Shown: piece by piece, positions 1 through 57,031 of the stretch
How the letters are laid out: every line of letters starts with the position of its first letter
Numbering within the stretch: position 1 is the stretch's first letter
Assembly (NCBI GenBank): GCA_947311115.1
Contig: CAMZKE010000010.1
Coordinates: forward strand, 1-57,031
Reading direction: 5' to 3'
Source of the DNA: an uncultured Bacteroidales bacterium
GTDB taxonomy: Bacteria > Bacteroidota > Bacteroidia > Bacteroidales > JAFGXI01
Length of the DNA stretch: 57,031 nt
The notes under the pieces: model-generated
Databases searched by the model: none
What the model saw: only the letters and a program-made list of their open reading frames with translations
What the model was told of the DNA's origin: nothing
Position numbers and translations under genes: made by a program

Positions 1-982
1 GGTACGGAACCAAACTTACGCCTTCCGGTAGCGATTTTTGAATTTGTTCTATTTTAACTTTTATGTTTTCGATGGTTTTATTGGCATTTCCTCCTTTTAC
101 CATAAGTGTAATTCCTCCAACAACTTCGCCTTTACCGTCTTTTGTCATTGCACCGAAACGAGATGGGGCTCCAAAACGCACTTCTGCTACATCTTTAATT
201 AAAACGGGTATTTTGTTTACGGTTTTTACAACAATACCTTCAATATCTTCTTTTGTTGTTAACAAACCTTCTGCTCTTATGTATTTAGCATAAGGTCCAT
301 CTTGTATATAACTACCTCCTGTATTTTGATTGTTCTTTTCTAAAGCTTCAAGAATCTCGTTAAGAGTAATATCAAAATTCCTTAGCGTACGTGGTTTTAC
401 CGATACTTCGTATTGCTTAATAAAACCACCGAAACCGCTTACTTCAACTATACCTTTTGTTCCTGATAATTGTCGTTTTACAATCCAATCGTGTATGGTT
501 CGTAAATCGGCAAGGCTGTATTTGTCTATGTGTTCTTCATCAACTTCCAATGTGTATTGATAAATCTCTCCTAAACCCGTTGTGATTGGCATAAGTTCAG
601 GGGTGCCATATTCTTCGGGTATTTCTCCCGAGGCGGGTCCAAGCATTTCGCTAACCAACTGTCTGGCATCCAATATTGGAATATTGTCTTTAAAAACAAT
701 AGTTACAACTGACAAACCATAACGCGAAATAGAACGGATTTCATCAACACCTTGCAAATTTGCCATAGCTATTTCTACAGGGTAGGTTACAAATTGCTCA
801 ACTTCTTGTGGTGCAAGCGATGGTGATATTGTAACTACTTGTACTTGATTATTAGTTATATCAGGTACCGCATCTACATTCATATTCAGCATAGCATAAG
901 TGCCGAATAAAACCAAAGCCAGGATATGTATCCCAACTAATAGTTTGTTTTTTATTGATATTTCTATAATTTTATTTATCAT
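1..982 (-). CDS. CusA/CzcA-family heavy-metal efflux RND transporter, N-terminal part
   Basis: Translating the minus strand from the ATG at 982 gives 327 open residues that run off the window edge, so the C-terminal two thirds are missing. The start reads MINKIIEISIKNKLLVG, followed by a hydrophobic first membrane segment at about residues 14-32. Then comes VDAVPDITNNQVQV, the conserved stretch that begins the first periplasmic loop in CusA/CzcA pumps. Later LMPITTGLGEIYQYTLE and a VSGFGG turn also fit the heavy-metal subfamily of RND transporters. These inner-membrane proton antiporters export Cu, Ag, Zn, Co or Cd together with a CusB-type adaptor and an outer-membrane TolC-like channel. Those partners are not visible here and may lie beyond the left edge. 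The gene follows aroC in the same direction after 165 bp, and I saw no terminator in between. The metal specificity cannot be told. Confidence 0.9.
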   Translation of the reverse strand, partial: MINKIIEISIKNKLLVGIHILALVLFGTYAMLNMNVDAVPDITNNQVQVVTISPSLAPQEVEQFVTYPVEIAMANLQGVDEIRSISRYGLSVVTIVFKDNIPILDARQLVSEMLGPASGEIPEEYGTPELMPITTGLGEIYQYTLEVDEEHIDKYSLADLRTIHDWIVKRQLSGTKGIVEVSGFGGFIKQYEVSVKPRTLRNFDITLNEILEALEKNNQNTGGSYIQDGPYAKYIRAEGLLTTKEDIEGIVVKTVNKIPVLIKDVAEVRFGAPSRFGAMTKDGKGEVVGGITLMVKGGNANKTIENIKVKIEQIQKSLPEGVSLVPY

Positions 983-1147
983 GTTCGTTTAGACTGTTAA
1001 TGTTGATAAAGGTTTAATGTTTTTTGAGTTTTAAGGTTGTTATTTTTTTGCAGGTTTGCAGGTAACTCTTATATAAATGTGACTGAGTTTGTTTTTACAG
1101 GAGTTATTATTTTCAAAAACACAAAATTCTTCCATGTTCTAGTATAT

Positions 1148-2110
1148 CTATAATGAAAAATCAGCCAAAGCAATGGCTGTAATAGCTTCAATAATTACAG
1201 GAACTCGTAGAGCAATACATAGATCGTGGCGACCTTTAATTTTGAGTGTTTCAATTTTGTTGTTTTCAAAATTATAAGTTTCTTGTTTTGAATATATACT
1301 TGCCGTAGGGCGAACTGCCACCCTGAAAATAAGATTATTTCCATTACTTATTCCTCCATTAATTCCTCCTGCATTATTTGTTTTAGTAGTTCCTTTTTTA
1401 TCAATAATTGCATCGTTAAACTTACTTCCGGTCATTTTTGTTGCGGCAAAACCTACTCCAAACTCAATAGCTTTAATTCCGGGAATTGAAAATGCTAGGC
1501 TACTAATTTGCGATTCTACAGAGTTGAAGAATGGTTCGCCCAATCCTATTGGCATATTTTTAGCAACACATTCAATAATTCCGCCAACAGAATCTTTGTT
1601 TTTTATTGCATTATTTATTTCTTCATCAATATTGGTGTTTCCTGCAACTTGGGTAAGAGTAGCTGTTATATGTATATCTGAAATAATTTTTTTTGCAATA
1701 ACGCCGGCAGCAACAAGTCCAAGAGTTATTCTACCAGAGAAATGCCCGCCACCTCTATAATCTTGAAAGCCATTATATTTTTTTTGTGCAACAAAATCGG
1801 AGTGGGAGGGACGTGGGTGTTTAATTAAGTTAGAATAGTCTTTACTTCTTGTATTTTGGTTTTCAAATTCTATTAGTATTGGAGCTCCTGTGGTTTTTCC
1901 ATTAAAAACCCCTGATTTTATTAGTGGTATATCGCCTTCAATACGTGTAGTAGTACCTTTTGCTCCACTCTTTCTACGTAATAGGTCTGTTATGAAATCA
2001 TCTTCGCAAAGCGATATTCCTGCAGGACAACCGTCAACTATAACTCCAACCGATTTACCGTGAGATTCACCAAAAATGCTAATTCTAAATTTATTTCCGA
2101 AACTATTCAT
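1148..2110 (-). CDS. aroC: Chorismate synthase
   Basis: This 320-residue protein catalyses the last common step, EPSP to chorismate, using reduced FMN. The family signatures are present: GESHG at residues 14-18, RPSHSD near residue 100, YRGGGHFSGR near 118, GLGEPFF in the middle, and the C-terminal RHDLCIALR signature. It is about 35-40 residues shorter than the usual enzyme (about 360). The loss appears to be in internal loops and at the extreme C-terminus, which ends soon after ITAIALAD, while the catalytic motifs are kept, so I regard it as a compact functional form. It is the last biosynthetic gene of the aro operon and lies 7 bp after proC. Confidence 0.96.
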   Translation of the reverse strand: MNSFGNKFRISIFGESHGKSVGVIVDGCPAGISLCEDDFITDLLRRKSGAKGTTTRIEGDIPLIKSGVFNGKTTGAPILIEFENQNTRSKDYSNLIKHPRPSHSDFVAQKKYNGFQDYRGGGHFSGRITLGLVAAGVIAKKIISDIHITATLTQVAGNTNIDEEINNAIKNKDSVGGIIECVAKNMPIGLGEPFFNSVESQISSLAFSIPGIKAIEFGVGFAATKMTGSKFNDAIIDKKGTTKTNNAGGINGGISNGNNLIFRVAVRPTASIYSKQETYNFENNKIETLKIKGRHDLCIALRVPVIIEAITAIALADFSL

Positions 2111-2117
2111 GTGCTTG

Positions 2118-2918
2118 TTATTTTTTTACATTGCTAATTTTGTTGTACGAACTTAAAACGCCTTGTATAACCGAAGAGCTAAACCCGTTAAATTCCATTT
2201 TGTTAAGTCCGGTAATTGTAACACCAAGCGGAGTAGTAACTCTATCTACTTCTCTTTCAGGATGAAAATCGGAATTAATAACTAAAGAACTTGCTCCTTT
2301 AACAGTTTGTGCTGCAATTAATTGGGCTAATTCCGATTCGAAACCTATTTCTATTCCGGCTTGCATACTTGCACGAATGTATCGCAAAGCAAAGGCAATG
2401 CCACTAGCGGCAAGAATGGTTGCAGAACCCATTAATTCGTCGTTTATTATAACCGATTTTCCTAATTTATTGAACATATTTTTTACAATACTAATATTAT
2501 CATCGTTTTGTTTATATGACGATATGCAAGTCATAGATTCTTGGATAGAAATTGCGGTATTAGGCATCGCCCTAAAAATTGAAATATCGGCATCAATAAT
2601 TTCTTTTATATCTTTAATATTGACACCTGTTACTGTTGATATTACAATATGATTTTGGTTAAGAATAGGCGTAAATTCTTTTACAACATTTTCAAATTTA
2701 TGAGGTTTTACTGCAACAATTATAATATTAGATTGTTTTACCGCATCAATATTATTGTTTGTTATATTTATACCTCTATTCTTATAATCATTTAATTTAG
2801 ACGTATTTCTTCGTGTAAGTGTTAAATCTTCAGGGTTCACTGAATTTGATTTTAACAAACCATCAGCAATAGATTTTCCTAAGTTTCCTGTTCCAATAAT
2901 AGCAATTTTTGTATTCAT
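2118..2918 (-). CDS. proC: Pyrroline-5-carboxylate reductase
   Basis: A 266-residue protein of the ProC family, which reduces 1-pyrroline-5-carboxylate to proline with NAD(P)H. The N-terminal Rossmann motif GTGNLG lies at residues 9-14. VAVKPHKF and the sequence from AASGIAFALRYIRA to AAQTVKGA match the family's second half, although the usual SGPAY is SGIAF here. It lies between aroA (0 bp gap, adjacent) and aroC (7 bp) in an otherwise aromatic-acid operon, so it is almost certainly cotranscribed and would be under the same attenuator. A proline gene is unexpected there. An alternative role on another imine substrate cannot be excluded. Confidence 0.9.
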   Translation of the reverse strand: MNTKIAIIGTGNLGKSIADGLLKSNSVNPEDLTLTRRNTSKLNDYKNRGINITNNNIDAVKQSNIIIVAVKPHKFENVVKEFTPILNQNHIVISTVTGVNIKDIKEIIDADISIFRAMPNTAISIQESMTCISSYKQNDDNISIVKNMFNKLGKSVIINDELMGSATILAASGIAFALRYIRASMQAGIEIGFESELAQLIAAQTVKGASSLVINSDFHPEREVDRVTTPLGVTITGLNKMEFNGFSSSVIQGVLSSYNKISNVKK

Positions 2919-4136
2919 TTAGTTTAGTTTTTTTAAATCGTTAAAAAAGTTTGGATACGATTTGTTTATAGCATCATTATTTATTATTTTAATTTCTCCA
3001 TCGCAAAACAGATTCATTAAACCTCCTGCCATAGCAATGCGGTGGTCGTTATGCGAATCTATTTCACAAGCTTTTAGTTTGCCTCCTTTTACATACATAG
3101 AATCGTGTTCTAACTTAATTTCGATACCTATTTTTGCAAATTCTTTTTGTAAAGTTTTGGCTCGGTTACTTTCTTTATGCGTTAATCGCGAGATGCCCTT
3201 TATTTCGCTTACTTCATTACATTGGGCTGCTAAACACACTAACGGAGGAAATAAGTCGGGGCAGGCTGTGGCATCAAATTTAAAACTCTTTAGTTTATCT
3301 TTCTCTACTTTAACAGAATTGTTGTTTATTGTAATTTTTGCACCAGCCAATTTTAAAGCATCAATAATAGCCTTATCAGCTTGTGCTGATGCGTAATCAA
3401 GATTACTTATTACAACAGAGTTTTTAACAGCTCCATAAACTAAGAAAAAGGCACCGCCACTCCAATCGCCTTCAATATTATAGTTTATTGGCTTATATTT
3501 TTGTTTGCCTTTAATTATGAATTTTTGATAATTAATATTCTCTACTTCTACTCCAAAATCTTGCATTATTTGTAAAGTCATATCGATATAAGGTGTAGAT
3601 TTTAAATTGCTTACATTTATTTCTGAATCGTTGTTTAACAAAGGTAATACAATAAGTAAACCTGTTAAAAGTTGAGAACTTAACGAACCGTCAATATTTA
3701 TTTTGCCGGCTTTTATAGGTCCTTTTATTTTAAGAGGAAGTAAGCCGTTATTATTTTTAATTTTAACAGACAATTGTTCAAGTGCATCAACAATTATGTT
3801 TACCGGTCTGGTTTTTAGCGAGCCTTCTCCGGTAAGGGTAATTGTTTTATCGTTTAATGCGAAAATTGGTGAAAACATTCGTATTCCAAGCCCTGATTCG
3901 CCAACATTAAAAACATTGTTTTGGAATTCTATTTTTGAAGAGATAACAGTTAAGTTTTCATCGCTTTCAATAGTTTTTACTCCCAAATTTTCAATAATTT
4001 GTTTTGCTGAAAGCGAATCGTTGCACCAAGAAATATTATGCAAATTACTTGTTCCGTGTGCTAAGGCAGAAATTGCCAAAGCTCGCTGGAAATAACTTTT
4101 TGATGCGGCAACTGTTATTTTGTTCACTTCTTTCAT
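2919..4136 (-). CDS. aroA: 3-phosphoshikimate 1-carboxyvinyltransferase (EPSP synthase)
   Basis: A 405-residue enzyme joining shikimate-3-phosphate and PEP, somewhat shorter than the usual 425-450. Visible family features are AASKSYFQRALAISALAHG at residues 10-28 (the SKS..xRAL substrate loop), SLSSQLLTGL, GDWSGGAFF, the TACPDLFPPL acid motif, LTHKESNRA, and SHNDHRIAMAGGL near the C-terminus. The segment equivalent to the canonical GNAGTAxRP is GESGLGIRM, so the Thr and Pro positions linked to glyphosate sensitivity are not conserved. The start directly precedes ITVAASKS, as expected. It lies downstream of aroD across a 208-bp gap holding an inverted repeat and abuts proC. Confidence 0.95.
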   Translation of the reverse strand: MKEVNKITVAASKSYFQRALAISALAHGTSNLHNISWCNDSLSAKQIIENLGVKTIESDENLTVISSKIEFQNNVFNVGESGLGIRMFSPIFALNDKTITLTGEGSLKTRPVNIIVDALEQLSVKIKNNNGLLPLKIKGPIKAGKINIDGSLSSQLLTGLLIVLPLLNNDSEINVSNLKSTPYIDMTLQIMQDFGVEVENINYQKFIIKGKQKYKPINYNIEGDWSGGAFFLVYGAVKNSVVISNLDYASAQADKAIIDALKLAGAKITINNNSVKVEKDKLKSFKFDATACPDLFPPLVCLAAQCNEVSEIKGISRLTHKESNRAKTLQKEFAKIGIEIKLEHDSMYVKGGKLKACEIDSHNDHRIAMAGGLMNLFCDGEIKIINNDAINKSYPNFFNDLKKLN

Positions 4137-4200
4137 TTACATTTATTTCTTGTTTATTATATATTTGTTATTAATCTAACGGAAATTTATAGTAATAAAT

Positions 4201-4281
4201 TAGATACTTCGCTTTGCTTTGTATGACAGAGTTGATGTTAAAATAAAATTGTCTGTCATTTTGAACCTAGAGAAAAATCTA
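4201..4281. repeat. Imperfect inverted repeat in the aroD-aroA gap
   Basis: Two 29-nt arms at 4201-4229 and 4253-4281 are reverse complements at 19 of 29 positions. Both carry CTGTCAT at the inner end and AGATT/ATCTA-type sequence at the outer end. The arms resemble the widespread TGTCATTCTGAGCGAAG...AATCT intergenic repeat, and a related hairpin lies at 32983-33031. The element lies inside the aro operon, so it would be transcribed and could fold into a long hairpin between aroD and aroA. No T-tract follows, so it is not a clear terminator. Confidence 0.6.
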
Positions 4282-4344
4282 GTATAAATTATTACGGTAC
4301 AAATTCACTAAGTAAATAATATTTAACATTCAATACTCATTTTA

Positions 4345-5001
4345 TTAAATTAATTTGAAAATATTACTCATTTCATCAAAAGTTAATTGACCAGATGCTG
4401 TGCTACTGTTTTTATCTGGTGCTACGTAAGTGAAATTAGCACCTAAGTATAAACTTGTAACTCGTGAAATTCTGCCAACTTCGCCCATACCAAAAGCAAT
4501 AATTTTATCATTTTTTTCGTATAACGATAATATTCGAGCAACTTCGGTTTGCGATTTTACTTGTGTTGCAATTTTTACATAATCAGCATTTTTATTTTTT
4601 GCTGAGTCTATTATTTTTTGTAGTTCTTCCATATTTGGAGTGTGTTCAAAATTATGATACGATAAAATTATCTTACAATCTGCATTTTGTGCATACTCAA
4701 TTAATTCTGTAATATATTTATTATTTTCTTCTAGCTCAATATCAATATATTTAGCTCCCAAGTCAATAATATTCATTAAAAAGGCAGTAGCTTGTTCGTT
4801 AAGTAGTTCGCCTAATCTGTGTGTGATAATATATTGTGTATCAAGTTTAAATAACTGCTCTAAATGGTTGAAATCAAGATTTAATAAATCTAATCTTAAC
4901 TCAACTAATTCTGCATTTTTGCAAATGAGTAAACATTCTTCAAAAGATTTGTTTGCAATGCTTACACAAATATTTTTAGCTGATAGATTTTTATAGTTCA
5001 T
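4345..5001 (-). CDS. aroD: 3-dehydroquinate dehydratase, type I
   Basis: A 218-residue class I enzyme that dehydrates 3-dehydroquinate to 3-dehydroshikimate through a Schiff base. Catalytic features are visible: ELRLDLL around residues 34-40 with the substrate-binding Arg, the general-base His116 in ILSYHNFEHTP, and the Schiff-base Lys143 in DYVKIATQ. GQLTFDE closes the active site near the C-terminus. Its start codon overlaps the end of aroB by 11 bp, indicating translational coupling. Many Bacteroidota use the unrelated type II enzyme, so the type matters for annotation. A 208-bp gap with an inverted repeat follows before aroA. Confidence 0.95.
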   Translation of the reverse strand: MNYKNLSAKNICVSIANKSFEECLLICKNAELVELRLDLLNLDFNHLEQLFKLDTQYIITHRLGELLNEQATAFLMNIIDLGAKYIDIELEENNKYITELIEYAQNADCKIILSYHNFEHTPNMEELQKIIDSAKNKNADYVKIATQVKSQTEVARILSLYEKNDKIIAFGMGEVGRISRVTSLYLGANFTYVAPDKNSSTASGQLTFDEMSNIFKLI

Positions 5002-6013
5002 AGTTTAAAATTTCGTTTTGAAGTTCATTAATACTTATTGTTTCTACTTTTGCTTCGCCAATTTGCTTTAAGTATATAAAATCAATTTTATTATTATTCT
5101 TTTTCTTATCCTTTACAATAGCATCGGCAATTTTATTGTTATCTATATTAACTGATATAGGCAGGCCAATCAATAATAATACATCTTTAATTTTATTAAA
5201 TTCTTGTTCAGAAATATATTTTTTCTTTAATGATAAGTACGATGCGAAAACAATACCAACGGCAACTGCTTGTCCGTGAGTCAAATTGCTGTATTTTTCA
5301 ATTGCGTGAGCTAAAGTATGACCAAAATTTAGTTTTTTTCGTTCACCATTTTCTTTTTCATCATTTTCTACAATTTTTGCTTTAATTTTAATGTTATCAA
5401 AAACTAGATTTGTTATTGTATTGTAATCTAAATTTAGTATTTTATTATAGTTTTCTTTAACAAATTTAAACATCTTATAATCAGCGATTAACGAGTGTTT
5501 AATTATTTCACCCATACCCGTATTTATCTCAGCTTTTGGTAATGTGTTAAGCAATTTAGTATCACAAATAACAAATTCCGGTTGATTAAAATTACCAATA
5601 ATATTTTTGTATGAGTTAAAATTAACACCATTTTTGCCACCAACACTTGCATCTACTTGAGATAATAGACTGGTAGAAACAAAGCCAAATTTTATACCTC
5701 TCATATAAATTGAAGCAACAAATCCTGCTATATCGCAAACTATTCCTCCGCCTATGCCAAGTATAAAACTATGTCTGTCTGCATTTAGTTTTATTAAGTT
5801 ATCAATAATATAATTAATTGTTTCAAAGGTTTTAATTTGTTCTCCTAAACCAATTTTAATTATAGGGAATTTAGGGAATTTATCAGAATAATATTTATTC
5901 AAATTTTCATCAGTAATAATAATTACATTATTGTTAGGCAAAAAGTTTTTGATATTCTCAAAACTTTCGCCTACAATAATTTTTGATGTTCCTTTTAATG
6001 TTATTTGTTGCAT
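4991..6013 (-). CDS. aroB: 3-dehydroquinate synthase
   Basis: A 340-residue NAD-dependent, metal-dependent enzyme that cyclises DAHP to 3-dehydroquinate. The NAD-binding GIGGGIVCDIAGF lies at residues 87-98, and STSLLSQVDASVGGKNGVN spans about 113-131. The metal ligands are Glu169 (GMGEIIKHS), His232 (NFGHTLAHAIEK) and His246 (THGQAVAVG). The end overlaps aroD by 11 bp. The 80-bp gap upstream, after the DAHP synthase, contains a TACATTTG box on this strand that may serve as a weak internal promoter. Confidence 0.97.
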   Translation of the reverse strand: MQQITLKGTSKIIVGESFENIKNFLPNNNVIIITDENLNKYYSDKFPKFPIIKIGLGEQIKTFETINYIIDNLIKLNADRHSFILGIGGGIVCDIAGFVASIYMRGIKFGFVSTSLLSQVDASVGGKNGVNFNSYKNIIGNFNQPEFVICDTKLLNTLPKAEINTGMGEIIKHSLIADYKMFKFVKENYNKILNLDYNTITNLVFDNIKIKAKIVENDEKENGERKKLNFGHTLAHAIEKYSNLTHGQAVAVGIVFASYLSLKKKYISEQEFNKIKDVLLLIGLPISVNIDNNKIADAIVKDKKKNNNKIDFIYLKQIGEAKVETISINELQNEILNYEL

Positions 6014-6078
6014 TATTCAATTATTTTCAAAGCAAGAGTAACATATTAATAAGTGTGTTTCTTGCAAAGACTATTTAA

Positions 6079-6086
6079 CAAATGTA
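6079..6086 (-). promoter_or_regulatory. Candidate internal -7 box before aroB
   Basis: The minus strand reads TACATTTG, identical to the -7 boxes of the aro, trp and his leader promoters and matching the Bacteroidota consensus TAnnTTTG. The transcription start would fall about 60 nt before the aroB ATG. No TTTG is found at the expected -33 distance, so this is a weaker candidate than the leader promoters. If active, it would make aroB and the genes after it partly independent of attenuation. Confidence 0.35.
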
Positions 6087-6093
6087 ATATTTT

Positions 6094-7179
6094 TTACGCA
6101 TTCATCACTTCTGTTTGCTTATTAATTGATTCTTGATGAATTGCTTTGTAAACTTTAGAAATAAAATCTTCAGATAAATCTCTTTTTCGACCTTTATTTT
6201 TATGATTTTGTAATAAAGAACTCCATCTGCCTTGTTGAAGAATAGTCATGTTATTTTCTTTTTTATAGTTTCCAATATTAACCGATACTTTCATTCTTTG
6301 TTGTAATAAGTCCATTAATTCATCATCAATTTTATCAATTTTATGACGCAAATTTTCTAAGGTATCTAAAGATGCGTTATCAGGACTAACATCTCTAATA
6401 ACAATACTTTCTAGCATTATATTTAATGTTTCGGGAGTAATTTGCTGTTTTGCATCGCTCCATGCATTATCGGGGTCAATATGCGATTCTATCATTAAAC
6501 CATCAAAGTTTAAATCCATTGCTTTTTGCGATATTGGCTGAATTAGTTCACGTTTTCCACCAATGTGGCTAGGGTCGTTTATCATAACTATGTTTGGCAA
6601 TCTTCGTTTAATATCGATAGCCAACTGCCATTGCGGTATGTTGCGGTATATTGAATGTTCGTAAGATGAAAACCCTCTGTGAATAACACCAATTTTACGA
6701 ATACCTGCTTTGTAAATTCGTTGTACTGCACCTTCCCATAAATCAACATCTGGATTAACAGGGTTTTTTATCAATACAGGAATATCAACGCCTTCTAGAG
6801 CATCGGCAATTTCTTGCATTGCGAATGGGTTTGCCGATGTTCTGGCACCTATCCAAATAATATCTATGCCCGAACGTAAGGCTTCGTAAACATGCTTAAC
6901 ATTGGCTACCTCAGTAGAAACTAACATTCCTGTTTCTGTTTTTACTTTCTTTAACCACTTTAAGCCTTTGCTACCAACACCTTCAAACGAACCAGGTTTT
7001 GTACGTGGTTTCCAAATACCTGCACGATAAATGGTTACGCCTATTTTCTTTAATTGGCGTGCTGTTTCCAAAACTTGTTCTTCTGTTTCGGCACTACAAG
7101 GTCCTGAAATTACTATGGGTTTATCGCTGTTTGGTAATCCCCAGTTTTTTAACTCTGTAATATTTAATTCTGTACTCAT
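6094..7179 (-). CDS. Bifunctional DAHP synthase / chorismate mutase
   Basis: A 361-residue fusion. Residues 1 to about 262 are a type I-beta DAHP synthase joining PEP and erythrose-4-phosphate. GPCSAE lies at 26-31, KPRTKPG at 57-63, TEVANVKH at 89-96, IGARTSANPF at 110-119, IHRGFSSYE at 166-174, DPSHIGGKR at 202-210 and IESHIDPDNAWSDA at 230-243. Residues about 272-361 are an AroQ-type chorismate mutase: NLRHKIDKIDDELMDLLQQR, then Lys/Glu-rich helices. So one protein covers entry into the pathway and the first step of the Phe/Tyr branch. In related fusions the mutase domain lets prephenate or chorismate inhibit the synthase. Spacing to tyrA is 11 bp. Confidence 0.95.
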   Translation of the reverse strand: MSTELNITELKNWGLPNSDKPIVISGPCSAETEEQVLETARQLKKIGVTIYRAGIWKPRTKPGSFEGVGSKGLKWLKKVKTETGMLVSTEVANVKHVYEALRSGIDIIWIGARTSANPFAMQEIADALEGVDIPVLIKNPVNPDVDLWEGAVQRIYKAGIRKIGVIHRGFSSYEHSIYRNIPQWQLAIDIKRRLPNIVMINDPSHIGGKRELIQPISQKAMDLNFDGLMIESHIDPDNAWSDAKQQITPETLNIMLESIVIRDVSPDNASLDTLENLRHKIDKIDDELMDLLQQRMKVSVNIGNYKKENNMTILQQGRWSSLLQNHKNKGRKRDLSEDFISKVYKAIHQESINKQTEVMNA

Positions 7180-7190
7180 TGCTTTTTATT

Positions 7191-8033
7191 TTATAATATT
7201 TTTTGAATTTGATTTGCTTGCGAAATTAATTCCGTTAATTCTTCTTTGTTATTTTCTTTTATTGATGTTCTAAATGATTTTAATTTTTCGAGATATGTAT
7301 CAATTACCTCTAAAACGAATTCTGAATTTTGTTCAAAAATTGGTATCCACATTTCAGCAGAACTTTTAGCCAAACGAACTGTTGAAGCAAAACCACCACT
7401 AGCTAAATTTAATATTCGTTTTTCATTTTTTTCTTTTTCTAATACTGCTAATGATAATACAAATGACGAAATATGCGACATATGCGACACATAGGCAGCA
7501 CTTACATCATGCTGCTTTGAGTGCATAAATATTATTTTCATATTTAAAGTTTCGTACATTTGTTTGACTAAGCTTAATGCAAAATCCGAACTTAATTCTT
7601 CGTCGCAAATAATTGCATTTTTATAATCGAATAATCGGCTTACTGCAGCCAAAGGTCCAGAAAACTCGGTTCCTGCCATAGGGTGAGATGCTACATATTG
7701 TTTTCTATTGTTGTGATTTTCTACTATTTTACAAATTCCAGCTTTAGTTGAGCCAACATCAGTTACAACTTTTATTGTTCCTTTTATTTTATCTAAAATA
7801 TTTGGTAATAATTTTTGTGTTGCATCTATTGGTGTTGCAATTATTATTAAATCCGATTCTGATATAGCTGTATCTAAATCAGAAATTTCATCAACAATCT
7901 TACTCAATAAAGCAATGTTAGTGTGGTTTATATTATTGTCAACACCTATTATTTTATTTGCAAATCCTCTGTTTTTAAGGTCTAAGCCAATTGAACCACC
8001 AATTAAGCCAAGACCAATTATTGTTACAACCAT
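7191..8033 (-). CDS. tyrA: Prephenate dehydrogenase
   Basis: A 280-residue NAD(P)-dependent enzyme that oxidatively decarboxylates prephenate to 4-hydroxyphenylpyruvate for Tyr synthesis. The Rossmann motif GLGLIGGSIG lies at residues 7-16. IIATPID (64-70) and DVGSTKAGI (92-100) follow. The active-site His117 lies in ASHPMAGTEFSG, and a second His pair in YVSHMSHISS (181-190) lines the substrate pocket in this family. There is no C-terminal ACT domain and no fused mutase domain, so Tyr control must come from elsewhere, probably the FYYFWFYY leader. Gaps to neighbours are 6-11 bp. Confidence 0.95.
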   Translation of the reverse strand: MVVTIIGLGLIGGSIGLDLKNRGFANKIIGVDNNINHTNIALLSKIVDEISDLDTAISESDLIIIATPIDATQKLLPNILDKIKGTIKVVTDVGSTKAGICKIVENHNNRKQYVASHPMAGTEFSGPLAAVSRLFDYKNAIICDEELSSDFALSLVKQMYETLNMKIIFMHSKQHDVSAAYVSHMSHISSFVLSLAVLEKEKNEKRILNLASGGFASTVRLAKSSAEMWIPIFEQNSEFVLEVIDTYLEKLKSFRTSIKENNKEELTELISQANQIQKIL

Positions 8034-8039
8034 ACTTGT

Positions 8040-9257
8040 TTAATGAAATTTAGTAAAAACCATTTCGTACTCATCTTCATTTTTCTCAATAAAATCGGTT
8101 TTTTCAACAAATTGAGAAATAATGTTTCTTGCAGTTGCTAATGTTTTTACATTGGAGCATAAAGAAATACGAACATAACGCTCGCCATTACTTCCAAAAA
8201 TACTGCCAGGAGTAATAAAAACGCCGTCTTTTAGTAGCATATCTGAAAACTGTTCGGCATTTTTAAATTTTGGAAATATTTTAGCCCAAACAAACATTCC
8301 AACTTGGTCTTTGTTGTAATCGAACTTTAAAATATCGTATATTTCAAATACAATTTTTCTTCGTTCAGAATAAATATTATTTAAAGATGTAAACCAACTT
8401 TTATTGGCATTTAAAGCTGTAATTGCAGCTAATTGTATAGGTTTAAACATGCCGGAATCCATATTGCTTTTAGCTTGCAGTACAGTGTTTATATATTCTG
8501 TATTTCCGGCTAACATTCCTACACGCCAACCTGCCATATTGTGCGACTTGCTTAATGAATTAAGCTCTAATGCTATTTCGTTAGCTCTATCAGCTTCTAA
8601 TATGCTAATCTGTTCATTGTTAAGTATAAAACTATATGGGTTATCGTTAATAATTAAAATATTATGCTTTAATCCGAAATCAACAAGTTTCTGAAATATA
8701 TCTTTTGTGGCTTTTGCCCCTGTAGGCATATTAGGATAATTTACCCACATTATTTTTACTTGACTTAGGTCTTCTTTTTCAATTTCTTCAAAATCGGGAT
8801 ACCAGTTATTCTGTTCTTTTAAATTGTAATTAATAAGCTCAGCACCAAGTAATTTTGAAACTGCAGAATATGTTGGATACCCCGGATTTGGAACCAATAC
8901 TTTATCGTTTGGATTTAAAAATGCCATAGAAATATGCATTATTCCTTCTTTTGACCCCATAAGTGGTAAAATCTCATTTTCCTTTAAGTTTACATTAAAA
9001 TATTTGGTATAAAAATTTGCAAATGATTCACGCAACTCAACAATTCCTGAATAAGATTGATATGCATGGTTTTCTTTTTTTAAACTTTCTTCTAAAAGTT
9101 TGTAAATTGTTTTTTCGTCTGGAGACAAGTCAGGACTGCCAATACCAAGATTAATAACAGTTCTTCCGTTATTTCCCATTTTTCTAATTTCTTTTAGCTT
9201 TTTTGAGAAATAGTATTCTTTAACCTCGTTTAATCTATTTGCTTTTGCAATTTTCAT
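8040..9257 (-). CDS. Class I/II pyridoxal-phosphate aminotransferase, probably aromatic
   Basis: A 405-residue fold-type I aminotransferase. The PLP Lys237 lies in SLSKSHNMAGWRVG. NYPNMPTG (173-180) and DNPYSFI (205-211) bind the cofactor ring and phosphate region, and the late ISLC..VKTLATA segment carries the Arg that binds the substrate carboxylate (VRISL). By sequence it belongs with aspartate / LL-diaminopimelate-type aminotransferases. Its place between tyrA and pheA points to the last step, phenylpyruvate and hydroxyphenylpyruvate to Phe and Tyr. That substrate is inferred from context and cannot be read from the active site here. Confidence 0.88.
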   Translation of the reverse strand: MKIAKANRLNEVKEYYFSKKLKEIRKMGNNGRTVINLGIGSPDLSPDEKTIYKLLEESLKKENHAYQSYSGIVELRESFANFYTKYFNVNLKENEILPLMGSKEGIMHISMAFLNPNDKVLVPNPGYPTYSAVSKLLGAELINYNLKEQNNWYPDFEEIEKEDLSQVKIMWVNYPNMPTGAKATKDIFQKLVDFGLKHNILIINDNPYSFILNNEQISILEADRANEIALELNSLSKSHNMAGWRVGMLAGNTEYINTVLQAKSNMDSGMFKPIQLAAITALNANKSWFTSLNNIYSERRKIVFEIYDILKFDYNKDQVGMFVWAKIFPKFKNAEQFSDMLLKDGVFITPGSIFGSNGERYVRISLCSNVKTLATARNIISQFVEKTDFIEKNEDEYEMVFTKFH

Positions 9258-9268
9258 ATTTATAATGT

Positions 9269-10156
9269 TTAAACTGTTTGTACTTCTTTTTCTTTTGTAA
9301 TTTTATTTTCGAAAGGTCTTTTTGCTTTTTCGTATTCGCCAATTATCGATAAATCAATAGTTAACGGTTTTATAGCGTCAAGCGAAAGACGATATTTATT
9401 GTAATTGGTAAAAACTAAATCGGCATAGAACATATATTCCCATTCTTTTCCAACAACCGGTAGCGATTGAATTTTAGTTAGGTTTATTTTGTAAAATGCT
9501 AATACCGATAATACTCTTGATAGACTACCTTCTTCGTTTGGTAATTTAAAATTTATTGATGATTTGTTAATGTGTTTGTTTTGAGTGTGATGCTTGTATA
9601 TAATGTCGTTTGAAACTACTAAAAAACGAGTGTAATTTCGCTTATTTGTTTCAATACTTTTGTCTAATATTTTTAAACCATATTGTGTAGCCGCTAAGTC
9701 GCTTGAGATTGCTGCAATACCTTTTAAATTATTATCGGCAATTCGTTTTGCACTGAGTGCTGTATCTTCGCTATCAATAAGTTTAACTCCTTTTCGCCTT
9801 AATGGATTTAAAAAATCATGGCATTGTTGTATTGCCATTGGGTGAGAGTGTATTTCTTTAATATCTTCAATGTTTTCAGATTTAAGAGCTACTAAATTTT
9901 GTTCAATTCGCAAATACATTTCTCCCATAATCTTTAATCCTGAGTTTTTTAGAAGGGCATAGTTTGGAATAATACTTCCTGCAACAGTATTTTCAATGGC
10001 AACTATACCTACATCTGCATTTTTAAATTCAAGGCTATCGAATAAGTCGTTAAAAGTATTGCACTGAATTATATCCGATATTTCTGTATTATCAAAATAT
10101 TGCCTTGTTGCAATTTCGTGAAACGAACCTAATACACCTTGTATTGCTATTCTCAT
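9269..10156 (-). CDS. pheA: Prephenate dehydratase with C-terminal ACT domain
   Basis: A 295-residue enzyme converting prephenate to phenylpyruvate. The catalytic domain shows GVLGSFHEIA at the N-terminus, VAIENTVAGSI at residues 52-62, HSHPMAIQQC at 103-112 and the active TRF motif at 176-178. The ACT domain starts near residue 200: LPNEEGSLSRVLSVL corresponds to the Phe-binding GALxxxL element, while the usual ESRP is QSLP (230-233). Feedback by Phe may therefore differ from the E. coli enzyme. It has no chorismate mutase domain, which is supplied by the DAHP synthase fusion. This is the first structural gene of the aro operon, 25 nt after the attenuator. Confidence 0.95.
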   Translation of the reverse strand: MRIAIQGVLGSFHEIATRQYFDNTEISDIIQCNTFNDLFDSLEFKNADVGIVAIENTVAGSIIPNYALLKNSGLKIMGEMYLRIEQNLVALKSENIEDIKEIHSHPMAIQQCHDFLNPLRRKGVKLIDSEDTALSAKRIADNNLKGIAAISSDLAATQYGLKILDKSIETNKRNYTRFLVVSNDIIYKHHTQNKHINKSSINFKLPNEEGSLSRVLSVLAFYKINLTKIQSLPVVGKEWEYMFYADLVFTNYNKYRLSLDAIKPLTIDLSIIGEYEKAKRPFENKITKEKEVQTV

Positions 10157-10180
10157 TTTATTTTTATTTAAAATTGTTTC

Positions 10181-10215
10181 AAAAAAAAACTCCCGAGATA
10201 TTTTCTCGGGAGTTT
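10181..10215 (-). terminator. Attenuator terminator of the aro operon
   Basis: On the minus strand ACTCCCGAG and CTCGGGAGT form a perfect 9-bp, GC-rich stem (extended by A-T pairs) around a short AT loop, followed by a run of eight T. It lies between the leader peptide and pheA, only 25 nt before the pheA start, so it can only act as a premature terminator of the operon's own transcript. Its 5' arm contains TCCCGAG, the exact complement of CTCGGGA inside the leader peptide gene (10250-10256). Confidence 0.93.
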
Positions 10216-10235
10216 AAAATTTTAATTGTTTAATT

Positions 10236-10313
10236 TTAATACAATTCTATCCCGAGCTTTATTTTGTAATAAAACCAGAAATAATAAAATTGTATGTTTG
10301 TGTTTGTTATCAT
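10236..10313 (-). CDS. Aromatic leader peptide controlling the aro operon
   Basis: A 25-codon open frame starts at ATG 10313 and ends with TAA at 10236. It begins MITNTNIQ, continues with an unbroken run FYYFWFYY (codons 9-16: three Phe, four Tyr, one Trp) and ends KIKLGIELY. Eight consecutive aromatic codons would hardly occur by chance, and the frame lies between a good promoter and a terminator ahead of genes making these same amino acids. Codons 20-22 (CTC GGG A) can pair with the terminator's 5' arm. I infer that a ribosome stalled in the aromatic run leaves this segment free and an antiterminator forms. A ribosome reaching the stop codon covers it and the terminator forms. A helper stem AATTGT/ACAATT may stabilise the antiterminator. 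Confidence 0.92.
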   Translation of the reverse strand: MITNTNIQFYYFWFYYKIKLGIELY

Positions 10314-10330
10314 AATTTATTTTGACTCAG

Positions 10331-10363
10331 CAAATGTATGTTATTTATTTTTTTAAATACAAA
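10331..10363 (-). promoter_or_regulatory. Promoter of the aro leader and operon
   Basis: On the minus strand a -33 TTTG (10363-10360) and a -7 TACATTTG (10338-10331) are separated by 21 nt, matching the Bacteroidota primary promoter form. With the usual start about 4 nt after the G, the RNA would begin near 10327, leaving about 13 nt before the leader ATG. The same boxes with the same 21-nt spacer occur before the trp and his leaders. Confidence 0.85.
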
Positions 10364-10374
10364 TTTTGTTTTCC

Positions 10375-10391
10375 TCAATTAATTAATTGGG
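10375..10391. promoter_or_regulatory. Palindrome upstream of the aro promoter, candidate operator
   Basis: The plus strand reads TCAATTAATTAATTGGG, the core of a 20-bp near-perfect palindrome (10373-10392). It ends 11 nt upstream of the -33 box. A closely matching palindrome lies exactly 11 nt upstream of the -33 box of the trp leader promoter (17000-17016; 15 of 17 positions identical). The his promoter has no such element. This suggests a binding site for an activator or repressor of aromatic operons; no such protein can be named from this window. Confidence 0.5.
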
Positions 10392-10434
10392 GAAGATTAT
10401 ATTAATAATTATTTTGTAAATAATTTTATAATAA

Positions 10435-11190
10435 TCATACAAAAAGCGAATTAATATATTCTTTCACACTCATATTTTCGCCAATTGTTTTTACAAATGC
10501 GCTACCAATAATTGCACCATTTGCAAAATTACAGGCATTATTAAAGCCTTGTTTATCGGAAATACCAAAACCAATTAGCGTTGGCGATTTTATGTTTTGC
10601 AATTTGTTAAACATATTTTTAAGCACGCTATCATCTAATTGCTTTGTTCCTGTTGTAGATGCTGACGAAACAACATAAATAAAACCGGTAGAATGTTCAT
10701 CAATTAGTTTTATTCTGTCATTAGAAGTTGATGGCGTTATTAAATTGATATTATGTAAATTATACTTTGCAAAAAGTTCTTTATAATCTTTTATAAATAA
10801 ATCGAAAGGCAAATCGGGAACAATTAAACCATCTATCCCAATTTTTTCAATATCTGCACAAAACTTTTCAATTCTATATTGCATAATTGGGTTAAGATAT
10901 CCCATTAAAATAATTGGCATCTCTACTTCTTGCCTAATGTTTTTTAATTGCGATAAAAGTAATTTTAAAGTCATACCATTTTGCAATGCTATTTTGCTAC
11001 TCTCTTGTATTGTAGCACCATCTGCAACAGGGTCGGAAAACGGTATTCCTATTTCAATTAAATCAACTCCATTTTCTTCTAATTCCTTAATTATTTTTAC
11101 AGTATCGTCAATTTTTGGGAAACCAGCAGTAAAATATATTGAAAGTATGTTTTCTTTTTTATTGTTAAATAATTTATCTAATCGGTTCAT
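10435..11190 (-). CDS. trpA: Tryptophan synthase alpha subunit
   Basis: A 251-residue TIM-barrel subunit that cleaves indole-3-glycerol phosphate to indole and passes indole to TrpB. The catalytic acids are Glu46 in [11 protein letters not shown] and Asp57 in [19 protein letters not shown] and the phosphate-binding [10 protein letters not shown] lie near the C-terminus. It overlaps trpB by 4 bp (ATGA type), as is usual for the stoichiometric alpha-beta pair. It is the last trp gene. No clear terminator was found between its stop and the aro promoter, so trp transcripts could run on into the aro leader. Confidence 0.97.
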
Positions 11191-12377
11191 TTTTTAAATT
11201 TATTATTTTGTAAATAGTTTGATAAATCCTTATCGCCTCTACCCGATATGGTTACTACAATAACATCCTTAGTTTTAAAACTTTGTTTTTCTAAAACAGC
11301 AACAGCATGAGCACTTTCCAAAGCCGGTAAAATACCTTCAGTTCTAGTTAACATAAAACCTGCTTTTAATGCCTCATCATCGTTTATACTTATGTAATTT
11401 ACCCTCTTAATATCATGTAAATGTGCATGTAACGGACCAATGCCAGGATAATCTAAACCTGCTGAAATAGAGTGTGGCTCAATAATTTGTCCGTCGTCGG
11501 TTTGTATAAGGTAAGTTTTACTTCCGTGAATAACACCCGGTTTACCTACCTTTAATGATGCCGCTGTTTTTCCCGTTTCAATACCTAAGCCACCGGCTTC
11601 TGTTGCAATTAATTTCACATTATCATCTTCAAGAAAATTATAGAAGGTGCCTATGGCGTTACTACCTCCGCCAACACAGGCAATTACATAATCGGGATTT
11701 TCTTTACCGGTTTTCTCAAATAATTGTATTTTTATTTCTTTACTTATAATTGACTGAAACTCAGCAACCATTTCAGGGTAAGGATGAGGTCCGACTACCG
11801 AGCCAATTACATAAAATGTATTTTCCGGATTATTTATCCAATCGCGTAAAGCCTCGTTGGTAGCATCTTTCAATGTTTTGCTTCCGCTTTTTGCAGCTAT
11901 AACTTTTGCTCCCAACATTTTTATTCGTTCAACATTTGGTGCTTGTCGTTGCATATCTTTTTCACCCATATAAATTACACAATCAATACCTAAAAGTGTA
12001 GCAACAGTTGCTGTGGCAACACCGTGCTGCCCAGCTCCGGTTTCTGCAATTATTCGGGTTTTTCCCATTTGTTTTGCTAATAATATTTGTCCAATTGTAT
12101 TGTTTATTTTATGCGAACCGGTATGGTTTAAATCTTCTCGTTTTAAATAAATATTTGTATTATATTTTTTCGATAAATTTTTGGCAAAATATAAAGGACT
12201 TGGGCGACCTACATAGTTTTTGAGTAAATCTTTAAATTCATTCTGAAAACTATCTGTATTTATTATAGCCTTGTAATTCTGTTTTAGATTTTCAATATTT
12301 GGGTATAGCATTTCAGGAATATATGCTCCTCCAAAATTTCCATAAAATCCGTATTCGTTGGTTTTATATTTGCTCAT
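11187..12377 (-). CDS. trpB: Tryptophan synthase beta subunit
   Basis: A 396-residue PLP enzyme of the TrpB1 type that joins indole and serine. The Schiff-base Lys90 lies in [27 protein letters not shown] near residue 113, the phosphate-binding GGGSNAIG, and the late [15 protein letters not shown] and ISGRGDKD motifs are all intact. It overlaps trpF by 4 bp and trpA by 4 bp, so translation of the three is likely coupled. Confidence 0.98.
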
Positions 12378-13015
12378 TTTTTTTGTTTTACACGATTGAT
12401 AAATATATTAATCTCATCAACTTTTTTTAATCCATTTTCATCTTCAAATCTACTATTTATATCTATTGCATAAATTCTGTTATCATTAAGTTTTTCAATT
12501 TTTTCGGTATCGTTTAACGAAATACCTCCACTTAAAAAATACGATTTTTTGAGCTTATAATTTTGCAATATATCCCAATTAAATTGTTTTCCACTTCCTC
12601 CAAATTGTGTTGTTTGTGTATCGAACAAAAAATATTCACAAAAATCTTGATATTCTTTACAAATAGAAAAATTAAAATTGTTATTGATTTGAAATGCTTT
12701 TATTATTTTAATATTTTTAGTCTTAAGTGTTTTGCAAAACTCCGATGTTTCGTTTCCGTGAAGTTGAATATAATCTAAATTATATTCTTGGCTGTATTTT
12801 AATATATTATCAGATGTTTCGTTTACAAAAACACCTACTTTATTAACTGAATTTTTATTGCGAATATAATCTTGTAAATTTTCTTTTACAATATATCTCT
12901 TTGATTTTGGATAAAAAATAAATCCAATAAAATTAATGTTTAACTCAAGTAAATCGGAGATGTTTTGTTTATCTAGCATTCCGCAAACTTTTATTTTTAC
13001 ATTACTATTATCCAT
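12374..13015 (-). CDS. trpF: Phosphoribosylanthranilate isomerase
   Basis: I choose the ATG at 13015, giving 213 residues starting [13 protein letters not shown]. The longer frame from 13051 overlaps trpC and adds 12 residues lacking family similarity. The enzyme rearranges phosphoribosylanthranilate to the carboxyphenylamino-deoxyribulose phosphate. The catalytic Cys11 sits in KVCGM, VGVFVNE follows near residue 66, the phosphate loop is SGGISLND, and the catalytic-acid region is AIDINSRFE. The gap to trpC is 4 bp and the end overlaps trpB by 4 bp. The sequence is rather divergent and AT-rich but complete. Confidence 0.93.
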
Positions 13016-13019
13016 AGTT

Positions 13020-13793
13020 TTATAATTTACTAATAAATTCATTGCAGGCATTTCCCGGATTATCGGTTTTCATAAAATTTTCACCAATTAAAAAAGCTTG
13101 AAACCCATATTCTTTTAATTTTTTGATAGTATCAATTGAGCTTATGCCTGACTCCGAAACTTTTACAAACTCGTTTGGAATTCTTTCTGACAAGCTAATA
13201 GAATTATTAATATCTACCTTAAAATGTTTTAAATCTCTATTGTTAACTCCTACACAATCAATATATTGATTTATCTTAAACAACTCTTTTTCGCTATGAA
13301 TTTCTAATAAAATTTCAAGCCCAAGCGACTTTGCCAATTTAGAAAAATGTATAATTTTTGCTTTTGTTAAAACCGAAGCTATCAATAAAATGGCATCTGC
13401 ACCTAAGGATTTTGCTTCTATAATTTGATATTCATCAATAATAAATTCCTTGCGTAAAATAGGAATATCTATAATATCACGAATATTTATAATATCATCT
13501 GGTTTTCCACCAAAATATTTACTATTGGTTAGTACAGATATGGCAGATACATTGGCTTGTTCATAGCCCTTTACCACATCAATAATATTTGCCCTATTAT
13601 TTATTATACCTTTCGAAGGCGACTGTCGTTTAAATTCAGCAATAACGCCTGAATGCTCTTTTATATTGTTTTTTAATGAATAACAAGTATTTTCAAAATA
13701 CGGACTCTCTTCAAATATTGATACATCAAAAGTGTTTTTATAAAACTCAACTTCTTTTTGCTTGTCGGCTACTATTTTGTCTAAAATATTCAT
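13020..13793 (-). CDS. trpC: Indole-3-glycerol phosphate synthase
   Basis: A 257-residue TIM-barrel enzyme closing the indole ring. The catalytic residues are visible: Glu53 and Lys55 in IAEFKRQSPSKG, Lys115 in ILRKEFIIDEYQI, the VGVNNRDL strand, and SESGI for phosphate binding. It is separate from trpF, unlike the E. coli fusion. The start overlaps the trpD end by 4 bp. Confidence 0.97.
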   Translation of the reverse strand: MNILDKIVADKQKEVEFYKNTFDVSIFEESPYFENTCYSLKNNIKEHSGVIAEFKRQSPSKGIINNRANIIDVVKGYEQANVSAISVLTNSKYFGGKPDDIINIRDIIDIPILRKEFIIDEYQIIEAKSLGADAILLIASVLTKAKIIHFSKLAKSLGLEILLEIHSEKELFKINQYIDCVGVNNRDLKHFKVDINNSISLSERIPNEFVKVSESGISSIDTIKKLKEYGFQAFLIGENFMKTDNPGNACNEFISKL

Positions 13794-14779
13794 TTATTTA
13801 AAAATATTTTTAATGATTTTAGTGCGTTTCCACTTTCTAACGATTCTTTGGCTTCATCAACACAATCTAAAATTGATTTGTCCGGTATAATGGTGTTTAT
13901 AGCGATAGCTGAATTAGCCAAAACTACATTTTTTTGTGCTTGAGTAGCTTTGTTTTCTAAAATATTAACAAAAATTTTAGCAGATTGCTCTACATTTTTA
14001 CCTCCTACAATTTGTTCGGCTTTTATTATGTTTAAACCAAAATATTCAGGTAATATAACTTGCTCTGTATTTTTTGTAATAATTTTTGTTTCACCTGTTA
14101 ACGAAATTTCATCGTAACCATCAAGACTATAAATAATTGAAAAGTTTTGATTAGATTTTTGCAATAAGTAGGAGTAAATACGAGCCACTTCCAAATTATA
14201 AACTCCAACCGACTGGGCTTTTGGAAAACTTGGATTTACTAAAGGACCTAACATATTAAAAAAAGTTTTTTGTTTAAGTTCTCGCCTTATTGGAGCTACA
14301 TATTTCATTGCAGGGTGAAATAATGGTGCGTGTAAAAATGTTATATTGGCTTGGGCTATTTCTTTTTTAATTTTATCAATATTATTAGAAAATTCGTAGC
14401 CTAAATATTCCAATACGTTAGATGAACCACAACCTGAAGATACGCCGTAATTACCGTGTTTTGCAACTTTGTATCCGGCCCCTGCAAGCACAAACGAGCT
14501 TAATGTTGAAATATTAAAAGTGTCTTTTTCGTCGCCGCCGGTTCCGCATAAATCTATTGTGTTATAATTACTTAAATCAACTTTTATGCACAAATTTAAC
14601 AGAGCATCTCTAAAACCTGAAAGCTCGTCAACCGAAATATTTCTCATTAAATACACTGTTAAAAACGATGCAATTTCGCTATTATTAAATTGACCTGTAC
14701 CTATTTTTTGTAAGCTATCTAATGCCTCGTTATAGCTAAGTTGCTCGTTATAATATAGTTTTTCTAAAATTGCTTTCAT
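13790..14779 (-). CDS. trpD: Anthranilate phosphoribosyltransferase
   Basis: A 329-residue enzyme adding phosphoribose from PRPP to anthranilate. The PRPP-binding CGTGGDEKDTFNIST lies at residues 78-92 and KHGNYGVSSGCGSSNVLEYLG starts near 107. NMLGPLVNP is further downstream. It is a free-standing TrpD without the glutaminase domain, which is the separate trpG upstream (39-bp gap). Confidence 0.97.
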   Translation of the reverse strand: MKAILEKLYYNEQLSYNEALDSLQKIGTGQFNNSEIASFLTVYLMRNISVDELSGFRDALLNLCIKVDLSNYNTIDLCGTGGDEKDTFNISTLSSFVLAGAGYKVAKHGNYGVSSGCGSSNVLEYLGYEFSNNIDKIKKEIAQANITFLHAPLFHPAMKYVAPIRRELKQKTFFNMLGPLVNPSFPKAQSVGVYNLEVARIYSYLLQKSNQNFSIIYSLDGYDEISLTGETKIITKNTEQVILPEYFGLNIIKAEQIVGGKNVEQSAKIFVNILENKATQAQKNVVLANSAIAINTIIPDKSILDCVDEAKESLESGNALKSLKIFLNK

Positions 14780-14818
14780 CTTATTTCTTTATTATTAAAT
14801 ATTACGCAGTTAAATAAT

Positions 14819-15388
14819 TTAACTTTCAATCCAATTTTTAAGCATTTTTTTACCGTAAGGTGTTAATATTGATTCAGGATGGAATTGTACACCTCTTAAA
14901 TCATAATCTTTATGAAACATAGACATAATTTGCCCTTCTTCATCAACACTTGAAATTCTAAAACAATCAGGTAAATTGCTTTTATCTACTATCCACGAAT
15001 GGTAACGACCTGCTTCAAATTTTTGCGGAATATCGAGGAATAATTTATTATCCGGTAATTTAATATACATTTCGCTAGCAATACCATGATAAACTTTATT
15101 TAAATTGAAAATACCTCCGCCATAAACTTCCGCCATAGCTTGCAAGCCTAAACAAATACCTAAAATACTTTTGCTTGGGGCGTATTCTTTTATTACATCT
15201 TTAAGCAACCCTGCATCATCAGGTACTCCCGGACCTGGTGATAGAATTATTTTATCGTATTTTTTAATTTCAGAAAGAGCTATCTCATCGTTTCTAAAAA
15301 CATCTACTTTTGTTCCGGTAATATCCTCAACATACTGAACAATATTGTATGTAAAACTATCGTAATTATCTAAAATTAATATTTTCAT
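14819..15388 (-). CDS. trpG: Anthranilate synthase component II (glutamine amidotransferase)
   Basis: A 189-residue class I glutaminase. The nucleophile Cys79 lies in [12 protein letters not shown]. The partner His170 and Glu172 lie in GVQFHPESI. The oxyanion motif SPGPGVPDDAG is at residues 50-60, and GRYHSW (127-132) matches the chorismate-enzyme glutaminases. It supplies ammonia to TrpE. In some bacteria such a subunit also serves PabB in folate synthesis; no pabB is in this window, although a class IV aminotransferase that could be PabC lies at 39.2 kb. Confidence 0.96.
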   Translation of the reverse strand: MKILILDNYDSFTYNIVQYVEDITGTKVDVFRNDEIALSEIKKYDKIILSPGPGVPDDAGLLKDVIKEYAPSKSILGICLGLQAMAEVYGGGIFNLNKVYHGIASEMYIKLPDNKLFLDIPQKFEAGRYHSWIVDKSNLPDCFRISSVDEEGQIMSMFHKDYDLRGVQFHPESILTPYGKKMLKNWIES

Positions 15389-15401
15389 TGTTTTATATTT
15401 T

Positions 15402-16790
15402 TTAAATTGTTTCTGCCAATTTTAGGGCTTCTCTTAGTGCTCCTATTTTATTATCAACCTCTTGAAGTTCGCTTTGCTTGTCCGATTTATCAACAATACC
15501 AGCGCCTGCTCTGTAAATTAAACAATTGTTTTTACTTAAAAACGAACGAATTAGAATTGCAGAATTAATATCGCCATTTAAACCTATAAATCCTATTGTA
15601 CCACCGTAAAATCCTCTGTTAGATTGTTCTATTTGGTCAATTAATTGCATTGCTTTGTATTTTGGTGCCCCAGATAATGTTCCGGCAGGAAAAGTATCTG
15701 CCATTACTTGAATAGGATTTGTATTTTTATTTAAAGTGCCACTAACCGTTGATACCAAGTGCAGTACATGACTGTAATATTGCACTTCTTTAAAGGTTTC
15801 TATGTCAATTCTTTTAGCCGATTTCCCTAAATCGTTTCTTGCTAAATCAACCAACATAATGTGTTCAGCGGTTTCTTTTTTATCCTCGCTTAATTTTTCA
15901 GCTAATAAACGGTCGGCTTCGTCGTCGCCTGTACGTTTAAAAGTACCTGCAATTGGGTTTAATGTAGCTTTATTACCAGACACAGTAATTTGAGCCTCAG
16001 GCGAAGACCCAAATAATTTGAATGATGCAAAATCGAAATAAAACAAATATGGCGATGGATTTATTTTTCGTAAGGCACGATAAACATTAAAATCATCACC
16101 TTGAAATTGCCTCGAAAATTGGCGAGACAAAACAATTTGAAAAACATCACCTTTTCTACAATGCTTTTTGCCCTTATCTATCATTTCTAAAAATTGTTCG
16201 GGGCTAGTGTCTGAAATTTCGTTTTGGGTTAATTTAAATTCGTATTCAGTAAATTTTTTACTTTTAATTAAAGATATTACTTCGTTTAATGTACTTATTT
16301 CGTTATTTGGAATATTTTCTATAACTGTAAGCTCGTTATTAAAGTGGTTAATTCTAATTACATACCTGAAAAATGTATATATCATTTCCGGTGTTGTACT
16401 TAAATTGTCATCTCTATTTTTTATTTTTAATGTATCGAAATATTGAATAGAATTGTAGGCTGTATATCCAAAAAGTCCTATTAAATTATCGTTCTCTGAT
16501 ATTTTTATTTCCTGTCTAAAGTGGTTTAAATAATCACTTACTTTTATCGTTGTATCAATTTTTGTAATTTTATTTTTCCCAAAAATATCAGTTTCTTTAA
16601 TCTGATTATTTTCTACAACAAACTGTGCCATAGGTGAAAAAGCTATATACGACATTGAGTTATTAACACCTTGATAATCTGAGCTTTCTAAAAGTGCGGA
16701 TTGCGAGTATTTGTTGCGAATTTTCATGTACAGACTTACAGGAGTAATTATGTCTGACAACATTTTTCTTTTTTCTACAATAAGTTTCAT
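15402..16790 (-). CDS. trpE: Anthranilate synthase component I
   Basis: A 462-residue chorismate-utilising enzyme making anthranilate. The N-terminal domain carries LLESSD (residues 33-38), the conserved LLES element that forms the Trp feedback site. The catalytic domain has RKGDVFQIVLSRQFSR, the HIMLVDLARNDLG stretch, PAGTLSGAPK and YRAGAGIVDKSD. It therefore looks both active and feedback-sensitive. It is the first trp structural gene, 24 nt after the attenuator terminator and 14 nt before trpG. The start is directly supported by the leader layout. Confidence 0.97.
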   Translation of the reverse strand: MKLIVEKRKMLSDIITPVSLYMKIRNKYSQSALLESSDYQGVNNSMSYIAFSPMAQFVVENNQIKETDIFGKNKITKIDTTIKVSDYLNHFRQEIKISENDNLIGLFGYTAYNSIQYFDTLKIKNRDDNLSTTPEMIYTFFRYVIRINHFNNELTVIENIPNNEISTLNEVISLIKSKKFTEYEFKLTQNEISDTSPEQFLEMIDKGKKHCRKGDVFQIVLSRQFSRQFQGDDFNVYRALRKINPSPYLFYFDFASFKLFGSSPEAQITVSGNKATLNPIAGTFKRTGDDEADRLLAEKLSEDKKETAEHIMLVDLARNDLGKSAKRIDIETFKEVQYYSHVLHLVSTVSGTLNKNTNPIQVMADTFPAGTLSGAPKYKAMQLIDQIEQSNRGFYGGTIGFIGLNGDINSAILIRSFLSKNNCLIYRAGAGIVDKSDKQSELQEVDNKIGALREALKLAETI

Positions 16791-16813
16791 TTTATTTTCA
16801 TTTTATTTTTATC

Positions 16814-16846
16814 ACAAAAAAAGGTCTATCGTAACCGATAGACCTT
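16814..16846 (-). terminator. Attenuator terminator of the trp operon
   Basis: On the minus strand AAGGTCTATCG and CGATAGACCTT form a perfect 11-bp stem with a GTTA loop, followed by a T-run. It lies 24 nt before the trpE start. Its inner stem and loop (ATCGGTTACGAT, 16839-16828) can instead pair with GTTGTAACTTGAT (16888-16876), which spans the leader stop codon, over about 12 pairs with one bulge and a few wobbles. Confidence 0.94.
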
Positions 16847-16881
16847 ATATATTTTTTATTTACTTTATATAAATAATCAAG

Positions 16882-16947
16882 TTACAACTGCATATTAATT
16901 TGCAATTGCCACCACCAATTATTTGTATGTAAATTCTCTGTTATCAT
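16882..16947 (-). CDS. trpL: trp operon leader peptide
   Basis: A 21-codon frame starts at ATG 16947 and ends with TAA at 16882. It begins MITENLHTNN, then WWW (codons 11-13), and ends QLQINMQL. Three tandem Trp codons in a short frame between a promoter and a terminator ahead of trpE is the classical attenuation arrangement. The strand that can form the antiterminator covers the leader stop codon, so a ribosome terminating normally masks it and lets the terminator fold. A ribosome waiting at the Trp codons leaves it free. The first codons, ATG ATA ACA, are shared with the aro leader, hinting at common descent. Confidence 0.94.
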   Translation of the reverse strand: MITENLHTNNWWWQLQINMQL

Positions 16948-16955
16948 TTCTTTTG

Positions 16956-16988
16956 CAAATGTAGTATAAAAATTATTTTAAATGCAAA
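16956..16988 (-). promoter_or_regulatory. Promoter of the trp leader and operon
   Basis: On the minus strand TTTG (16988-16985) and TACATTTG (16963-16956) are 21 nt apart, the same as in the aro and his leader promoters. Only 8 nt separate the -7 box from the leader ATG, so the start of transcription would lie about 5 nt or less before the ATG. The leader mRNA would be nearly leaderless. Confidence 0.85.
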
Positions 16989-16999
16989 TATTTATTTTG

Positions 17000-17016
17000 T
17001 CAATTGATTAATTGAG
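17000..17016. promoter_or_regulatory. Palindrome between trp and argR promoters, candidate operator
   Basis: The plus strand reads TCAATTGATTAATTGAG, an inverted repeat of TCAATT/AATTGA. It starts 11 nt upstream of the trp -33 box. The copy before the aro promoter (10375-10391) has the same sequence at 15 of 17 positions and the same 11-nt distance. Because trp and argR are divergent it could also influence argR, but it does not look like an ARG box (TGAAT...ATTCA). Confidence 0.5.
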
Positions 17017-17139
17017 CAATTTTAATTCTTAATTTGTTCTAGTTTAATTCACTATTTTTTTTAATGTTGTTAAAAAAAATACGAATAGCCATAAAATCAT
17101 CATAACTTATTATTGTTATTAACATTTTATATAAATAAT

Positions 17140-17169
17140 TTTTATTAATAAAATTAATGTATATTTTTG
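17140..17169 (+). promoter_or_regulatory. argR promoter region with palindrome
   Basis: A TATTTTTG box (17162-17169) matches the TAnnTTTG consensus and would start transcription near 17173, about 15 nt before the argR ATG. A perfect 14-bp palindrome TTTTATTAATAAAA lies at 17140-17153 within the promoter spacer, where a repressor could act. Autoregulation by ArgR is possible. In such AT-rich DNA the palindrome could also be chance, and no good -33 TTTG was found. Confidence 0.45.
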
Positions 17170-17187
17170 CAGGGTAAATGTATATTT

Positions 17188-17661
17188 ATGCAAGGAAAAA
17201 CTGAAAGGTTAATAAAGATAAAGCAAATTCTTATTGAAAATAAAATTTCAAAACAAGAAGAATTATTAAAGATATTAGTCGATAACGGCTTTACGCTGAC
17301 ACAAGCAACGCTTTCTCGTGATTTAAAAGAATTAAATGTTGGAACAAAATATGATAAAAATTTTGGGCATATTTACTTTGTTGAAGAAGAAAAACAAATA
17401 AAAAAAGATGCTGAAGCAATTGAATTAGATTCAGTTATGTCGCTTGAAATATCAGCGAATCTAGCTGTGTTAAAAACCTATCCGGGTTTTGCAAATAGTG
17501 TAGGTGCTATTATCGATAAAAGGAATATTCCTGAAATTATAGGAACTGTTGCAGGTAACGATACGGTTCTTATAATAATAAAAGAAAATCTAAAAAAAAC
17601 AGATTTTTTAAATTCCTTAAGTAAGGAATTTCTTAACATTTTTAAAATTTTAAAACCTTGA
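17188..17661 (+). CDS. argR: Arginine repressor ArgR
   Basis: A 157-residue ArgR/AhrC-family regulator, a hexameric repressor that binds ARG boxes with arginine as corepressor. The winged-helix DNA-binding domain is residues 1 to about 70, with the recognition segment TLTQATLSRDLKELNV. The C-terminal oligomerisation and ligand domain has GFANSVGAIID and GTVAGNDTVLIII. In E. coli the ligand motif is GTxAGDDT; here the first Asp is Asn. I choose the ATG at 17188. An upstream TTG at 17167 would add seven residues but lies in the -7 box. It is divergent from trp and directly upstream of carAB, a typical ArgR target. Confidence 0.93.
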   Translation: MQGKTERLIKIKQILIENKISKQEELLKILVDNGFTLTQATLSRDLKELNVGTKYDKNFGHIYFVEEEKQIKKDAEAIELDSVMSLEISANLAVLKTYPGFANSVGAIIDKRNIPEIIGTVAGNDTVLIIIKENLKKTDFLNSLSKEFLNIFKILKP

Positions 17662-17680
17662 TTTTTCAAGGTTTTTTTTT
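17652..17680 (+). terminator. Terminator overlapping the argR stop codon
   Basis: AAAACCTTGA and TCAAGGTTTT form a 10-bp stem with a TTTT loop, and T's continue after it. The 5' arm contains the last codons of argR, AAA CCT TGA. A ribosome finishing argR would sit on this arm and could prevent the hairpin, so termination may depend on how well argR is translated. Only about 15 nt lie between it and the carA start, and no promoter was seen for carA in that space. Confidence 0.8.
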
Positions 17681-17695
17681 AATAAAATTTTTATA

Positions 17696-18775
17696 ATGAA
17701 GAAAGCAAAATTAATTTTACAAGATGGTACAAGTTTCAATGGCTATTCTTTTGGATATCAGTCATCGGTTTCGGGCGAATTGGTGTTTAATACCGCAATG
17801 ACAGGCTATCCGGAGAGTTTAACAGACCCATCGTACAAGGGACAAATGTTGGTTGCAACATATCCTTTAATTGGTAATTACGGTGTACCAAATAAAGCTA
17901 AGCAAGATAGTATGCTTGAGTTTTACGAGTCTGACAAAATTCAAATTTCAGCATTAGTAATCTCTGAATATTCGCAAAAATATAATCATTGGAATGCAGA
18001 AAAAAGTTTGAACGAATGGATGCAAGAAAATAAAATACCTGGAATTTATGGTATAGATACACGTTTACTTACGTCTATTCTTCGCGAAAAAGGTTCAATG
18101 TTAGGCAAAATTATTATTGATGATGTAGATGTAGATTTTTACGATCCAAATACTCAAAATTTAGTTGATTTGGTTAGTATTAACGAAGTGCAAATATATG
18201 GAAGTGGCGATGTTAAAATTTTACTTATTGATTGTGGAGTTAAAAATAATATTATTCGGCATTTGCTTTCACGAAATGTAACTGTTATTCGAGTACCTTG
18301 GAACTACGATATATCACAAATAGAATATGATGGTTTGTTTATTTCTAACGGACCGGGAAATCCGGAAATATGTGTGCCAACAATAAAAAATTTAAAATTA
18401 GCTTTCAAAAACGAAGAACCAATTTTTGGAATTTGTCTCGGTCATCAGTTAATGGCTTTGGCAGAAGGTGCAAAAACATACAAGCTAAAATACGGACATC
18501 GAAGTCATAATCAGCCTGTGCTAAAAGTTAGAACTAACAAAGCGTATATAACATCGCAAAATCATGGTTTTGCTGTTGATGATAAATCAATTGATGAAAA
18601 TTGGGAAAGTCTTTTTGTAAACCTAAACGATAATACAAACGAAGGGCTAAAACATAAAACAAAGCCGTTTTTTTCAACTCAATTTCATCCTGAAGCATCT
18701 GGAGGTCCAACAGATACGGAGTTTTTATTCGATGAGTTTATTGAAATGGTTAAATCTTCAAAACAACTAAAATAA
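17696..18775 (+). CDS. carA: Carbamoyl-phosphate synthase small subunit
   Basis: A 359-residue glutaminase subunit that feeds ammonia to CarB for carbamoyl phosphate, the precursor of arginine and pyrimidines. The N-terminal CPSase-small domain (1 to about 150) includes FNTAMTGYPESLTDPSY. The C-terminal class I amidotransferase has Cys247 in GICLGHQLMA and His331/Glu333 in TQFHPEASGGP. The stop TAA shares its last A with the carB ATG (1-bp overlap). It follows argR by 34 bp across a terminator. Confidence 0.97.
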   Translation: MKKAKLILQDGTSFNGYSFGYQSSVSGELVFNTAMTGYPESLTDPSYKGQMLVATYPLIGNYGVPNKAKQDSMLEFYESDKIQISALVISEYSQKYNHWNAEKSLNEWMQENKIPGIYGIDTRLLTSILREKGSMLGKIIIDDVDVDFYDPNTQNLVDLVSINEVQIYGSGDVKILLIDCGVKNNIIRHLLSRNVTVIRVPWNYDISQIEYDGLFISNGPGNPEICVPTIKNLKLAFKNEEPIFGICLGHQLMALAEGAKTYKLKYGHRSHNQPVLKVRTNKAYITSQNHGFAVDDKSIDENWESLFVNLNDNTNEGLKHKTKPFFSTQFHPEASGGPTDTEFLFDEFIEMVKSSKQLK

Positions 18776-21700
18776 TGGAAATTAAAAATATAAATAAAGT
18801 ATTAGTTTTAGGTTCTGGAGCTTTAAAAATTGGAGAAGCAGGCGAGTTCGATTATTCTGGTTCGCAGGCATTAAAAGCTCTTAAAGAGGAAGGAATTACC
18901 ACCGTTTTAGTAAATCCGAATATTGCTACCATACAAACATCGAAAGATATTGCTGATATAATTTACTATTTACCTGTTACACCTGAGTTTGTTGAACAGA
19001 TTATAATAAAAGAAAAACCACAGGGAATTTTATTGGCATTTGGAGGGCAAACTGCACTGAATTGTGGTGTAAAAATGTATGAAAATGGTATTTTTGAGAA
19101 ATATAATCTGCAAGTACTCGGAACACCCGTGCAGTCGATTATTGATACTGAAGATAGAGAAAAATTTGTTAATAAACTTAACGAAATAAATGTAAAAACA
19201 GCTATAAGCAATGCAACAACAAGTATTAACGATGCTTTAAAAGCTGCTAATAAAATTGGTTATCCTGTAATTTTACGTGCGGCATATACTCTTGGAGGTC
19301 AAGGAAGTGGCTTCTGTAATAACGATAAAGAGTTAAAAGAACTTGCAAAAACAGCTTTTTCATTTTCTCCTCAAGTATTGGTTGAAGAGTCGCTTAAAGG
19401 ATGGAAAGAGGTTGAATACGAGGTGGTTCGCGATAAGTTTGATAATTGTATTACTGTTTGTAATATGGAAAACTTCGATCCTCTCGGAATTCATACAGGC
19501 GAGAGTATTGTGGTGGCACCATCGCAAACATTAACAAATTCTGAGTATCATAAACTTAGAGAAATAGCAATAAATGTTATTAAGAAAATAGGTGTAGTTG
19601 GCGAGTGTAATGTACAATATGCTTTAGACCCAAAATCTGAGGATTATCGTGTTATTGAGGTAAATGCTCGACTTTCTCGTTCTTCGGCTTTAGCTTCTAA
19701 AGCAACGGGGTATCCACTTGCATTTGTAGCCGCAAAATTGGGCTTAGGTTACGGTTTGCACCAACTTAAAAACAGTGTAACTAAAACTACTACAGCTTTT
19801 TTTGAGCCAGCTTTAGATTATATTGTAGTTAAATTACCACGTTGGGATTTAAACAAGTTTGCCGGAGTAACACGCGAAATTGGTTCGTCAATGAAAAGCG
19901 TTGGCGAAGTAATGGCTATTGGGCGAAGTTTTGAAGAGGCAATTCAAAAAGGATTGCGTATGATAGGACAAGGAATGCACGGTTTTACTGCTAATAAAGA
20001 TTTTGAAATTAATGATGTTGAGAGTGAGTTGAATAAACCTACCGATATGCGAATTTTTATTATTGCAAATGCTTTAAAACAAGGTTTTTCGCTTAGTAAA
20101 ATTCACGAGCTTACAAAAATTGATAATTGGTTTTTAAGTAAATTAAAAAATATTATTGATACTGAAAATAGTTTGTCAGAGTATAATTCGTTACAAACTA
20201 TTGGTAAAGAAAAAATTTTATATGCTAAACAAAACGGATTTTCCGATTTTCAAATTGCTAGAATTGTGCTTAAAAGTTCTGATGATAATATTGATGTTGA
20301 TTTACAAATGGTTAGGCTGTATAGAAAGCAAAATAATATACTTCCAGTTGTAAAACAGATAGATACACTTGCCGGCGAATTTCCTGCACAAACAAATTAT
20401 TTGTATTTAACATATCACGGAATTAAATCGGATATTAATTATGAAAATGATAACAAATCGGTTATAGTGCTCGGCTCAGGTGCGTACAGAATTGGTAGCA
20501 GTGTTGAGTTTGATTGGTGTAGTGTAAACTCGCTAAATACCGTTACTAAATCAGGCTATAGGTCGGTAATGATAAATTTTAATCCGGAAACGGTAAGTAC
20601 AGATTATGATTTATGCGACCGTTTATATTTTGATGAGCTTTCGTTTGAGCGAGTTCAAGATATTATCGATTTAGAAACACCAAAAGGAGTAATTGTTTCA
20701 GTTGGTGGGCAAATTCCAAATAATTTAGCTTTACGTTTGCACAACGAAAATGTGAATATTCTGGGAACATCGCCTATCTCTATTGATAGGGCAGAGGATA
20801 GAAATAAATTTTCGTCGATGCTCGATAAATTAAAAATTGACCAACCACGTTGGAAAGAGCTTACAAGTTTAGACGATATTTATAAATTTTCTGATGAGGT
20901 TGGGTTTCCTATTTTAATACGTCCATCCTATGTTCTTTCCGGTGCTGCAATGAATGTTGTGTCGAATAAAACAGAGCTTGAACATTTTTTAGTTCTTGCA
21001 ACAAAAGTTTCAAAAAAGCACCCTGTTGTGGTTTCAGAGTTTATTGAACAAGCTAAAGAAATTGAGTTTGATGCGGTAGCTAAAAACGGCGAAGTTCTTA
21101 TTTATGCTATATCTGAACATATTGAGTATGCAGGTGTTCACTCTGGTGATGCTACTTTGGTTTTTCCACCTCAAAAAATTTATTTCGAAACTATAAGGCG
21201 AATAAAAAAAGTGGCTAAACAAATTGCAAAAGAGTTAAAACTTTCCGGCCCTTTTAATATGCAGTTTTTGGCAAAAAATAACGATGTAAAAGTTATTGAA
21301 ACAAATGTGCGTGCATCAAGAAGTTTTCCTTTTGTATCAAAAGTTTCTAATCAAAATTTTATTGAGCTTGCCACTAAAGTGATGTTAGGTTTAGATGTTG
21401 ATAAACCGGAAAAATCAATTTTTGAATTGGAGTATATTGGAGTTAAAGCATCGCAATTTTCATTTTCACGATTATCAAAATCAGACCCTGTTTTGGGAGT
21501 TGATATGTCGTCAACAGGCGAAGTTGCTTGTATTGGTGACGATTATTACGAGGCTATTTTAAAAGCAATGTTGTCGGTTGGTTATAAAATACCTAAAAAA
21601 GGAGTTATGGTTTCTAGTGGCGATATTCGTTCTAAAGTTGAGCTTTTAAACTCGTGTAGAGCAATTCAAAATATGGGATTGCAAATATATGCAACCAAAG

Positions 21701-21999
21701 GAACTTCCAATTTTTTAGAAAAAAATGGAGTTTTTGCAAAAGTGTTAAATTGGCCTGACAGTAATAAACAACCAAATGTAATTGATTATATGAAAACAGG
21801 TAAAATAGATTTTGTTGTAAATATTCCAAAAGATTTAACTGAAGATGAATTAAATAATGATTATCAAATAAGGCGAAATGCAATTGATTTGAATATTCCG
21901 CTTATTACAAATGCAAGGCTGGCAAGTGCATTTATTATGGCGTTTACTTCGTTAGAATTTAGTGAGTTATTGGTAAAAAGTTATGAAGAGTATTTGTAA
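18775..21999 (+). CDS. carB: Carbamoyl-phosphate synthase large subunit
   Basis: A 1074-residue enzyme, full length for the family. It has two homologous ATP-grasp halves, the first starting VLVLGSGALKIGEAGEFDYSG and the second VIVLGSGAYRIGSSVEFDW (near residue 565). An oligomerisation region sits between them, and an MGS-like allosteric domain is at the C-terminus, about residues 940-1074. LRAAYTLGGQGSGF and VNARLSRSSALASKATGYPLA carry the ATP- and metal-binding residues of the carboxyphosphate domain; LIRPSYVLSGAAM is the equivalent in the second half. The -33 box of the his leader promoter begins 12 nt after its stop. Confidence 0.97.
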   Translation: MEIKNINKVLVLGSGALKIGEAGEFDYSGSQALKALKEEGITTVLVNPNIATIQTSKDIADIIYYLPVTPEFVEQIIIKEKPQGILLAFGGQTALNCGVKMYENGIFEKYNLQVLGTPVQSIIDTEDREKFVNKLNEINVKTAISNATTSINDALKAANKIGYPVILRAAYTLGGQGSGFCNNDKELKELAKTAFSFSPQVLVEESLKGWKEVEYEVVRDKFDNCITVCNMENFDPLGIHTGESIVVAPSQTLTNSEYHKLREIAINVIKKIGVVGECNVQYALDPKSEDYRVIEVNARLSRSSALASKATGYPLAFVAAKLGLGYGLHQLKNSVTKTTTAFFEPALDYIVVKLPRWDLNKFAGVTREIGSSMKSVGEVMAIGRSFEEAIQKGLRMIGQGMHGFTANKDFEINDVESELNKPTDMRIFIIANALKQGFSLSKIHELTKIDNWFLSKLKNIIDTENSLSEYNSLQTIGKEKILYAKQNGFSDFQIARIVLKSSDDNIDVDLQMVRLYRKQNNILPVVKQIDTLAGEFPAQTNYLYLTYHGIKSDINYENDNKSVIVLGSGAYRIGSSVEFDWCSVNSLNTVTKSGYRSVMINFNPETVSTDYDLCDRLYFDELSFERVQDIIDLETPKGVIVSVGGQIPNNLALRLHNENVNILGTSPISIDRAEDRNKFSSMLDKLKIDQPRWKELTSLDDIYKFSDEVGFPILIRPSYVLSGAAMNVVSNKTELEHFLVLATKVSKKHPVVVSEFIEQAKEIEFDAVAKNGEVLIYAISEHIEYAGVHSGDATLVFPPQKIYFETIRRIKKVAKQIAKELKLSGPFNMQFLAKNNDVKVIETNVRASRSFPFVSKVSNQNFIELATKVMLGLDVDKPEKSIFELEYIGVKASQFSFSRLSKSDPVLGVDMSSTGEVACIGDDYYEAILKAMLSVGYKIPKKGVMVSSGDIRSKVELLNSCRAIQNMGLQIYATKGTSNFLEKNGVFAKVLNWPDSNKQPNVIDYMKTGKIDFVVNIPKDLTEDELNNDYQIRRNAIDLNIPLITNARLASAFIMAFTSLEFSELLVKSYEEYL

Positions 22000-22011
22000 A
22001 AGTAAAATATA

Positions 22012-22044
22012 TTTGCAAATCAAAGAAATTTTTACATACATTTG
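22012..22044 (+). promoter_or_regulatory. Promoter of the his leader and operon
   Basis: TTTG (22012-22015) and TACATTTG (22037-22044) are separated by exactly 21 nt, as in the aro and trp leader promoters. Transcription should start near 22048, about 17 nt before the leader ATG. It sits immediately after carB. The TCAATT palindrome found before the aromatic promoters is absent. Confidence 0.85.
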
Positions 22045-22064
22045 CAAACAGTAAAAAAAGAAAA

Positions 22065-22124
22065 ATGAATTTTATACAATTACATCATTTACATCATCAT
22101 TTTATCAGTCCTCAGACTGTGTGA
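22065..22124 (+). CDS. hisL: his operon leader peptide
   Basis: A 19-residue frame, MNFIQLHHLHHHFISPQTV, holds five His codons (all CAT) within six codons. It resembles the E. coli HisL peptide with its His run, and sits between a promoter and a terminator ahead of hisG. After the His codons lies CTCAGAC (22111-22117), the perfect complement of GTCTGAG (22160-22166) in the terminator's 5' arm. CAGTC/GACTG around it can also form a small local hairpin overlapping the end of the frame. I infer classical attenuation: His shortage stalls the ribosome at the CAT codons, freeing CTCAGAC to form the antiterminator. Confidence 0.95.
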   Translation: MNFIQLHHLHHHFISPQTV

Positions 22125-22152
22125 TGTTGTAGTGTGTAAAAACTAAAAATAC

Positions 22153-22187
22153 AAATCCTGTCTGAGTAAATCAGATGGGATTTTTTA
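22153..22187 (+). terminator. Attenuator terminator of the his operon
   Basis: AAATCCTGTCTGA (22153-22165) pairs with TCAGATGGGATTT (22171-22183) as a continuous 13-bp stem including two G-T pairs. The loop is GTAAA and a T-run follows. It lies 40 nt before hisG. The 5' arm and loop (22160-22170) are also perfectly complementary to an 11-nt sequence after the terminator (22200-22210), so the same strand has three possible partners. Confidence 0.93.
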
Positions 22188-22226
22188 TTTCCACAAAGGT
22201 TTACTCAGACAAAAAAATAAAAAGAA

Positions 22227-23096
22227 ATGAGTAAACAAGAAGTAAAATTAAAAATTGCCGTTCAAAAAAAAGGCAGATTAAACGAAGACAGTATAAAACT
22301 GTTAAAAGATTGTGGAATTTCTATCGATAACGGAAAAGACCAGTTAAAAGCTTCGGCACGAAATTTCCCATTAGAAATTCTGTATTTGCGAAACTCCGAT
22401 ATTCCTCAATATCTTGAAGATGGGGTAGTAGATATTGCTATTGTAGGAGAAAATCTCCTTATCGAAAAGCAAAAAAATGTACAAATAATTAAAAAGCTTG
22501 GTTTTTCTAAATGCAGAGTATCTTTGGCTGTTCCAAAAGAATTTGCTGATGCAGATATAAGTTATTTTCAAGGAAAAAAAATAGCTACATCGTATCCAAA
22601 CACAGTAAAATCATATCTTAAAGAAAACAATATTGAAGCCGAAGTACATATTATTTCCGGCTCGGTAGAAATAGCGCCTAACATTGGTCTTGCCAATGGC
22701 ATTTGCGATATTGTAAGTAGCGGTTCTACTTTATTTAAAAATGGTTTGGTTGAAATTGAAACCATACTAAAATCGGAAGCAGTTTTAGCTAAATCGCCAA
22801 AGCTTTCAGACGATAAACAGGAAATACTCAATAAGTTATTATTCAGAATTGAAGCTGTGCAAGAAGCAAAAAACAAAAAATATATTTTGTTAAATGCTCC
22901 TAATAATAAAATTGATGAGATAAGTAAAATATTACCTGTATTGAAAAGCCCAACAATTTTACCTCTTGCCGAAAAAGGTTGGTGTTCTATACACTCGGTT
23001 ATTGAAAAGGGTAAGTTTTGGGAGGTAATTGACAAGCTTAAAGATGCGGGTGCTCAAGGAATATTAGTTATTCCAATAGAAAAAATGGTAATATAA
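22227..23096 (+). CDS. hisG: ATP phosphoribosyltransferase, long form
   Basis: A 289-residue HisG, the first step of His synthesis (ATP plus PRPP). The catalytic part begins KLKIAVQKKGRLNEDSIKLL. IVGENLLIEK follows near residue 74, and the PRPP-binding loop is ISGSVEIAPNIGLANGICDIVSSG near 150-170. The C-terminal ~75 residues, ending GAQGILVIPIEKMV, are the ACT-like regulatory domain of the long form. It is therefore a self-sufficient, His-inhibited enzyme that needs no HisZ. It is the first structural gene, 40 nt after the attenuator terminator. Confidence 0.97.
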   Translation: MSKQEVKLKIAVQKKGRLNEDSIKLLKDCGISIDNGKDQLKASARNFPLEILYLRNSDIPQYLEDGVVDIAIVGENLLIEKQKNVQIIKKLGFSKCRVSLAVPKEFADADISYFQGKKIATSYPNTVKSYLKENNIEAEVHIISGSVEIAPNIGLANGICDIVSSGSTLFKNGLVEIETILKSEAVLAKSPKLSDDKQEILNKLLFRIEAVQEAKNKKYILLNAPNNKIDEISKILPVLKSPTILPLAEKGWCSIHSVIEKGKFWEVIDKLKDAGAQGILVIPIEKMVI

Positions 23097-23209
23097 TGTT
23101 TTACAAAGTGTCAATTTATATCTAACAGGTTTTTTTAAAATAAGAAAAGTTAATTTGATTGATGAATATCTGTTAGGTCTTGTGTAACAAATTTTTAATA
23201 ATTAAAAAA

Positions 23210-24502
23210 ATGAATAAACTATATAAAATAAAAGTTTCTGATATAGATACAATCTATAATCGCCCAACAAAAAAATTGGAAGATTTAGAAAGTATTGTAA
23301 ACAAAGTTTTTAACGATATAAAAACTAAAGGAGATACTGCAATAGCAAAATATACAAAGCAGTTTGATAAGGTTGAATTAAATAGTTTTTGTGTTTCTGC
23401 CTCAGAAATAAGCAAAGCAAATAATGCTGTTTCCGATGAGTTAAAAACATCAATAAATTTGGCGAAAAACAATATTGAAAAATTTCACAAATCTCAGAGA
23501 ATAGAAAAACGAATTATTGAAACCACACAAGGTGTAGAATGTTGGCAAGAAAGTCGAGGAATAGAAAAAGTGGGAATATATATTCCCGGTGGTACAGCCC
23601 CATTATTTTCAACAGTTTTAATGCTGGCTATTCCTGCAAAAATTGCCGGTTGTAACCAAATAATTTTATGTACTCCGCCCAATAGTGCCGGAGAAATAGA
23701 TCCTGCAATTTTATACACTGCAAATTTAATTGGAGTAGAAAAAATTTATAAAGTTGGTGGCATACAGGCTATTGCCGCAATGACTTATGGTACAGAAACA
23801 ATTCCTAATGTGTATAAAATTTTTGGTCCGGGAAATCAGTTTGTAACTGTGGCAAAGCAAATTGCACAAAATAAAGGTATTGCAATTGATATGCCTGCCG
23901 GTCCTTCTGAGCTTATGCTTGTTGCCGATAACAGTTCTAATGCCGAATTTGTTGCAGCCGACTTATTATCGCAAGCCGAACACGGTGTTGATAGTCAGGT
24001 GGTTTGCCTTGTTGATAATGAAAAATTATTTATTGATATTGAAACTGAATTAAATAAACAATTGGCTAAATTGCCAAGAAAAGAGATTGCTTTGCAAACA
24101 TTGGCAAATTCAAAATTTGTATGTATTGAAGATAAACAGAAAACAATTGATGTAATTAATAAATATGCTCCCGAACATTTAATTCTATCAACAAATTACA
24201 ATGAATTTTACATGTCAAATGTGATGAATGCGGGTTCGGTATTTATAGGAAACTATACGCCTGAAAGTGCAGGAGATTACGCTTCTGGAACAAATCACAC
24301 CTTGCCAACCGATGGTTTTGCAAAAGCATATAGCGGAGTAAATTTAGACAGTTTTGTGAAAAAAATTACTTTTCAAAAAATAACAAAACAAGGTTTGCAA
24401 AATATTGGTAATGCTATTGAAATAATGGCTGATGCTGAGCAGCTTATGGCTCATAAAAATGCTGTAACAGTTCGGTTAAATAAAATAAATAACAAAAAAT
24501 AA
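23210..24502 (+). CDS. hisD: Histidinol dehydrogenase
   Basis: A 430-residue zinc enzyme catalysing the last two steps, histidinol to histidine. GIYIPGGTAPLFSTVLMLA binds NAD. GPSELMLVADN, SQAEHGVDSQV, the catalytic Glu-His in YAPEHLIL, and SAGDYASGTNHTLPT supply metal and active-site residues. I choose ATG 23210 (MNKLYKIKVSD), because the longer frame from 23180 uses TTG and ten non-family residues. A 113-bp gap to hisG contains the inverted pair CTAACAG (23122) / CTGTTAG (23170). Confidence 0.96.
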   Translation: MNKLYKIKVSDIDTIYNRPTKKLEDLESIVNKVFNDIKTKGDTAIAKYTKQFDKVELNSFCVSASEISKANNAVSDELKTSINLAKNNIEKFHKSQRIEKRIIETTQGVECWQESRGIEKVGIYIPGGTAPLFSTVLMLAIPAKIAGCNQIILCTPPNSAGEIDPAILYTANLIGVEKIYKVGGIQAIAAMTYGTETIPNVYKIFGPGNQFVTVAKQIAQNKGIAIDMPAGPSELMLVADNSSNAEFVAADLLSQAEHGVDSQVVCLVDNEKLFIDIETELNKQLAKLPRKEIALQTLANSKFVCIEDKQKTIDVINKYAPEHLILSTNYNEFYMSNVMNAGSVFIGNYTPESAGDYASGTNHTLPTDGFAKAYSGVNLDSFVKKITFQKITKQGLQNIGNAIEIMADAEQLMAHKNAVTVRLNKINNKK

Positions 24503-24512
24503 ATTGCAAAAT

Positions 24513-25547
24513 ATGAATTTTGAATTGAATAAAATAATAAGAAATAATATACAAAAACTTCAACCATACAGCTCGGCTCGGGAAGATTTTACAGGTAAAT
24601 CTGATATTTTCCTCGATGCTAACGAAAATCCATTTAATAACGGAATTAATCGTTATCCTGACCCATTTCAATCAGAGTTGAAAAAACAAATATCTGAAAT
24701 AAAAAATATTGAAACTGAAAAAATATTTTTAGGAAACGGAAGCGATGAGGTTTTAGATTTAGCAATGCGTATTTTTTGCGAACCTATCACAGATAATATC
24801 ATAATCTGTCCACCAACTTACGGAATGTATAAAGTTTTAGCTGATATAAACAATATTGACGCAAAAGAAGTTTTGTTAAATTCCGATTTTTCGTTAAACA
24901 CTGAAAATATTGTAAAAACTTGCAATAGGAATACTAAAATGATTATTTTGTGTTCGCCAAACAATCCAACCGGTAATAGCATTCCTAAAAAAGATATTGA
25001 ATTTTTATTAAATTCAACAAGTAGTATAGTGCTTGTAGATGAGGCATATATCGATTTCTCAGATAAGGAAAGTGCTGTAAATTTAATTGATAAATATCCA
25101 AATTTAATTGTTAGTCAAACCTTATCAAAAGCTTATGGTATGGCAGGTTTAAGGGTTGGTCTGGCTTTTGCTCAAAGGTCGATTGTTGATGTTTTTAATA
25201 AAGTAAAACCGCCTTATAATATTAATACTTTATCGCAAGAAAAAGCATTAGAAACATTGTTGCAAGAAGGAAATTACACCGAAAAACTAACAAAAATTAA
25301 ACAACAAAAACAAGTGCTTATAAATGCCTTAGAAAATATAAGCTTTATTAAAAATATTTATCCTTCCGATGCTAATTTTTTATTGGTAAAATTTGAAAAT
25401 GCCAAAAAACTTTATTCTTATTTATTAAAACAGGGTATTGTGGTTCGCGACCGTTCAAACCAGCCATTATGCGAAGAATGTTTAAGAATTACAGTAGGAA
25501 CAGAGCGAGAAAATAAAATCTTAATTGAAAAACTAAAAGAATATTAA
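24513..25547 (+). CDS. hisC: Histidinol-phosphate aminotransferase
   Basis: A 344-residue PLP aminotransferase converting imidazole-acetol phosphate to histidinol phosphate. The PLP Lys206 sits in SQTLSKAYGMAGLRVG. LDANENPFN (34-42), the LGNGSDEVLDL phosphate-binding stretch (73-83), CSPNNPTG (147-154) and VDEAYIDF (175-182) fit HisC. The start is ATG 24513; an in-frame TTG at 24504 is rejected. Ten bases separate it from hisD, and it ends directly against hisB. Confidence 0.96.
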   Translation: MNFELNKIIRNNIQKLQPYSSAREDFTGKSDIFLDANENPFNNGINRYPDPFQSELKKQISEIKNIETEKIFLGNGSDEVLDLAMRIFCEPITDNIIICPPTYGMYKVLADINNIDAKEVLLNSDFSLNTENIVKTCNRNTKMIILCSPNNPTGNSIPKKDIEFLLNSTSSIVLVDEAYIDFSDKESAVNLIDKYPNLIVSQTLSKAYGMAGLRVGLAFAQRSIVDVFNKVKPPYNINTLSQEKALETLLQEGNYTEKLTKIKQQKQVLINALENISFIKNIYPSDANFLLVKFENAKKLYSYLLKQGIVVRDRSNQPLCEECLRITVGTERENKILIEKLKEY

Positions 25548-26702
25548 ATGAAATCAAAAAATAAAATCAAAAAAGCTCCCTTTCCTAAGGAGAGGGTTGG
25601 GGAGAGGTTATTATTTATAGATAGAGATGGAACTTTAGTTATTGAGCCACCTGTTGATTATCAGTTAGATAGTTTAGAAAAATTAGAATTCTATCCAAAG
25701 GTTTTTTCGTATTTATCGAAAATTGCTAACGAGTTGGATTACAAGTTAGTTATGGTTTCAAACCAAGATGGTTTGGGAACAAAATCTTTTCCCGAGGAAA
25801 CTTTTTGGCCGGCACAAAATAAAATAATTCAAGCATTTAAGAACGAAGGCGTTGAGTTTACTGATATTTTGATAGACAAATCATTACCCGAAGAAAATGC
25901 ACCAACACGAAAGCCACGAACAGGATTGCTTACTAAATACATCAATGGCAACTACGATTTAGCTAATTCGTTTGTGATTGGCGATAGGATAACAGATGTA
26001 GAACTTGCCAAAAATTTAGGTTCTCAAGCAATTTATTTATCAAAAGAAAAGCAAAATAAATTTCCTATTGCTTTGCAAACCACTTCGTGGGAAGAAATAT
26101 ATAAATTCTTAAAATTTGGTTTGCGAAAAGCAAGTATAACAAGAAAAACTAAAGAAACTGATATTGAAATATCGCTAAATATTGATGGCTCAGGAAAATC
26201 GAAAATTGACACAGGAATTAAGTTTTTCGACCATATGTTAGAGCAAATTAGCAAACACGCTTTGGTTGATTTAAATATAAAAGTAAAAGGTGATTTAGAT
26301 GTTGACGAGCATCACACAATAGAAGATACAGGACTTGTTTTGGGCGAAACTTTCAACAAAGCATTAAAAAATATGATTGGGGTTCAACGATACGGTTTTA
26401 CTTTGCCAATGGACGATTGTTTGGCACAAGTTGCAATAGATTTTGGCGGCAGAAATTGGTTAGTTTGGGAGGTTGATTTTAAACGTGAAAAAATTGGCGA
26501 AATGCCCACCGAAATGTTTTCTCATTTTTTTAAATCCTTTACCGATACAGCAAAATGTAATTTGAATATAAAAGCTGAAGGCACAAACGAACATCACAAA
26601 ATTGAAGGGGTTTTTAAAGCATTTGCAAAAGCTGTAAAAATGGCAAAACAAAGAGATTTAAGCAATCTTGTTTTGCCATCAACAAAAGGAACTTTAAAAT
26701 AA
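25548..26702 (+). CDS. hisB: Bifunctional histidinol-phosphatase / imidazoleglycerol-phosphate dehydratase
   Basis: A 384-residue two-domain protein. Residues about 21-185 are a HAD phosphatase with the nucleophile motif FIDRDGTL (Asp25, Asp27), VSNQDGLGT and [10 protein letters not shown]. Residues about 190-384 are the dehydratase, with [22 protein letters not shown] and [12 protein letters not shown] metal-binding His motifs. The Cys/His zinc cluster seen in the E. coli HAD domain is missing: the loop reads [15 protein letters not shown]. The N-terminus is odd. [20 protein letters not shown] precedes the usual LLFIDRDG, and this extra stretch is encoded by an intergenic-type repeat (25575-25607) lying in frame. 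Confidence 0.96.
25575..25607. repeat. Palindromic repeat inserted in frame in hisB
   Basis: The sequence from GCTCCCTTTCC through AAGGAGAGGGTTGG to GGAGAGG is clearly more GC-rich than its surroundings. CCCTTTCC and GGAGAGGG form an 8-bp hairpin with a TAA loop in DNA, though TAA is out of frame. It looks like the CCCTCTCC..GGAGAGGGTTGGGG dispersed element found between genes in many bacteria. Here it encodes residues [11 protein letters not shown] at the HisB N-terminus, just before the catalytic core begins. Confidence 0.65.
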
Positions 26703-26709
26703 AGTAAAT

Positions 26710-27288
26710 ATGATAGCAATAATAAAATATAATGCAGGAAATATCAGCTCGGTAAAAAATGCTCTTAATCGTTTGGGTTACAATAGTATTATAACCGACA
26801 ATGCCAACGAAATATTAAATGCAGATAAGGTAATTTTCCCTGGAGTTGGTGAAGCCGGTTCTGCTATGCAATATCTAAAAGAAAGGGGTTTAGATAAAGT
26901 AATATTGTCGGTAAAACAACCTGTTTTAGGTATTTGTTTGGGTTTGCAGTTAATGTGCAATTTTTCTGAAGAAGGAAATACCGAATGTTTAGGGGTTTTT
27001 GATACACAAGTTAAATTGTTTCCACCGAAAGAAATAGTGCCACATATGGGGTGGAATAATTTTTCATCAATAAAAGCCGCTTTATTTAATGGGATAAATG
27101 CCAATGCAGATGTATATTATGTACATAGTTTTTATGCTGAAATATGCGAAAACACAATAGCTACTTGCGATTATATATTGCCGTTTAGTGCAGCTTTGCA
27201 AAAAAATAATTTTTACGCCACACAATTTCACCCCGAAAAATCAGGCGATATTGGAGAACAAATATTAAAAAACTTTTTAGAATTATGA
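26710..27288 (+). CDS. hisH: Imidazole glycerol phosphate synthase, glutaminase subunit
   Basis: A 192-residue class I glutaminase partner of HisF. Cys76 lies in [11 protein letters not shown], and His174/Glu176 lie in [19 protein letters not shown] (44-53) is the HisH version of the oxyanion region, and PHMGWNNF and YYVHSFYAE are HisH-specific stretches. It starts 7 bp after hisB and overlaps hisA by 4 bp. Confidence 0.97.
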
Positions 27289-27998
27289 GAATAATACCTG
27301 CAATAGATATAATAGACGGAAAATGTGTTCGCTTAAGCAAAGGCGACTATTCCACTAAAAAAGTGTATAACGAAAACCCTTTGGAAATGGCTAAAATTTT
27401 CGAAGATAATGGCATTAAATTTTTGCACTTGGTAGATTTAGATGGTGCAAAATCGCACAAAATTATTAATCACAAAGTTTTGGAACAAATTGCATCAAAA
27501 ACAAACTTGAAAATCGATTTTGGTGGTGGCTTAAAATCTACCGAAGATTTAAAAATAGCTTTTAATAGTGGTGCTAATCAGATTACAGGAGGAAGTATTG
27601 CAGTAAAAAATCCTGAAATATTTTTAGAGTGGTTGCAACAATTTGGTGCCGATAAAATTATTTTGGGTGCAGATTTTATCGACAGAAAAATAGCTACAAA
27701 TGGCTGGTATAATACTTCTGGGTTTGATGTAATTGATTTTATATCAGAATATTCTAATAAAGGGATTTTAAATGTTATTTGTACAGATATTTCTAAAGAT
27801 GGAATGTTAGAAGGCATTTCAACAGAGCTTTATAAAGAAATTATTGATAAAACAAAAGTGAAATTAATTGCAAGTGGTGGTGTTTCTTGCATTGCCGATT
27901 TGCAAAAAGCCAAAGAAATTGGTTGCGATGGAGCAATTTTAGGAAAAGCTATTTACGAAGGAAAGATATCATTAAAAGAATTACAAAAACTATGTTAA
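27285..27998 (+). CDS. hisA: ProFAR isomerase
   Basis: A 237-residue TIM barrel that isomerises the ribosyl moiety of ProFAR to PRFAR. The catalytic Asp8 lies in [17 protein letters not shown]. The phosphate-binding GGGLKSTED and ASGGVS loops and the second acid region CTDISKDGM are present. It overlaps hisH by 4 bp and hisF by 7 bp. Confidence 0.97.
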
Positions 27999-28744
27999 AA
28001 AAAAGAATAATACCCTGTTTGGATATCAAAGACGGCAAAACCGTAAAAGGAATAAATTTTGTTGATATTAGAGATGCCGGAAATCCTGTGGAGTTGGCAA
28101 AAAAATATGTTGAACAAAAAGCAGACGAATTAGTGTTTTTAGACATTACGGCAACTATTGAAAACAGAACAACACTTATTGAGCTGGTTAAAAAAATAGC
28201 CAAGGAAATAAATATTCCGTTTACCGTTGGCGGAGGAATAAACTCTGTGCAAGATGTTTCTAAACTAATACAAGCCGGAGCTGATAAGGTTAGTATAAAC
28301 TCATCGGCAGTAAAAAATCCTAAACTTATTTCTGAAATATCAAAAGAGTTTGGTAATCAGTGTGTTGTTGTTGCTATCGATACGAAATTTATTGATGATG
28401 AATGGCGAGTTTTTGTGCATGGAGGTAGAACAGCAACAGAATTAAAAACAGTAGATTGGGCAAAACAGGCAGAACAATTTGGGGCAGGAGAAATACTTCT
28501 TACATCAATGAATAATGATGGTACAAAACAAGGTTTTGATATTGATATTACTAACAAAGTTAGCAGTGCTGTAAATATTCCTGTAATTGCATCGGGAGGT
28601 GCCGGACAAAAAGAAGATTTTAAAAATGTATTTGAACAAACCTCGGCAACCGGTGCATTAGCAGCAAGTATTTTTCACTTCGGTGAGATACCAATTCCTG
28701 AATTAAAACAATATTTAAAAAATAATAAAATTAATATACGATGA
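27992..28744 (+). CDS. hisF: Imidazole glycerol phosphate synthase, cyclase subunit
   Basis: A 250-residue cyclase that uses ammonia from HisH to make the imidazole ring and AICAR. The catalytic Asp11 lies in [16 protein letters not shown], and the second Asp is in [17 protein letters not shown] and [10 protein letters not shown] bind the phosphates. I choose ATG 27992 ([10 protein letters not shown]), which overlaps the end of hisA by 7 bp. A longer frame upstream reads across hisA and has no family match. The end overlaps hisIE by 4 bp. Confidence 0.97.
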
Positions 28745-29334
28745 AAATAGATTTTACAAAAGGAAACGGACTAGTTCCTGCAATTATTCAAGATGCTACA
28801 ACAAAAAACGTGTTAATGCTTGGCTATATGAATAAAGAAGCGTACGATAAAACAATTGAAACAAAGAAAGTTACATTTTTTAGCAGAAGCAAACAACGTC
28901 TTTGGACAAAAGGTGAAGAAAGTGGTAATTTTTTAAACCTTGTAAGTATCGATAACGATTGCGATAATGATACGCTTTTAATAAAGGTTAATCCTGATGG
29001 ACCAACTTGCCACACAGGCACTGATACTTGTTGGGCTGAAGAAAACACTCAAAATTATGGCTTTTTAAGTAAGTTAGAAGAAGTAATTACCGAACGCAGA
29101 ACTAATATGAGCGATAAATCTTATACGGCATCATTATTTAAAAAAGGCATAAATAAAATTGCTCAAAAAGTTGGCGAAGAAGCTGTTGAAGTAGTAATTG
29201 AAGCTAAAGATAACGATGATAATTTGTTCTTAAACGAAAGTGCCGATTTACTTTTTCACTATCTAATTTTACTACAAGCTAAAGGTTTTAAATTAAATGA
29301 TGTTGTGTCGGTTTTGAAAGAGAGGCATAAGTAA
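28741..29334 (+). CDS. hisIE: Bifunctional phosphoribosyl-AMP cyclohydrolase / phosphoribosyl-ATP pyrophosphatase
   Basis: A 197-residue fusion covering steps two and three. The HisI domain (1 to about 103) has [28 protein letters not shown] and the metal ligands in CHTGTDTCW. The HisE domain (about 107-197) begins [12 protein letters not shown], with [17 protein letters not shown] as the Mg-binding helices and [13 protein letters not shown]. It completes the pathway together with hisGDCBHAF. No strong plus-strand terminator follows; the nearby stem at 29382-29412 could serve weakly. Confidence 0.97.
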
Positions 29335-29370
29335 TATTTAATATTGCCGAGAAAACTCTTAGTTTTTTGA

Positions 29371-29412
29371 TATAAAAACAAAACCCCTTAATTTGTTAAA
29401 AATCAAGGGGTT
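29371..29412 (-). terminator. Terminator after tRNA-Gln
   Basis: AACCCCTT and AAGGGGTT form an 8-bp stem around an AT-rich loop. On the minus strand, downstream of the tRNA, it is followed by TTTGTTTTTA. It may also stop plus-strand his transcription, although the T-tract on that side is poor. Confidence 0.7.
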
Positions 29413-29427
29413 GTGCTTGTTTGTTGT

Positions 29428-29497
29428 TGTCCCACAAGGATTCGAACCTTGAACGACGGCACCAAAAACCGATGTGTTACCATTACACCATGGGACA
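29428..29497 (-). tRNA. tRNA-Gln (anticodon TTG)
   Basis: The minus strand begins TGTCCCA and ends TGGGACA, a perfect 7-bp acceptor stem. The D-arm region is GTGTAATGGTAACAC. The anticodon loop is TTTTGGT, giving anticodon TTG, and the T-arm is CAAGGTTCGAATCCTTG with the invariant GGTTCGAATCC. CCA is not encoded. The outer pair of the anticodon stem looks mismatched; the other stems are good. A good promoter and a terminator flank it, so it is a single-gene unit. Confidence 0.93.
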
Positions 29498-29521
29498 AGA
29501 ACCATTTGCTAAAAAGCGTTG

Positions 29522-29553
29522 CAAAAATAAGCTGTTTTTTTTATTATCACAAA
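29522..29553 (-). promoter_or_regulatory. tRNA-Gln promoter
   Basis: On the minus strand TTTG (29553-29550) and TATTTTTG (29529-29522) are 20 nt apart, fitting the Bacteroidota consensus. Transcription would begin about 20 nt before the mature tRNA end. Confidence 0.7.
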
Positions 29554-29770
29554 AAAATAGCAATAAATTTTCGATAAATTTTTAAATAATTTGCAAAAAA
29601 CTTTTTATCAGATGTTTATGGTTGTATAAAAACGATTTTTTTGTTTTTAACTTGTATTATGTATAAGTGATTTTTCTATATTTAAGTTTTTTTAAGTGAC
29701 TAAAATATTTATAAAGCTAAAAATTGTTAGTATATTCGCCGTGTTAAAAAAAATCACTCAATATTAAGAA

Positions 29771-32700
29771 ATGAAGTATAAATTATTAAATAACATTACA
29801 GGCTGGTTAGTTTTTATAGTTGCTGCGTTTACGTATATATCTACAGTGGAACCAACCGCAAGTTTTTGGGATTGTGGCGAGTTTATTGCAACAGCAGTTA
29901 AATTAGAAGTTGGGCACCCTCCGGGAGCTCCATTATTTATGATTATGGCAAGAGTTGCTTCGCTATTTTCAAGCGATGTAACAACCATAGCATACACTGT
30001 TAATATTTTATCAGCATTAGCAAGTGCTTTTACTATATTGTTTTTATTTTGGACAATAACTCACCTTGCAAAGAAATTTGTAAAAAAAGAAGATTATACA
30101 GTTGGTAACTATATTGCAATATTAGGAAGTGGAGTGGTAGGAGCGTTGGCATATACATTCTCCGATTCGTTTTGGTTTTCGGCTGTTGAAGCTGAGGTTT
30201 ATGCTATGTCATCATTATTTACGGCAATTGTTTTTTGGGCAATTCTTAAATGGGAAGATTATTCCGGTCAGGAGTATTCAAATAAATGGATTATACTTAT
30301 TGCTTATCTTATGGGTTTATCAATAGGAGTTCACTTACTTAATTTACTTGCTATTCCCGCAATTGTTTTTGTTTATTATTTTAAGAATTACAAACCTACT
30401 AAAATTGGCGTAATTTCAGCTTTGGCAGTATCTATTGGAATGCTTGCAGCAATTATGTATGGAATAATACCCGGGTCAATAACTATTGCATCAAAATTCG
30501 AATTACTTTTTGTAAATGGTTTTGGATTAGGATTTAATACAGGTGCTTTCTTTTACATTTTCTTATTAATAGCTACTTTAATATTTACACTTTACTACAC
30601 AACAAAAAGAGAAGCAAACCATTTATATACATCTATTCTTTTTTCGTTATCGATATTTTTGTTAGGAACAACAATGATTTTAGGAAGCTTATTTATGGCA
30701 ATTGTTTTAGCTGGTGGTATTTTTGCATTAGTGTATTTTAAAGGTAAAAATTATCAATCTGTTTTAAATACAATTGTATTAGCAGGAACAGTAATAATGA
30801 TAGGTTATTCATCGTTTACAATGGTGGTTATTCGTTCGTTGGCTAATCCTCCGCTAGATGAAAATAATCCGGAAAATGTTTTTGCTTTGTTATCATACTT
30901 AAATCGTGAACAATATGGTGACAGACCACTTTTTTATGGACAATATTATAACGCTCCTTTCGAAAGTATTGAAGAAGGAAAACCCAATTATGTACAGCGT
31001 ACTGATGCTGATGGAAATCAGAAATACGAGATTTCAGATCATAAACAAGTTGTAAAATACGATTCACGTTTTTACACTGTATTTCCACGTATGTATAGTT
31101 CTCAAGCTAATCATATACAGGCGTATAAGCAGTGGGGAGATGTTAAAGGTAAGCCAATTACTGTTGACCAAAACGGAGAACGTAAAAAACTTATGAAACC
31201 AACTTTTGGCGAAAACCTAACTTTCTTCTTTAAATATCAAATTGGGCATATGTATATGCGTTATTTCTTCTGGAATTTTATTGGTAGACAAAATGATACT
31301 CAAGGTCACGGAAGTGTTAATAAAGGTAACTGGATAAGTGGCATACCTGGTTTGGGAATGGAACCTAATTTAGATTTACTTCCTGAAAGTATGAAAAATC
31401 AAAAAGCACGAAATGTATATTTCTTTTTGCCATTACTACTTGGTTTAATTGGACTTATGTTTCAGGCAAAAACAAATTCTAACGGATTTTGGGTGGTAAT
31501 GCTACTATTTTTGTTTACAGGATTAGCAATTGTTTTATATCTAAATCAATATCCGTATCAACCGCGTGAGCGTGATTATGCTTATTCAGGTTCGTTTTAT
31601 GCATTTGCAATTTGGATTGGTATCGGTGTTTTTGGTATTTATCGATTTTTATCAGAAAAGGCAAAACTACCGCAAACAGTGGGTGCTGTAGCTGTAACTT
31701 TAATAACCCTTATAGCAGTACCTGCTGTAATGGCTAATCAAAATTGGGACGATCACGATCGCTCTAACCGATATACTGCAAGAGATTTTGCAAAGAATTA
31801 TTTAAGCTCGTGTGCTCCAAATGCAATATTATTTACTAATGGCGATAACGATACTTTTCCATTATGGTATGTGCAAGAGGTTGAGGGCTATAGAACTGAT
31901 ATAAGAGTTGTGAATTTAAGTTTGTTAAATACCGATTGGTATATAGACCAAGTTAGACGTGCAGCTTACGAATCGGCACCTGTACCATTTACAATGTCTC
32001 GCGATAAGTACGAGCAAGGTACTCGTGATAGCCCATTTGTACTTGAAAAAATGAATCAGTACACCGAAATTAGTAAAATTGTTGATTTTGTTGCCAACGA
32101 TGATGAAAGAACAAAGTTACAGACAAGTGGTGGTAGAAGTATAAATTTTGTGCCAACAAAAATGTTTCAATTAACTGTCGATTCTGCTACCGTTGTAGAT
32201 AACGGTGTTGTAAAGCCAAAAGATGCCACTAAAATTGTTGATAAAATTCAATGGAAATATAAAAAGAATTATATGCCTAAAGCAGAAATGATGGTTCTTG
32301 ATTTATTGGCACATAATAATTGGAAACGTCCAATATATTTTGCGATAACTGTTGGTAGTGACAGTTATATGGGGCTTGAAAAATATTTCCAAATAGAAGG
32401 GCTTGCATATCGTTTAGTACCTGTTGTTGATGATAGTAACGATGGTCAAACAGGACGAATTGATACTGATATTATGTATGATAATATTATGAACAAATTT
32501 GTTTGGGGAAATATTAGTGACCCTGATGTTTGGTTAGATGAGAATAATTTGAGAATGACAATGAATATTAGAAATAATTTTTCACGTCTCGCAAATGCTT
32601 TAATTGCTGAAGGTAAAACCGATAAAGCAAAAGAAGTTATTAATCGTTGTTTAGAAATTTTACCGGGCGAAGTTGTTCCTCATAATGGCTTTTCTATTGG

Positions 32701-32959
32701 AGTTATTGATGTACTTTACAAGCTTAACGAGAAAGAAGAAGCTCGTAAAATTATTGACCAAATGATGAATACTAACGAAAACGATTTAAATTGGTATTTA
32801 TCTTTAACAGGTTCAGATGCCTCTTCGGTTGACAGAGATAAGCAAATGGCAATGGCAATAATTCAAGAACTTTACAGAATAACTCAACGATACGATAAAG
32901 AGAAGTTTGATGATATTAGCAAGCGGTTTGAAAATCTTTATGGTAGATTTAATAGATAA
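29771..32959 (+). CDS. GT117-type (DUF2723) membrane protein with TPR-like C-terminus
   Basis: A 1062-residue integral membrane protein. The N-terminal half has about a dozen hydrophobic segments. It carries the family's first-loop signature, SFWDCGEFIATAVKLEVGHPPG (residues about 33-54), whose acidic residues resemble the catalytic loop of PMT/GT-C glycosyltransferases. A second conserved stretch, TNGDNDTFPLWYVQ, lies near residue 700 in the soluble part, after the last membrane helices. The C-terminal ~120 residues are helical and TPR-like (EGKTDKAKEVINRCLEILPG). Such proteins are common in Bacteroidota and are assigned to glycosyltransferase family 117, likely acting in protein or lipid glycosylation at the membrane. 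Donor and acceptor are unknown. Confidence 0.85.
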   Translation: MKYKLLNNITGWLVFIVAAFTYISTVEPTASFWDCGEFIATAVKLEVGHPPGAPLFMIMARVASLFSSDVTTIAYTVNILSALASAFTILFLFWTITHLAKKFVKKEDYTVGNYIAILGSGVVGALAYTFSDSFWFSAVEAEVYAMSSLFTAIVFWAILKWEDYSGQEYSNKWIILIAYLMGLSIGVHLLNLLAIPAIVFVYYFKNYKPTKIGVISALAVSIGMLAAIMYGIIPGSITIASKFELLFVNGFGLGFNTGAFFYIFLLIATLIFTLYYTTKREANHLYTSILFSLSIFLLGTTMILGSLFMAIVLAGGIFALVYFKGKNYQSVLNTIVLAGTVIMIGYSSFTMVVIRSLANPPLDENNPENVFALLSYLNREQYGDRPLFYGQYYNAPFESIEEGKPNYVQRTDADGNQKYEISDHKQVVKYDSRFYTVFPRMYSSQANHIQAYKQWGDVKGKPITVDQNGERKKLMKPTFGENLTFFFKYQIGHMYMRYFFWNFIGRQNDTQGHGSVNKGNWISGIPGLGMEPNLDLLPESMKNQKARNVYFFLPLLLGLIGLMFQAKTNSNGFWVVMLLFLFTGLAIVLYLNQYPYQPRERDYAYSGSFYAFAIWIGIGVFGIYRFLSEKAKLPQTVGAVAVTLITLIAVPAVMANQNWDDHDRSNRYTARDFAKNYLSSCAPNAILFTNGDNDTFPLWYVQEVEGYRTDIRVVNLSLLNTDWYIDQVRRAAYESAPVPFTMSRDKYEQGTRDSPFVLEKMNQYTEISKIVDFVANDDERTKLQTSGGRSINFVPTKMFQLTVDSATVVDNGVVKPKDATKIVDKIQWKYKKNYMPKAEMMVLDLLAHNNWKRPIYFAITVGSDSYMGLEKYFQIEGLAYRLVPVVDDSNDGQTGRIDTDIMYDNIMNKFVWGNISDPDVWLDENNLRMTMNIRNNFSRLANALIAEGKTDKAKEVINRCLEILPGEVVPHNGFSIGVIDVLYKLNEKEEARKIIDQMMNTNENDLNWYLSLTGSDASSVDRDKQMAMAIIQELYRITQRYDKEKFDDISKRFENLYGRFNR

Positions 32960-32982
32960 TATTTTAAAATAATAAATAACTG

Positions 32983-33031
32983 TGTCATTCTGAGTGAAGT
33001 AAATTTATGGTTTACAGAGTTTAGAATGACA
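32983..33031. repeat. Hairpin repeat of the TGTCATTCT family
   Basis: TGTCATTCT (32983-32991) and AGAATGACA (33023-33031) are perfect inverted 9-mers enclosing about 31 nt. The left side continues GAGTGAAG, matching the start of the common TGTCATTCTGAGCGAAG intergenic repeat. A related pair lies at 4201-4281. It sits between the GT117 gene and the transglycosylase gene and may act as an mRNA 3' structure. Confidence 0.6.
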
Positions 33032-33069
33032 TAAGTTTTTTAGGAAAATGATAAATATATAAAACATTT

Positions 33070-34668
33070 ATGCGAATACTCACATTAATTTTTCTGGTTT
33101 TTATAGTTGTTTTTGCTAATGCTCAGGTAGTTGAAAATAAAGACAGTTTGTTTTTAATAAATTCAGATAGTTTAATTCAAGAAGGAGCAGATACATCAAT
33201 AATATTAGAAAAAGATACTTTAATTGTTGAAGATTTAGACAGTTTACTTTTGTTAGAAAATAATAAGTTTAAAGATAAGAATAAAAAAATAAAGCCAATT
33301 GTTTTTGCCGATTCTGTTTATATTGAACAATTAGATAAACTTGTTTCTGCGTTCGATTTAACATATAACGAAAAAGTAAAAGCATTTATTAATCTTTATG
33401 CAAATAAACGTCGCCAGCAAGTTGGAAACATGTTAGGCTTATCAGAATATTATTTCCCAATGTTTGAAGAATACCTTGACAGGCAGGAAATACCTCTTGA
33501 ATTAAGATATTTACCGGTAATTGAATCTGCTTTAAATACAAGAGCACGTTCTCGTGTTGGAGCTACTGGTTTATGGCAATTTATGTACTCTACAGGAAAA
33601 ATGTATGGCTTAGAAATAAATTCGTATGTTGATGAGCGTCGTGACCCTGTAAAAGCAACAATAGCAGCAAGTAAGTTTTTAAAAGATATGTACAAAACTT
33701 ATGGCGATTGGACATTAGTTATTGCTGCATACAATTGCGGTCCGGGAAATGTAAATAAAGCAATTCGCCGCTCAGGAGGAAAACGCGATTTTTGGGAAAT
33801 TTATTATCGTTTGCCACGCGAAACAAGAGGTTATGTACCTGCATTTATTGCAGCAAATTATATAATGGCATATTACAAAGATTATGGTATAAAACCTGTG
33901 AAAGTAGATAGACCGGCAAAAACAGATACGATAATAATAAATGAATTTCTACATTTACAACAAGTTGCCGATGTATTGCAAATACCAATTGAAACTTTAC
34001 GGGATTTAAATCCGCAATATAGATTAGATATTATTCCTGCAAAAGTAAGAACATATCCTTTGCGTTTACCTGTTAAATATGTAGATAAATTTATTGATTT
34101 AAAAGATTCAATATTTGCATACAAAGATTCAGTGTTTTTCAATCCTGAAAAGAAAATTATTGCACCTCCTAAACATCAAAAAGGAAGACGTGGCTCGGTA
34201 ACTTATGCTCCACCACCTACAAAAGATATGGTTAAAATAATGTACACAATAAAACCGGGAGACAATGTTGGTTATATTGCAAGTTGGTATAGTGTGCGTT
34301 TATCTGATTTAAGATATTGGAATAATATTTACAGAGATAGAATAAAAGCCGGACAAAAGTTAGTTATTTATAAATATAAAAATGTAGCTTCTAAGTTTTT
34401 GAATATAAATAAAATGAGTTTTGAAGCAAAACAAAAAATGCTTGGTAAAACAGTTAAAAAGGATAAATTATCAAACAAAACTACGAAAACTACAAGTTCT
34501 AAAACTTCGGGTAAATATGTTTACTACACTGTTAAGCGTGGCGATAATTTTTGGACTATTGCAAAAAAATATCCAGGAGTTTCTAATATTGATATTATGA
34601 AACTTAATGGTATTACTGATGAAAATAGTTTGAAAGTAGGGCAGAAGCTTAAAATTAAAAGAAAATAG
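33070..34668 (+). CDS. MltD-like lytic transglycosylase with two LysM domains
   Basis: A 532-residue exported protein with a signal peptide (MRILTLIFLVFIVVFANAQ). The SLT catalytic domain spans about residues 125-250. The catalytic Glu152 lies in YLPVIESALN, followed by GATGLWQFM and AYNCGPGNVNKAIR. Two LysM peptidoglycan-binding modules follow, near residues 395-437 (YTIKPGDNVGYIA) and 486-530 (YYTVKRGDNFWTIAKKY). It would cleave cell-wall glycan strands in the periplasm, releasing anhydro-muropeptides. The glycosyltransferase gene starts 5 bp later, so the two are probably cotranscribed. Confidence 0.93.
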   Translation: MRILTLIFLVFIVVFANAQVVENKDSLFLINSDSLIQEGADTSIILEKDTLIVEDLDSLLLLENNKFKDKNKKIKPIVFADSVYIEQLDKLVSAFDLTYNEKVKAFINLYANKRRQQVGNMLGLSEYYFPMFEEYLDRQEIPLELRYLPVIESALNTRARSRVGATGLWQFMYSTGKMYGLEINSYVDERRDPVKATIAASKFLKDMYKTYGDWTLVIAAYNCGPGNVNKAIRRSGGKRDFWEIYYRLPRETRGYVPAFIAANYIMAYYKDYGIKPVKVDRPAKTDTIIINEFLHLQQVADVLQIPIETLRDLNPQYRLDIIPAKVRTYPLRLPVKYVDKFIDLKDSIFAYKDSVFFNPEKKIIAPPKHQKGRRGSVTYAPPPTKDMVKIMYTIKPGDNVGYIASWYSVRLSDLRYWNNIYRDRIKAGQKLVIYKYKNVASKFLNINKMSFEAKQKMLGKTVKKDKLSNKTTKTTSSKTSGKYVYYTVKRGDNFWTIAKKYPGVSNIDIMKLNGITDENSLKVGQKLKIKRK

Positions 34669-34673
34669 TTTTA

Positions 34674-35798
34674 ATGAAAATTGCTGTAAATACACGTTTG
34701 CTTTTAAAAGATAAACTAGACGGAATAGGTTGGTTTACATATGAAACCTTAAAGCGTATTACTCAGCAACATAAAGAGCATGAATTTATTTTTATTTTCG
34801 ACCGTAAATTCTCAGATGAATTTATTTTTTCTGATAATATTACACCTATAGTAATTCCTCCGCAAAGTCGCCACCCGTTTTTGTGGTATTTGTATTTTGA
34901 GTGGAGTATAACTTATGCATTAAAAAAGCATAAGCCAGACTTATTTCTTTCGCCTGATGGTTGGATTTCTTTACGTACAAATGTAAAAACGCTTGATGTT
35001 ATTCACGATATAAATTTTGAGCACAATCCTGAGCATTTACCATATTTTTTTAGAAAATATTATTTGCATTATTTCCCAAAGTTTGCAAATTATGCAAGCA
35101 GAATTGCAACAGTAAGCGAGTTTACAAAAAGCGATATTGTTGATAAATATGGAATATCACCAAATAATATAGATGTTGTTTATAACGGAGCTAACGAAAA
35201 ATACAAGCCTGTTCTCGATATTGTAAAACAAAATACAAAACAAAAATATACACATGCTTGTGATTATTTTTTATTTATCGGAACAATATCAAAACGGAAA
35301 AATTTATTTAATTTACTTCGTGCTTTTGATAAATTTAAAACCTCTTCAGAAAATAATACAAAACTCTTAATTATTGGCTCAATAATGTGGGACTCAAAGG
35401 AATTAGATGAGCTGTTAAAAACATTAAAGTATAAAAATGAAGTAATTTTTGCTGGTCGTGCTACCGATGATGAGCTTGTTAATATAATTTCATCTTCATT
35501 ATCAATGGTTTATCCATCGTTTTTTGAGGGTTTTGGTATTCCCATTTTAGAAGGAATGTATAGTGAAGTGCCGGTAATTACTTCTAATGTTACATCAATG
35601 CCAGAAGTTGGAGGAAGTGCTGTTTTATATGTTGAGCCAAATTCGGTAGATTCAATAACTAATGCTTTGCTTAAAATTCAAAATAAACCTGAATTAAGGC
35701 ACGAATTAGTAGAAAAAGCTAAAATTCAACGTCAAAAGTTTACCTGGCAAAAAACAGCAAACCGTCTTTGGGATAGTGTTGAGAGAACTTTGTCCTAA
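34674..35798 (+). CDS. Family 4 glycosyltransferase
   Basis: A 374-residue GT-B enzyme. The C-terminal half holds the GT4 signatures: LFIGTISKRKNLFNLLRAF near residue 197 for donor-phosphate binding, and FFEGFGIPILEGM near 283, which is the EX7E motif. After them comes SNVTSMPEVGGSAVLYVEP. The N-terminal acceptor domain contains VNTRLL and HDINFEHNPEHLPYFFRKY. No signal peptide is seen, so it acts in the cytoplasm, probably on a surface polysaccharide or glycolipid. It follows the transglycosylase by 5 bp. Confidence 0.9.
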   Translation: MKIAVNTRLLLKDKLDGIGWFTYETLKRITQQHKEHEFIFIFDRKFSDEFIFSDNITPIVIPPQSRHPFLWYLYFEWSITYALKKHKPDLFLSPDGWISLRTNVKTLDVIHDINFEHNPEHLPYFFRKYYLHYFPKFANYASRIATVSEFTKSDIVDKYGISPNNIDVVYNGANEKYKPVLDIVKQNTKQKYTHACDYFLFIGTISKRKNLFNLLRAFDKFKTSSENNTKLLIIGSIMWDSKELDELLKTLKYKNEVIFAGRATDDELVNIISSSLSMVYPSFFEGFGIPILEGMYSEVPVITSNVTSMPEVGGSAVLYVEPNSVDSITNALLKIQNKPELRHELVEKAKIQRQKFTWQKTANRLWDSVERTLS

Positions 35799-35803
35799 TA
35801 TTT

Positions 35804-36021
35804 AGCCCGCATTATTCATAGAATCCAATAATATTACGTATAAGCTGTTTATAAACAGTTTGTTATCGCAAAACCCAAATTACCCAAATTTGGGTGGTTA
35901 TATTTTTCAATATACATTTTTCTTTTCCTGATACTTCGTTGCAAACCATTTGCAGTATTCATATACAGTTACATGGTTTGTCGCCTCGTCTCAGAAAAAA
36001 AGCATGAATAATCAGGGTTAG
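35804..36021. repeat. 218-bp structured element with terminal inverted repeats
   Basis: The 343-bp gap between the glycosyltransferase and rpsA holds no gene. Its left part is bounded by TAGCCCGCATTATTCAT (35804-35820) and its inverse ATGAATAATCAGGGTTA (36005-36021), matching at about 14 of 17 positions. Inside are two perfect 14-bp palindromes, CTGTTTATAAACAG (35846-35859) and ACCCAAATTTGGGT (35883-35896), and a longer pair AAACCAT / ATGGTTT (35944-35950, 35974-35980). It could be a MITE-like element or a structured RNA. No frame of useful length is present. Confidence 0.6.
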
Positions 36022-36090
36022 TTTCGTTTCGATTTAAATATATTTCAAAATGAGGGGTATTCCTTACTTTATTTATGAGTTTTACGCATA

Positions 36091-36122
36091 AAAAAAGCCT
36101 CTCAATTTTGAGAGGCTTTTTT
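36091..36122. terminator. Bidirectional terminator between GT4 gene and rpsA
   Basis: AAAAAAGCCTCTCA and TGAGAGGCTTTTTT form a perfect 14-bp stem with a 4-nt loop, with T-tracts readable on either strand. It serves rpsA on the minus strand (20 bp after its stop) and can also end the plus-strand transglycosylase-glycosyltransferase transcript. Confidence 0.93.
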
Positions 36123-36141
36123 ATATGTTTAAAGAGAAATA

Positions 36142-38130
36142 CTATTCTTCTTTCTTCTCTTCTTTCTTTTCAGCTTTCTTTTCTTCTTCTTTTTTGTCTA
36201 ATTTAGCTTTTGCTTTTTTTGTTGCTTCTTTATTATCAGATTCCATCTGAGTTTTTAAATCGGCTAAAGCAGAAACATCACCTAAAGTAGTTTTCTCTAA
36301 TTTTATGTTATTAGATTTTTTCTTAGATTTAGAACCTGATTTAGATGGCTTGTTACCATTTGCATCTTTTCTTTCATCTTCGAATACTCTACTGTGTGAT
36401 ACAATAATTTTCTTACCTTCTTTAGAGAAATCAATTACTTTAAATTCTAATTTATCATCTAATTTAGGAGAGGTACCGTCTTCTCTAACAAGGTGTTTAG
36501 GTGTAGCAAAACCTTCAACTCCGTAAGGAAGCGAAACTACAGCACCTTTTTCAGTTAATTCAATAATTGTACCTTCGTGAATATTACCAACAGCAAATAA
36601 ATCTTCGAATACATCCCAAGGATTTTCTTCAATTTGTTTGTGTCCTAAGCTTAATCTTCTGTTTTCTTTATCAACTTCTAAAACAACTATTTCAATAGTG
36701 TCTCCAATTGAAGTAAATTCAGCTGGGTGCTTAATTTTCTTAGTCCAAGAAAGATCAGAAATGTGTACTAAACCGTCAATTCCTTCGTCAAGCTCAACAA
36801 AAATACCAAAGTTAGTAAAGTTTCTAACAGTAGCTGTGTGCTTAGAGCCGATAGCATATTTAGTTTCAATATTCTCCCAAGGGTCTGGAGTAAGCTGTTT
36901 AATACCAAGCGACATTTTTCTTTCGTCTCTTTCAAGGGTTAAGATAACTGCCTCAACTTCATCGTTAACTTTCATAAAGTCTTGAGCAGTTCTTAAGTGC
37001 TGAGACCAGCTCATTTCTGATACGTGAACTAAACCTTCAACACCTGTAGCTATTTCAACAAATGCTCCATAGTCAGCTAAAACAACAACTTTACCTTTAA
37101 CTTTATCACCAACTTTTAAGTCTGGGTCTAAATTATCCCAAGGATGAGGAGTAAGTTGTTTTAATCCTAAAGCAATACGTTTTTTGTCATCATCAAAGTC
37201 TAAGATAACTACGTTAATAGTTTCGTCTAATTTAACAACTTCTTCAGGGTGATTTATTCTACCCCATGATAGGTCTGTAATATGGATTAGACCATCTACG
37301 CCACCAAGGTCGATAAATACTCCGTATGATGTGATATTTTTAACAGTTCCTTCAAGAACTTGTCCTTTTTCAAGTTTAGATATAATCTCAATTTTTTGTT
37401 GCTCAAGTTCAGCTTCAATAAGAGCTTTATGTGAAACAACAACGTTACGAAATTCTGGGTTGATTTTAACAACTTTGAATTCCATAGTTTTTTCAACATA
37501 AATATCGTAATCTCTAATTGGCTTAACATCTATTTGTGAACCTGGTAAGAATGCTTCAATACCAAATACATCTACAATCATACCGCCTTTTGTACGACAT
37601 TTAATAAATCCTTTGATTATTTCATCTTTTTCAAGAGCTTCGTTAACTCTATCCCATGAACGCATTGAACGTGCACGTTTGTGAGAAACTATTAATTGGC
37701 CGTTGTTATCTTCTTGTGTTTCAACTAAAACCTCAACAGTATCACCAACTTTTAATTCAGGATTGTAACGGAATTCGTTAGCATTTATAATTCCTTCAGA
37801 TTTGTAGCCAATGTTTACAACAACTTCACGTTTGTTAATAGCTGCAACTTTTCCATCGATTACTTCATTTTCTACAACTGTGTTTAATGTTTCGTCGTAA
37901 ATAGCTTCTAAATCTTTTCTTTCGTTACCTTTGTAAGGGTCTTCTTTACTATCTATTGCGTCCCAGTCAAAATCTTCTGGTGCTACAATATCGTAAACAG
38001 GTTTTCTTTCAGGTTTCTTTTCTGCAACTTCTTCTTTCGCTACTTCTTCTTTCACCGGAGTTGCTTCTTCTTTTACTTCAACGTTTTCAACTTCTTTGTT
38101 TTCAACGTCTTTTGTTTCGTTTTCACTCAT
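36142..38130 (-). CDS. rpsA: 30S ribosomal protein S1
   Basis: A 662-residue protein from the ATG at 38130 (MSENETKD); the upstream in-frame ATG at 38163 adds eleven residues and is less likely. After an acidic N-terminal extension rich in Glu, Val and Lys come six S1 repeats. They start at GKVAAINKREVVV, GFIKCRTKGGMIV, GTVKNITSYGVFIDLGG, GKVVVLADYGAFVEI, ATVRNFTNFGIFVEL and GTIIELTEKGAVVSL. Repeats 3-5 carry the canonical GLVH(V/I)S(D/E)xSW RNA-binding strand. The C-terminal tail is charged, Lys/Glu-rich. S1 binds mRNA on the small subunit; in Bacteroidota, where Shine-Dalgarno sites are weak, it is thought to help recognise AT-rich leaders. Confidence 0.96.
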   Translation of the reverse strand: MSENETKDVENKEVENVEVKEEATPVKEEVAKEEVAEKKPERKPVYDIVAPEDFDWDAIDSKEDPYKGNERKDLEAIYDETLNTVVENEVIDGKVAAINKREVVVNIGYKSEGIINANEFRYNPELKVGDTVEVLVETQEDNNGQLIVSHKRARSMRSWDRVNEALEKDEIIKGFIKCRTKGGMIVDVFGIEAFLPGSQIDVKPIRDYDIYVEKTMEFKVVKINPEFRNVVVSHKALIEAELEQQKIEIISKLEKGQVLEGTVKNITSYGVFIDLGGVDGLIHITDLSWGRINHPEEVVKLDETINVVILDFDDDKKRIALGLKQLTPHPWDNLDPDLKVGDKVKGKVVVLADYGAFVEIATGVEGLVHVSEMSWSQHLRTAQDFMKVNDEVEAVILTLERDERKMSLGIKQLTPDPWENIETKYAIGSKHTATVRNFTNFGIFVELDEGIDGLVHISDLSWTKKIKHPAEFTSIGDTIEIVVLEVDKENRRLSLGHKQIEENPWDVFEDLFAVGNIHEGTIIELTEKGAVVSLPYGVEGFATPKHLVREDGTSPKLDDKLEFKVIDFSKEGKKIIVSHSRVFEDERKDANGNKPSKSGSKSKKKSNNIKLEKTTLGDVSALADLKTQMESDNKEATKKAKAKLDKKEEEKKAEKKEEKKEE

Positions 38131-38202
38131 ATTAATTAGAGTAAATTTTAAATAGTTAAACATTTATTTAAAATACTGGCACACCCAATATTTACAAGAC
38201 CG

Positions 38203-38210
38203 CAAAAGTA
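38203..38210 (-). promoter_or_regulatory. Candidate rpsA -7 box
   Basis: The minus strand reads TACTTTTG followed by CGG, matching TAnnTTTG and the rpmE2 box (TACTTTTGCG). It lies about 70 nt upstream of the rpsA ATG. No clear TTTG was found at the -33 position. Confidence 0.5.
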
Positions 38211-38383
38211 AGCTTTTTATTTGGAAAAATAAAATGTTATTTTGAATTTTATTCGTGGCTAATTAGCTGTTATTTATATGGTTTTGTTTTTACAAGCATA
38301 AAATTAAAATTCCACCTATCAACTCTCATCTCTCCAGAATTAAAATGAAATAGTGATAAGTGAGTGAAAACGGTCAACACTAT

Positions 38384-39097
38384 TCAGGCATTAACAATAA
38401 CGTACTTTGATATCAAGTTGGTATTACTCCATTCTGATGATGTTTGAGTTTCTTCTTCGTAATCTGATTTTTTATAAAATGTTTTGTTGTAAAGGTTTTT
38501 ATTGTATTGTTGTAGTTCGTAGAATTGAGTTTTTGTAATAATGTTAATTTTTGATGAGTAAAATTTGTTTGTAATAGTATATTTATATGAATTATGTGAT
38601 TTAACTGAGAATCTAATTGAGTTAGTTATGTTTATAGGGCATTCGCTCTTTTTAAAATATTTTTGTTTGTATTTAAAATTTGATATTTCTTTTATGCGGT
38701 AATTTATTTTCTCAACATTATCATTGTTAATGGTGTAAAAGTTACTTAAATCTACAGAGCTATCGGGTAATAATGGGAGTGTATTAAAACTTCCTTTTAT
38801 CATTTTATTGTAGTTTAGTTTTTTTATTCCGGTAGTTATATAACTATTATTTAGGTCAATAAAAATAATTGAATCAGATATGTTTTCTAAAATTATTAAG
38901 GTTGTTTCTCCCCAAAAATCGTAGGTTAGTTTAAGTCCGTTTTTGAAATATGTGAAATTTTTTGCTACATCATCGCTTTCAATTGTAAGAATTGCTATAT
39001 CTGTTTTATTGCCATAACTTGTTGTTAAAGCTTTTTCTTTTGTTGTACAAGAAAAGAGTGTGATTATAGTAAATAATATATAAAAAAAAGATTTCAT
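38384..39097 (-). CDS. Predicted lipoprotein of unknown function
   Basis: A 237-residue protein beginning MKSFFYILFTIITLFSCTTKEKA, with a lipobox (LFSC, Cys17), so it is probably exported and lipid-anchored. The rest has alternating hydrophobic and polar residues suggesting beta strands; I do not recognise a family. The final residues NTNLISKYVIVNA are encoded within a copy of a dispersed repeat (38403-38424), so the present C-terminus may have been altered by that element. The gene stands alone between rpsA and the prmA cluster, and I see no promoter of the usual form. Confidence 0.7.
   Translation of the reverse strand: MKSFFYILFTIITLFSCTTKEKALTTSYGNKTDIAILTIESDDVAKNFTYFKNGLKLTYDFWGETTLIILENISDSIIFIDLNNSYITTGIKKLNYNKMIKGSFNTLPLLPDSSVDLSNFYTINNDNVEKINYRIKEISNFKYKQKYFKKSECPINITNSIRFSVKSHNSYKYTITNKFYSSKINIITKTQFYELQQYNKNLYNKTFYKKSDYEEETQTSSEWSNTNLISKYVIVNA
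38403..38424. repeat. Copy of a 22-nt dispersed repeat end inside the lipoprotein gene
   Basis: The plus strand reads TACTTTGATATCAAGTTGGT plus AT, differing by one base from 54997-55018, where the same sequence is the right terminal inverted repeat of a 130-bp element. Here no second end was found nearby, so it is a solitary end or remnant. It is coding, giving residues NTNLISKY near the lipoprotein C-terminus. Confidence 0.65.
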
Positions 39098-39136
39098 TTA
39101 GTTGTAATTATATTTTTAATCTGTTTGGGTTTAATT

Positions 39137-39210
39137 CCCCGTCCCTTGGGACGTATAAAAGAATAGTATTCCAAAACGATACCTCGTCCGCTTGCGGCGA
39201 GGAGATTCAT
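39137..39210. repeat. GC-rich hairpin repeat after the class IV aminotransferase gene
   Basis: Two GC-rich hairpins stand out in AT-rich DNA: CGTCCC TT GGGACG (39140-39153), and CCTCGTCCGC with GCGGCGAGG (39182-39202). The minus strand has GAATCTCCTCGCCGCAAGCG, a common dispersed repeat form in bacteria of this phylum. It fills the 113-bp gap between the aminotransferase and the lipoprotein gene. Without a T-run, its role as a terminator is uncertain. Confidence 0.6.
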
Positions 39211-40044
39211 TTAAATTCTACAACGGGTAAATTTTTCGGCGTAAACCGAGATTATATTGTTGTACTCATTTGCTATAATTTCGATTAATTTGTTTTTATT
39301 TAATTTTATGTTATCAATTTTATTTATTTGAATAACTTTTGGTGATGTACCTGTTAAAAAGGCTGAATCGTAATTTTTAAGTTCGTTAATATTAATTTCT
39401 TTTTCAATAATTTTAATATTTTGTTTTTTGCATATTTCAATAACAAAATCCCAAGTAATACCTTTTAAAATTAAATTTTCAGTAGCTGTGTATATTATAT
39501 TATCTTTTATTAAAAAAATATTAGAGCGAGAGCCTTCGGTAATTAAATTATTTGAATTATAAAGTAGAACTTCAAATACATTATTATCTGTAATAAGTTT
39601 ATTTGTTTTATTTCTGAGTTCTCTGTTGCGATATTTTATGTTTGGGTTATCACGATCTGCCTTGTAAGATATTAAATTTATACCATTTTCATAATCGGTT
39701 TTTGTTGGGTAGTGGTGCGGTATAAAATAAAGCTTAGTAGATTGTAGTTTACCTGTTTTGTTAAAAAGTAAACCAATTTTAATATTTCCGTTTGCAATTT
39801 TGTTTTCAGAAATAAGTTTTTCTATTTGAATAAACATTCTAGTATTGTTAATTTTTGTAACAAAACCAGCAAGTTTTACAGAGTTTTTTAAACGTGCAAA
39901 ATGTTTTTCGTAAAACAATGGTACCTTATTTTCAACTCTAACAACTTCATAAACTATTGTTGAATCATCTCCTGTTTCAGGGAATTTGTTAACAGAAACA
40001 ATGTTTGTGTTCTCAATAAAAAAAATGCCAATTATTTTTTCCAT
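39211..40044 (-). CDS. Class IV PLP aminotransferase (PabC/IlvE-like)
   Basis: A 277-residue fold-type IV PLP protein. The Schiff-base Lys137 lies in NIKYRNREL, and the cofactor-binding Glu170 in NLITEGSRSNIFLIKDN. FLTGTSPKVIQI near residue 235 is the phosphate-binding loop. Enzymes of this fold include 4-amino-4-deoxychorismate lyase (PabC, folate), branched-chain aminotransferase (IlvE) and D-amino-acid aminotransferase. The short length and the lack of IlvE-specific stretches favour a PabC-like role, but this is tentative. It is the last gene of a tight cluster, 6 bp after the 1551-residue protein gene. Confidence 0.8.
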   Translation of the reverse strand: MEKIIGIFFIENTNIVSVNKFPETGDDSTIVYEVVRVENKVPLFYEKHFARLKNSVKLAGFVTKINNTRMFIQIEKLISENKIANGNIKIGLLFNKTGKLQSTKLYFIPHHYPTKTDYENGINLISYKADRDNPNIKYRNRELRNKTNKLITDNNVFEVLLYNSNNLITEGSRSNIFLIKDNIIYTATENLILKGITWDFVIEICKKQNIKIIEKEININELKNYDSAFLTGTSPKVIQINKIDNIKLNKNKLIEIIANEYNNIISVYAEKFTRCRI

Positions 40045-40050
40045 AATAAA

Positions 40051-43000
40051 TTATTCTTCTTCTCCACCAAATCCTTCTTCTTCAGTTTCTTCTTTGGTTT
40101 CTTTTTCTTTAACTACTTTTTCTTCAGTTTTTTCGCTATCAATATTTTCGTCAGATTCGCCATCTTCGCCTTCATCTTCAAAATATTTTTTCTTGAATTT
40201 TTTAACAGCTCGCACTGTAGCAGGATAGTATGAATAACCTTTTTGTCCTTTCTTTGGCTTAATTCTTCTATCGTCGGGTTTTACTGCCATAATTAAAGCG
40301 TTAAACTCTTTGTTTGACGATGCTATACGGAATACACTTCGCATATAAGAGAAGTAATACCATGCACCATCTACTTCAAGATAAATAACTAACTTATCAC
40401 CACTTCTACGTTTAGTTATTTCAATTTTACCTTTTACAAGGCGGTTTACTTGAATTTTATTAATAGTACCTACCCCAATATCGCCATTAGAAACAAATAT
40501 TCTTTCTTTTTTATCAAAATCAAGATGTAAATCGTTAAACACAAGGTTATGAATAAGTTCTTCAGGGTATTTTTTAAATTTACCCATACTTAATTCAGTA
40601 AAATATTTTTCGGCTTTTTCTTTGCCAACTATGTCAGTAATGGCTTTTGTATATACAGAGCGGTCTAGGTCAACAACATCATCGGAAGAACCAATTAAAT
40701 CGTTAGCCATTATTTCCATACATTTATCTAAAAACATAAAGTCGATACCAAACATAAGGTCAAGGCTGTATTCATCTTTAGTTAAATCGCCACTAATATT
40801 ACCTGCTGAGAAATATTTTATTTGCCCAAAATCTACGGCTAAATTAATAATTCCTTCGCTATAAGCATTGCATATACTTGGGTGAATACTAAAATACGGA
40901 CCTGGTAAATTAAATTCTTCTAACTTATCTTTAGCTGCTATTTCGTATTTTCCATTGTCTTTGTTGTAATGCAAATAACCTTCAACAGGAATCATATCAT
41001 TATCAGTATAAAAGTCAGGTTTTGTTAAAAATCCCGCATAAATATGAGTGGTATCGTTTGTAATTAAAAAGCTTGAACGAACTGCACCTCCATTTATTTC
41101 GGATAAATTATTGCTTATAGGAATAAATATATCATTTTGATTAATTTCTGATTTAAATCCGACCCAATCTCTTTTTAAACTTTCGCAAGTATGATTAATT
41201 TTGAAATAGCCATCAAAAATTAGAAATTCTTTATTTGCTTCCATTTTTACTTTTCCTGTGTAAGCAAATTTAGGACTTAGGGTAAAGTTTTCGGTAATGC
41301 CAATTTTACCTGTAGCGTATGTTTGTACGGTAGAGTCAACAGCAATTATATCGAAATGGATTTTTTGTTTTTCTTTATTTTCATCGATAAAGTCGTAATC
41401 GCCAGTAGCCATATAATCTTTTTTGCCATAAATATTTGTTTCACAATTATACATATGGTGGAAACGAGTTATATTATTTGCTCTTATTTTTGAATCTTTT
41501 AGAGGATCCATAACCGCTTTTTTCTGAACAACAACTTTTCCATCGCTAGGGTATATAGTAGCATCAGCAACTCTAATAAATCTTACCTCGTTAGCTGTAA
41601 TTACACTTTTACGTCGGCTATAAGTTGCTGTAGGTGCCCAAAAATTTAGCGAATCTTGACGTGGGTGTAATGATATGAATTGGGAACCAGTAAGTTCAAC
41701 GTCTTCAAGTTCCATTGCTGTCATACCTGTTGTATCAACATCAGCTTTGGCAACATCATTTTTAGATGTACTAAGCATAATTTCATCTTTGTCCATGTAC
41801 CAAGTAAATTTGTCCATGTAGCAGATATATTGGTTTTTAGGGAACTCAATAGTTGAGTTACCGTCGTTTGAAACAAATTCGCCAAGTCGTCGGTTAAAAT
41901 CTATTAGTGCATTTACGTTTGTTGTAGCAAAATCTACATCGTCTTCTTTATTTACTTCTTCAGTTTGAGATAAAAGTTTGAAATTAGCTGTGTCAGAGGT
42001 AAAAGTATTTTGACCGTAAATATATTCTTTTGATTTCATTTCTGCATCAACAAAATTCATACGTCCGAAACCTTTCATACCGTCTGGTGATAGTACTGTT
42101 GTACCATGAGTTACTGCTTGTTCGTTAAACATCTTTATAGCAGTTTTGTACTTTGATGTGTATAATTCATCTTGATATGGCATAAAATGTATATCAGCCA
42201 TTACACCATGAACTTGAGGAAATTCTTTAGGTGCAGTTTTTTCTGTATTATCAAAAGTTTTACATCGTGTATTTAGCGAATCGGGGTAGAAGAAAAATTC
42301 ATCTGATTTTGTTAATGACGTAACGTATTCTAAATCGCCTGCACCACGTAAACCTTCGTCGCTAAGGTCTATTAAGTTTTTATAGTTTGCTTTTCCACCA
42401 TAAACATCGTAACCTGATGGTGGTGTTTTTCGGGTAAACCCAAGTGAATTATCGCGCATTACTTTCAGCTTTTCGTCGAAAGGAGGAAATATTCCTGCTG
42501 AAACGAAGTGCCCATCAAAACCAATTTTATTTCGGTCGATACTATTTAAGCTATCCATTTCGTAAGGGAAAACTTGAAAGTAGAATTTATCACGATTATA
42601 TACTCCTTTTTGAATTCGTTTTTTATCGTAATAAACATAAGATTCTTTTTTACTATAAAATATTGGATACCTCGGGAAATCTTTTAATCCGGATTTGTTT
42701 GTGGGACTATCAATAAGTAGGTCTCCTGTCATATTTTGAATGGTATTTGAAACGGTTACCATTTGAGGTGTCCCGTATTCGTTTAATTGCTTTGATGCTA
42801 CTTGCATTTTCATTTCTGCAATATCGGGCATTGTAATCATAAATTTATTATAGTCGAAAGAAAAATTTGTACCTTTGTATAAAAACATTCCTGCTAAAAC
42901 TTTACCACTAAAATCGAAATCTCTATTCTTTTTTAATACAATTTCTCCATGAGCCGGAAATATTGTAACGTTTTGTGAATCACTTAAATGTATGGTTTTT

Positions 43001-44706
43001 ACACCGGCAATAATAATATTATTATTGAGTAGGCTTAGGTATGCGTTTTCTTTTAATTGTTTAGCTCCTGTTCCTGCATTAGAGCCTGTTCTTGTTTCTG
43101 AAACAAAGCGCATTACGTCGTAATCTTTTTTACCTGCACTTGCTTTAATATAATCGTTTAGTTTGTCCTTAATTTTTACATTTCCTCTTTTAAAGTCGTA
43201 TGAAATAAAACCATCGTATGAGAGTCCGAGTAAAAAACGATGTATTGCAGGTTCTGACATACGCATATAGTCGGCTAATTCTAAATCAGTAAATTCGTCG
43301 CTCATTCGTTCTTTCTCAAAAGCTTTAACGTCGTATAAAGGATTGTTAAATGCGTCTCCTTGTAATTGCATAAATTTATCTATTGAAAAGAAATTTTTAG
43401 ATTCGAAAGTAACTTTAGTATCACTTTGTGTTATTCCTCTAAATGTAATTTTAGGCATATCCATTTGCCATTCAAGTACTTTTACATCAATTTCTACGTT
43501 ATGGTAAGAATCGTAGTATTTTATTCTTGTTGACCCTTCTCCATTTCTAATTAACTGAACTGTACGGTTTTTATTATTATATTTAAAAAGTAATCCCGGA
43601 TGGTAAATAGAGTCGGTATCTAATCTCAGAGTTACTTCAATATTGTTTGCAATAATACTTGATTTGTTGAATATTATTAGTTTTCCTTTTGTTTCTAATA
43701 CAAGAGTGTCTTTTCTGTAAAAATATAGATGAGCAAAATTGTGTCCAATACCGGCACCAATTAATTTTGCACCTTTCATGTAAAATCCACCGGAATAATC
43801 AACGTCTTTATAAATATTTTTTATTTCAAATAAGCTTAAATAAGTTTTAAACTGTGGATATGTACATTTAGAAGGGTCTATTATTTTTTTTACTTTGTCG
43901 TTTAAAACTCCTAATACGGGTTTCTTAAAATAAAAGCTGTTTACAAAACTTACGCTATCAGCAGTATATTCTGCTTTTTTTACATTAATATTGTACCGTT
44001 TAAGATTTGCGAAAATTTTGTCTTTTTCAACTTTAGCTCTTTCCCATGTAACTGTACCGTTTATTCCTTTCCAATAATTTTTTTCAGGATAATAAATACC
44101 GTTTGTTGCTTCAATTTTTATACTGTCTTTTTTTGCATAACAAACTAAATCAAAATCGTTATCAAATTTAACTTTAAGTTTTTTATTATACTCAAAATAT
44201 ATATCGCTACCTTTTACTTGCCATACAATGTTTTTTGTTTTGTAAATAATGCTTTTATTTATCATGTCTGGTGTAACGCTAAGTATAGCTGCAGTAGCAC
44301 GTATCGATATTTTACGAGTATTAAGCATATGCATTATTGATTTATTCCATGCAGAATAGCTTTTGTCGCTTTGTGTTGAACGGTAGAAAGTAATAATTGA
44401 TGTAACATAATCATAAAATTGGGGGTACTGTCTTCCTTTTCTTTTTAATAGTTTATTTGTAAGTTTTATTACGTCAATTTTTTTACTGTCTGGTAAACTG
44501 TCTTTTTCCCAAAGCTCAGTAAATTCCTTCATTAAAATCTTAATTTTTGAGTTTTCAACACTAGATTGATTCATATAAGTGTTTAGTTCTTTAATATATT
44601 TTTCCTTCTCGTTTGTAAAACTAGTGAAACGCTTATTGTTAATTATTTGAGAGTAAGAGTTAAAGCCAAAACTCAATAAAATTATTATAGTGATGAAATT
44701 CTTCAT
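40051..44706 (-). CDS. Very large exported protein of unknown function
   Basis: A 1551-residue protein with a signal peptide (MKNFITIIILLSFGFNSYSQ). I do not recognise a named domain. After an N-terminal helical part to about residue 150, the sequence is a long series of short beta strands with motifs such as KGTNFSFDYNKFMITMPDIA and SRRKSVITANEVRFIRVADA. These look somewhat like the stacked-strand OstA/LptA folds, but that is a weak impression. The C-terminal 45 residues are strongly acidic (EDEGEDGESDENIDSEK...), suggesting a disordered tail. It is probably periplasmic or on the outer membrane. Spacing is 12 bp after prmA and 6 bp before the aminotransferase, so it is likely in one transcript with them. 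Confidence 0.75.
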   Translation of the reverse strand: MKNFITIIILLSFGFNSYSQIINNKRFTSFTNEKEKYIKELNTYMNQSSVENSKIKILMKEFTELWEKDSLPDSKKIDVIKLTNKLLKRKGRQYPQFYDYVTSIITFYRSTQSDKSYSAWNKSIMHMLNTRKISIRATAAILSVTPDMINKSIIYKTKNIVWQVKGSDIYFEYNKKLKVKFDNDFDLVCYAKKDSIKIEATNGIYYPEKNYWKGINGTVTWERAKVEKDKIFANLKRYNINVKKAEYTADSVSFVNSFYFKKPVLGVLNDKVKKIIDPSKCTYPQFKTYLSLFEIKNIYKDVDYSGGFYMKGAKLIGAGIGHNFAHLYFYRKDTLVLETKGKLIIFNKSSIIANNIEVTLRLDTDSIYHPGLLFKYNNKNRTVQLIRNGEGSTRIKYYDSYHNVEIDVKVLEWQMDMPKITFRGITQSDTKVTFESKNFFSIDKFMQLQGDAFNNPLYDVKAFEKERMSDEFTDLELADYMRMSEPAIHRFLLGLSYDGFISYDFKRGNVKIKDKLNDYIKASAGKKDYDVMRFVSETRTGSNAGTGAKQLKENAYLSLLNNNIIIAGVKTIHLSDSQNVTIFPAHGEIVLKKNRDFDFSGKVLAGMFLYKGTNFSFDYNKFMITMPDIAEMKMQVASKQLNEYGTPQMVTVSNTIQNMTGDLLIDSPTNKSGLKDFPRYPIFYSKKESYVYYDKKRIQKGVYNRDKFYFQVFPYEMDSLNSIDRNKIGFDGHFVSAGIFPPFDEKLKVMRDNSLGFTRKTPPSGYDVYGGKANYKNLIDLSDEGLRGAGDLEYVTSLTKSDEFFFYPDSLNTRCKTFDNTEKTAPKEFPQVHGVMADIHFMPYQDELYTSKYKTAIKMFNEQAVTHGTTVLSPDGMKGFGRMNFVDAEMKSKEYIYGQNTFTSDTANFKLLSQTEEVNKEDDVDFATTNVNALIDFNRRLGEFVSNDGNSTIEFPKNQYICYMDKFTWYMDKDEIMLSTSKNDVAKADVDTTGMTAMELEDVELTGSQFISLHPRQDSLNFWAPTATYSRRKSVITANEVRFIRVADATIYPSDGKVVVQKKAVMDPLKDSKIRANNITRFHHMYNCETNIYGKKDYMATGDYDFIDENKEKQKIHFDIIAVDSTVQTYATGKIGITENFTLSPKFAYTGKVKMEANKEFLIFDGYFKINHTCESLKRDWVGFKSEINQNDIFIPISNNLSEINGGAVRSSFLITNDTTHIYAGFLTKPDFYTDNDMIPVEGYLHYNKDNGKYEIAAKDKLEEFNLPGPYFSIHPSICNAYSEGIINLAVDFGQIKYFSAGNISGDLTKDEYSLDLMFGIDFMFLDKCMEIMANDLIGSSDDVVDLDRSVYTKAITDIVGKEKAEKYFTELSMGKFKKYPEELIHNLVFNDLHLDFDKKERIFVSNGDIGVGTINKIQVNRLVKGKIEITKRRSGDKLVIYLEVDGAWYYFSYMRSVFRIASSNKEFNALIMAVKPDDRRIKPKKGQKGYSYYPATVRAVKKFKKKYFEDEGEDGESDENIDSEKTEEKVVKEKETKEETEEEGFGGEEE

Positions 44707-44718
44707 ATTGCTAAATTA

Positions 44719-45558
44719 TTATTTATTAAAAACAGCACAAACCCAATTTTCTTTTTCACGATACGATGAAAACTTTATATTTAGTTCGTTAGCTTTTTCC
44801 ATTATTAAAGGTAAATCTACTTTGTAGAAGCCTGAAAACATAATTAACCCTTTTTTGTTTAATACATCTACGTAATGTTGCATATCTTGTAATAAAATAT
44901 TACGGTTAATATTTGCAATTATTATGTCGAATCCATCTTGTTTAGATAGTAATCGTGCATCGCCTAAAAGGGCTTTTATATTAGTTGTTTTATTTTTTTT
45001 AATATTTTCTTTTGCACTTTTAAAAGCGTCTTCATCATTATCGATGGCAATAATTTTTTTTGCTCCAAGTTTTGATGATAATATTGATAAAATACCGGTG
45101 CCGGAGCCCATGTCTAATATAGTCTTATTTCTGAGTTTGTGTTCAAAAAGTTCTTGAGCTGCTAAGTATGTTGTTTGATGATGACCTGTGCCAAATGCCA
45201 TTTTTGGGTCAACAATAATGTCAATATCCGGCATTGGGCTAATTTTATGAAAACTTGCACGAACAACGCAGTTCTCGTTTAAAAAAACGGGTTCGAAACT
45301 GCTTTCCCATACTTCGTTCCAGTTTTTGCCTTCAATCATATTTATAGAAACGTGTGTACTTATTATGTTTTTGTCTATATAACTTAAAGCTAAATCTAAA
45401 CCTGCGTGAATAAAATCATCTTTTTTTATATAAGCATTCACACCTGTTTCGGTATCTTCGAAAGAATCGTATCCTAAATCGGCAATTAATGCTACAACTA
45501 TTTCTCTGTTTTCCTGAGTGTTTGGACTTATTGTAATGCCAGCTTCTATATAATCCAT
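44719..45558 (-). CDS. prmA: Ribosomal protein L11 methyltransferase
   Basis: A 279-residue SAM-dependent methyltransferase. The C-terminal Rossmann domain has motif I LDMGSGTGILSILSSKLGA, the acid-binding AIDNDEDA, and ANINRNILLQDM as the motif-IV equivalent of NPPY-type sequences. It is preceded by DPKMAFGTGHHQTT, the PrmA hallmark. The N-terminal ~100 residues are the L11-recognition domain, more divergent than the rest. PrmA trimethylates L11 on the ribosome. First gene of the cluster; a 185-bp gap separates it from the divergent SGNH-type gene. Confidence 0.93.
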   Translation of the reverse strand: MDYIEAGITISPNTQENREIVVALIADLGYDSFEDTETGVNAYIKKDDFIHAGLDLALSYIDKNIISTHVSINMIEGKNWNEVWESSFEPVFLNENCVVRASFHKISPMPDIDIIVDPKMAFGTGHHQTTYLAAQELFEHKLRNKTILDMGSGTGILSILSSKLGAKKIIAIDNDEDAFKSAKENIKKNKTTNIKALLGDARLLSKQDGFDIIIANINRNILLQDMQHYVDVLNKKGLIMFSGFYKVDLPLIMEKANELNIKFSSYREKENWVCAVFNK

Positions 45559-45743
45559 TTTGTTTTTTTTAGTAGAGCAAGATATTAAATTAAGATTCTA
45601 TTAAAAAGTAATTGTGTTTAAAGTTATTAAGAATTAATAAACTAATAATGTTAGTTTTGTTTTATTCTAATAAATACGTACAATCACTTATTGTAACAGT
45701 TTGTATGTTTTTATAATTTAGTAAAAAATTAAAAATTTACATT

Positions 45744-47048
45744 ATGAGAAAAATATTTTTTTTAATTATTTTAGGTATGATTGTTATATCAACCTATGCA
45801 CAAAATCCTGAAATAAGTGTTTTGTTTATTGGTAATAGTTTAACTAATGGTAACTCTACTAATATTGATGACCCGAGTACCGGTAATTCTATGGCTTATT
45901 ATTTTAGGGAATTATCGGAGGCTGCAGGATTTAATGTTCATGTTGAAATGTATGCACCTAATGGAAAGTATATTTATGATGACCCAAATAATTCATCAAA
46001 TATAGGGCATTGTAATAGTACAATAACAGAAGCACGTATTAATTCAAGACAATGGGATTATATTATAGTGCAAGATAATCCTGGTTCTTATATGTGGTCG
46101 GAAGGTTATTTAAGTGGAGATGTTGGTAATGCAAATGTTCAGCTATATAATAAAATTGTAGCAAATAATGCTTGTACACATGAAATTTTTTATGCTACTC
46201 AAGGCTATTATGATGGTTTGCCTTCTGCTTATTGGAATTCAGGAGGCTTAAGTTTAACCTCTGATGATAATATACAATCAACAATACGCTCGTACAGAAA
46301 CGCATTGTATTTAAATAATAATGGTATGCAAGATTTGGTTGCTCCAATAGGCTTAGCATGGAATAGATATTGCAATGACGGACATAGTAGAGATGATTTG
46401 TACTATGATACAGCTCATCCGACATATAAAGCATCTTATTTGAATGCTGCAGTATTGTTTTCAGAAATATTTAAAATGAATCCTGAAAATGTTAATTATA
46501 CAGGGGGTTTTTCAGATGCTCAGTATTTAAGACAAATTGCCTACGAAACTGTAATGGATAACACAATATTTGCAGAAATTAATATAGATACTTATACACC
46601 AGAGCTTAGTTTTAATGCAAACGAAATTACTGTAGATGATACTTATAGTACTTATCAATGGTATTTAACACCAAACCCGATTTCCGGAGCAAATACACAA
46701 TCGTACACAATAGCTCAAACAGGTTTGTATTTTGCAGAAGTAACTGATGCTAATGGATGTAAACAGCGTTCAAAAACATCTAACTATGATTATATCACCG
46801 GTATTTATTTATTGAATGATTCAAAAATTTCAGTTTTCCCTAACCCCGCACAAAACATTATTAATTTAACCGGACTTGCTGTTAACTCTATAATAAGTAT
46901 TACTGATGTTAGTGGACAAGCTGTAATAAGTGAAATAGCAAATTCAGACACGCACACTATTAATATATCTAACTTAAACCAAGCTACATATTTTGTTAAA
47001 ATTGTTAACGAAAATAATGTTACAGTAAAGAAAATTATTAAGAAATAA
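45744..47048 (+). CDS. Secreted SGNH-type hydrolase-like protein with T9SS sorting domain
   Basis: A 434-residue protein with a signal peptide (MRKIFFLIILGMIVISTYAQ). LFIGNSLTNGN at residues 27-37 is the SGNH block I with the candidate nucleophile Ser32, and DTAHPTYKA near residue 222 supplies the Asp-His pair of block V. This arrangement is like the DUF4886 group of SGNH proteins. An Ig-like region with ISFNAN..TYQWYLTPNP follows, and the C-terminal ~75 residues (SVFPNPAQNIINLTG...VKKIIKK) are a type A T9SS sorting signal. The protein is expected outside the cell, cleaved from or attached to the surface. The likely activity is an ester hydrolase; the substrate is unknown. Confidence 0.85.
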   Translation: MRKIFFLIILGMIVISTYAQNPEISVLFIGNSLTNGNSTNIDDPSTGNSMAYYFRELSEAAGFNVHVEMYAPNGKYIYDDPNNSSNIGHCNSTITEARINSRQWDYIIVQDNPGSYMWSEGYLSGDVGNANVQLYNKIVANNACTHEIFYATQGYYDGLPSAYWNSGGLSLTSDDNIQSTIRSYRNALYLNNNGMQDLVAPIGLAWNRYCNDGHSRDDLYYDTAHPTYKASYLNAAVLFSEIFKMNPENVNYTGGFSDAQYLRQIAYETVMDNTIFAEINIDTYTPELSFNANEITVDDTYSTYQWYLTPNPISGANTQSYTIAQTGLYFAEVTDANGCKQRSKTSNYDYITGIYLLNDSKISVFPNPAQNIINLTGLAVNSIISITDVSGQAVISEIANSDTHTINISNLNQATYFVKIVNENNVTVKKIIKK

Positions 47049-47057
47049 TTTTCATAT

Positions 47058-47092
47058 AAAAAAGGCTGTCTTTTGAGACAGCCTTTTTTTTG
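47058..47092. terminator. Terminator after the SGNH-type gene
   Basis: AAAAGGCTGTCT and AGACAGCCTTTT form a 12-bp stem with a TTTG loop, with a long T-run on the plus strand and A-rich left flank, so it can work in both directions. It is 10 bp after the stop codon. Confidence 0.92.
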
Positions 47093-47182
47093 TTTTTAAT
47101 TCTAATAGCTTTTTTACAAGTAAATTGCTATTAAAGGAAAAATTCAATGAATTTCTCCTTTCTTATTTTGTTGAAACGAATC

Positions 47183-47443
47183 TTATTTCTTTTTTTCAAG
47201 ATGTTTCTTGTATTTGTTCATAAACTTATCAACTCTACCTGCTGTATCAACAAGTTTCATTTTACCAGTGTAAAATGGGTGAGAAGTATCTGAAATTTCT
47301 ATTTTCACTAATGGATAAGTAGCTCCATCAATATCAATTGTGTCTTTTGTATCAGCAGTTGACTTTGTTATAAAAGTATGCTCGTTAGACATATCCTTGA
47401 AAACAACTAATCTATAGTTTTCGGGATGTATTCCTTTTTTCAT
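47183..47443 (-). CDS. rpmE2: 50S ribosomal protein L31 type B
   Basis: An 86-residue L31 of the zinc-independent type B: it has no CxxC pairs. [41 protein letters not shown] and a Lys-rich tail are diagnostic. It is a single gene with a clear promoter (47475-47505) about 32 nt upstream of the ATG, and downstream is a bidirectional terminator. Confidence 0.96.
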
Positions 47444-47474
47444 GTCTTAAAACTTTAAATTTTTATTTAGTTCG

Positions 47475-47505
47475 CAAAAGTAGATTATTTATTTTTAATA
47501 TCAAA
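47475..47505 (-). promoter_or_regulatory. rpmE2 promoter
   Basis: On the minus strand TTTG (47505-47502) and TACTTTTG (47482-47475) are 19 nt apart. The extended box TACTTTTGCG is the same as the one before rpsA, suggesting a shared ribosomal-gene promoter type. Confidence 0.75.
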
Positions 47506-47539
47506 TAAAAATGCTCATATAATTATTTTTTTAGTTCAG

Positions 47540-48187
47540 TTATCTTATGATAAAAGCTAGTGAAAAACTAATATTTGATAAATTTGGTATATCTCCGTAG
47601 TAAAAATTTTGATTCTTAAGGTTTAAACTTAATGAATTAAACATAAAATTTAGACCTATATTAAATCCGTATTTTTTATATAGTTTTTGAAAACCAATTC
47701 CTCCAATTAAATTTCCATAGTGTGTAATATCATAAAATGTATTTTTCGATTCATCGTAAAATGTACCATCTACACTTTTGTAATAATTAGAATTAAATTT
47801 ACTCTTGAAATTTAAACCGTATGAAAAACCTATATTGAAAAATATATTACTCTCGAATTTATGTCTGTAAAATATAGGTAGTTCTATTGCATATATAATT
47901 TCATTTATATCGTAATATGTTTTGTTACCTATAGTAATATCAGCAACATTTAAATGGTTGAAATGAAAGTTATATTTAGCATATTTTACCCCAAACAAAA
48001 TTGAACTATTATTTTTTGAAAATATATTACTTGTAATAGAGGCGCCGTATCCAACTTCATTAGTATAATTAAAATGTAAACTTATTTCTAAAGGGAAAAA
48101 ATACTGTTTTTTAGGAATAGTATCTGTTTGCGAAAAAATATTTATAGATACTAGCAATACAATAAATGTTACTAAAATGTTTTTCAT
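47540..48187 (-). CDS. Predicted outer-membrane beta-barrel protein
   Basis: A 215-residue protein with a signal peptide (MKNILVTFIVLLVSINIFSQ). The rest is alternating aromatic and polar residues in strands such as ISLHFNYTNEVGYGASI, LIGGIGFQKLYKKYGFNIGLNF and LSNISFSLAFIIR, ending in hydrophobic/aromatic residues as barrels do. No specific family is recognised. It lies downstream of the TPR-SpoIIE gene across a terminator, so it is probably transcribed alone. Confidence 0.65.
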   Translation of the reverse strand: MKNILVTFIVLLVSINIFSQTDTIPKKQYFFPLEISLHFNYTNEVGYGASITSNIFSKNNSSILFGVKYAKYNFHFNHLNVADITIGNKTYYDINEIIYAIELPIFYRHKFESNIFFNIGFSYGLNFKSKFNSNYYKSVDGTFYDESKNTFYDITHYGNLIGGIGFQKLYKKYGFNIGLNFMFNSLSLNLKNQNFYYGDIPNLSNISFSLAFIIR

Positions 48188-48211
48188 ATATGCTTATTTT
48201 CTATAAAAATA

Positions 48212-48245
48212 ATAAAAAAAGCTCAGATAACAAATATTTGAGCTT
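48212..48245 (-). terminator. Terminator after the TPR-SpoIIE pair
   Basis: On the minus strand AAGCTCA and TGAGCTT form a 7-bp stem with a loop of about 13 nt, followed by TTTTTTATTATTT. It is about 60 bp after the stop of the downstream SpoIIE gene. Confidence 0.75.
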
Positions 48246-48303
48246 AGTATAAAATGTAAAATTTGTGGTAATTAGAATATAATAGGGAAGTTAAGTATTA
48301 TTT

Positions 48304-50637
48304 TTAAATTCTAATTCCAATTAATATTATATCGTCAATTTGGTCTAAATTACCTTTCCAATTTTCAATGGTAGTATTTAATATTTCAGATTGTTTCTCC
48401 ATTGGTTTTGTGCATATATTAATTAATAATTCTTTAAAAGGTTTGTATTTAAATTTTTTACCTTTTGCACCACCAAATTGGTCGGCATAACCATCGGAAA
48501 ATAGGTATATTATATCTCCTTTTTCTAATTGAATTTCAATAGTTTTAAAACCTTTAGTTTTAGCACCGTATATGCCAATTGGCATTTTGTCACCTTTAAT
48601 TTCGTATAAAGTATGTGTATTTCCTTCTACTTTTTTATCGCAAATAATAGCATTTCTATTGTTTTCTCTTATAATATATAGTGGGTTATTTGCACCTGAA
48701 AATTGAATTTTATTTGTTTGGTAATTTATTGCAACAAACGATATATCCATACCATCTTTAGCTTCTCCTTCGCGTCCTGTTTGATGTAATGATGTTATAA
48801 CACTTTCTCTTAATTTATTAAGAACTTCACCTGTGGTTTTTATTCCGGGGCGTGCAATTATTTCGTTTAAGAAAGCAACGCCAAGCATGCTCATAAATGC
48901 TCCAGGCACACCATGTCCTGTACAATCAGCAGCAGTACAAACAACAGTATTGGCACTTTTAATTTCTTTTAGCCAATAAAAATCACCACTAACTATATCG
49001 CGTGGTTTAAAAAGAATGAATCTTTCGGGTAATAATTTTTGAATGTAATCACCCTGCGGCAATATTGCTGTTTGTATCCTTTTTGCATAAACAATACTAT
49101 CGGTTATTTCGTTTTTTTGTTCTGTAATTAATTTATTTTTTGCCTCGAGTATATCGTTTGCTTTTTTCTTATTCTTGTATTGTCTGTAAATAAGTATAAT
49201 TACCCCAAATACTAAAAAAATAACAACAGCAAATCCATAAATAAGCATTTTTTGCTGACGGTTTTCTAATTCTTTCTTTTTTATTTCTGAGTTTTGAAGT
49301 TTTATTTGAGCTTCTTTTTTATCGGTTTGGTATTTTTTATTTAAATCTTCAACAAGTTTTGTGTTTTCTGTAATGCTAATTGAATCGCGAAGTGCAATAT
49401 ATTTATCCTTAAAAATTAAAGCTTTTTTGTATTCTCCATTTTGCTCGTATATGCTACTAAGTGTTTGAGTAATATCTTTTTGTAATTTCAGTAAGTTTTT
49501 TTCTTCAGCAAGTTTTAGCCCTTTATTTGCGTATTCTATTGCCTTATTGTATTTTTTTATTCCATTATATGATGATGCTAAATGATTTAAGCAGATTATT
49601 GTATTATATATATCGTTTATTTTTATTGATGAATTATAAGCAGTTTTGAAGTGTTTAATTGAAATTTCGAATTTGTTAGTATCGGCATATAACCGTCCTA
49701 AGTTAATTTCCGAACTAATTAAACCTTTAATATCATTAAATTTTTCTCGTATTTTTTTTGATGAAATTAGGTGTTTTTCTGCTTTATTATATGCTTTATT
49801 TTTTTCGTTTATTAGTTTGTTTTTCTCGTTATTACTTGAAGTTATTTTAATGATTTCGTTATAATGATTGAATATTTGAGAATAAATATTACCTATATTA
49901 TTGTAAGAGTTTGCAATTTCAATACTGTCTTTAATTTTGTTGTTTATTTCTAATGCTTGGTTGTAGTAATTTAGAGCTTGGTTAAATCTGTTAATATCGG
50001 TAAAGTTTGCCATTACTTCGTATATTACACCTATTGCGTTAAGATTTGCAGATATACCATAAGGCATATCAATTTTTTCGAATAGTTTTAGTGATTTTTG
50101 GTAACTGATAATTGCTTTAGCTTTTTTACCAAATTCATTATATACATTGCCTAAAGTGTTGTAAGCAACAGCTTCTCCTTGGGTATCATTAATCAATTGT
50201 TTGTACTTAATAGTCTTTTTTAATCCTAATATTGCGTCTTTATAATTTCCTGTATAGTAGTTTATTTGAGCAAGTCCGTTGTATGCTTTAGATAGTAATG
50301 AAGTATCTTTTGCAATTGTTGCGTTATCGATAGCTTCTTTGTATAATTTTTTTGCATTGTCAAATTTAGTTGCTCTTTTATTAATAACAGCTAAGTATAT
50401 GTACGATTGTGCAGTTTCTTTATTTAAATTATATTTTTTTGATAATTTAATGGATTTATTTATGTATTCAGCACTTTTTTCGGGGTTAGATTTTATCAGA
50501 CTGCGAGCAAGTAGGTTATATGTTGCAGCTTGTTCATTTTCTTTTTGTGTTTTTAAAACATTTAATAAAGAATCGTTTTGTGCATTTAAGCCAAAAGAAG
50601 TGTATATAATTATAATTATTAATGTTTTAATTTTCAT
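48304..50637 (-). CDS. TPR sensor protein with SpoIIE/PP2C phosphatase domain (copy 2)
   Basis: A 777-residue protein. A signal peptide (MKIKTLIIIIIYTSFGLNA) leads a periplasmic part with about eight TPR repeats (residues 40-420), e.g. AEAVAYNTLGNVYNEFGKKAKAI-type helices. A coiled coil precedes one membrane helix near 463-482 (FAVVIFLVFGVIILIY). The cytoplasmic PP2C/SpoIIE domain spans about 540-777, with KRIQTAILPQ, RDIVSGDFYWL (metal Asp), AADCTGHGVPGAFMSMLGV and FSDGYADQFGG. Such proteins would dephosphorylate a Ser/Thr-phosphorylated partner, for example an anti-sigma antagonist, in response to a periplasmic signal. The partner is not in the window. It lies 4 bp after a paralogue of the same architecture. 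Confidence 0.88.
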   Translation of the reverse strand: MKIKTLIIIIIYTSFGLNAQNDSLLNVLKTQKENEQAATYNLLARSLIKSNPEKSAEYINKSIKLSKKYNLNKETAQSYIYLAVINKRATKFDNAKKLYKEAIDNATIAKDTSLLSKAYNGLAQINYYTGNYKDAILGLKKTIKYKQLINDTQGEAVAYNTLGNVYNEFGKKAKAIISYQKSLKLFEKIDMPYGISANLNAIGVIYEVMANFTDINRFNQALNYYNQALEINNKIKDSIEIANSYNNIGNIYSQIFNHYNEIIKITSSNNEKNKLINEKNKAYNKAEKHLISSKKIREKFNDIKGLISSEINLGRLYADTNKFEISIKHFKTAYNSSIKINDIYNTIICLNHLASSYNGIKKYNKAIEYANKGLKLAEEKNLLKLQKDITQTLSSIYEQNGEYKKALIFKDKYIALRDSISITENTKLVEDLNKKYQTDKKEAQIKLQNSEIKKKELENRQQKMLIYGFAVVIFLVFGVIILIYRQYKNKKKANDILEAKNKLITEQKNEITDSIVYAKRIQTAILPQGDYIQKLLPERFILFKPRDIVSGDFYWLKEIKSANTVVCTAADCTGHGVPGAFMSMLGVAFLNEIIARPGIKTTGEVLNKLRESVITSLHQTGREGEAKDGMDISFVAINYQTNKIQFSGANNPLYIIRENNRNAIICDKKVEGNTHTLYEIKGDKMPIGIYGAKTKGFKTIEIQLEKGDIIYLFSDGYADQFGGAKGKKFKYKPFKELLINICTKPMEKQSEILNTTIENWKGNLDQIDDIILIGIRI

Positions 50638-50641
50638 TAGT

Positions 50642-52933
50642 TTATATTTTTAATCCAACAACGCAAATATCATCAACTTGTTCATATATTTCGCCGTTTT
50701 CATCGGTATATGCTTTCCAATTTTCAATATATTTGTCTAATTCGTTATGTTGAAATTCTAAATTTTTACAAGAGTTTTCTAATAGTAAACGCTTAAATGG
50801 TTTGTATTTTAGTTTTTTCCCTTTTGGTCCTCCAAATTGGTCGGCATATCCATCTGACGACATATAAACCATATCGCCACCTTTAAGTTGAATTTCGTGA
50901 GTTTTAAATTTATCCATTTTTAAATAAATGGCTATAGGCATTTTATCCGGTTTTATTTCGTAAAGATTTTTACCTTTTTCGTTATTTTCGTTCAGAAAAG
51001 TTTTAACTTCTGTTCCTTCACTCAGTATGTTAAGCTCATCAGAAACAATATAAACAGGATTATTAGCCCCTGAAAATTGTAAAATTTTAGTTTTGTGGTT
51101 AAAGGCAATTAGTGCCATATCCATACCATCTTTTTGTTCGCCGGTTTCTCCTTTTTGTTGTAGTGCGTTTATTATTTCTTTCCTAAGTTTTTTTAGTATT
51201 AAACCGGTATTTGTTATATATTCTTTGTTTACAATTTCTTTAAGGAAACTAACGCCTAACATACTCATAAATGCACCCGGCACACCGTGTCCTGTACAGT
51301 CAGCAGCAGTTGCAATTGTAATGTCATCCATTTGTGTAAACCAGTAAAAGTCGCCACTAACTACATCTTTTGGTTTAAAAAGTATAAATGAATCGGTAAA
51401 GTTATTATCCAGAATTTGCTTTTTTGGTAGTATAGATGTTTGAATTCGTTGCGCATATTTTATACTATGTGTTACTTCTGTATGTATGTGTTCTATTTGG
51501 TTTTTTTGTGTAGAAACTAAATCTCGTTGTGCTTCAATTTCGTCACGTTGCAAGCTAATTTCTTCATTAAGATGCACAAGTTCTGTATTTTTATCTAAAA
51601 TTTGAGTTTTTTGTTTTTCTAAAAGTTCGTTTGCTCTACGTTTTTGTCTATAACCACGTAAAATAGCTATAGCTAAAAATGAAAGAAGTAGTAAGCCAAC
51701 TATTGAGGCTATTAAAAACAAACGTTGTTTTGTGTTTTTTTCTTCTTGTAACTGATTTGTAATTTTTAGTTTTTCATTTTCTTTTTCTCGTTTTTCGTAA
51801 TTGTATTTTTTTTCGTTTTTGGCAAACGATTTGGCAATATCATCATTTTTAAGAGAATCTCTTAAGTTTACATATTTGTTTTGATAACTATATGCGTTTT
51901 TAAAGTTATTTAGTCTTTCATAAGCATAAGAATAATTGAAGTAAATATTTTCTAAAAGTGAATAATACTTATTTTCTAGTGCAATTTTTTCTGCTTTTTT
52001 TAATGATTCAATAGCTTTGTTGTACTTTTTATTATCAGAAAATATATCGCCAATATTACTTAAAACTTCAACTTGGTTAAAAGAGTTATTTAGTTTGTTT
52101 GCAATACGCAAAGCTTTTTTATAAAATAAAAGTGATTTTGAGATGTCTTTTTTTGTTTTATATAGGTTTCCTATATTGTTATATACAAGGTATATAGTGG
52201 AGCTGTCGTTAGTTTGTTGTGCAATTTCTAAAGAATTTGAATAATGAGTTTCTGCATCATCTAAATAATGAAAGCTTGTTGAGTCGTTTTTGTTATATTT
52301 TGCTAAATATACATTTCCAATATTCATAAGTAAAATAGAAATACCTTTGTCGTAGTTTAGTTGTTTTACCTTTATTAATGCTCTATTCCAATACTTTAAT
52401 GCTCCGGTATATTGTTCTTGTTTAAAATATACAGAACCAATATTGTTTAAAATTCTGGCAAGTTCAATATTATTATTTAATGTTTCAATAGTTTTAAGAG
52501 CTTTTAAATAAAATTTACCGGCGTTACCATAGTCTCCATCTGTTTCGTATGCAAAACCAATATTTTTATATATTTCTGAAAGCTTTTCGTTGTTTTTAGT
52601 TTTTAAATAATACTTTTCAGCTTTTGTAAAATATTCAACTACCTTTTCTGAAAATTCTAAATCAGTATAAATATATGCTAAAAGAACATTTGCTTCGGCT
52701 TCTTTTTCTTTGTTTTCAATTACTTCAGCTATTCTTAAAGCTTTTTCTGCATAAAATAATGAAGAATCAGTTTCTTCTTCATTTTGTGCAATTTCAATCA
52801 AAATATTAAATTTCAGGCTGTCTATTTCAATGTTATTTAATACTTTTCGTAAACTGTCAATATTTTGAGCATTTGCATTATATTGAAATAATGAAGTAAG
52901 TAAAAATAATAATGTTACTGTTGTTTTTTGCAT
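50642..52933 (-). CDS. TPR sensor protein with SpoIIE/PP2C phosphatase domain (copy 1)
   Basis: A 763-residue paralogue of the next gene. A signal peptide (MQKTTVTLLFLLTSLFQYNANA) is followed by TPRs to about residue 380. The membrane helix (LFLIASIVGLLLLSFLAIAIL) is near 405-428, then a coiled coil (about 430-500, DEIEAQRDLVSTQKNQIEHI). The phosphatase domain has YAQRIQTSILPKKQ, KDVVSGDFYWF, AADCTGHGVPGAFMSMLGV and SSDGYADQFGG. It ends with a conserved VDDICVVGLKI. Being nearly adjacent (4-bp gap) and similar in every domain, the pair probably arose by tandem duplication; the TPR parts have diverged more than the phosphatase parts. Confidence 0.88.
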   Translation of the reverse strand: MQKTTVTLLFLLTSLFQYNANAQNIDSLRKVLNNIEIDSLKFNILIEIAQNEEETDSSLFYAEKALRIAEVIENKEKEAEANVLLAYIYTDLEFSEKVVEYFTKAEKYYLKTKNNEKLSEIYKNIGFAYETDGDYGNAGKFYLKALKTIETLNNNIELARILNNIGSVYFKQEQYTGALKYWNRALIKVKQLNYDKGISILLMNIGNVYLAKYNKNDSTSFHYLDDAETHYSNSLEIAQQTNDSSTIYLVYNNIGNLYKTKKDISKSLLFYKKALRIANKLNNSFNQVEVLSNIGDIFSDNKKYNKAIESLKKAEKIALENKYYSLLENIYFNYSYAYERLNNFKNAYSYQNKYVNLRDSLKNDDIAKSFAKNEKKYNYEKREKENEKLKITNQLQEEKNTKQRLFLIASIVGLLLLSFLAIAILRGYRQKRRANELLEKQKTQILDKNTELVHLNEEISLQRDEIEAQRDLVSTQKNQIEHIHTEVTHSIKYAQRIQTSILPKKQILDNNFTDSFILFKPKDVVSGDFYWFTQMDDITIATAADCTGHGVPGAFMSMLGVSFLKEIVNKEYITNTGLILKKLRKEIINALQQKGETGEQKDGMDMALIAFNHKTKILQFSGANNPVYIVSDELNILSEGTEVKTFLNENNEKGKNLYEIKPDKMPIAIYLKMDKFKTHEIQLKGGDMVYMSSDGYADQFGGPKGKKLKYKPFKRLLLENSCKNLEFQHNELDKYIENWKAYTDENGEIYEQVDDICVVGLKI

Positions 52934-53085
52934 TTAAACTATAGATATATCAAAGTGTAAAAATATAAAAATATATGCTATAAAGTTAGAGTTATGCTAA
53001 TAGTTGCTAAAATTTATTAACAAAAAATGATAATAATATTTGGTAAAGTGTTTAGTTTTTTAGAAGTTTGATAAAAAATATAAAA

Positions 53086-54813
53086 ATGAAAAACTTAATA
53101 AAACTTTTTGCTATTGTTATTATTGGTATAACAATAACTTTTATTTCTTGTAATAAAGATAATAATAAATCAAATCCTACGCCACCATCAGGGGTTGTGG
53201 GAACAACTATTTCGGGTGTTGTTTATAGTACAAATCATATGCCACTCAATAATGTTGAGGTAACTGTTGGAACTTACACTAAAACAACAGGACAGGATGG
53301 AGCTTTTTTGTTTGAAAATATGCCTGTATCAAACGATAGATATAAAGTAGAATTTGTTAAAGATGGATATTTTGAAACATATAGAGCAGGTAAAGCTAAT
53401 GTTAATGGAGTAACTAAAGTAGAGATTTCAATGGTTAGTATTTCTACCACCGAACCTACAACATATACAATGAGTTTTAACCCATCTACAGGAGGCTTAT
53501 TATCTGCTTTTGGCGATACCTTATTGTATTTTCCTCCAAATCTTAATTATAAAAAAGAAGACGGAACTACTTATGTAGGAAATATCGATGTTTTTGTAAA
53601 ATATGTTGATGCTTCTTTACCTGAATATTCGCAAATAGCTACCGGAGGAGACCAGTTTGGAAGAGTAGGCTCTTCTGATTATTATTTAAATTCGTTTAGT
53701 GGAGTTATGGTTGTTTTATTAGATAACAATGGCGAGAAACTTGAATTAGCATCAAACAATACCGATTCGGCACAAGTGCATATACAAATACCAAATACAA
53801 TGTTAGCTGATGCGCCAAATACTATTGATACTTGGTATAATGGTAGCAATAATTTGGCTTATGCTGTTAATAGTGGTAGTGGACGAAAAACAGGAGGTAA
53901 ATATACAGCTTCTGTTGGGCATTTCTCGTTATGGAGTATGCAAACAAAAACTACCGATTATGGAACAATTACAGGGCGTGTAACCGATTGTAATAACGAG
54001 CCTGTAAATGGGGTTCGTGTTCAAGTTGGTCAGACTTATGCTGTAACTAATAATGATGGTATTTATTCAAGTGTTGTAGCCACAGGCATTGATAATATTG
54101 TTGTACAAGTACTAGCTGAAGATTATTTTGGTAATGCATCAATTCCAATTGTAGAAAATGCTTTAACAAATGGTGAAACTAGAGCTAATATTGATATTCA
54201 GTTAGCTTGTGTGGGAACAATAACAGGTCAACTTGTAAATTGTGAAGGACAGCCTGTACCGGGGCAAGTTGTTGTGTCTGATGGAATGATAAATTTAGCT
54301 AAAACATATACCGAAAATGGCTATTTTGAACTTAAATTCGACCAAAATGCTACATCATATACAATTTATGCAAAAGGATATAATTACTCTACCGAAGTAT
54401 TTGTAAATGGAGCACCTTTTCCATATAATGCCGGTGATATAGTTTTATGTCCACCTGTGCCACCACCACCTGGCTCTAACAAAGTTACTATTGATGGTAC
54501 AACTTATACCGATTTTAATGTTACTGCTGAAGGAGGTATTTATGTTCCAAATATTAGCTTGTATGCTCAGGGTAGTAACGATTATTTTAGTTTAGAACTA
54601 GAAAATGCAACGGGAGTTGGTCCTTGGCCAATTCATAATGGAAATATTAGTATAGGAGGTCAATATTACGAAATAAATTCTGGAACTGGTATAATTAATG
54701 CTTTTGATGAGGTTGGTGGAAGAATAATTGGAACATTTACAGGAACAGGAATGCAAGGAGAAGCTATTTCCGGATCATTTAATATGAAACGAAATCCTGA
54801 TTCAGGACAGTAA
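53086..54813 (+). CDS. Lipoprotein with carboxypeptidase regulatory-like domains
   Basis: A 575-residue protein from ATG 53086 (MKNLIKLFAIVI...FISC, lipobox Cys). A TTG-initiated longer frame is rejected. Three CarboxypepD_reg-like beta-sandwich modules can be seen: TISGVVYSTNHMPLNNVEVTV near residue 42, TITGRVTDCNNEPVNGVRVQV near 295, and TITGQLVNCEGQPVPGQVVV near 380. Between the first two lies a stretch with PSTGGLLSAFGDTLLYFPP and HFSLWSM, common to many Bacteroidota surface proteins. Such modules are usually for binding or stalk functions on the outer surface. The specific role is unknown. Confidence 0.8.
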   Translation: MKNLIKLFAIVIIGITITFISCNKDNNKSNPTPPSGVVGTTISGVVYSTNHMPLNNVEVTVGTYTKTTGQDGAFLFENMPVSNDRYKVEFVKDGYFETYRAGKANVNGVTKVEISMVSISTTEPTTYTMSFNPSTGGLLSAFGDTLLYFPPNLNYKKEDGTTYVGNIDVFVKYVDASLPEYSQIATGGDQFGRVGSSDYYLNSFSGVMVVLLDNNGEKLELASNNTDSAQVHIQIPNTMLADAPNTIDTWYNGSNNLAYAVNSGSGRKTGGKYTASVGHFSLWSMQTKTTDYGTITGRVTDCNNEPVNGVRVQVGQTYAVTNNDGIYSSVVATGIDNIVVQVLAEDYFGNASIPIVENALTNGETRANIDIQLACVGTITGQLVNCEGQPVPGQVVVSDGMINLAKTYTENGYFELKFDQNATSYTIYAKGYNYSTEVFVNGAPFPYNAGDIVLCPPVPPPPGSNKVTIDGTTYTDFNVTAEGGIYVPNISLYAQGSNDYFSLELENATGVGPWPIHNGNISIGGQYYEINSGTGIINAFDEVGGRIIGTFTGTGMQGEAISGSFNMKRNPDSGQ

Positions 54814-54833
54814 ATATTTCTATAAATAATTAT

Positions 54834-54867
54834 AAACAAAAAAGAGGCATAAGCCTCTTTTTTGTTT
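54834..54867 (+). terminator. Terminator after the CarboxypepD_reg lipoprotein
   Basis: AAACAAAAAAGAGGC and GCCTCTTTTTTGTTT form a perfect 15-bp stem with an ATAA loop. The T-rich 3' arm makes it a strong terminator, 20 bp after the stop codon. Confidence 0.93.
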
Positions 54868-54888
54868 ATTCTCTCATTAGCCTATATA

Positions 54889-55018
54889 ATACCAATTTAA
54901 AATCAAAATATGTTATATAAATTATTTCCATAGCTGTTGCTATGCAAATAATTTTCACATCAATAAAGAAAAATATATTCTAATTTATTTATAACCTACT
55001 TTAATATCAAGTTGGTAT
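54889..55018. mobile_element. Candidate 130-bp MITE-like element
   Basis: ATACCAATTTAAAATCAAAA (continuing TA, 54889-54910) and, in reverse, ATACCAACTTGATATTAAAG (continuing TA, 55018-54997) are terminal inverted repeats matching at 17 of 22 positions. Inside, AAATTATTT CC ATAGC and GCTAT GC AAATAATTT (54919-54954) form a long hairpin. The right end recurs at 38403-38424. The 341-bp gap here otherwise holds a terminator before it, and a simple repeat and a promoter box after it. No transposase is present, so movement would depend on an enzyme encoded elsewhere. Confidence 0.55.
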
Positions 55019-55092
55019 AAGAACAAACGAAATTGCAAGTAACAAAGAAACATATTTTAGAAAAAACAGGATAAAATTGAAAAAGAAAACGC

Positions 55093-55116
55093 ATAATAAT
55101 AATAATAATATCTTTG
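55093..55116 (+). promoter_or_regulatory. (ATA)6 tract abutting a TATCTTTG promoter box
   Basis: Six ATA units (55093-55110) run straight into TATCTTTG (55109-55116), which matches TAnnTTTG. The box is about 38 nt before the ATG of the secreted protein gene. The nearest TTG upstream (55078-55080) is 28 nt away, longer than the 19-21 nt seen elsewhere. Gain or loss of units would change that spacing. Confidence 0.45.
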
Positions 55117-55154
55117 CAAAAGAAATTGACATAATAAACTAAAAAACAAAGCTC

Positions 55155-55640
55155 ATGAAAAAAAGGACAATTCTTTTAGTAATGGTGCTCTTTGTAGCCG
55201 TAATAAGCACAAAAGCACAAGAAACCGTATCCGCCACAGGCGGAGAAGCAAGCGGTAGCGGTGGCTCTGCGAGTTACACCGTAGGACAAGTGGTATATAC
55301 CACAAGTACAGGAACAAATGGTTCTGTAGCCGAAGGCGTGCAACAGCCCTACGAAATTTCGGTAGTAACAGGCATAAAAGAAGCCGAAGGTATTAATTTA
55401 AGTGTTTTGGCATATCCAAATCCTGCCACCGACTATTTAACCGTAAAAGTAGAAAACTACAAAACTGACAATTTGCAGTATCAAGTTTTTGACATAAACG
55501 GAAAACTCTTGCAAACAGTAAACGCAACAGGACAAGAAACAAGTATTAATATACAGGATTATCCTGTTGCCAATTACTTTATAAAAGTGTTAGATAACAA
55601 AAAAGAAATTAAAGTATTTAAAATTATAAAATCTAATTAA
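55155..55640 (+). CDS. Small secreted protein with T9SS sorting domain
   Basis: A 161-residue protein with a signal peptide (MKKRTILLVMVLFVAVISTKAQ). A Gly/Ser-rich middle (SGSGGSASYTVGQVVYTTSTG) includes GVQQPYEISVVTGI, a sequence recurring in Bacteroidota surface proteins. Residues about 85-161 are a complete T9SS type A sorting domain: LAYPNPATDYLTVKV, then YQVFDINGKLLQT and YFIKVLDNKKEIKVFKIIK. Apart from the short middle, the protein is almost only a secretion tag, and its function is unknown. The next gene begins 1 bp after its stop, so they form a pair. GC content is higher than in neighbouring genes. Confidence 0.8.
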   Translation: MKKRTILLVMVLFVAVISTKAQETVSATGGEASGSGGSASYTVGQVVYTTSTGTNGSVAEGVQQPYEISVVTGIKEAEGINLSVLAYPNPATDYLTVKVENYKTDNLQYQVFDINGKLLQTVNATGQETSINIQDYPVANYFIKVLDNKKEIKVFKIIKSN

Positions 55641-55641
55641 T

Positions 55642-56862
55642 ATGAAACGAATTTACACAATTATAGTAGCAGTATTACTAACTGCAACAGTATGGGCACA
55701 AGCCCCCGAAAAAATGAGTTACCAAGCTGTAATTAGAGATGCAAGTAGCCAATTAGTAACAAGCACAAGCGTAGGCATGCAAATAAGTATTTTGCAAAGT
55801 AGTGCCACAGGAACAGCGGTTTATGTAGAGCGTCAATTTCCTACAACCAATGCCAACGGCTTAGTAACTATTGAAATAGGTGCAGGAACCGTAGTAAGTG
55901 GCGATTTTGCCACCATTGATTGGGCAAACGACACTTATTTTATAAAAACAGAAACAGACCTAAATGGTGGAGCAAACTATACCATTACAGGCACAAGCCA
56001 ACTGTTGAGTGTGCCTTATGCCCTGCATGCAAAAACTGCTGAAACAGCAAATTTTACTGAAAACGATCCTGTTTTTTTAAGTTGGGACAAAAATTATACT
56101 GACCTTACTAACAAACCTGTAAATGTAACGCAAAGTACATATGGTTTTATGAGTAGTGTGGATAAAGTGAAATTAGATAATTTAGAAAACTTAAACCTTT
56201 CAGCAGGTAATGGTATTGAATTATTAGGAACAGCACCAAACATAACTATAAATGCAACGTCAAAACCTTGTTTTAGATGGAATGTTTTTCATACTTATAT
56301 GAATGATGTTGGGTGGGTTTTCAATAATAATTCACTTATGTTTGGTGGAGTTGAGCCTTCTTTCTGGACAGATGGTAATGCTACTGCTGTTAATATTAGT
56401 TCGGATAAAGAAGTACAAAGAACACTGTTTAACAAAAAGATATACCCAGGTAAGAATGCAATGGTATATAGTAATGTTTACACACAATACTCATCAACAA
56501 ACGGAGAAATTGTTGTTGTATTAATGAGAGTAAAGAATACAACTAGTTCTAATATTAATTGGGATGTTTCATTTTATTATACAGCCCATTCAGTATTTTC
56601 TGAAAGAGCAGGTATCGCATTAAATGGTGTAAATATAGCAACATATACATCGTCTGGTAATAGTACAGAAACACTTACAATACCTGCAAATAGAACAAGT
56701 ACTATTATTATTTCATCTTCATCAGCATTAGGTAAAGATCTTGGTTCTGGTATTTATGTTAGGCATTGTGGCTTAGGGTTTTATGGTGATTGTTTAGCGT
56801 TACCTTCAGGATTGGAATTTGTAGATGATTTAGATAATGCAACAGGAGGTTGGGAACAATAA
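55642..56862 (+). CDS. Exported protein with conserved N-terminal domain and divergent C-terminus
   Basis: A 406-residue protein with a signal peptide (MKRIYTIIVAVLLTATVWAQ). Residues 20 to about 135 (PEKMSYQAVIRDASSQLVTS ... LLSVPYALHAKTAE) are a domain that recurs in many exported Bacteroidota proteins, often before collagen-like or fibre-like tails. The remaining ~270 residues are beta-rich and unrecognised, with STEN-, Ser- and Thr-rich segments. The first ~450 bp are richer in GC and in repeated Thr/Gly/Ala codons than the rest, which is AT-rich like the genome average. This hints that the two halves have different histories. It has no T9SS tag of its own, unlike the preceding gene. Confidence 0.7.
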   Translation: MKRIYTIIVAVLLTATVWAQAPEKMSYQAVIRDASSQLVTSTSVGMQISILQSSATGTAVYVERQFPTTNANGLVTIEIGAGTVVSGDFATIDWANDTYFIKTETDLNGGANYTITGTSQLLSVPYALHAKTAETANFTENDPVFLSWDKNYTDLTNKPVNVTQSTYGFMSSVDKVKLDNLENLNLSAGNGIELLGTAPNITINATSKPCFRWNVFHTYMNDVGWVFNNNSLMFGGVEPSFWTDGNATAVNISSDKEVQRTLFNKKIYPGKNAMVYSNVYTQYSSTNGEIVVVLMRVKNTTSSNINWDVSFYYTAHSVFSERAGIALNGVNIATYTSSGNSTETLTIPANRTSTIIISSSSALGKDLGSGIYVRHCGLGFYGDCLALPSGLEFVDDLDNATGGWEQ

Positions 56863-56884
56863 TTTTTTTTAAAAATTAGTTATT

Positions 56885-56916
56885 GTGAGGGCGTGGCTTT
56901 AAGTCCACGCTCTCAC
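56885..56916. repeat. GC-rich hairpin repeat near the window end
   Basis: GTGAGGGCGTGG and CCACGCTCTCAC form a 12-bp stem (one G-T pair) with the loop CTTTAAGT, 22 bp after the last stop codon. It resembles the REP-like GGGCGTGGACTTAAAGCCACG element found between genes in this phylum and may serve as a 3' mRNA structure. The last 115 bp after it show nothing recognisable. Confidence 0.65.
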
Positions 56917-57031
56917 TAGAACAAAAAAAGTATGATTGTTAACCCGGATTACAAGACTTTAGAAAAAGTAGCAAAAAATATCTAACTAAATTTTAATAAA
57001 CACCATATTAGTGATATTCAGAATTTTACTA

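Follow-up and report, generated by a model that had tools for sequence, protein, structure and literature searches.

The region upstream of pheA in the window, the whole 57,031-nt stretch of Bacteroidales DNA analyzed here, very likely works by ribosome-mediated transcription attenuation, with a single leader responding to several aromatic amino acids. The computational analysis established its parts, their conservation, covariation and geometry, and a codon choice that follows the genes controlled.

The pheA leader and its predicted RNA switch

By sequence reading, the leader peptide ORF (MITNTNIQFYYFWFYYKIKLGIELY; 10236–10313, minus strand) comprises 25 codons, from an ATG at 10313 to a TAA stop ending at 10236. 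Codons 9–16 (10266–10289, minus strand), assigned as the control codons by ribosome-position folding, are spelled TTT TAT TAT TTC TGG TTT TAT TAC and encode FYYFWFYY. The ORF is preceded by a Bacteroidota-type promoter (10331–10363, minus strand), in which a −33 TTTG (10363–10360) is separated by a 21-nt spacer from the −7 element TACATTTG (10338–10331). It is followed by an intrinsic terminator (10181–10215, minus strand) with a predicted 12-bp stem, a 5-nt loop, a T9 tract and a folding energy of −18.5 kcal/mol. The 8-bp core of the terminator consists of CTCCCGAG (10212–10205) and CTCGGGAG (10197–10190) with AAAATAT between them, the T9 tract occupies 10189–10181, and the distance from terminator to pheA is 24 nt. 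An in-frame CTCGGGA (10256–10250) is the perfect complement of TCCCGAG (10211–10205) in the terminator. The frame of eight aromatic codons, the promoter, the terminator and this pairing had all been named in the original prediction, and each was confirmed base for base. Accordingly, the leader, terminator and antiterminator by which a trp/phe/his-type attenuator is recognized in sequence were all present.

The predicted switch on the minus strand has all four segments. Segment 2, the antiterminator 5′ arm, consists of CTCGGGA plus TAGAATT (10243–10256), and segment 3, CTCCCGAG (10205–10212), serves both as the antiterminator 3′ arm and as the terminator 5′ arm. In the minimum free energy (MFE) structure without a ribosome, a segment 1:2 protector hairpin (AUACAAUUUUAUU ... 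GAUAGAAUUGUAU around CUCGGG; 10239–10295) is predicted. The MFE of the 159-nt leader was −38.8 kcal/mol (z = −7.8), which was equalled by 0 of 200 shuffles. In this fold, AUACAAUUUUAUU paired with the region around CUCGGGAUAGAAUUGUAU (1:2) and the terminator was left to form, while with segments 1 and 4 removed, CUCGGGAUAGAAUU paired with AAUUUUAAACUCCCGAG (2:3). Folding in two states had been suggested with the original prediction as a test of the switch, and 2:3 and 1:2/terminator were both predicted.

The probability of the 2:3 pairing, P(2:3), was computed for the transcript truncated after segment 3, with the ribosome footprint barred from pairing. For the window's leader it was 0.002 without a ribosome, 0.00–0.04 with the ribosome at codons 1–4, 0.55–0.79 at codons 5–8 and 0.87–1.00 at codons 9–16, and with the standard footprint it dropped to 0.04 at codon 17, rose no higher beyond it and was 0.00 at the stop. 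Altering the footprint by a few nt moved the edges of the sensing window by about one codon. Since P(2:3) is high at codons 9–16, the strong sensing window coincides with the aromatic run itself, and the folding model does not distinguish between Phe, Tyr and Trp positions. As a counterpoint, a looser switch metric was reached by only 7 of 500 shuffles (p ~0.014).

From this architecture we infer stalling, termination and readthrough in the cell, as well as a response to Trp. Transcription from the promoter at 10331–10363 would yield a short leader RNA, and the leader ORF would be translated while RNA polymerase is still within the leader. A shortage of charged tRNA-Phe, tRNA-Tyr or (probably) tRNA-Trp would halt the ribosome inside FYYFWFYY, where it would mask segment 1, while segment 2 (CUCGGGA...) would stay free and pair with segment 3 (UCCCGAG), so that no terminator stem would form and pheA and the downstream genes would be transcribed. 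With all aromatic amino acids plentiful, the ribosome would reach the stop and mask segment 2, upon which 3:4 would form and transcription would end at about 10181; with no ribosome, the 1:2 hairpin would hide segment 2, leading to termination too. Because any one of the eight codons would suffice, the leader would work as an OR gate over its amino acids.

Conservation, covariation and tandem leaders

Relatives were drawn from 80 genomes near the window, from the phylum, from named records and from the order. The complete element, that is, a leader, a terminator and a complementary antiterminator, was found at 132 of 149 pheA loci and later at 186 of 203 non-redundant ones. Under strict criteria, 129 of 149 pheA upstreams were positive. 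The other genes of these loci gave 2 positives among 764 upstreams, one of which was the pheA leader itself viewed from a neighbouring start; random windows gave 0 of 396 and dinucleotide shuffles 1 of 298. A detectable complete element was absent in 17 of the 203 pheA loci, in some of them owing to short upstream sequence or to a leader failing one criterion. Besides Bacteroides fragilis (L119; MNVFTFTYYFFFYFYFSQKVEREFVCIK), the element occurs in Bacteroides xylanisolvens (L129), Parabacteroides (L106), Paraprevotella (L101) and Prevotella (L130), and at L061, where PheA is 63% identical, the run reads FYYFWFY. The promoter motif was conserved as well, as TAnnTTTG lay ≤75 nt upstream of 123 of 162 single leaders vs. 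0.03 expected per 67 nt, the expectation being taken from stop-to-terminator spacers.

Covariation was evaluated with anchors picked by sequence alone, independent of pairing. The first pair outside the TCCYG/CRGGA core was paired in 91% (permuted mean 46%, maximum 61%) and the second in 84.5% (permuted mean 56%, maximum 66%). The covarying pairs flanking the core show all four Watson-Crick types, and the core itself co-changes from TCCCG/CGGGA to TCCTG/CAGGA. When terminators were swapped between loci, strong complementarity (score ≥18) fell from 77% to 22%. Counted from the first nucleotide of the final aromatic codon, segment 2 starts after a median of 16 nt (middle half 14–19, few <10), just beyond a stalled ribosome, as would be expected if it has to remain clear of one. 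The aromatic run and the covarying stem, whose conservation the original prediction had looked to in relatives, were therefore both found.

The folding behaviour also extended to the relatives, with a median P(2:3) over 185 leaders of 0.95 when the ribosome was stalled at an aromatic codon and of 0.0 when it stood at the stop. Without a ribosome, P(2:3) was <0.3 in only 39 of the 185; the 1:2 protector is thus predicted in a minority of relatives, and in the others the untranslated default either differs or is mispredicted. Taken together, conservation, antiterminator covariation, ribosome-position folding and geometry strongly support the attenuation reading.

At about 19 pheA loci, one complete aromatic leader is followed by another; the terminator of the first and the start codon of the second are usually 13–60 nt apart (150 nt at one locus), and the tandem state underwent ~12 changes on the tree. 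Among 20 candidate tandem loci, the promoter motif preceded the first leader in 14 and the second in one, L118; this candidate was rejected as false, as the hairpin of its first "leader" is weak and the promoter sits at the second. Tandem leaders with a single promoter and a terminator each were observed at L138, L157, L164, L199, L236, L242, L249, L267, L271, L272, L273, L274, L277, L279 and L280, and a second leader upstream of pheA also at L026 and L275. Upstream of trpE, L334 and L352 carry two tandem Trp-run leaders with a terminator after each. In the near relatives G491 and G649 (L319 and L320), the operon is split: pheA stands alone with a mostly Phe leader, and aat-tyrA-DAHP synthase-aroA lies behind two tandem F/Y/W leaders (MTTYTFSYFYYWFRTP and MVNFEFYYGFYYYLD in G491).

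Two further observations concern the distribution. In the five nearest genomes (G001–G005), which belong to the same genus or family, pheA gave a match in 0 of 5 and the trpE matches were weak (E 2e-47 to 8e-41) or absent, a pattern that suggests, from the sequences, a loss of aromatic synthesis in the family. In addition, a record titled Lentisphaerae bacterium (L081) holds a pheA 50% identical to that of the window, with a terminator and an aromatic leader of high GC content (MITMTALRYYGTSYAFRFSG) upstream; misbinning or transfer may account for it.

Short ORFs that have an amino-acid run and a terminator were sought throughout the window, and only three were returned: the aromatic leader, a leader with WWW ahead of trpE and a His leader ahead of hisG. 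The Trp leader (MITENLHTNNWWWQLQINMQL; 16882–16947, terminator at ~16816–16846, minus strand) has its promoter spaced as in the aromatic leader, and Trp-run leaders, mostly WWW, precede trpE in 21 of 30 relatives. A strong antiterminator in the window's Trp leader was considered and rejected, as the same folding test gave a weak result (~0.33 vs. 0.18). The His leader (MNFIQLHHLHHHFISPQTV; 22065–22124, terminator at 22153–22187, plus strand) has a promoter motif, and its CTCAGAC complements GTCTGAG of the terminator, making a third attenuator in the window.

Genes presumably controlled and amino acids presumably sensed

Downstream of the leader, six tightly packed genes lie on the minus strand: pheA, the first regulated gene, encoding prephenate dehydratase (9269–10156; NF008865, E 3.5e-60, below the curated cut-off), aat, a PLP aminotransferase (8040–9257), tyrA, prephenate dehydrogenase (7191–8033; NF006307 above cut-off), a DAHP synthase–chorismate mutase fusion named aroFQ here (6094–7179), aroB, 3-dehydroquinate synthase (4991–6013; TIGR01357 above cut-off), and aroD, type I dehydroquinate dehydratase (4345–5001). 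A 208-nt gap (4137–4344, minus strand) separates aroD from aroA, proC and aroC (1148–4136, minus strand), whose membership of the same transcript is uncertain and which might have their own promoter in the gap. The leader had been proposed to control nine genes; this is probable for the six packed ones from pheA to aroD, and is uncertain for the three behind the gap. A complete trp operon, trpE-G-D-C-F-B-A, lies directly upstream on the same strand.

The codon content of the leaders was compared with the genes that they precede. Leaders of pheA alone (n = 7) had a Tyr fraction of 0–0.17 vs. a median of 0.40 in 179 operon leaders (MWU p = 7e-6); the runs of the former consist entirely or almost entirely of Phe, such as SFFFFFF, FFTHFFFFF and FRFFFFFAFFF, and the latter have mixed runs in 179 of 179 cases. 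On the PheA tree, four independent contrasts were available and all four went in the expected direction, four being too few to reach 0.05 alone. In the genomes with pheA alone, or in others where the operon is split, the tyrA/DAHP-synthase units carry mixed leaders of their own (G023, MNNTFGYYAFYYYFFYNN; G033, MIKNISVFAYFYYYFYFSKK; G043, MAPVHTYYAWSFFFFYF...; G076, MKFTAVNGFYFWFYYFGG...). The content of the run thus tracks the genes controlled, as amino-acid sensing predicts and as is hard to explain otherwise.

The original prediction of a sensor for all three aromatic amino acids was supported for Phe and Tyr by this cross-genome comparison. For Trp it is plausible, on weaker evidence: the W codon is labile, and its link with gene content was lost after tree correction. 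It is somewhat unlikely, but a reading to be taken seriously, that the leader senses Phe and Tyr only, with the single Trp codon tolerated as drift under selection just for an aromatic residue and Trp left to the adjacent WWW leader. Such drift would fit the presence of W in only 40 of 186 pheA leaders (~20%, thus missing from ~80% of the homologous leaders) with ~30 changes on the tree, and the WWW held by the trpE leader of the same window. It would also fit the outcome for a candidate link between W codons and the presence of shikimate genes in the operon (19/55 vs. 20/110, p = 0.03), which was rejected because tree-independent pairs gave no support. However, W is the third commonest non-F/Y residue in the runs (W 21, G 30, S 27) though TGG is two changes from any Phe or Tyr codon, and several residues only one change away occur just 1–3 times. 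Moreover, the W codon is central in the modelled sensing window, with a P(2:3) of 1.00, and the operon holds DAHP synthase, which Trp needs too.

Two other explanations leave out slow decoding at hungry codons altogether. That the leader is a functional small aromatic or hydrophobic protein without any switch agrees with the ORF having its own promoter and with the full-length likeness of the leaders of close relatives, but the order and number of F, Y and W vary freely while the run, its spacing from segment 2 and the pairing of the RNA are retained, and the codon content tracks the downstream genes, which together make this reading extremely improbable. Arrest of the ribosome by the nascent aromatic peptide in response to a small molecule, in a TnaC-like manner, would affect the RNA structure identically if the halt fell within the run. 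Arrest peptides require specific residues at fixed places, whereas here F and Y interchange, the position of the run varies, and plain Phe-only or Trp-only runs substitute where the controlled genes change, so we consider this mechanism very unlikely. Attenuation by stalling at aromatic codons is the reading retained.

Relation to known attenuators and significance

Leader-peptide attenuation is a textbook mechanism, and in the enterobacterial ilvGMEDA (Ile/Leu/Val) and thrABC (Thr/Ile) operons one leader covers several amino acids of pathways sharing the operon. These leaders belong to other pathways and another phylum, and in Bacteroidales the codon mix visibly changes with the gene content. 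The E. coli pheA, trp and his leaders (RF01859 Phe_leader, RF00513 Trp_leader and RF00514 His_leader) resemble the window's leader in their end-product codons, in the overlapping 1:2, 2:3 and 3:4 pairings and in the terminator before the first gene. In contrast to them, the window's leader has a mixed Phe/Tyr/Trp run rather than a run of one amino acid, has segment 2 inside the ORF, and precedes a unit joining DAHP synthase with Phe and Tyr branch genes. No Rfam family scored above threshold (RF01859, 23 bits vs. a cut-off of 55; RF00514, 21.9 vs. 49), and the T-box model had no match in the leader.

Earlier reports touch on such elements in Bacteroidota. A putative attenuator before the pheA > hisHb > aroA-aroQ > tyrA operon of B. 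thetaiotaomicron, which is homologous to that of the window, was listed in 2005 from a prediction website (Table 7 of PMC1173090), and by its position it is almost certainly the homologous element; the term "leader peptide" does not occur in that paper, and the passages found give for it no sensed amino acid, conservation or tandem form. A Flavobacterium transcriptome study mentions, without detail, clues of leader-peptide attenuation before amino-acid operons (PMC9723704). Bacteroid-trp RNA (RF01692; Weinberg 2010) is a Bacteroidetes cis-regulatory motif, and the "pheA" motif of the same work is actinobacterial (PMC2864571). By its name, Bacteroid-trp is tied to trp genes, and it is a family separate from the window's leaders. 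As a family that might cover these leaders it was rejected, as nothing matched it in the window (pheA and trp leaders included), in the genome of the window or at seven pheA loci of Bacteroidales. With regard to the tandem form, the Salmonella mgtCBR leader is reported to contain two short ORFs and switches (PMC3641672); it serves a Mg2+/virulence operon, and in the tandem relatives found here a single promoter precedes two aromatic leaders of one kind.

In the openly accessible literature searched, neither the mixed F/Y(/W) peptide nor its spread or tandem form was found described. The claim that such a sensor had not been described holds only in part, given the putative B. thetaiotaomicron attenuator and the Flavobacterium mention. 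The element is real, conserved and mechanistically familiar, while its mixed and tandem form is apparently undescribed.

For the order as a whole, we lean slightly towards an OR gate for Phe, Tyr and, in some lineages including that of the window, Trp, the mix being re-edited with the operon content, and with two gates in series at about one in ten loci, which should sharpen the response. For Bacteroidota, a phylum dominant in the human gut, the literature found says little about how aromatic amino-acid synthesis is controlled, and the leader offers a specific, testable answer for Bacteroides, Parabacteroides and Prevotella. As the codon content changes, the amino acids sensed by an operon would be readable straight from the sequence, and the tandem leaders provide a natural test of two attenuators in series.
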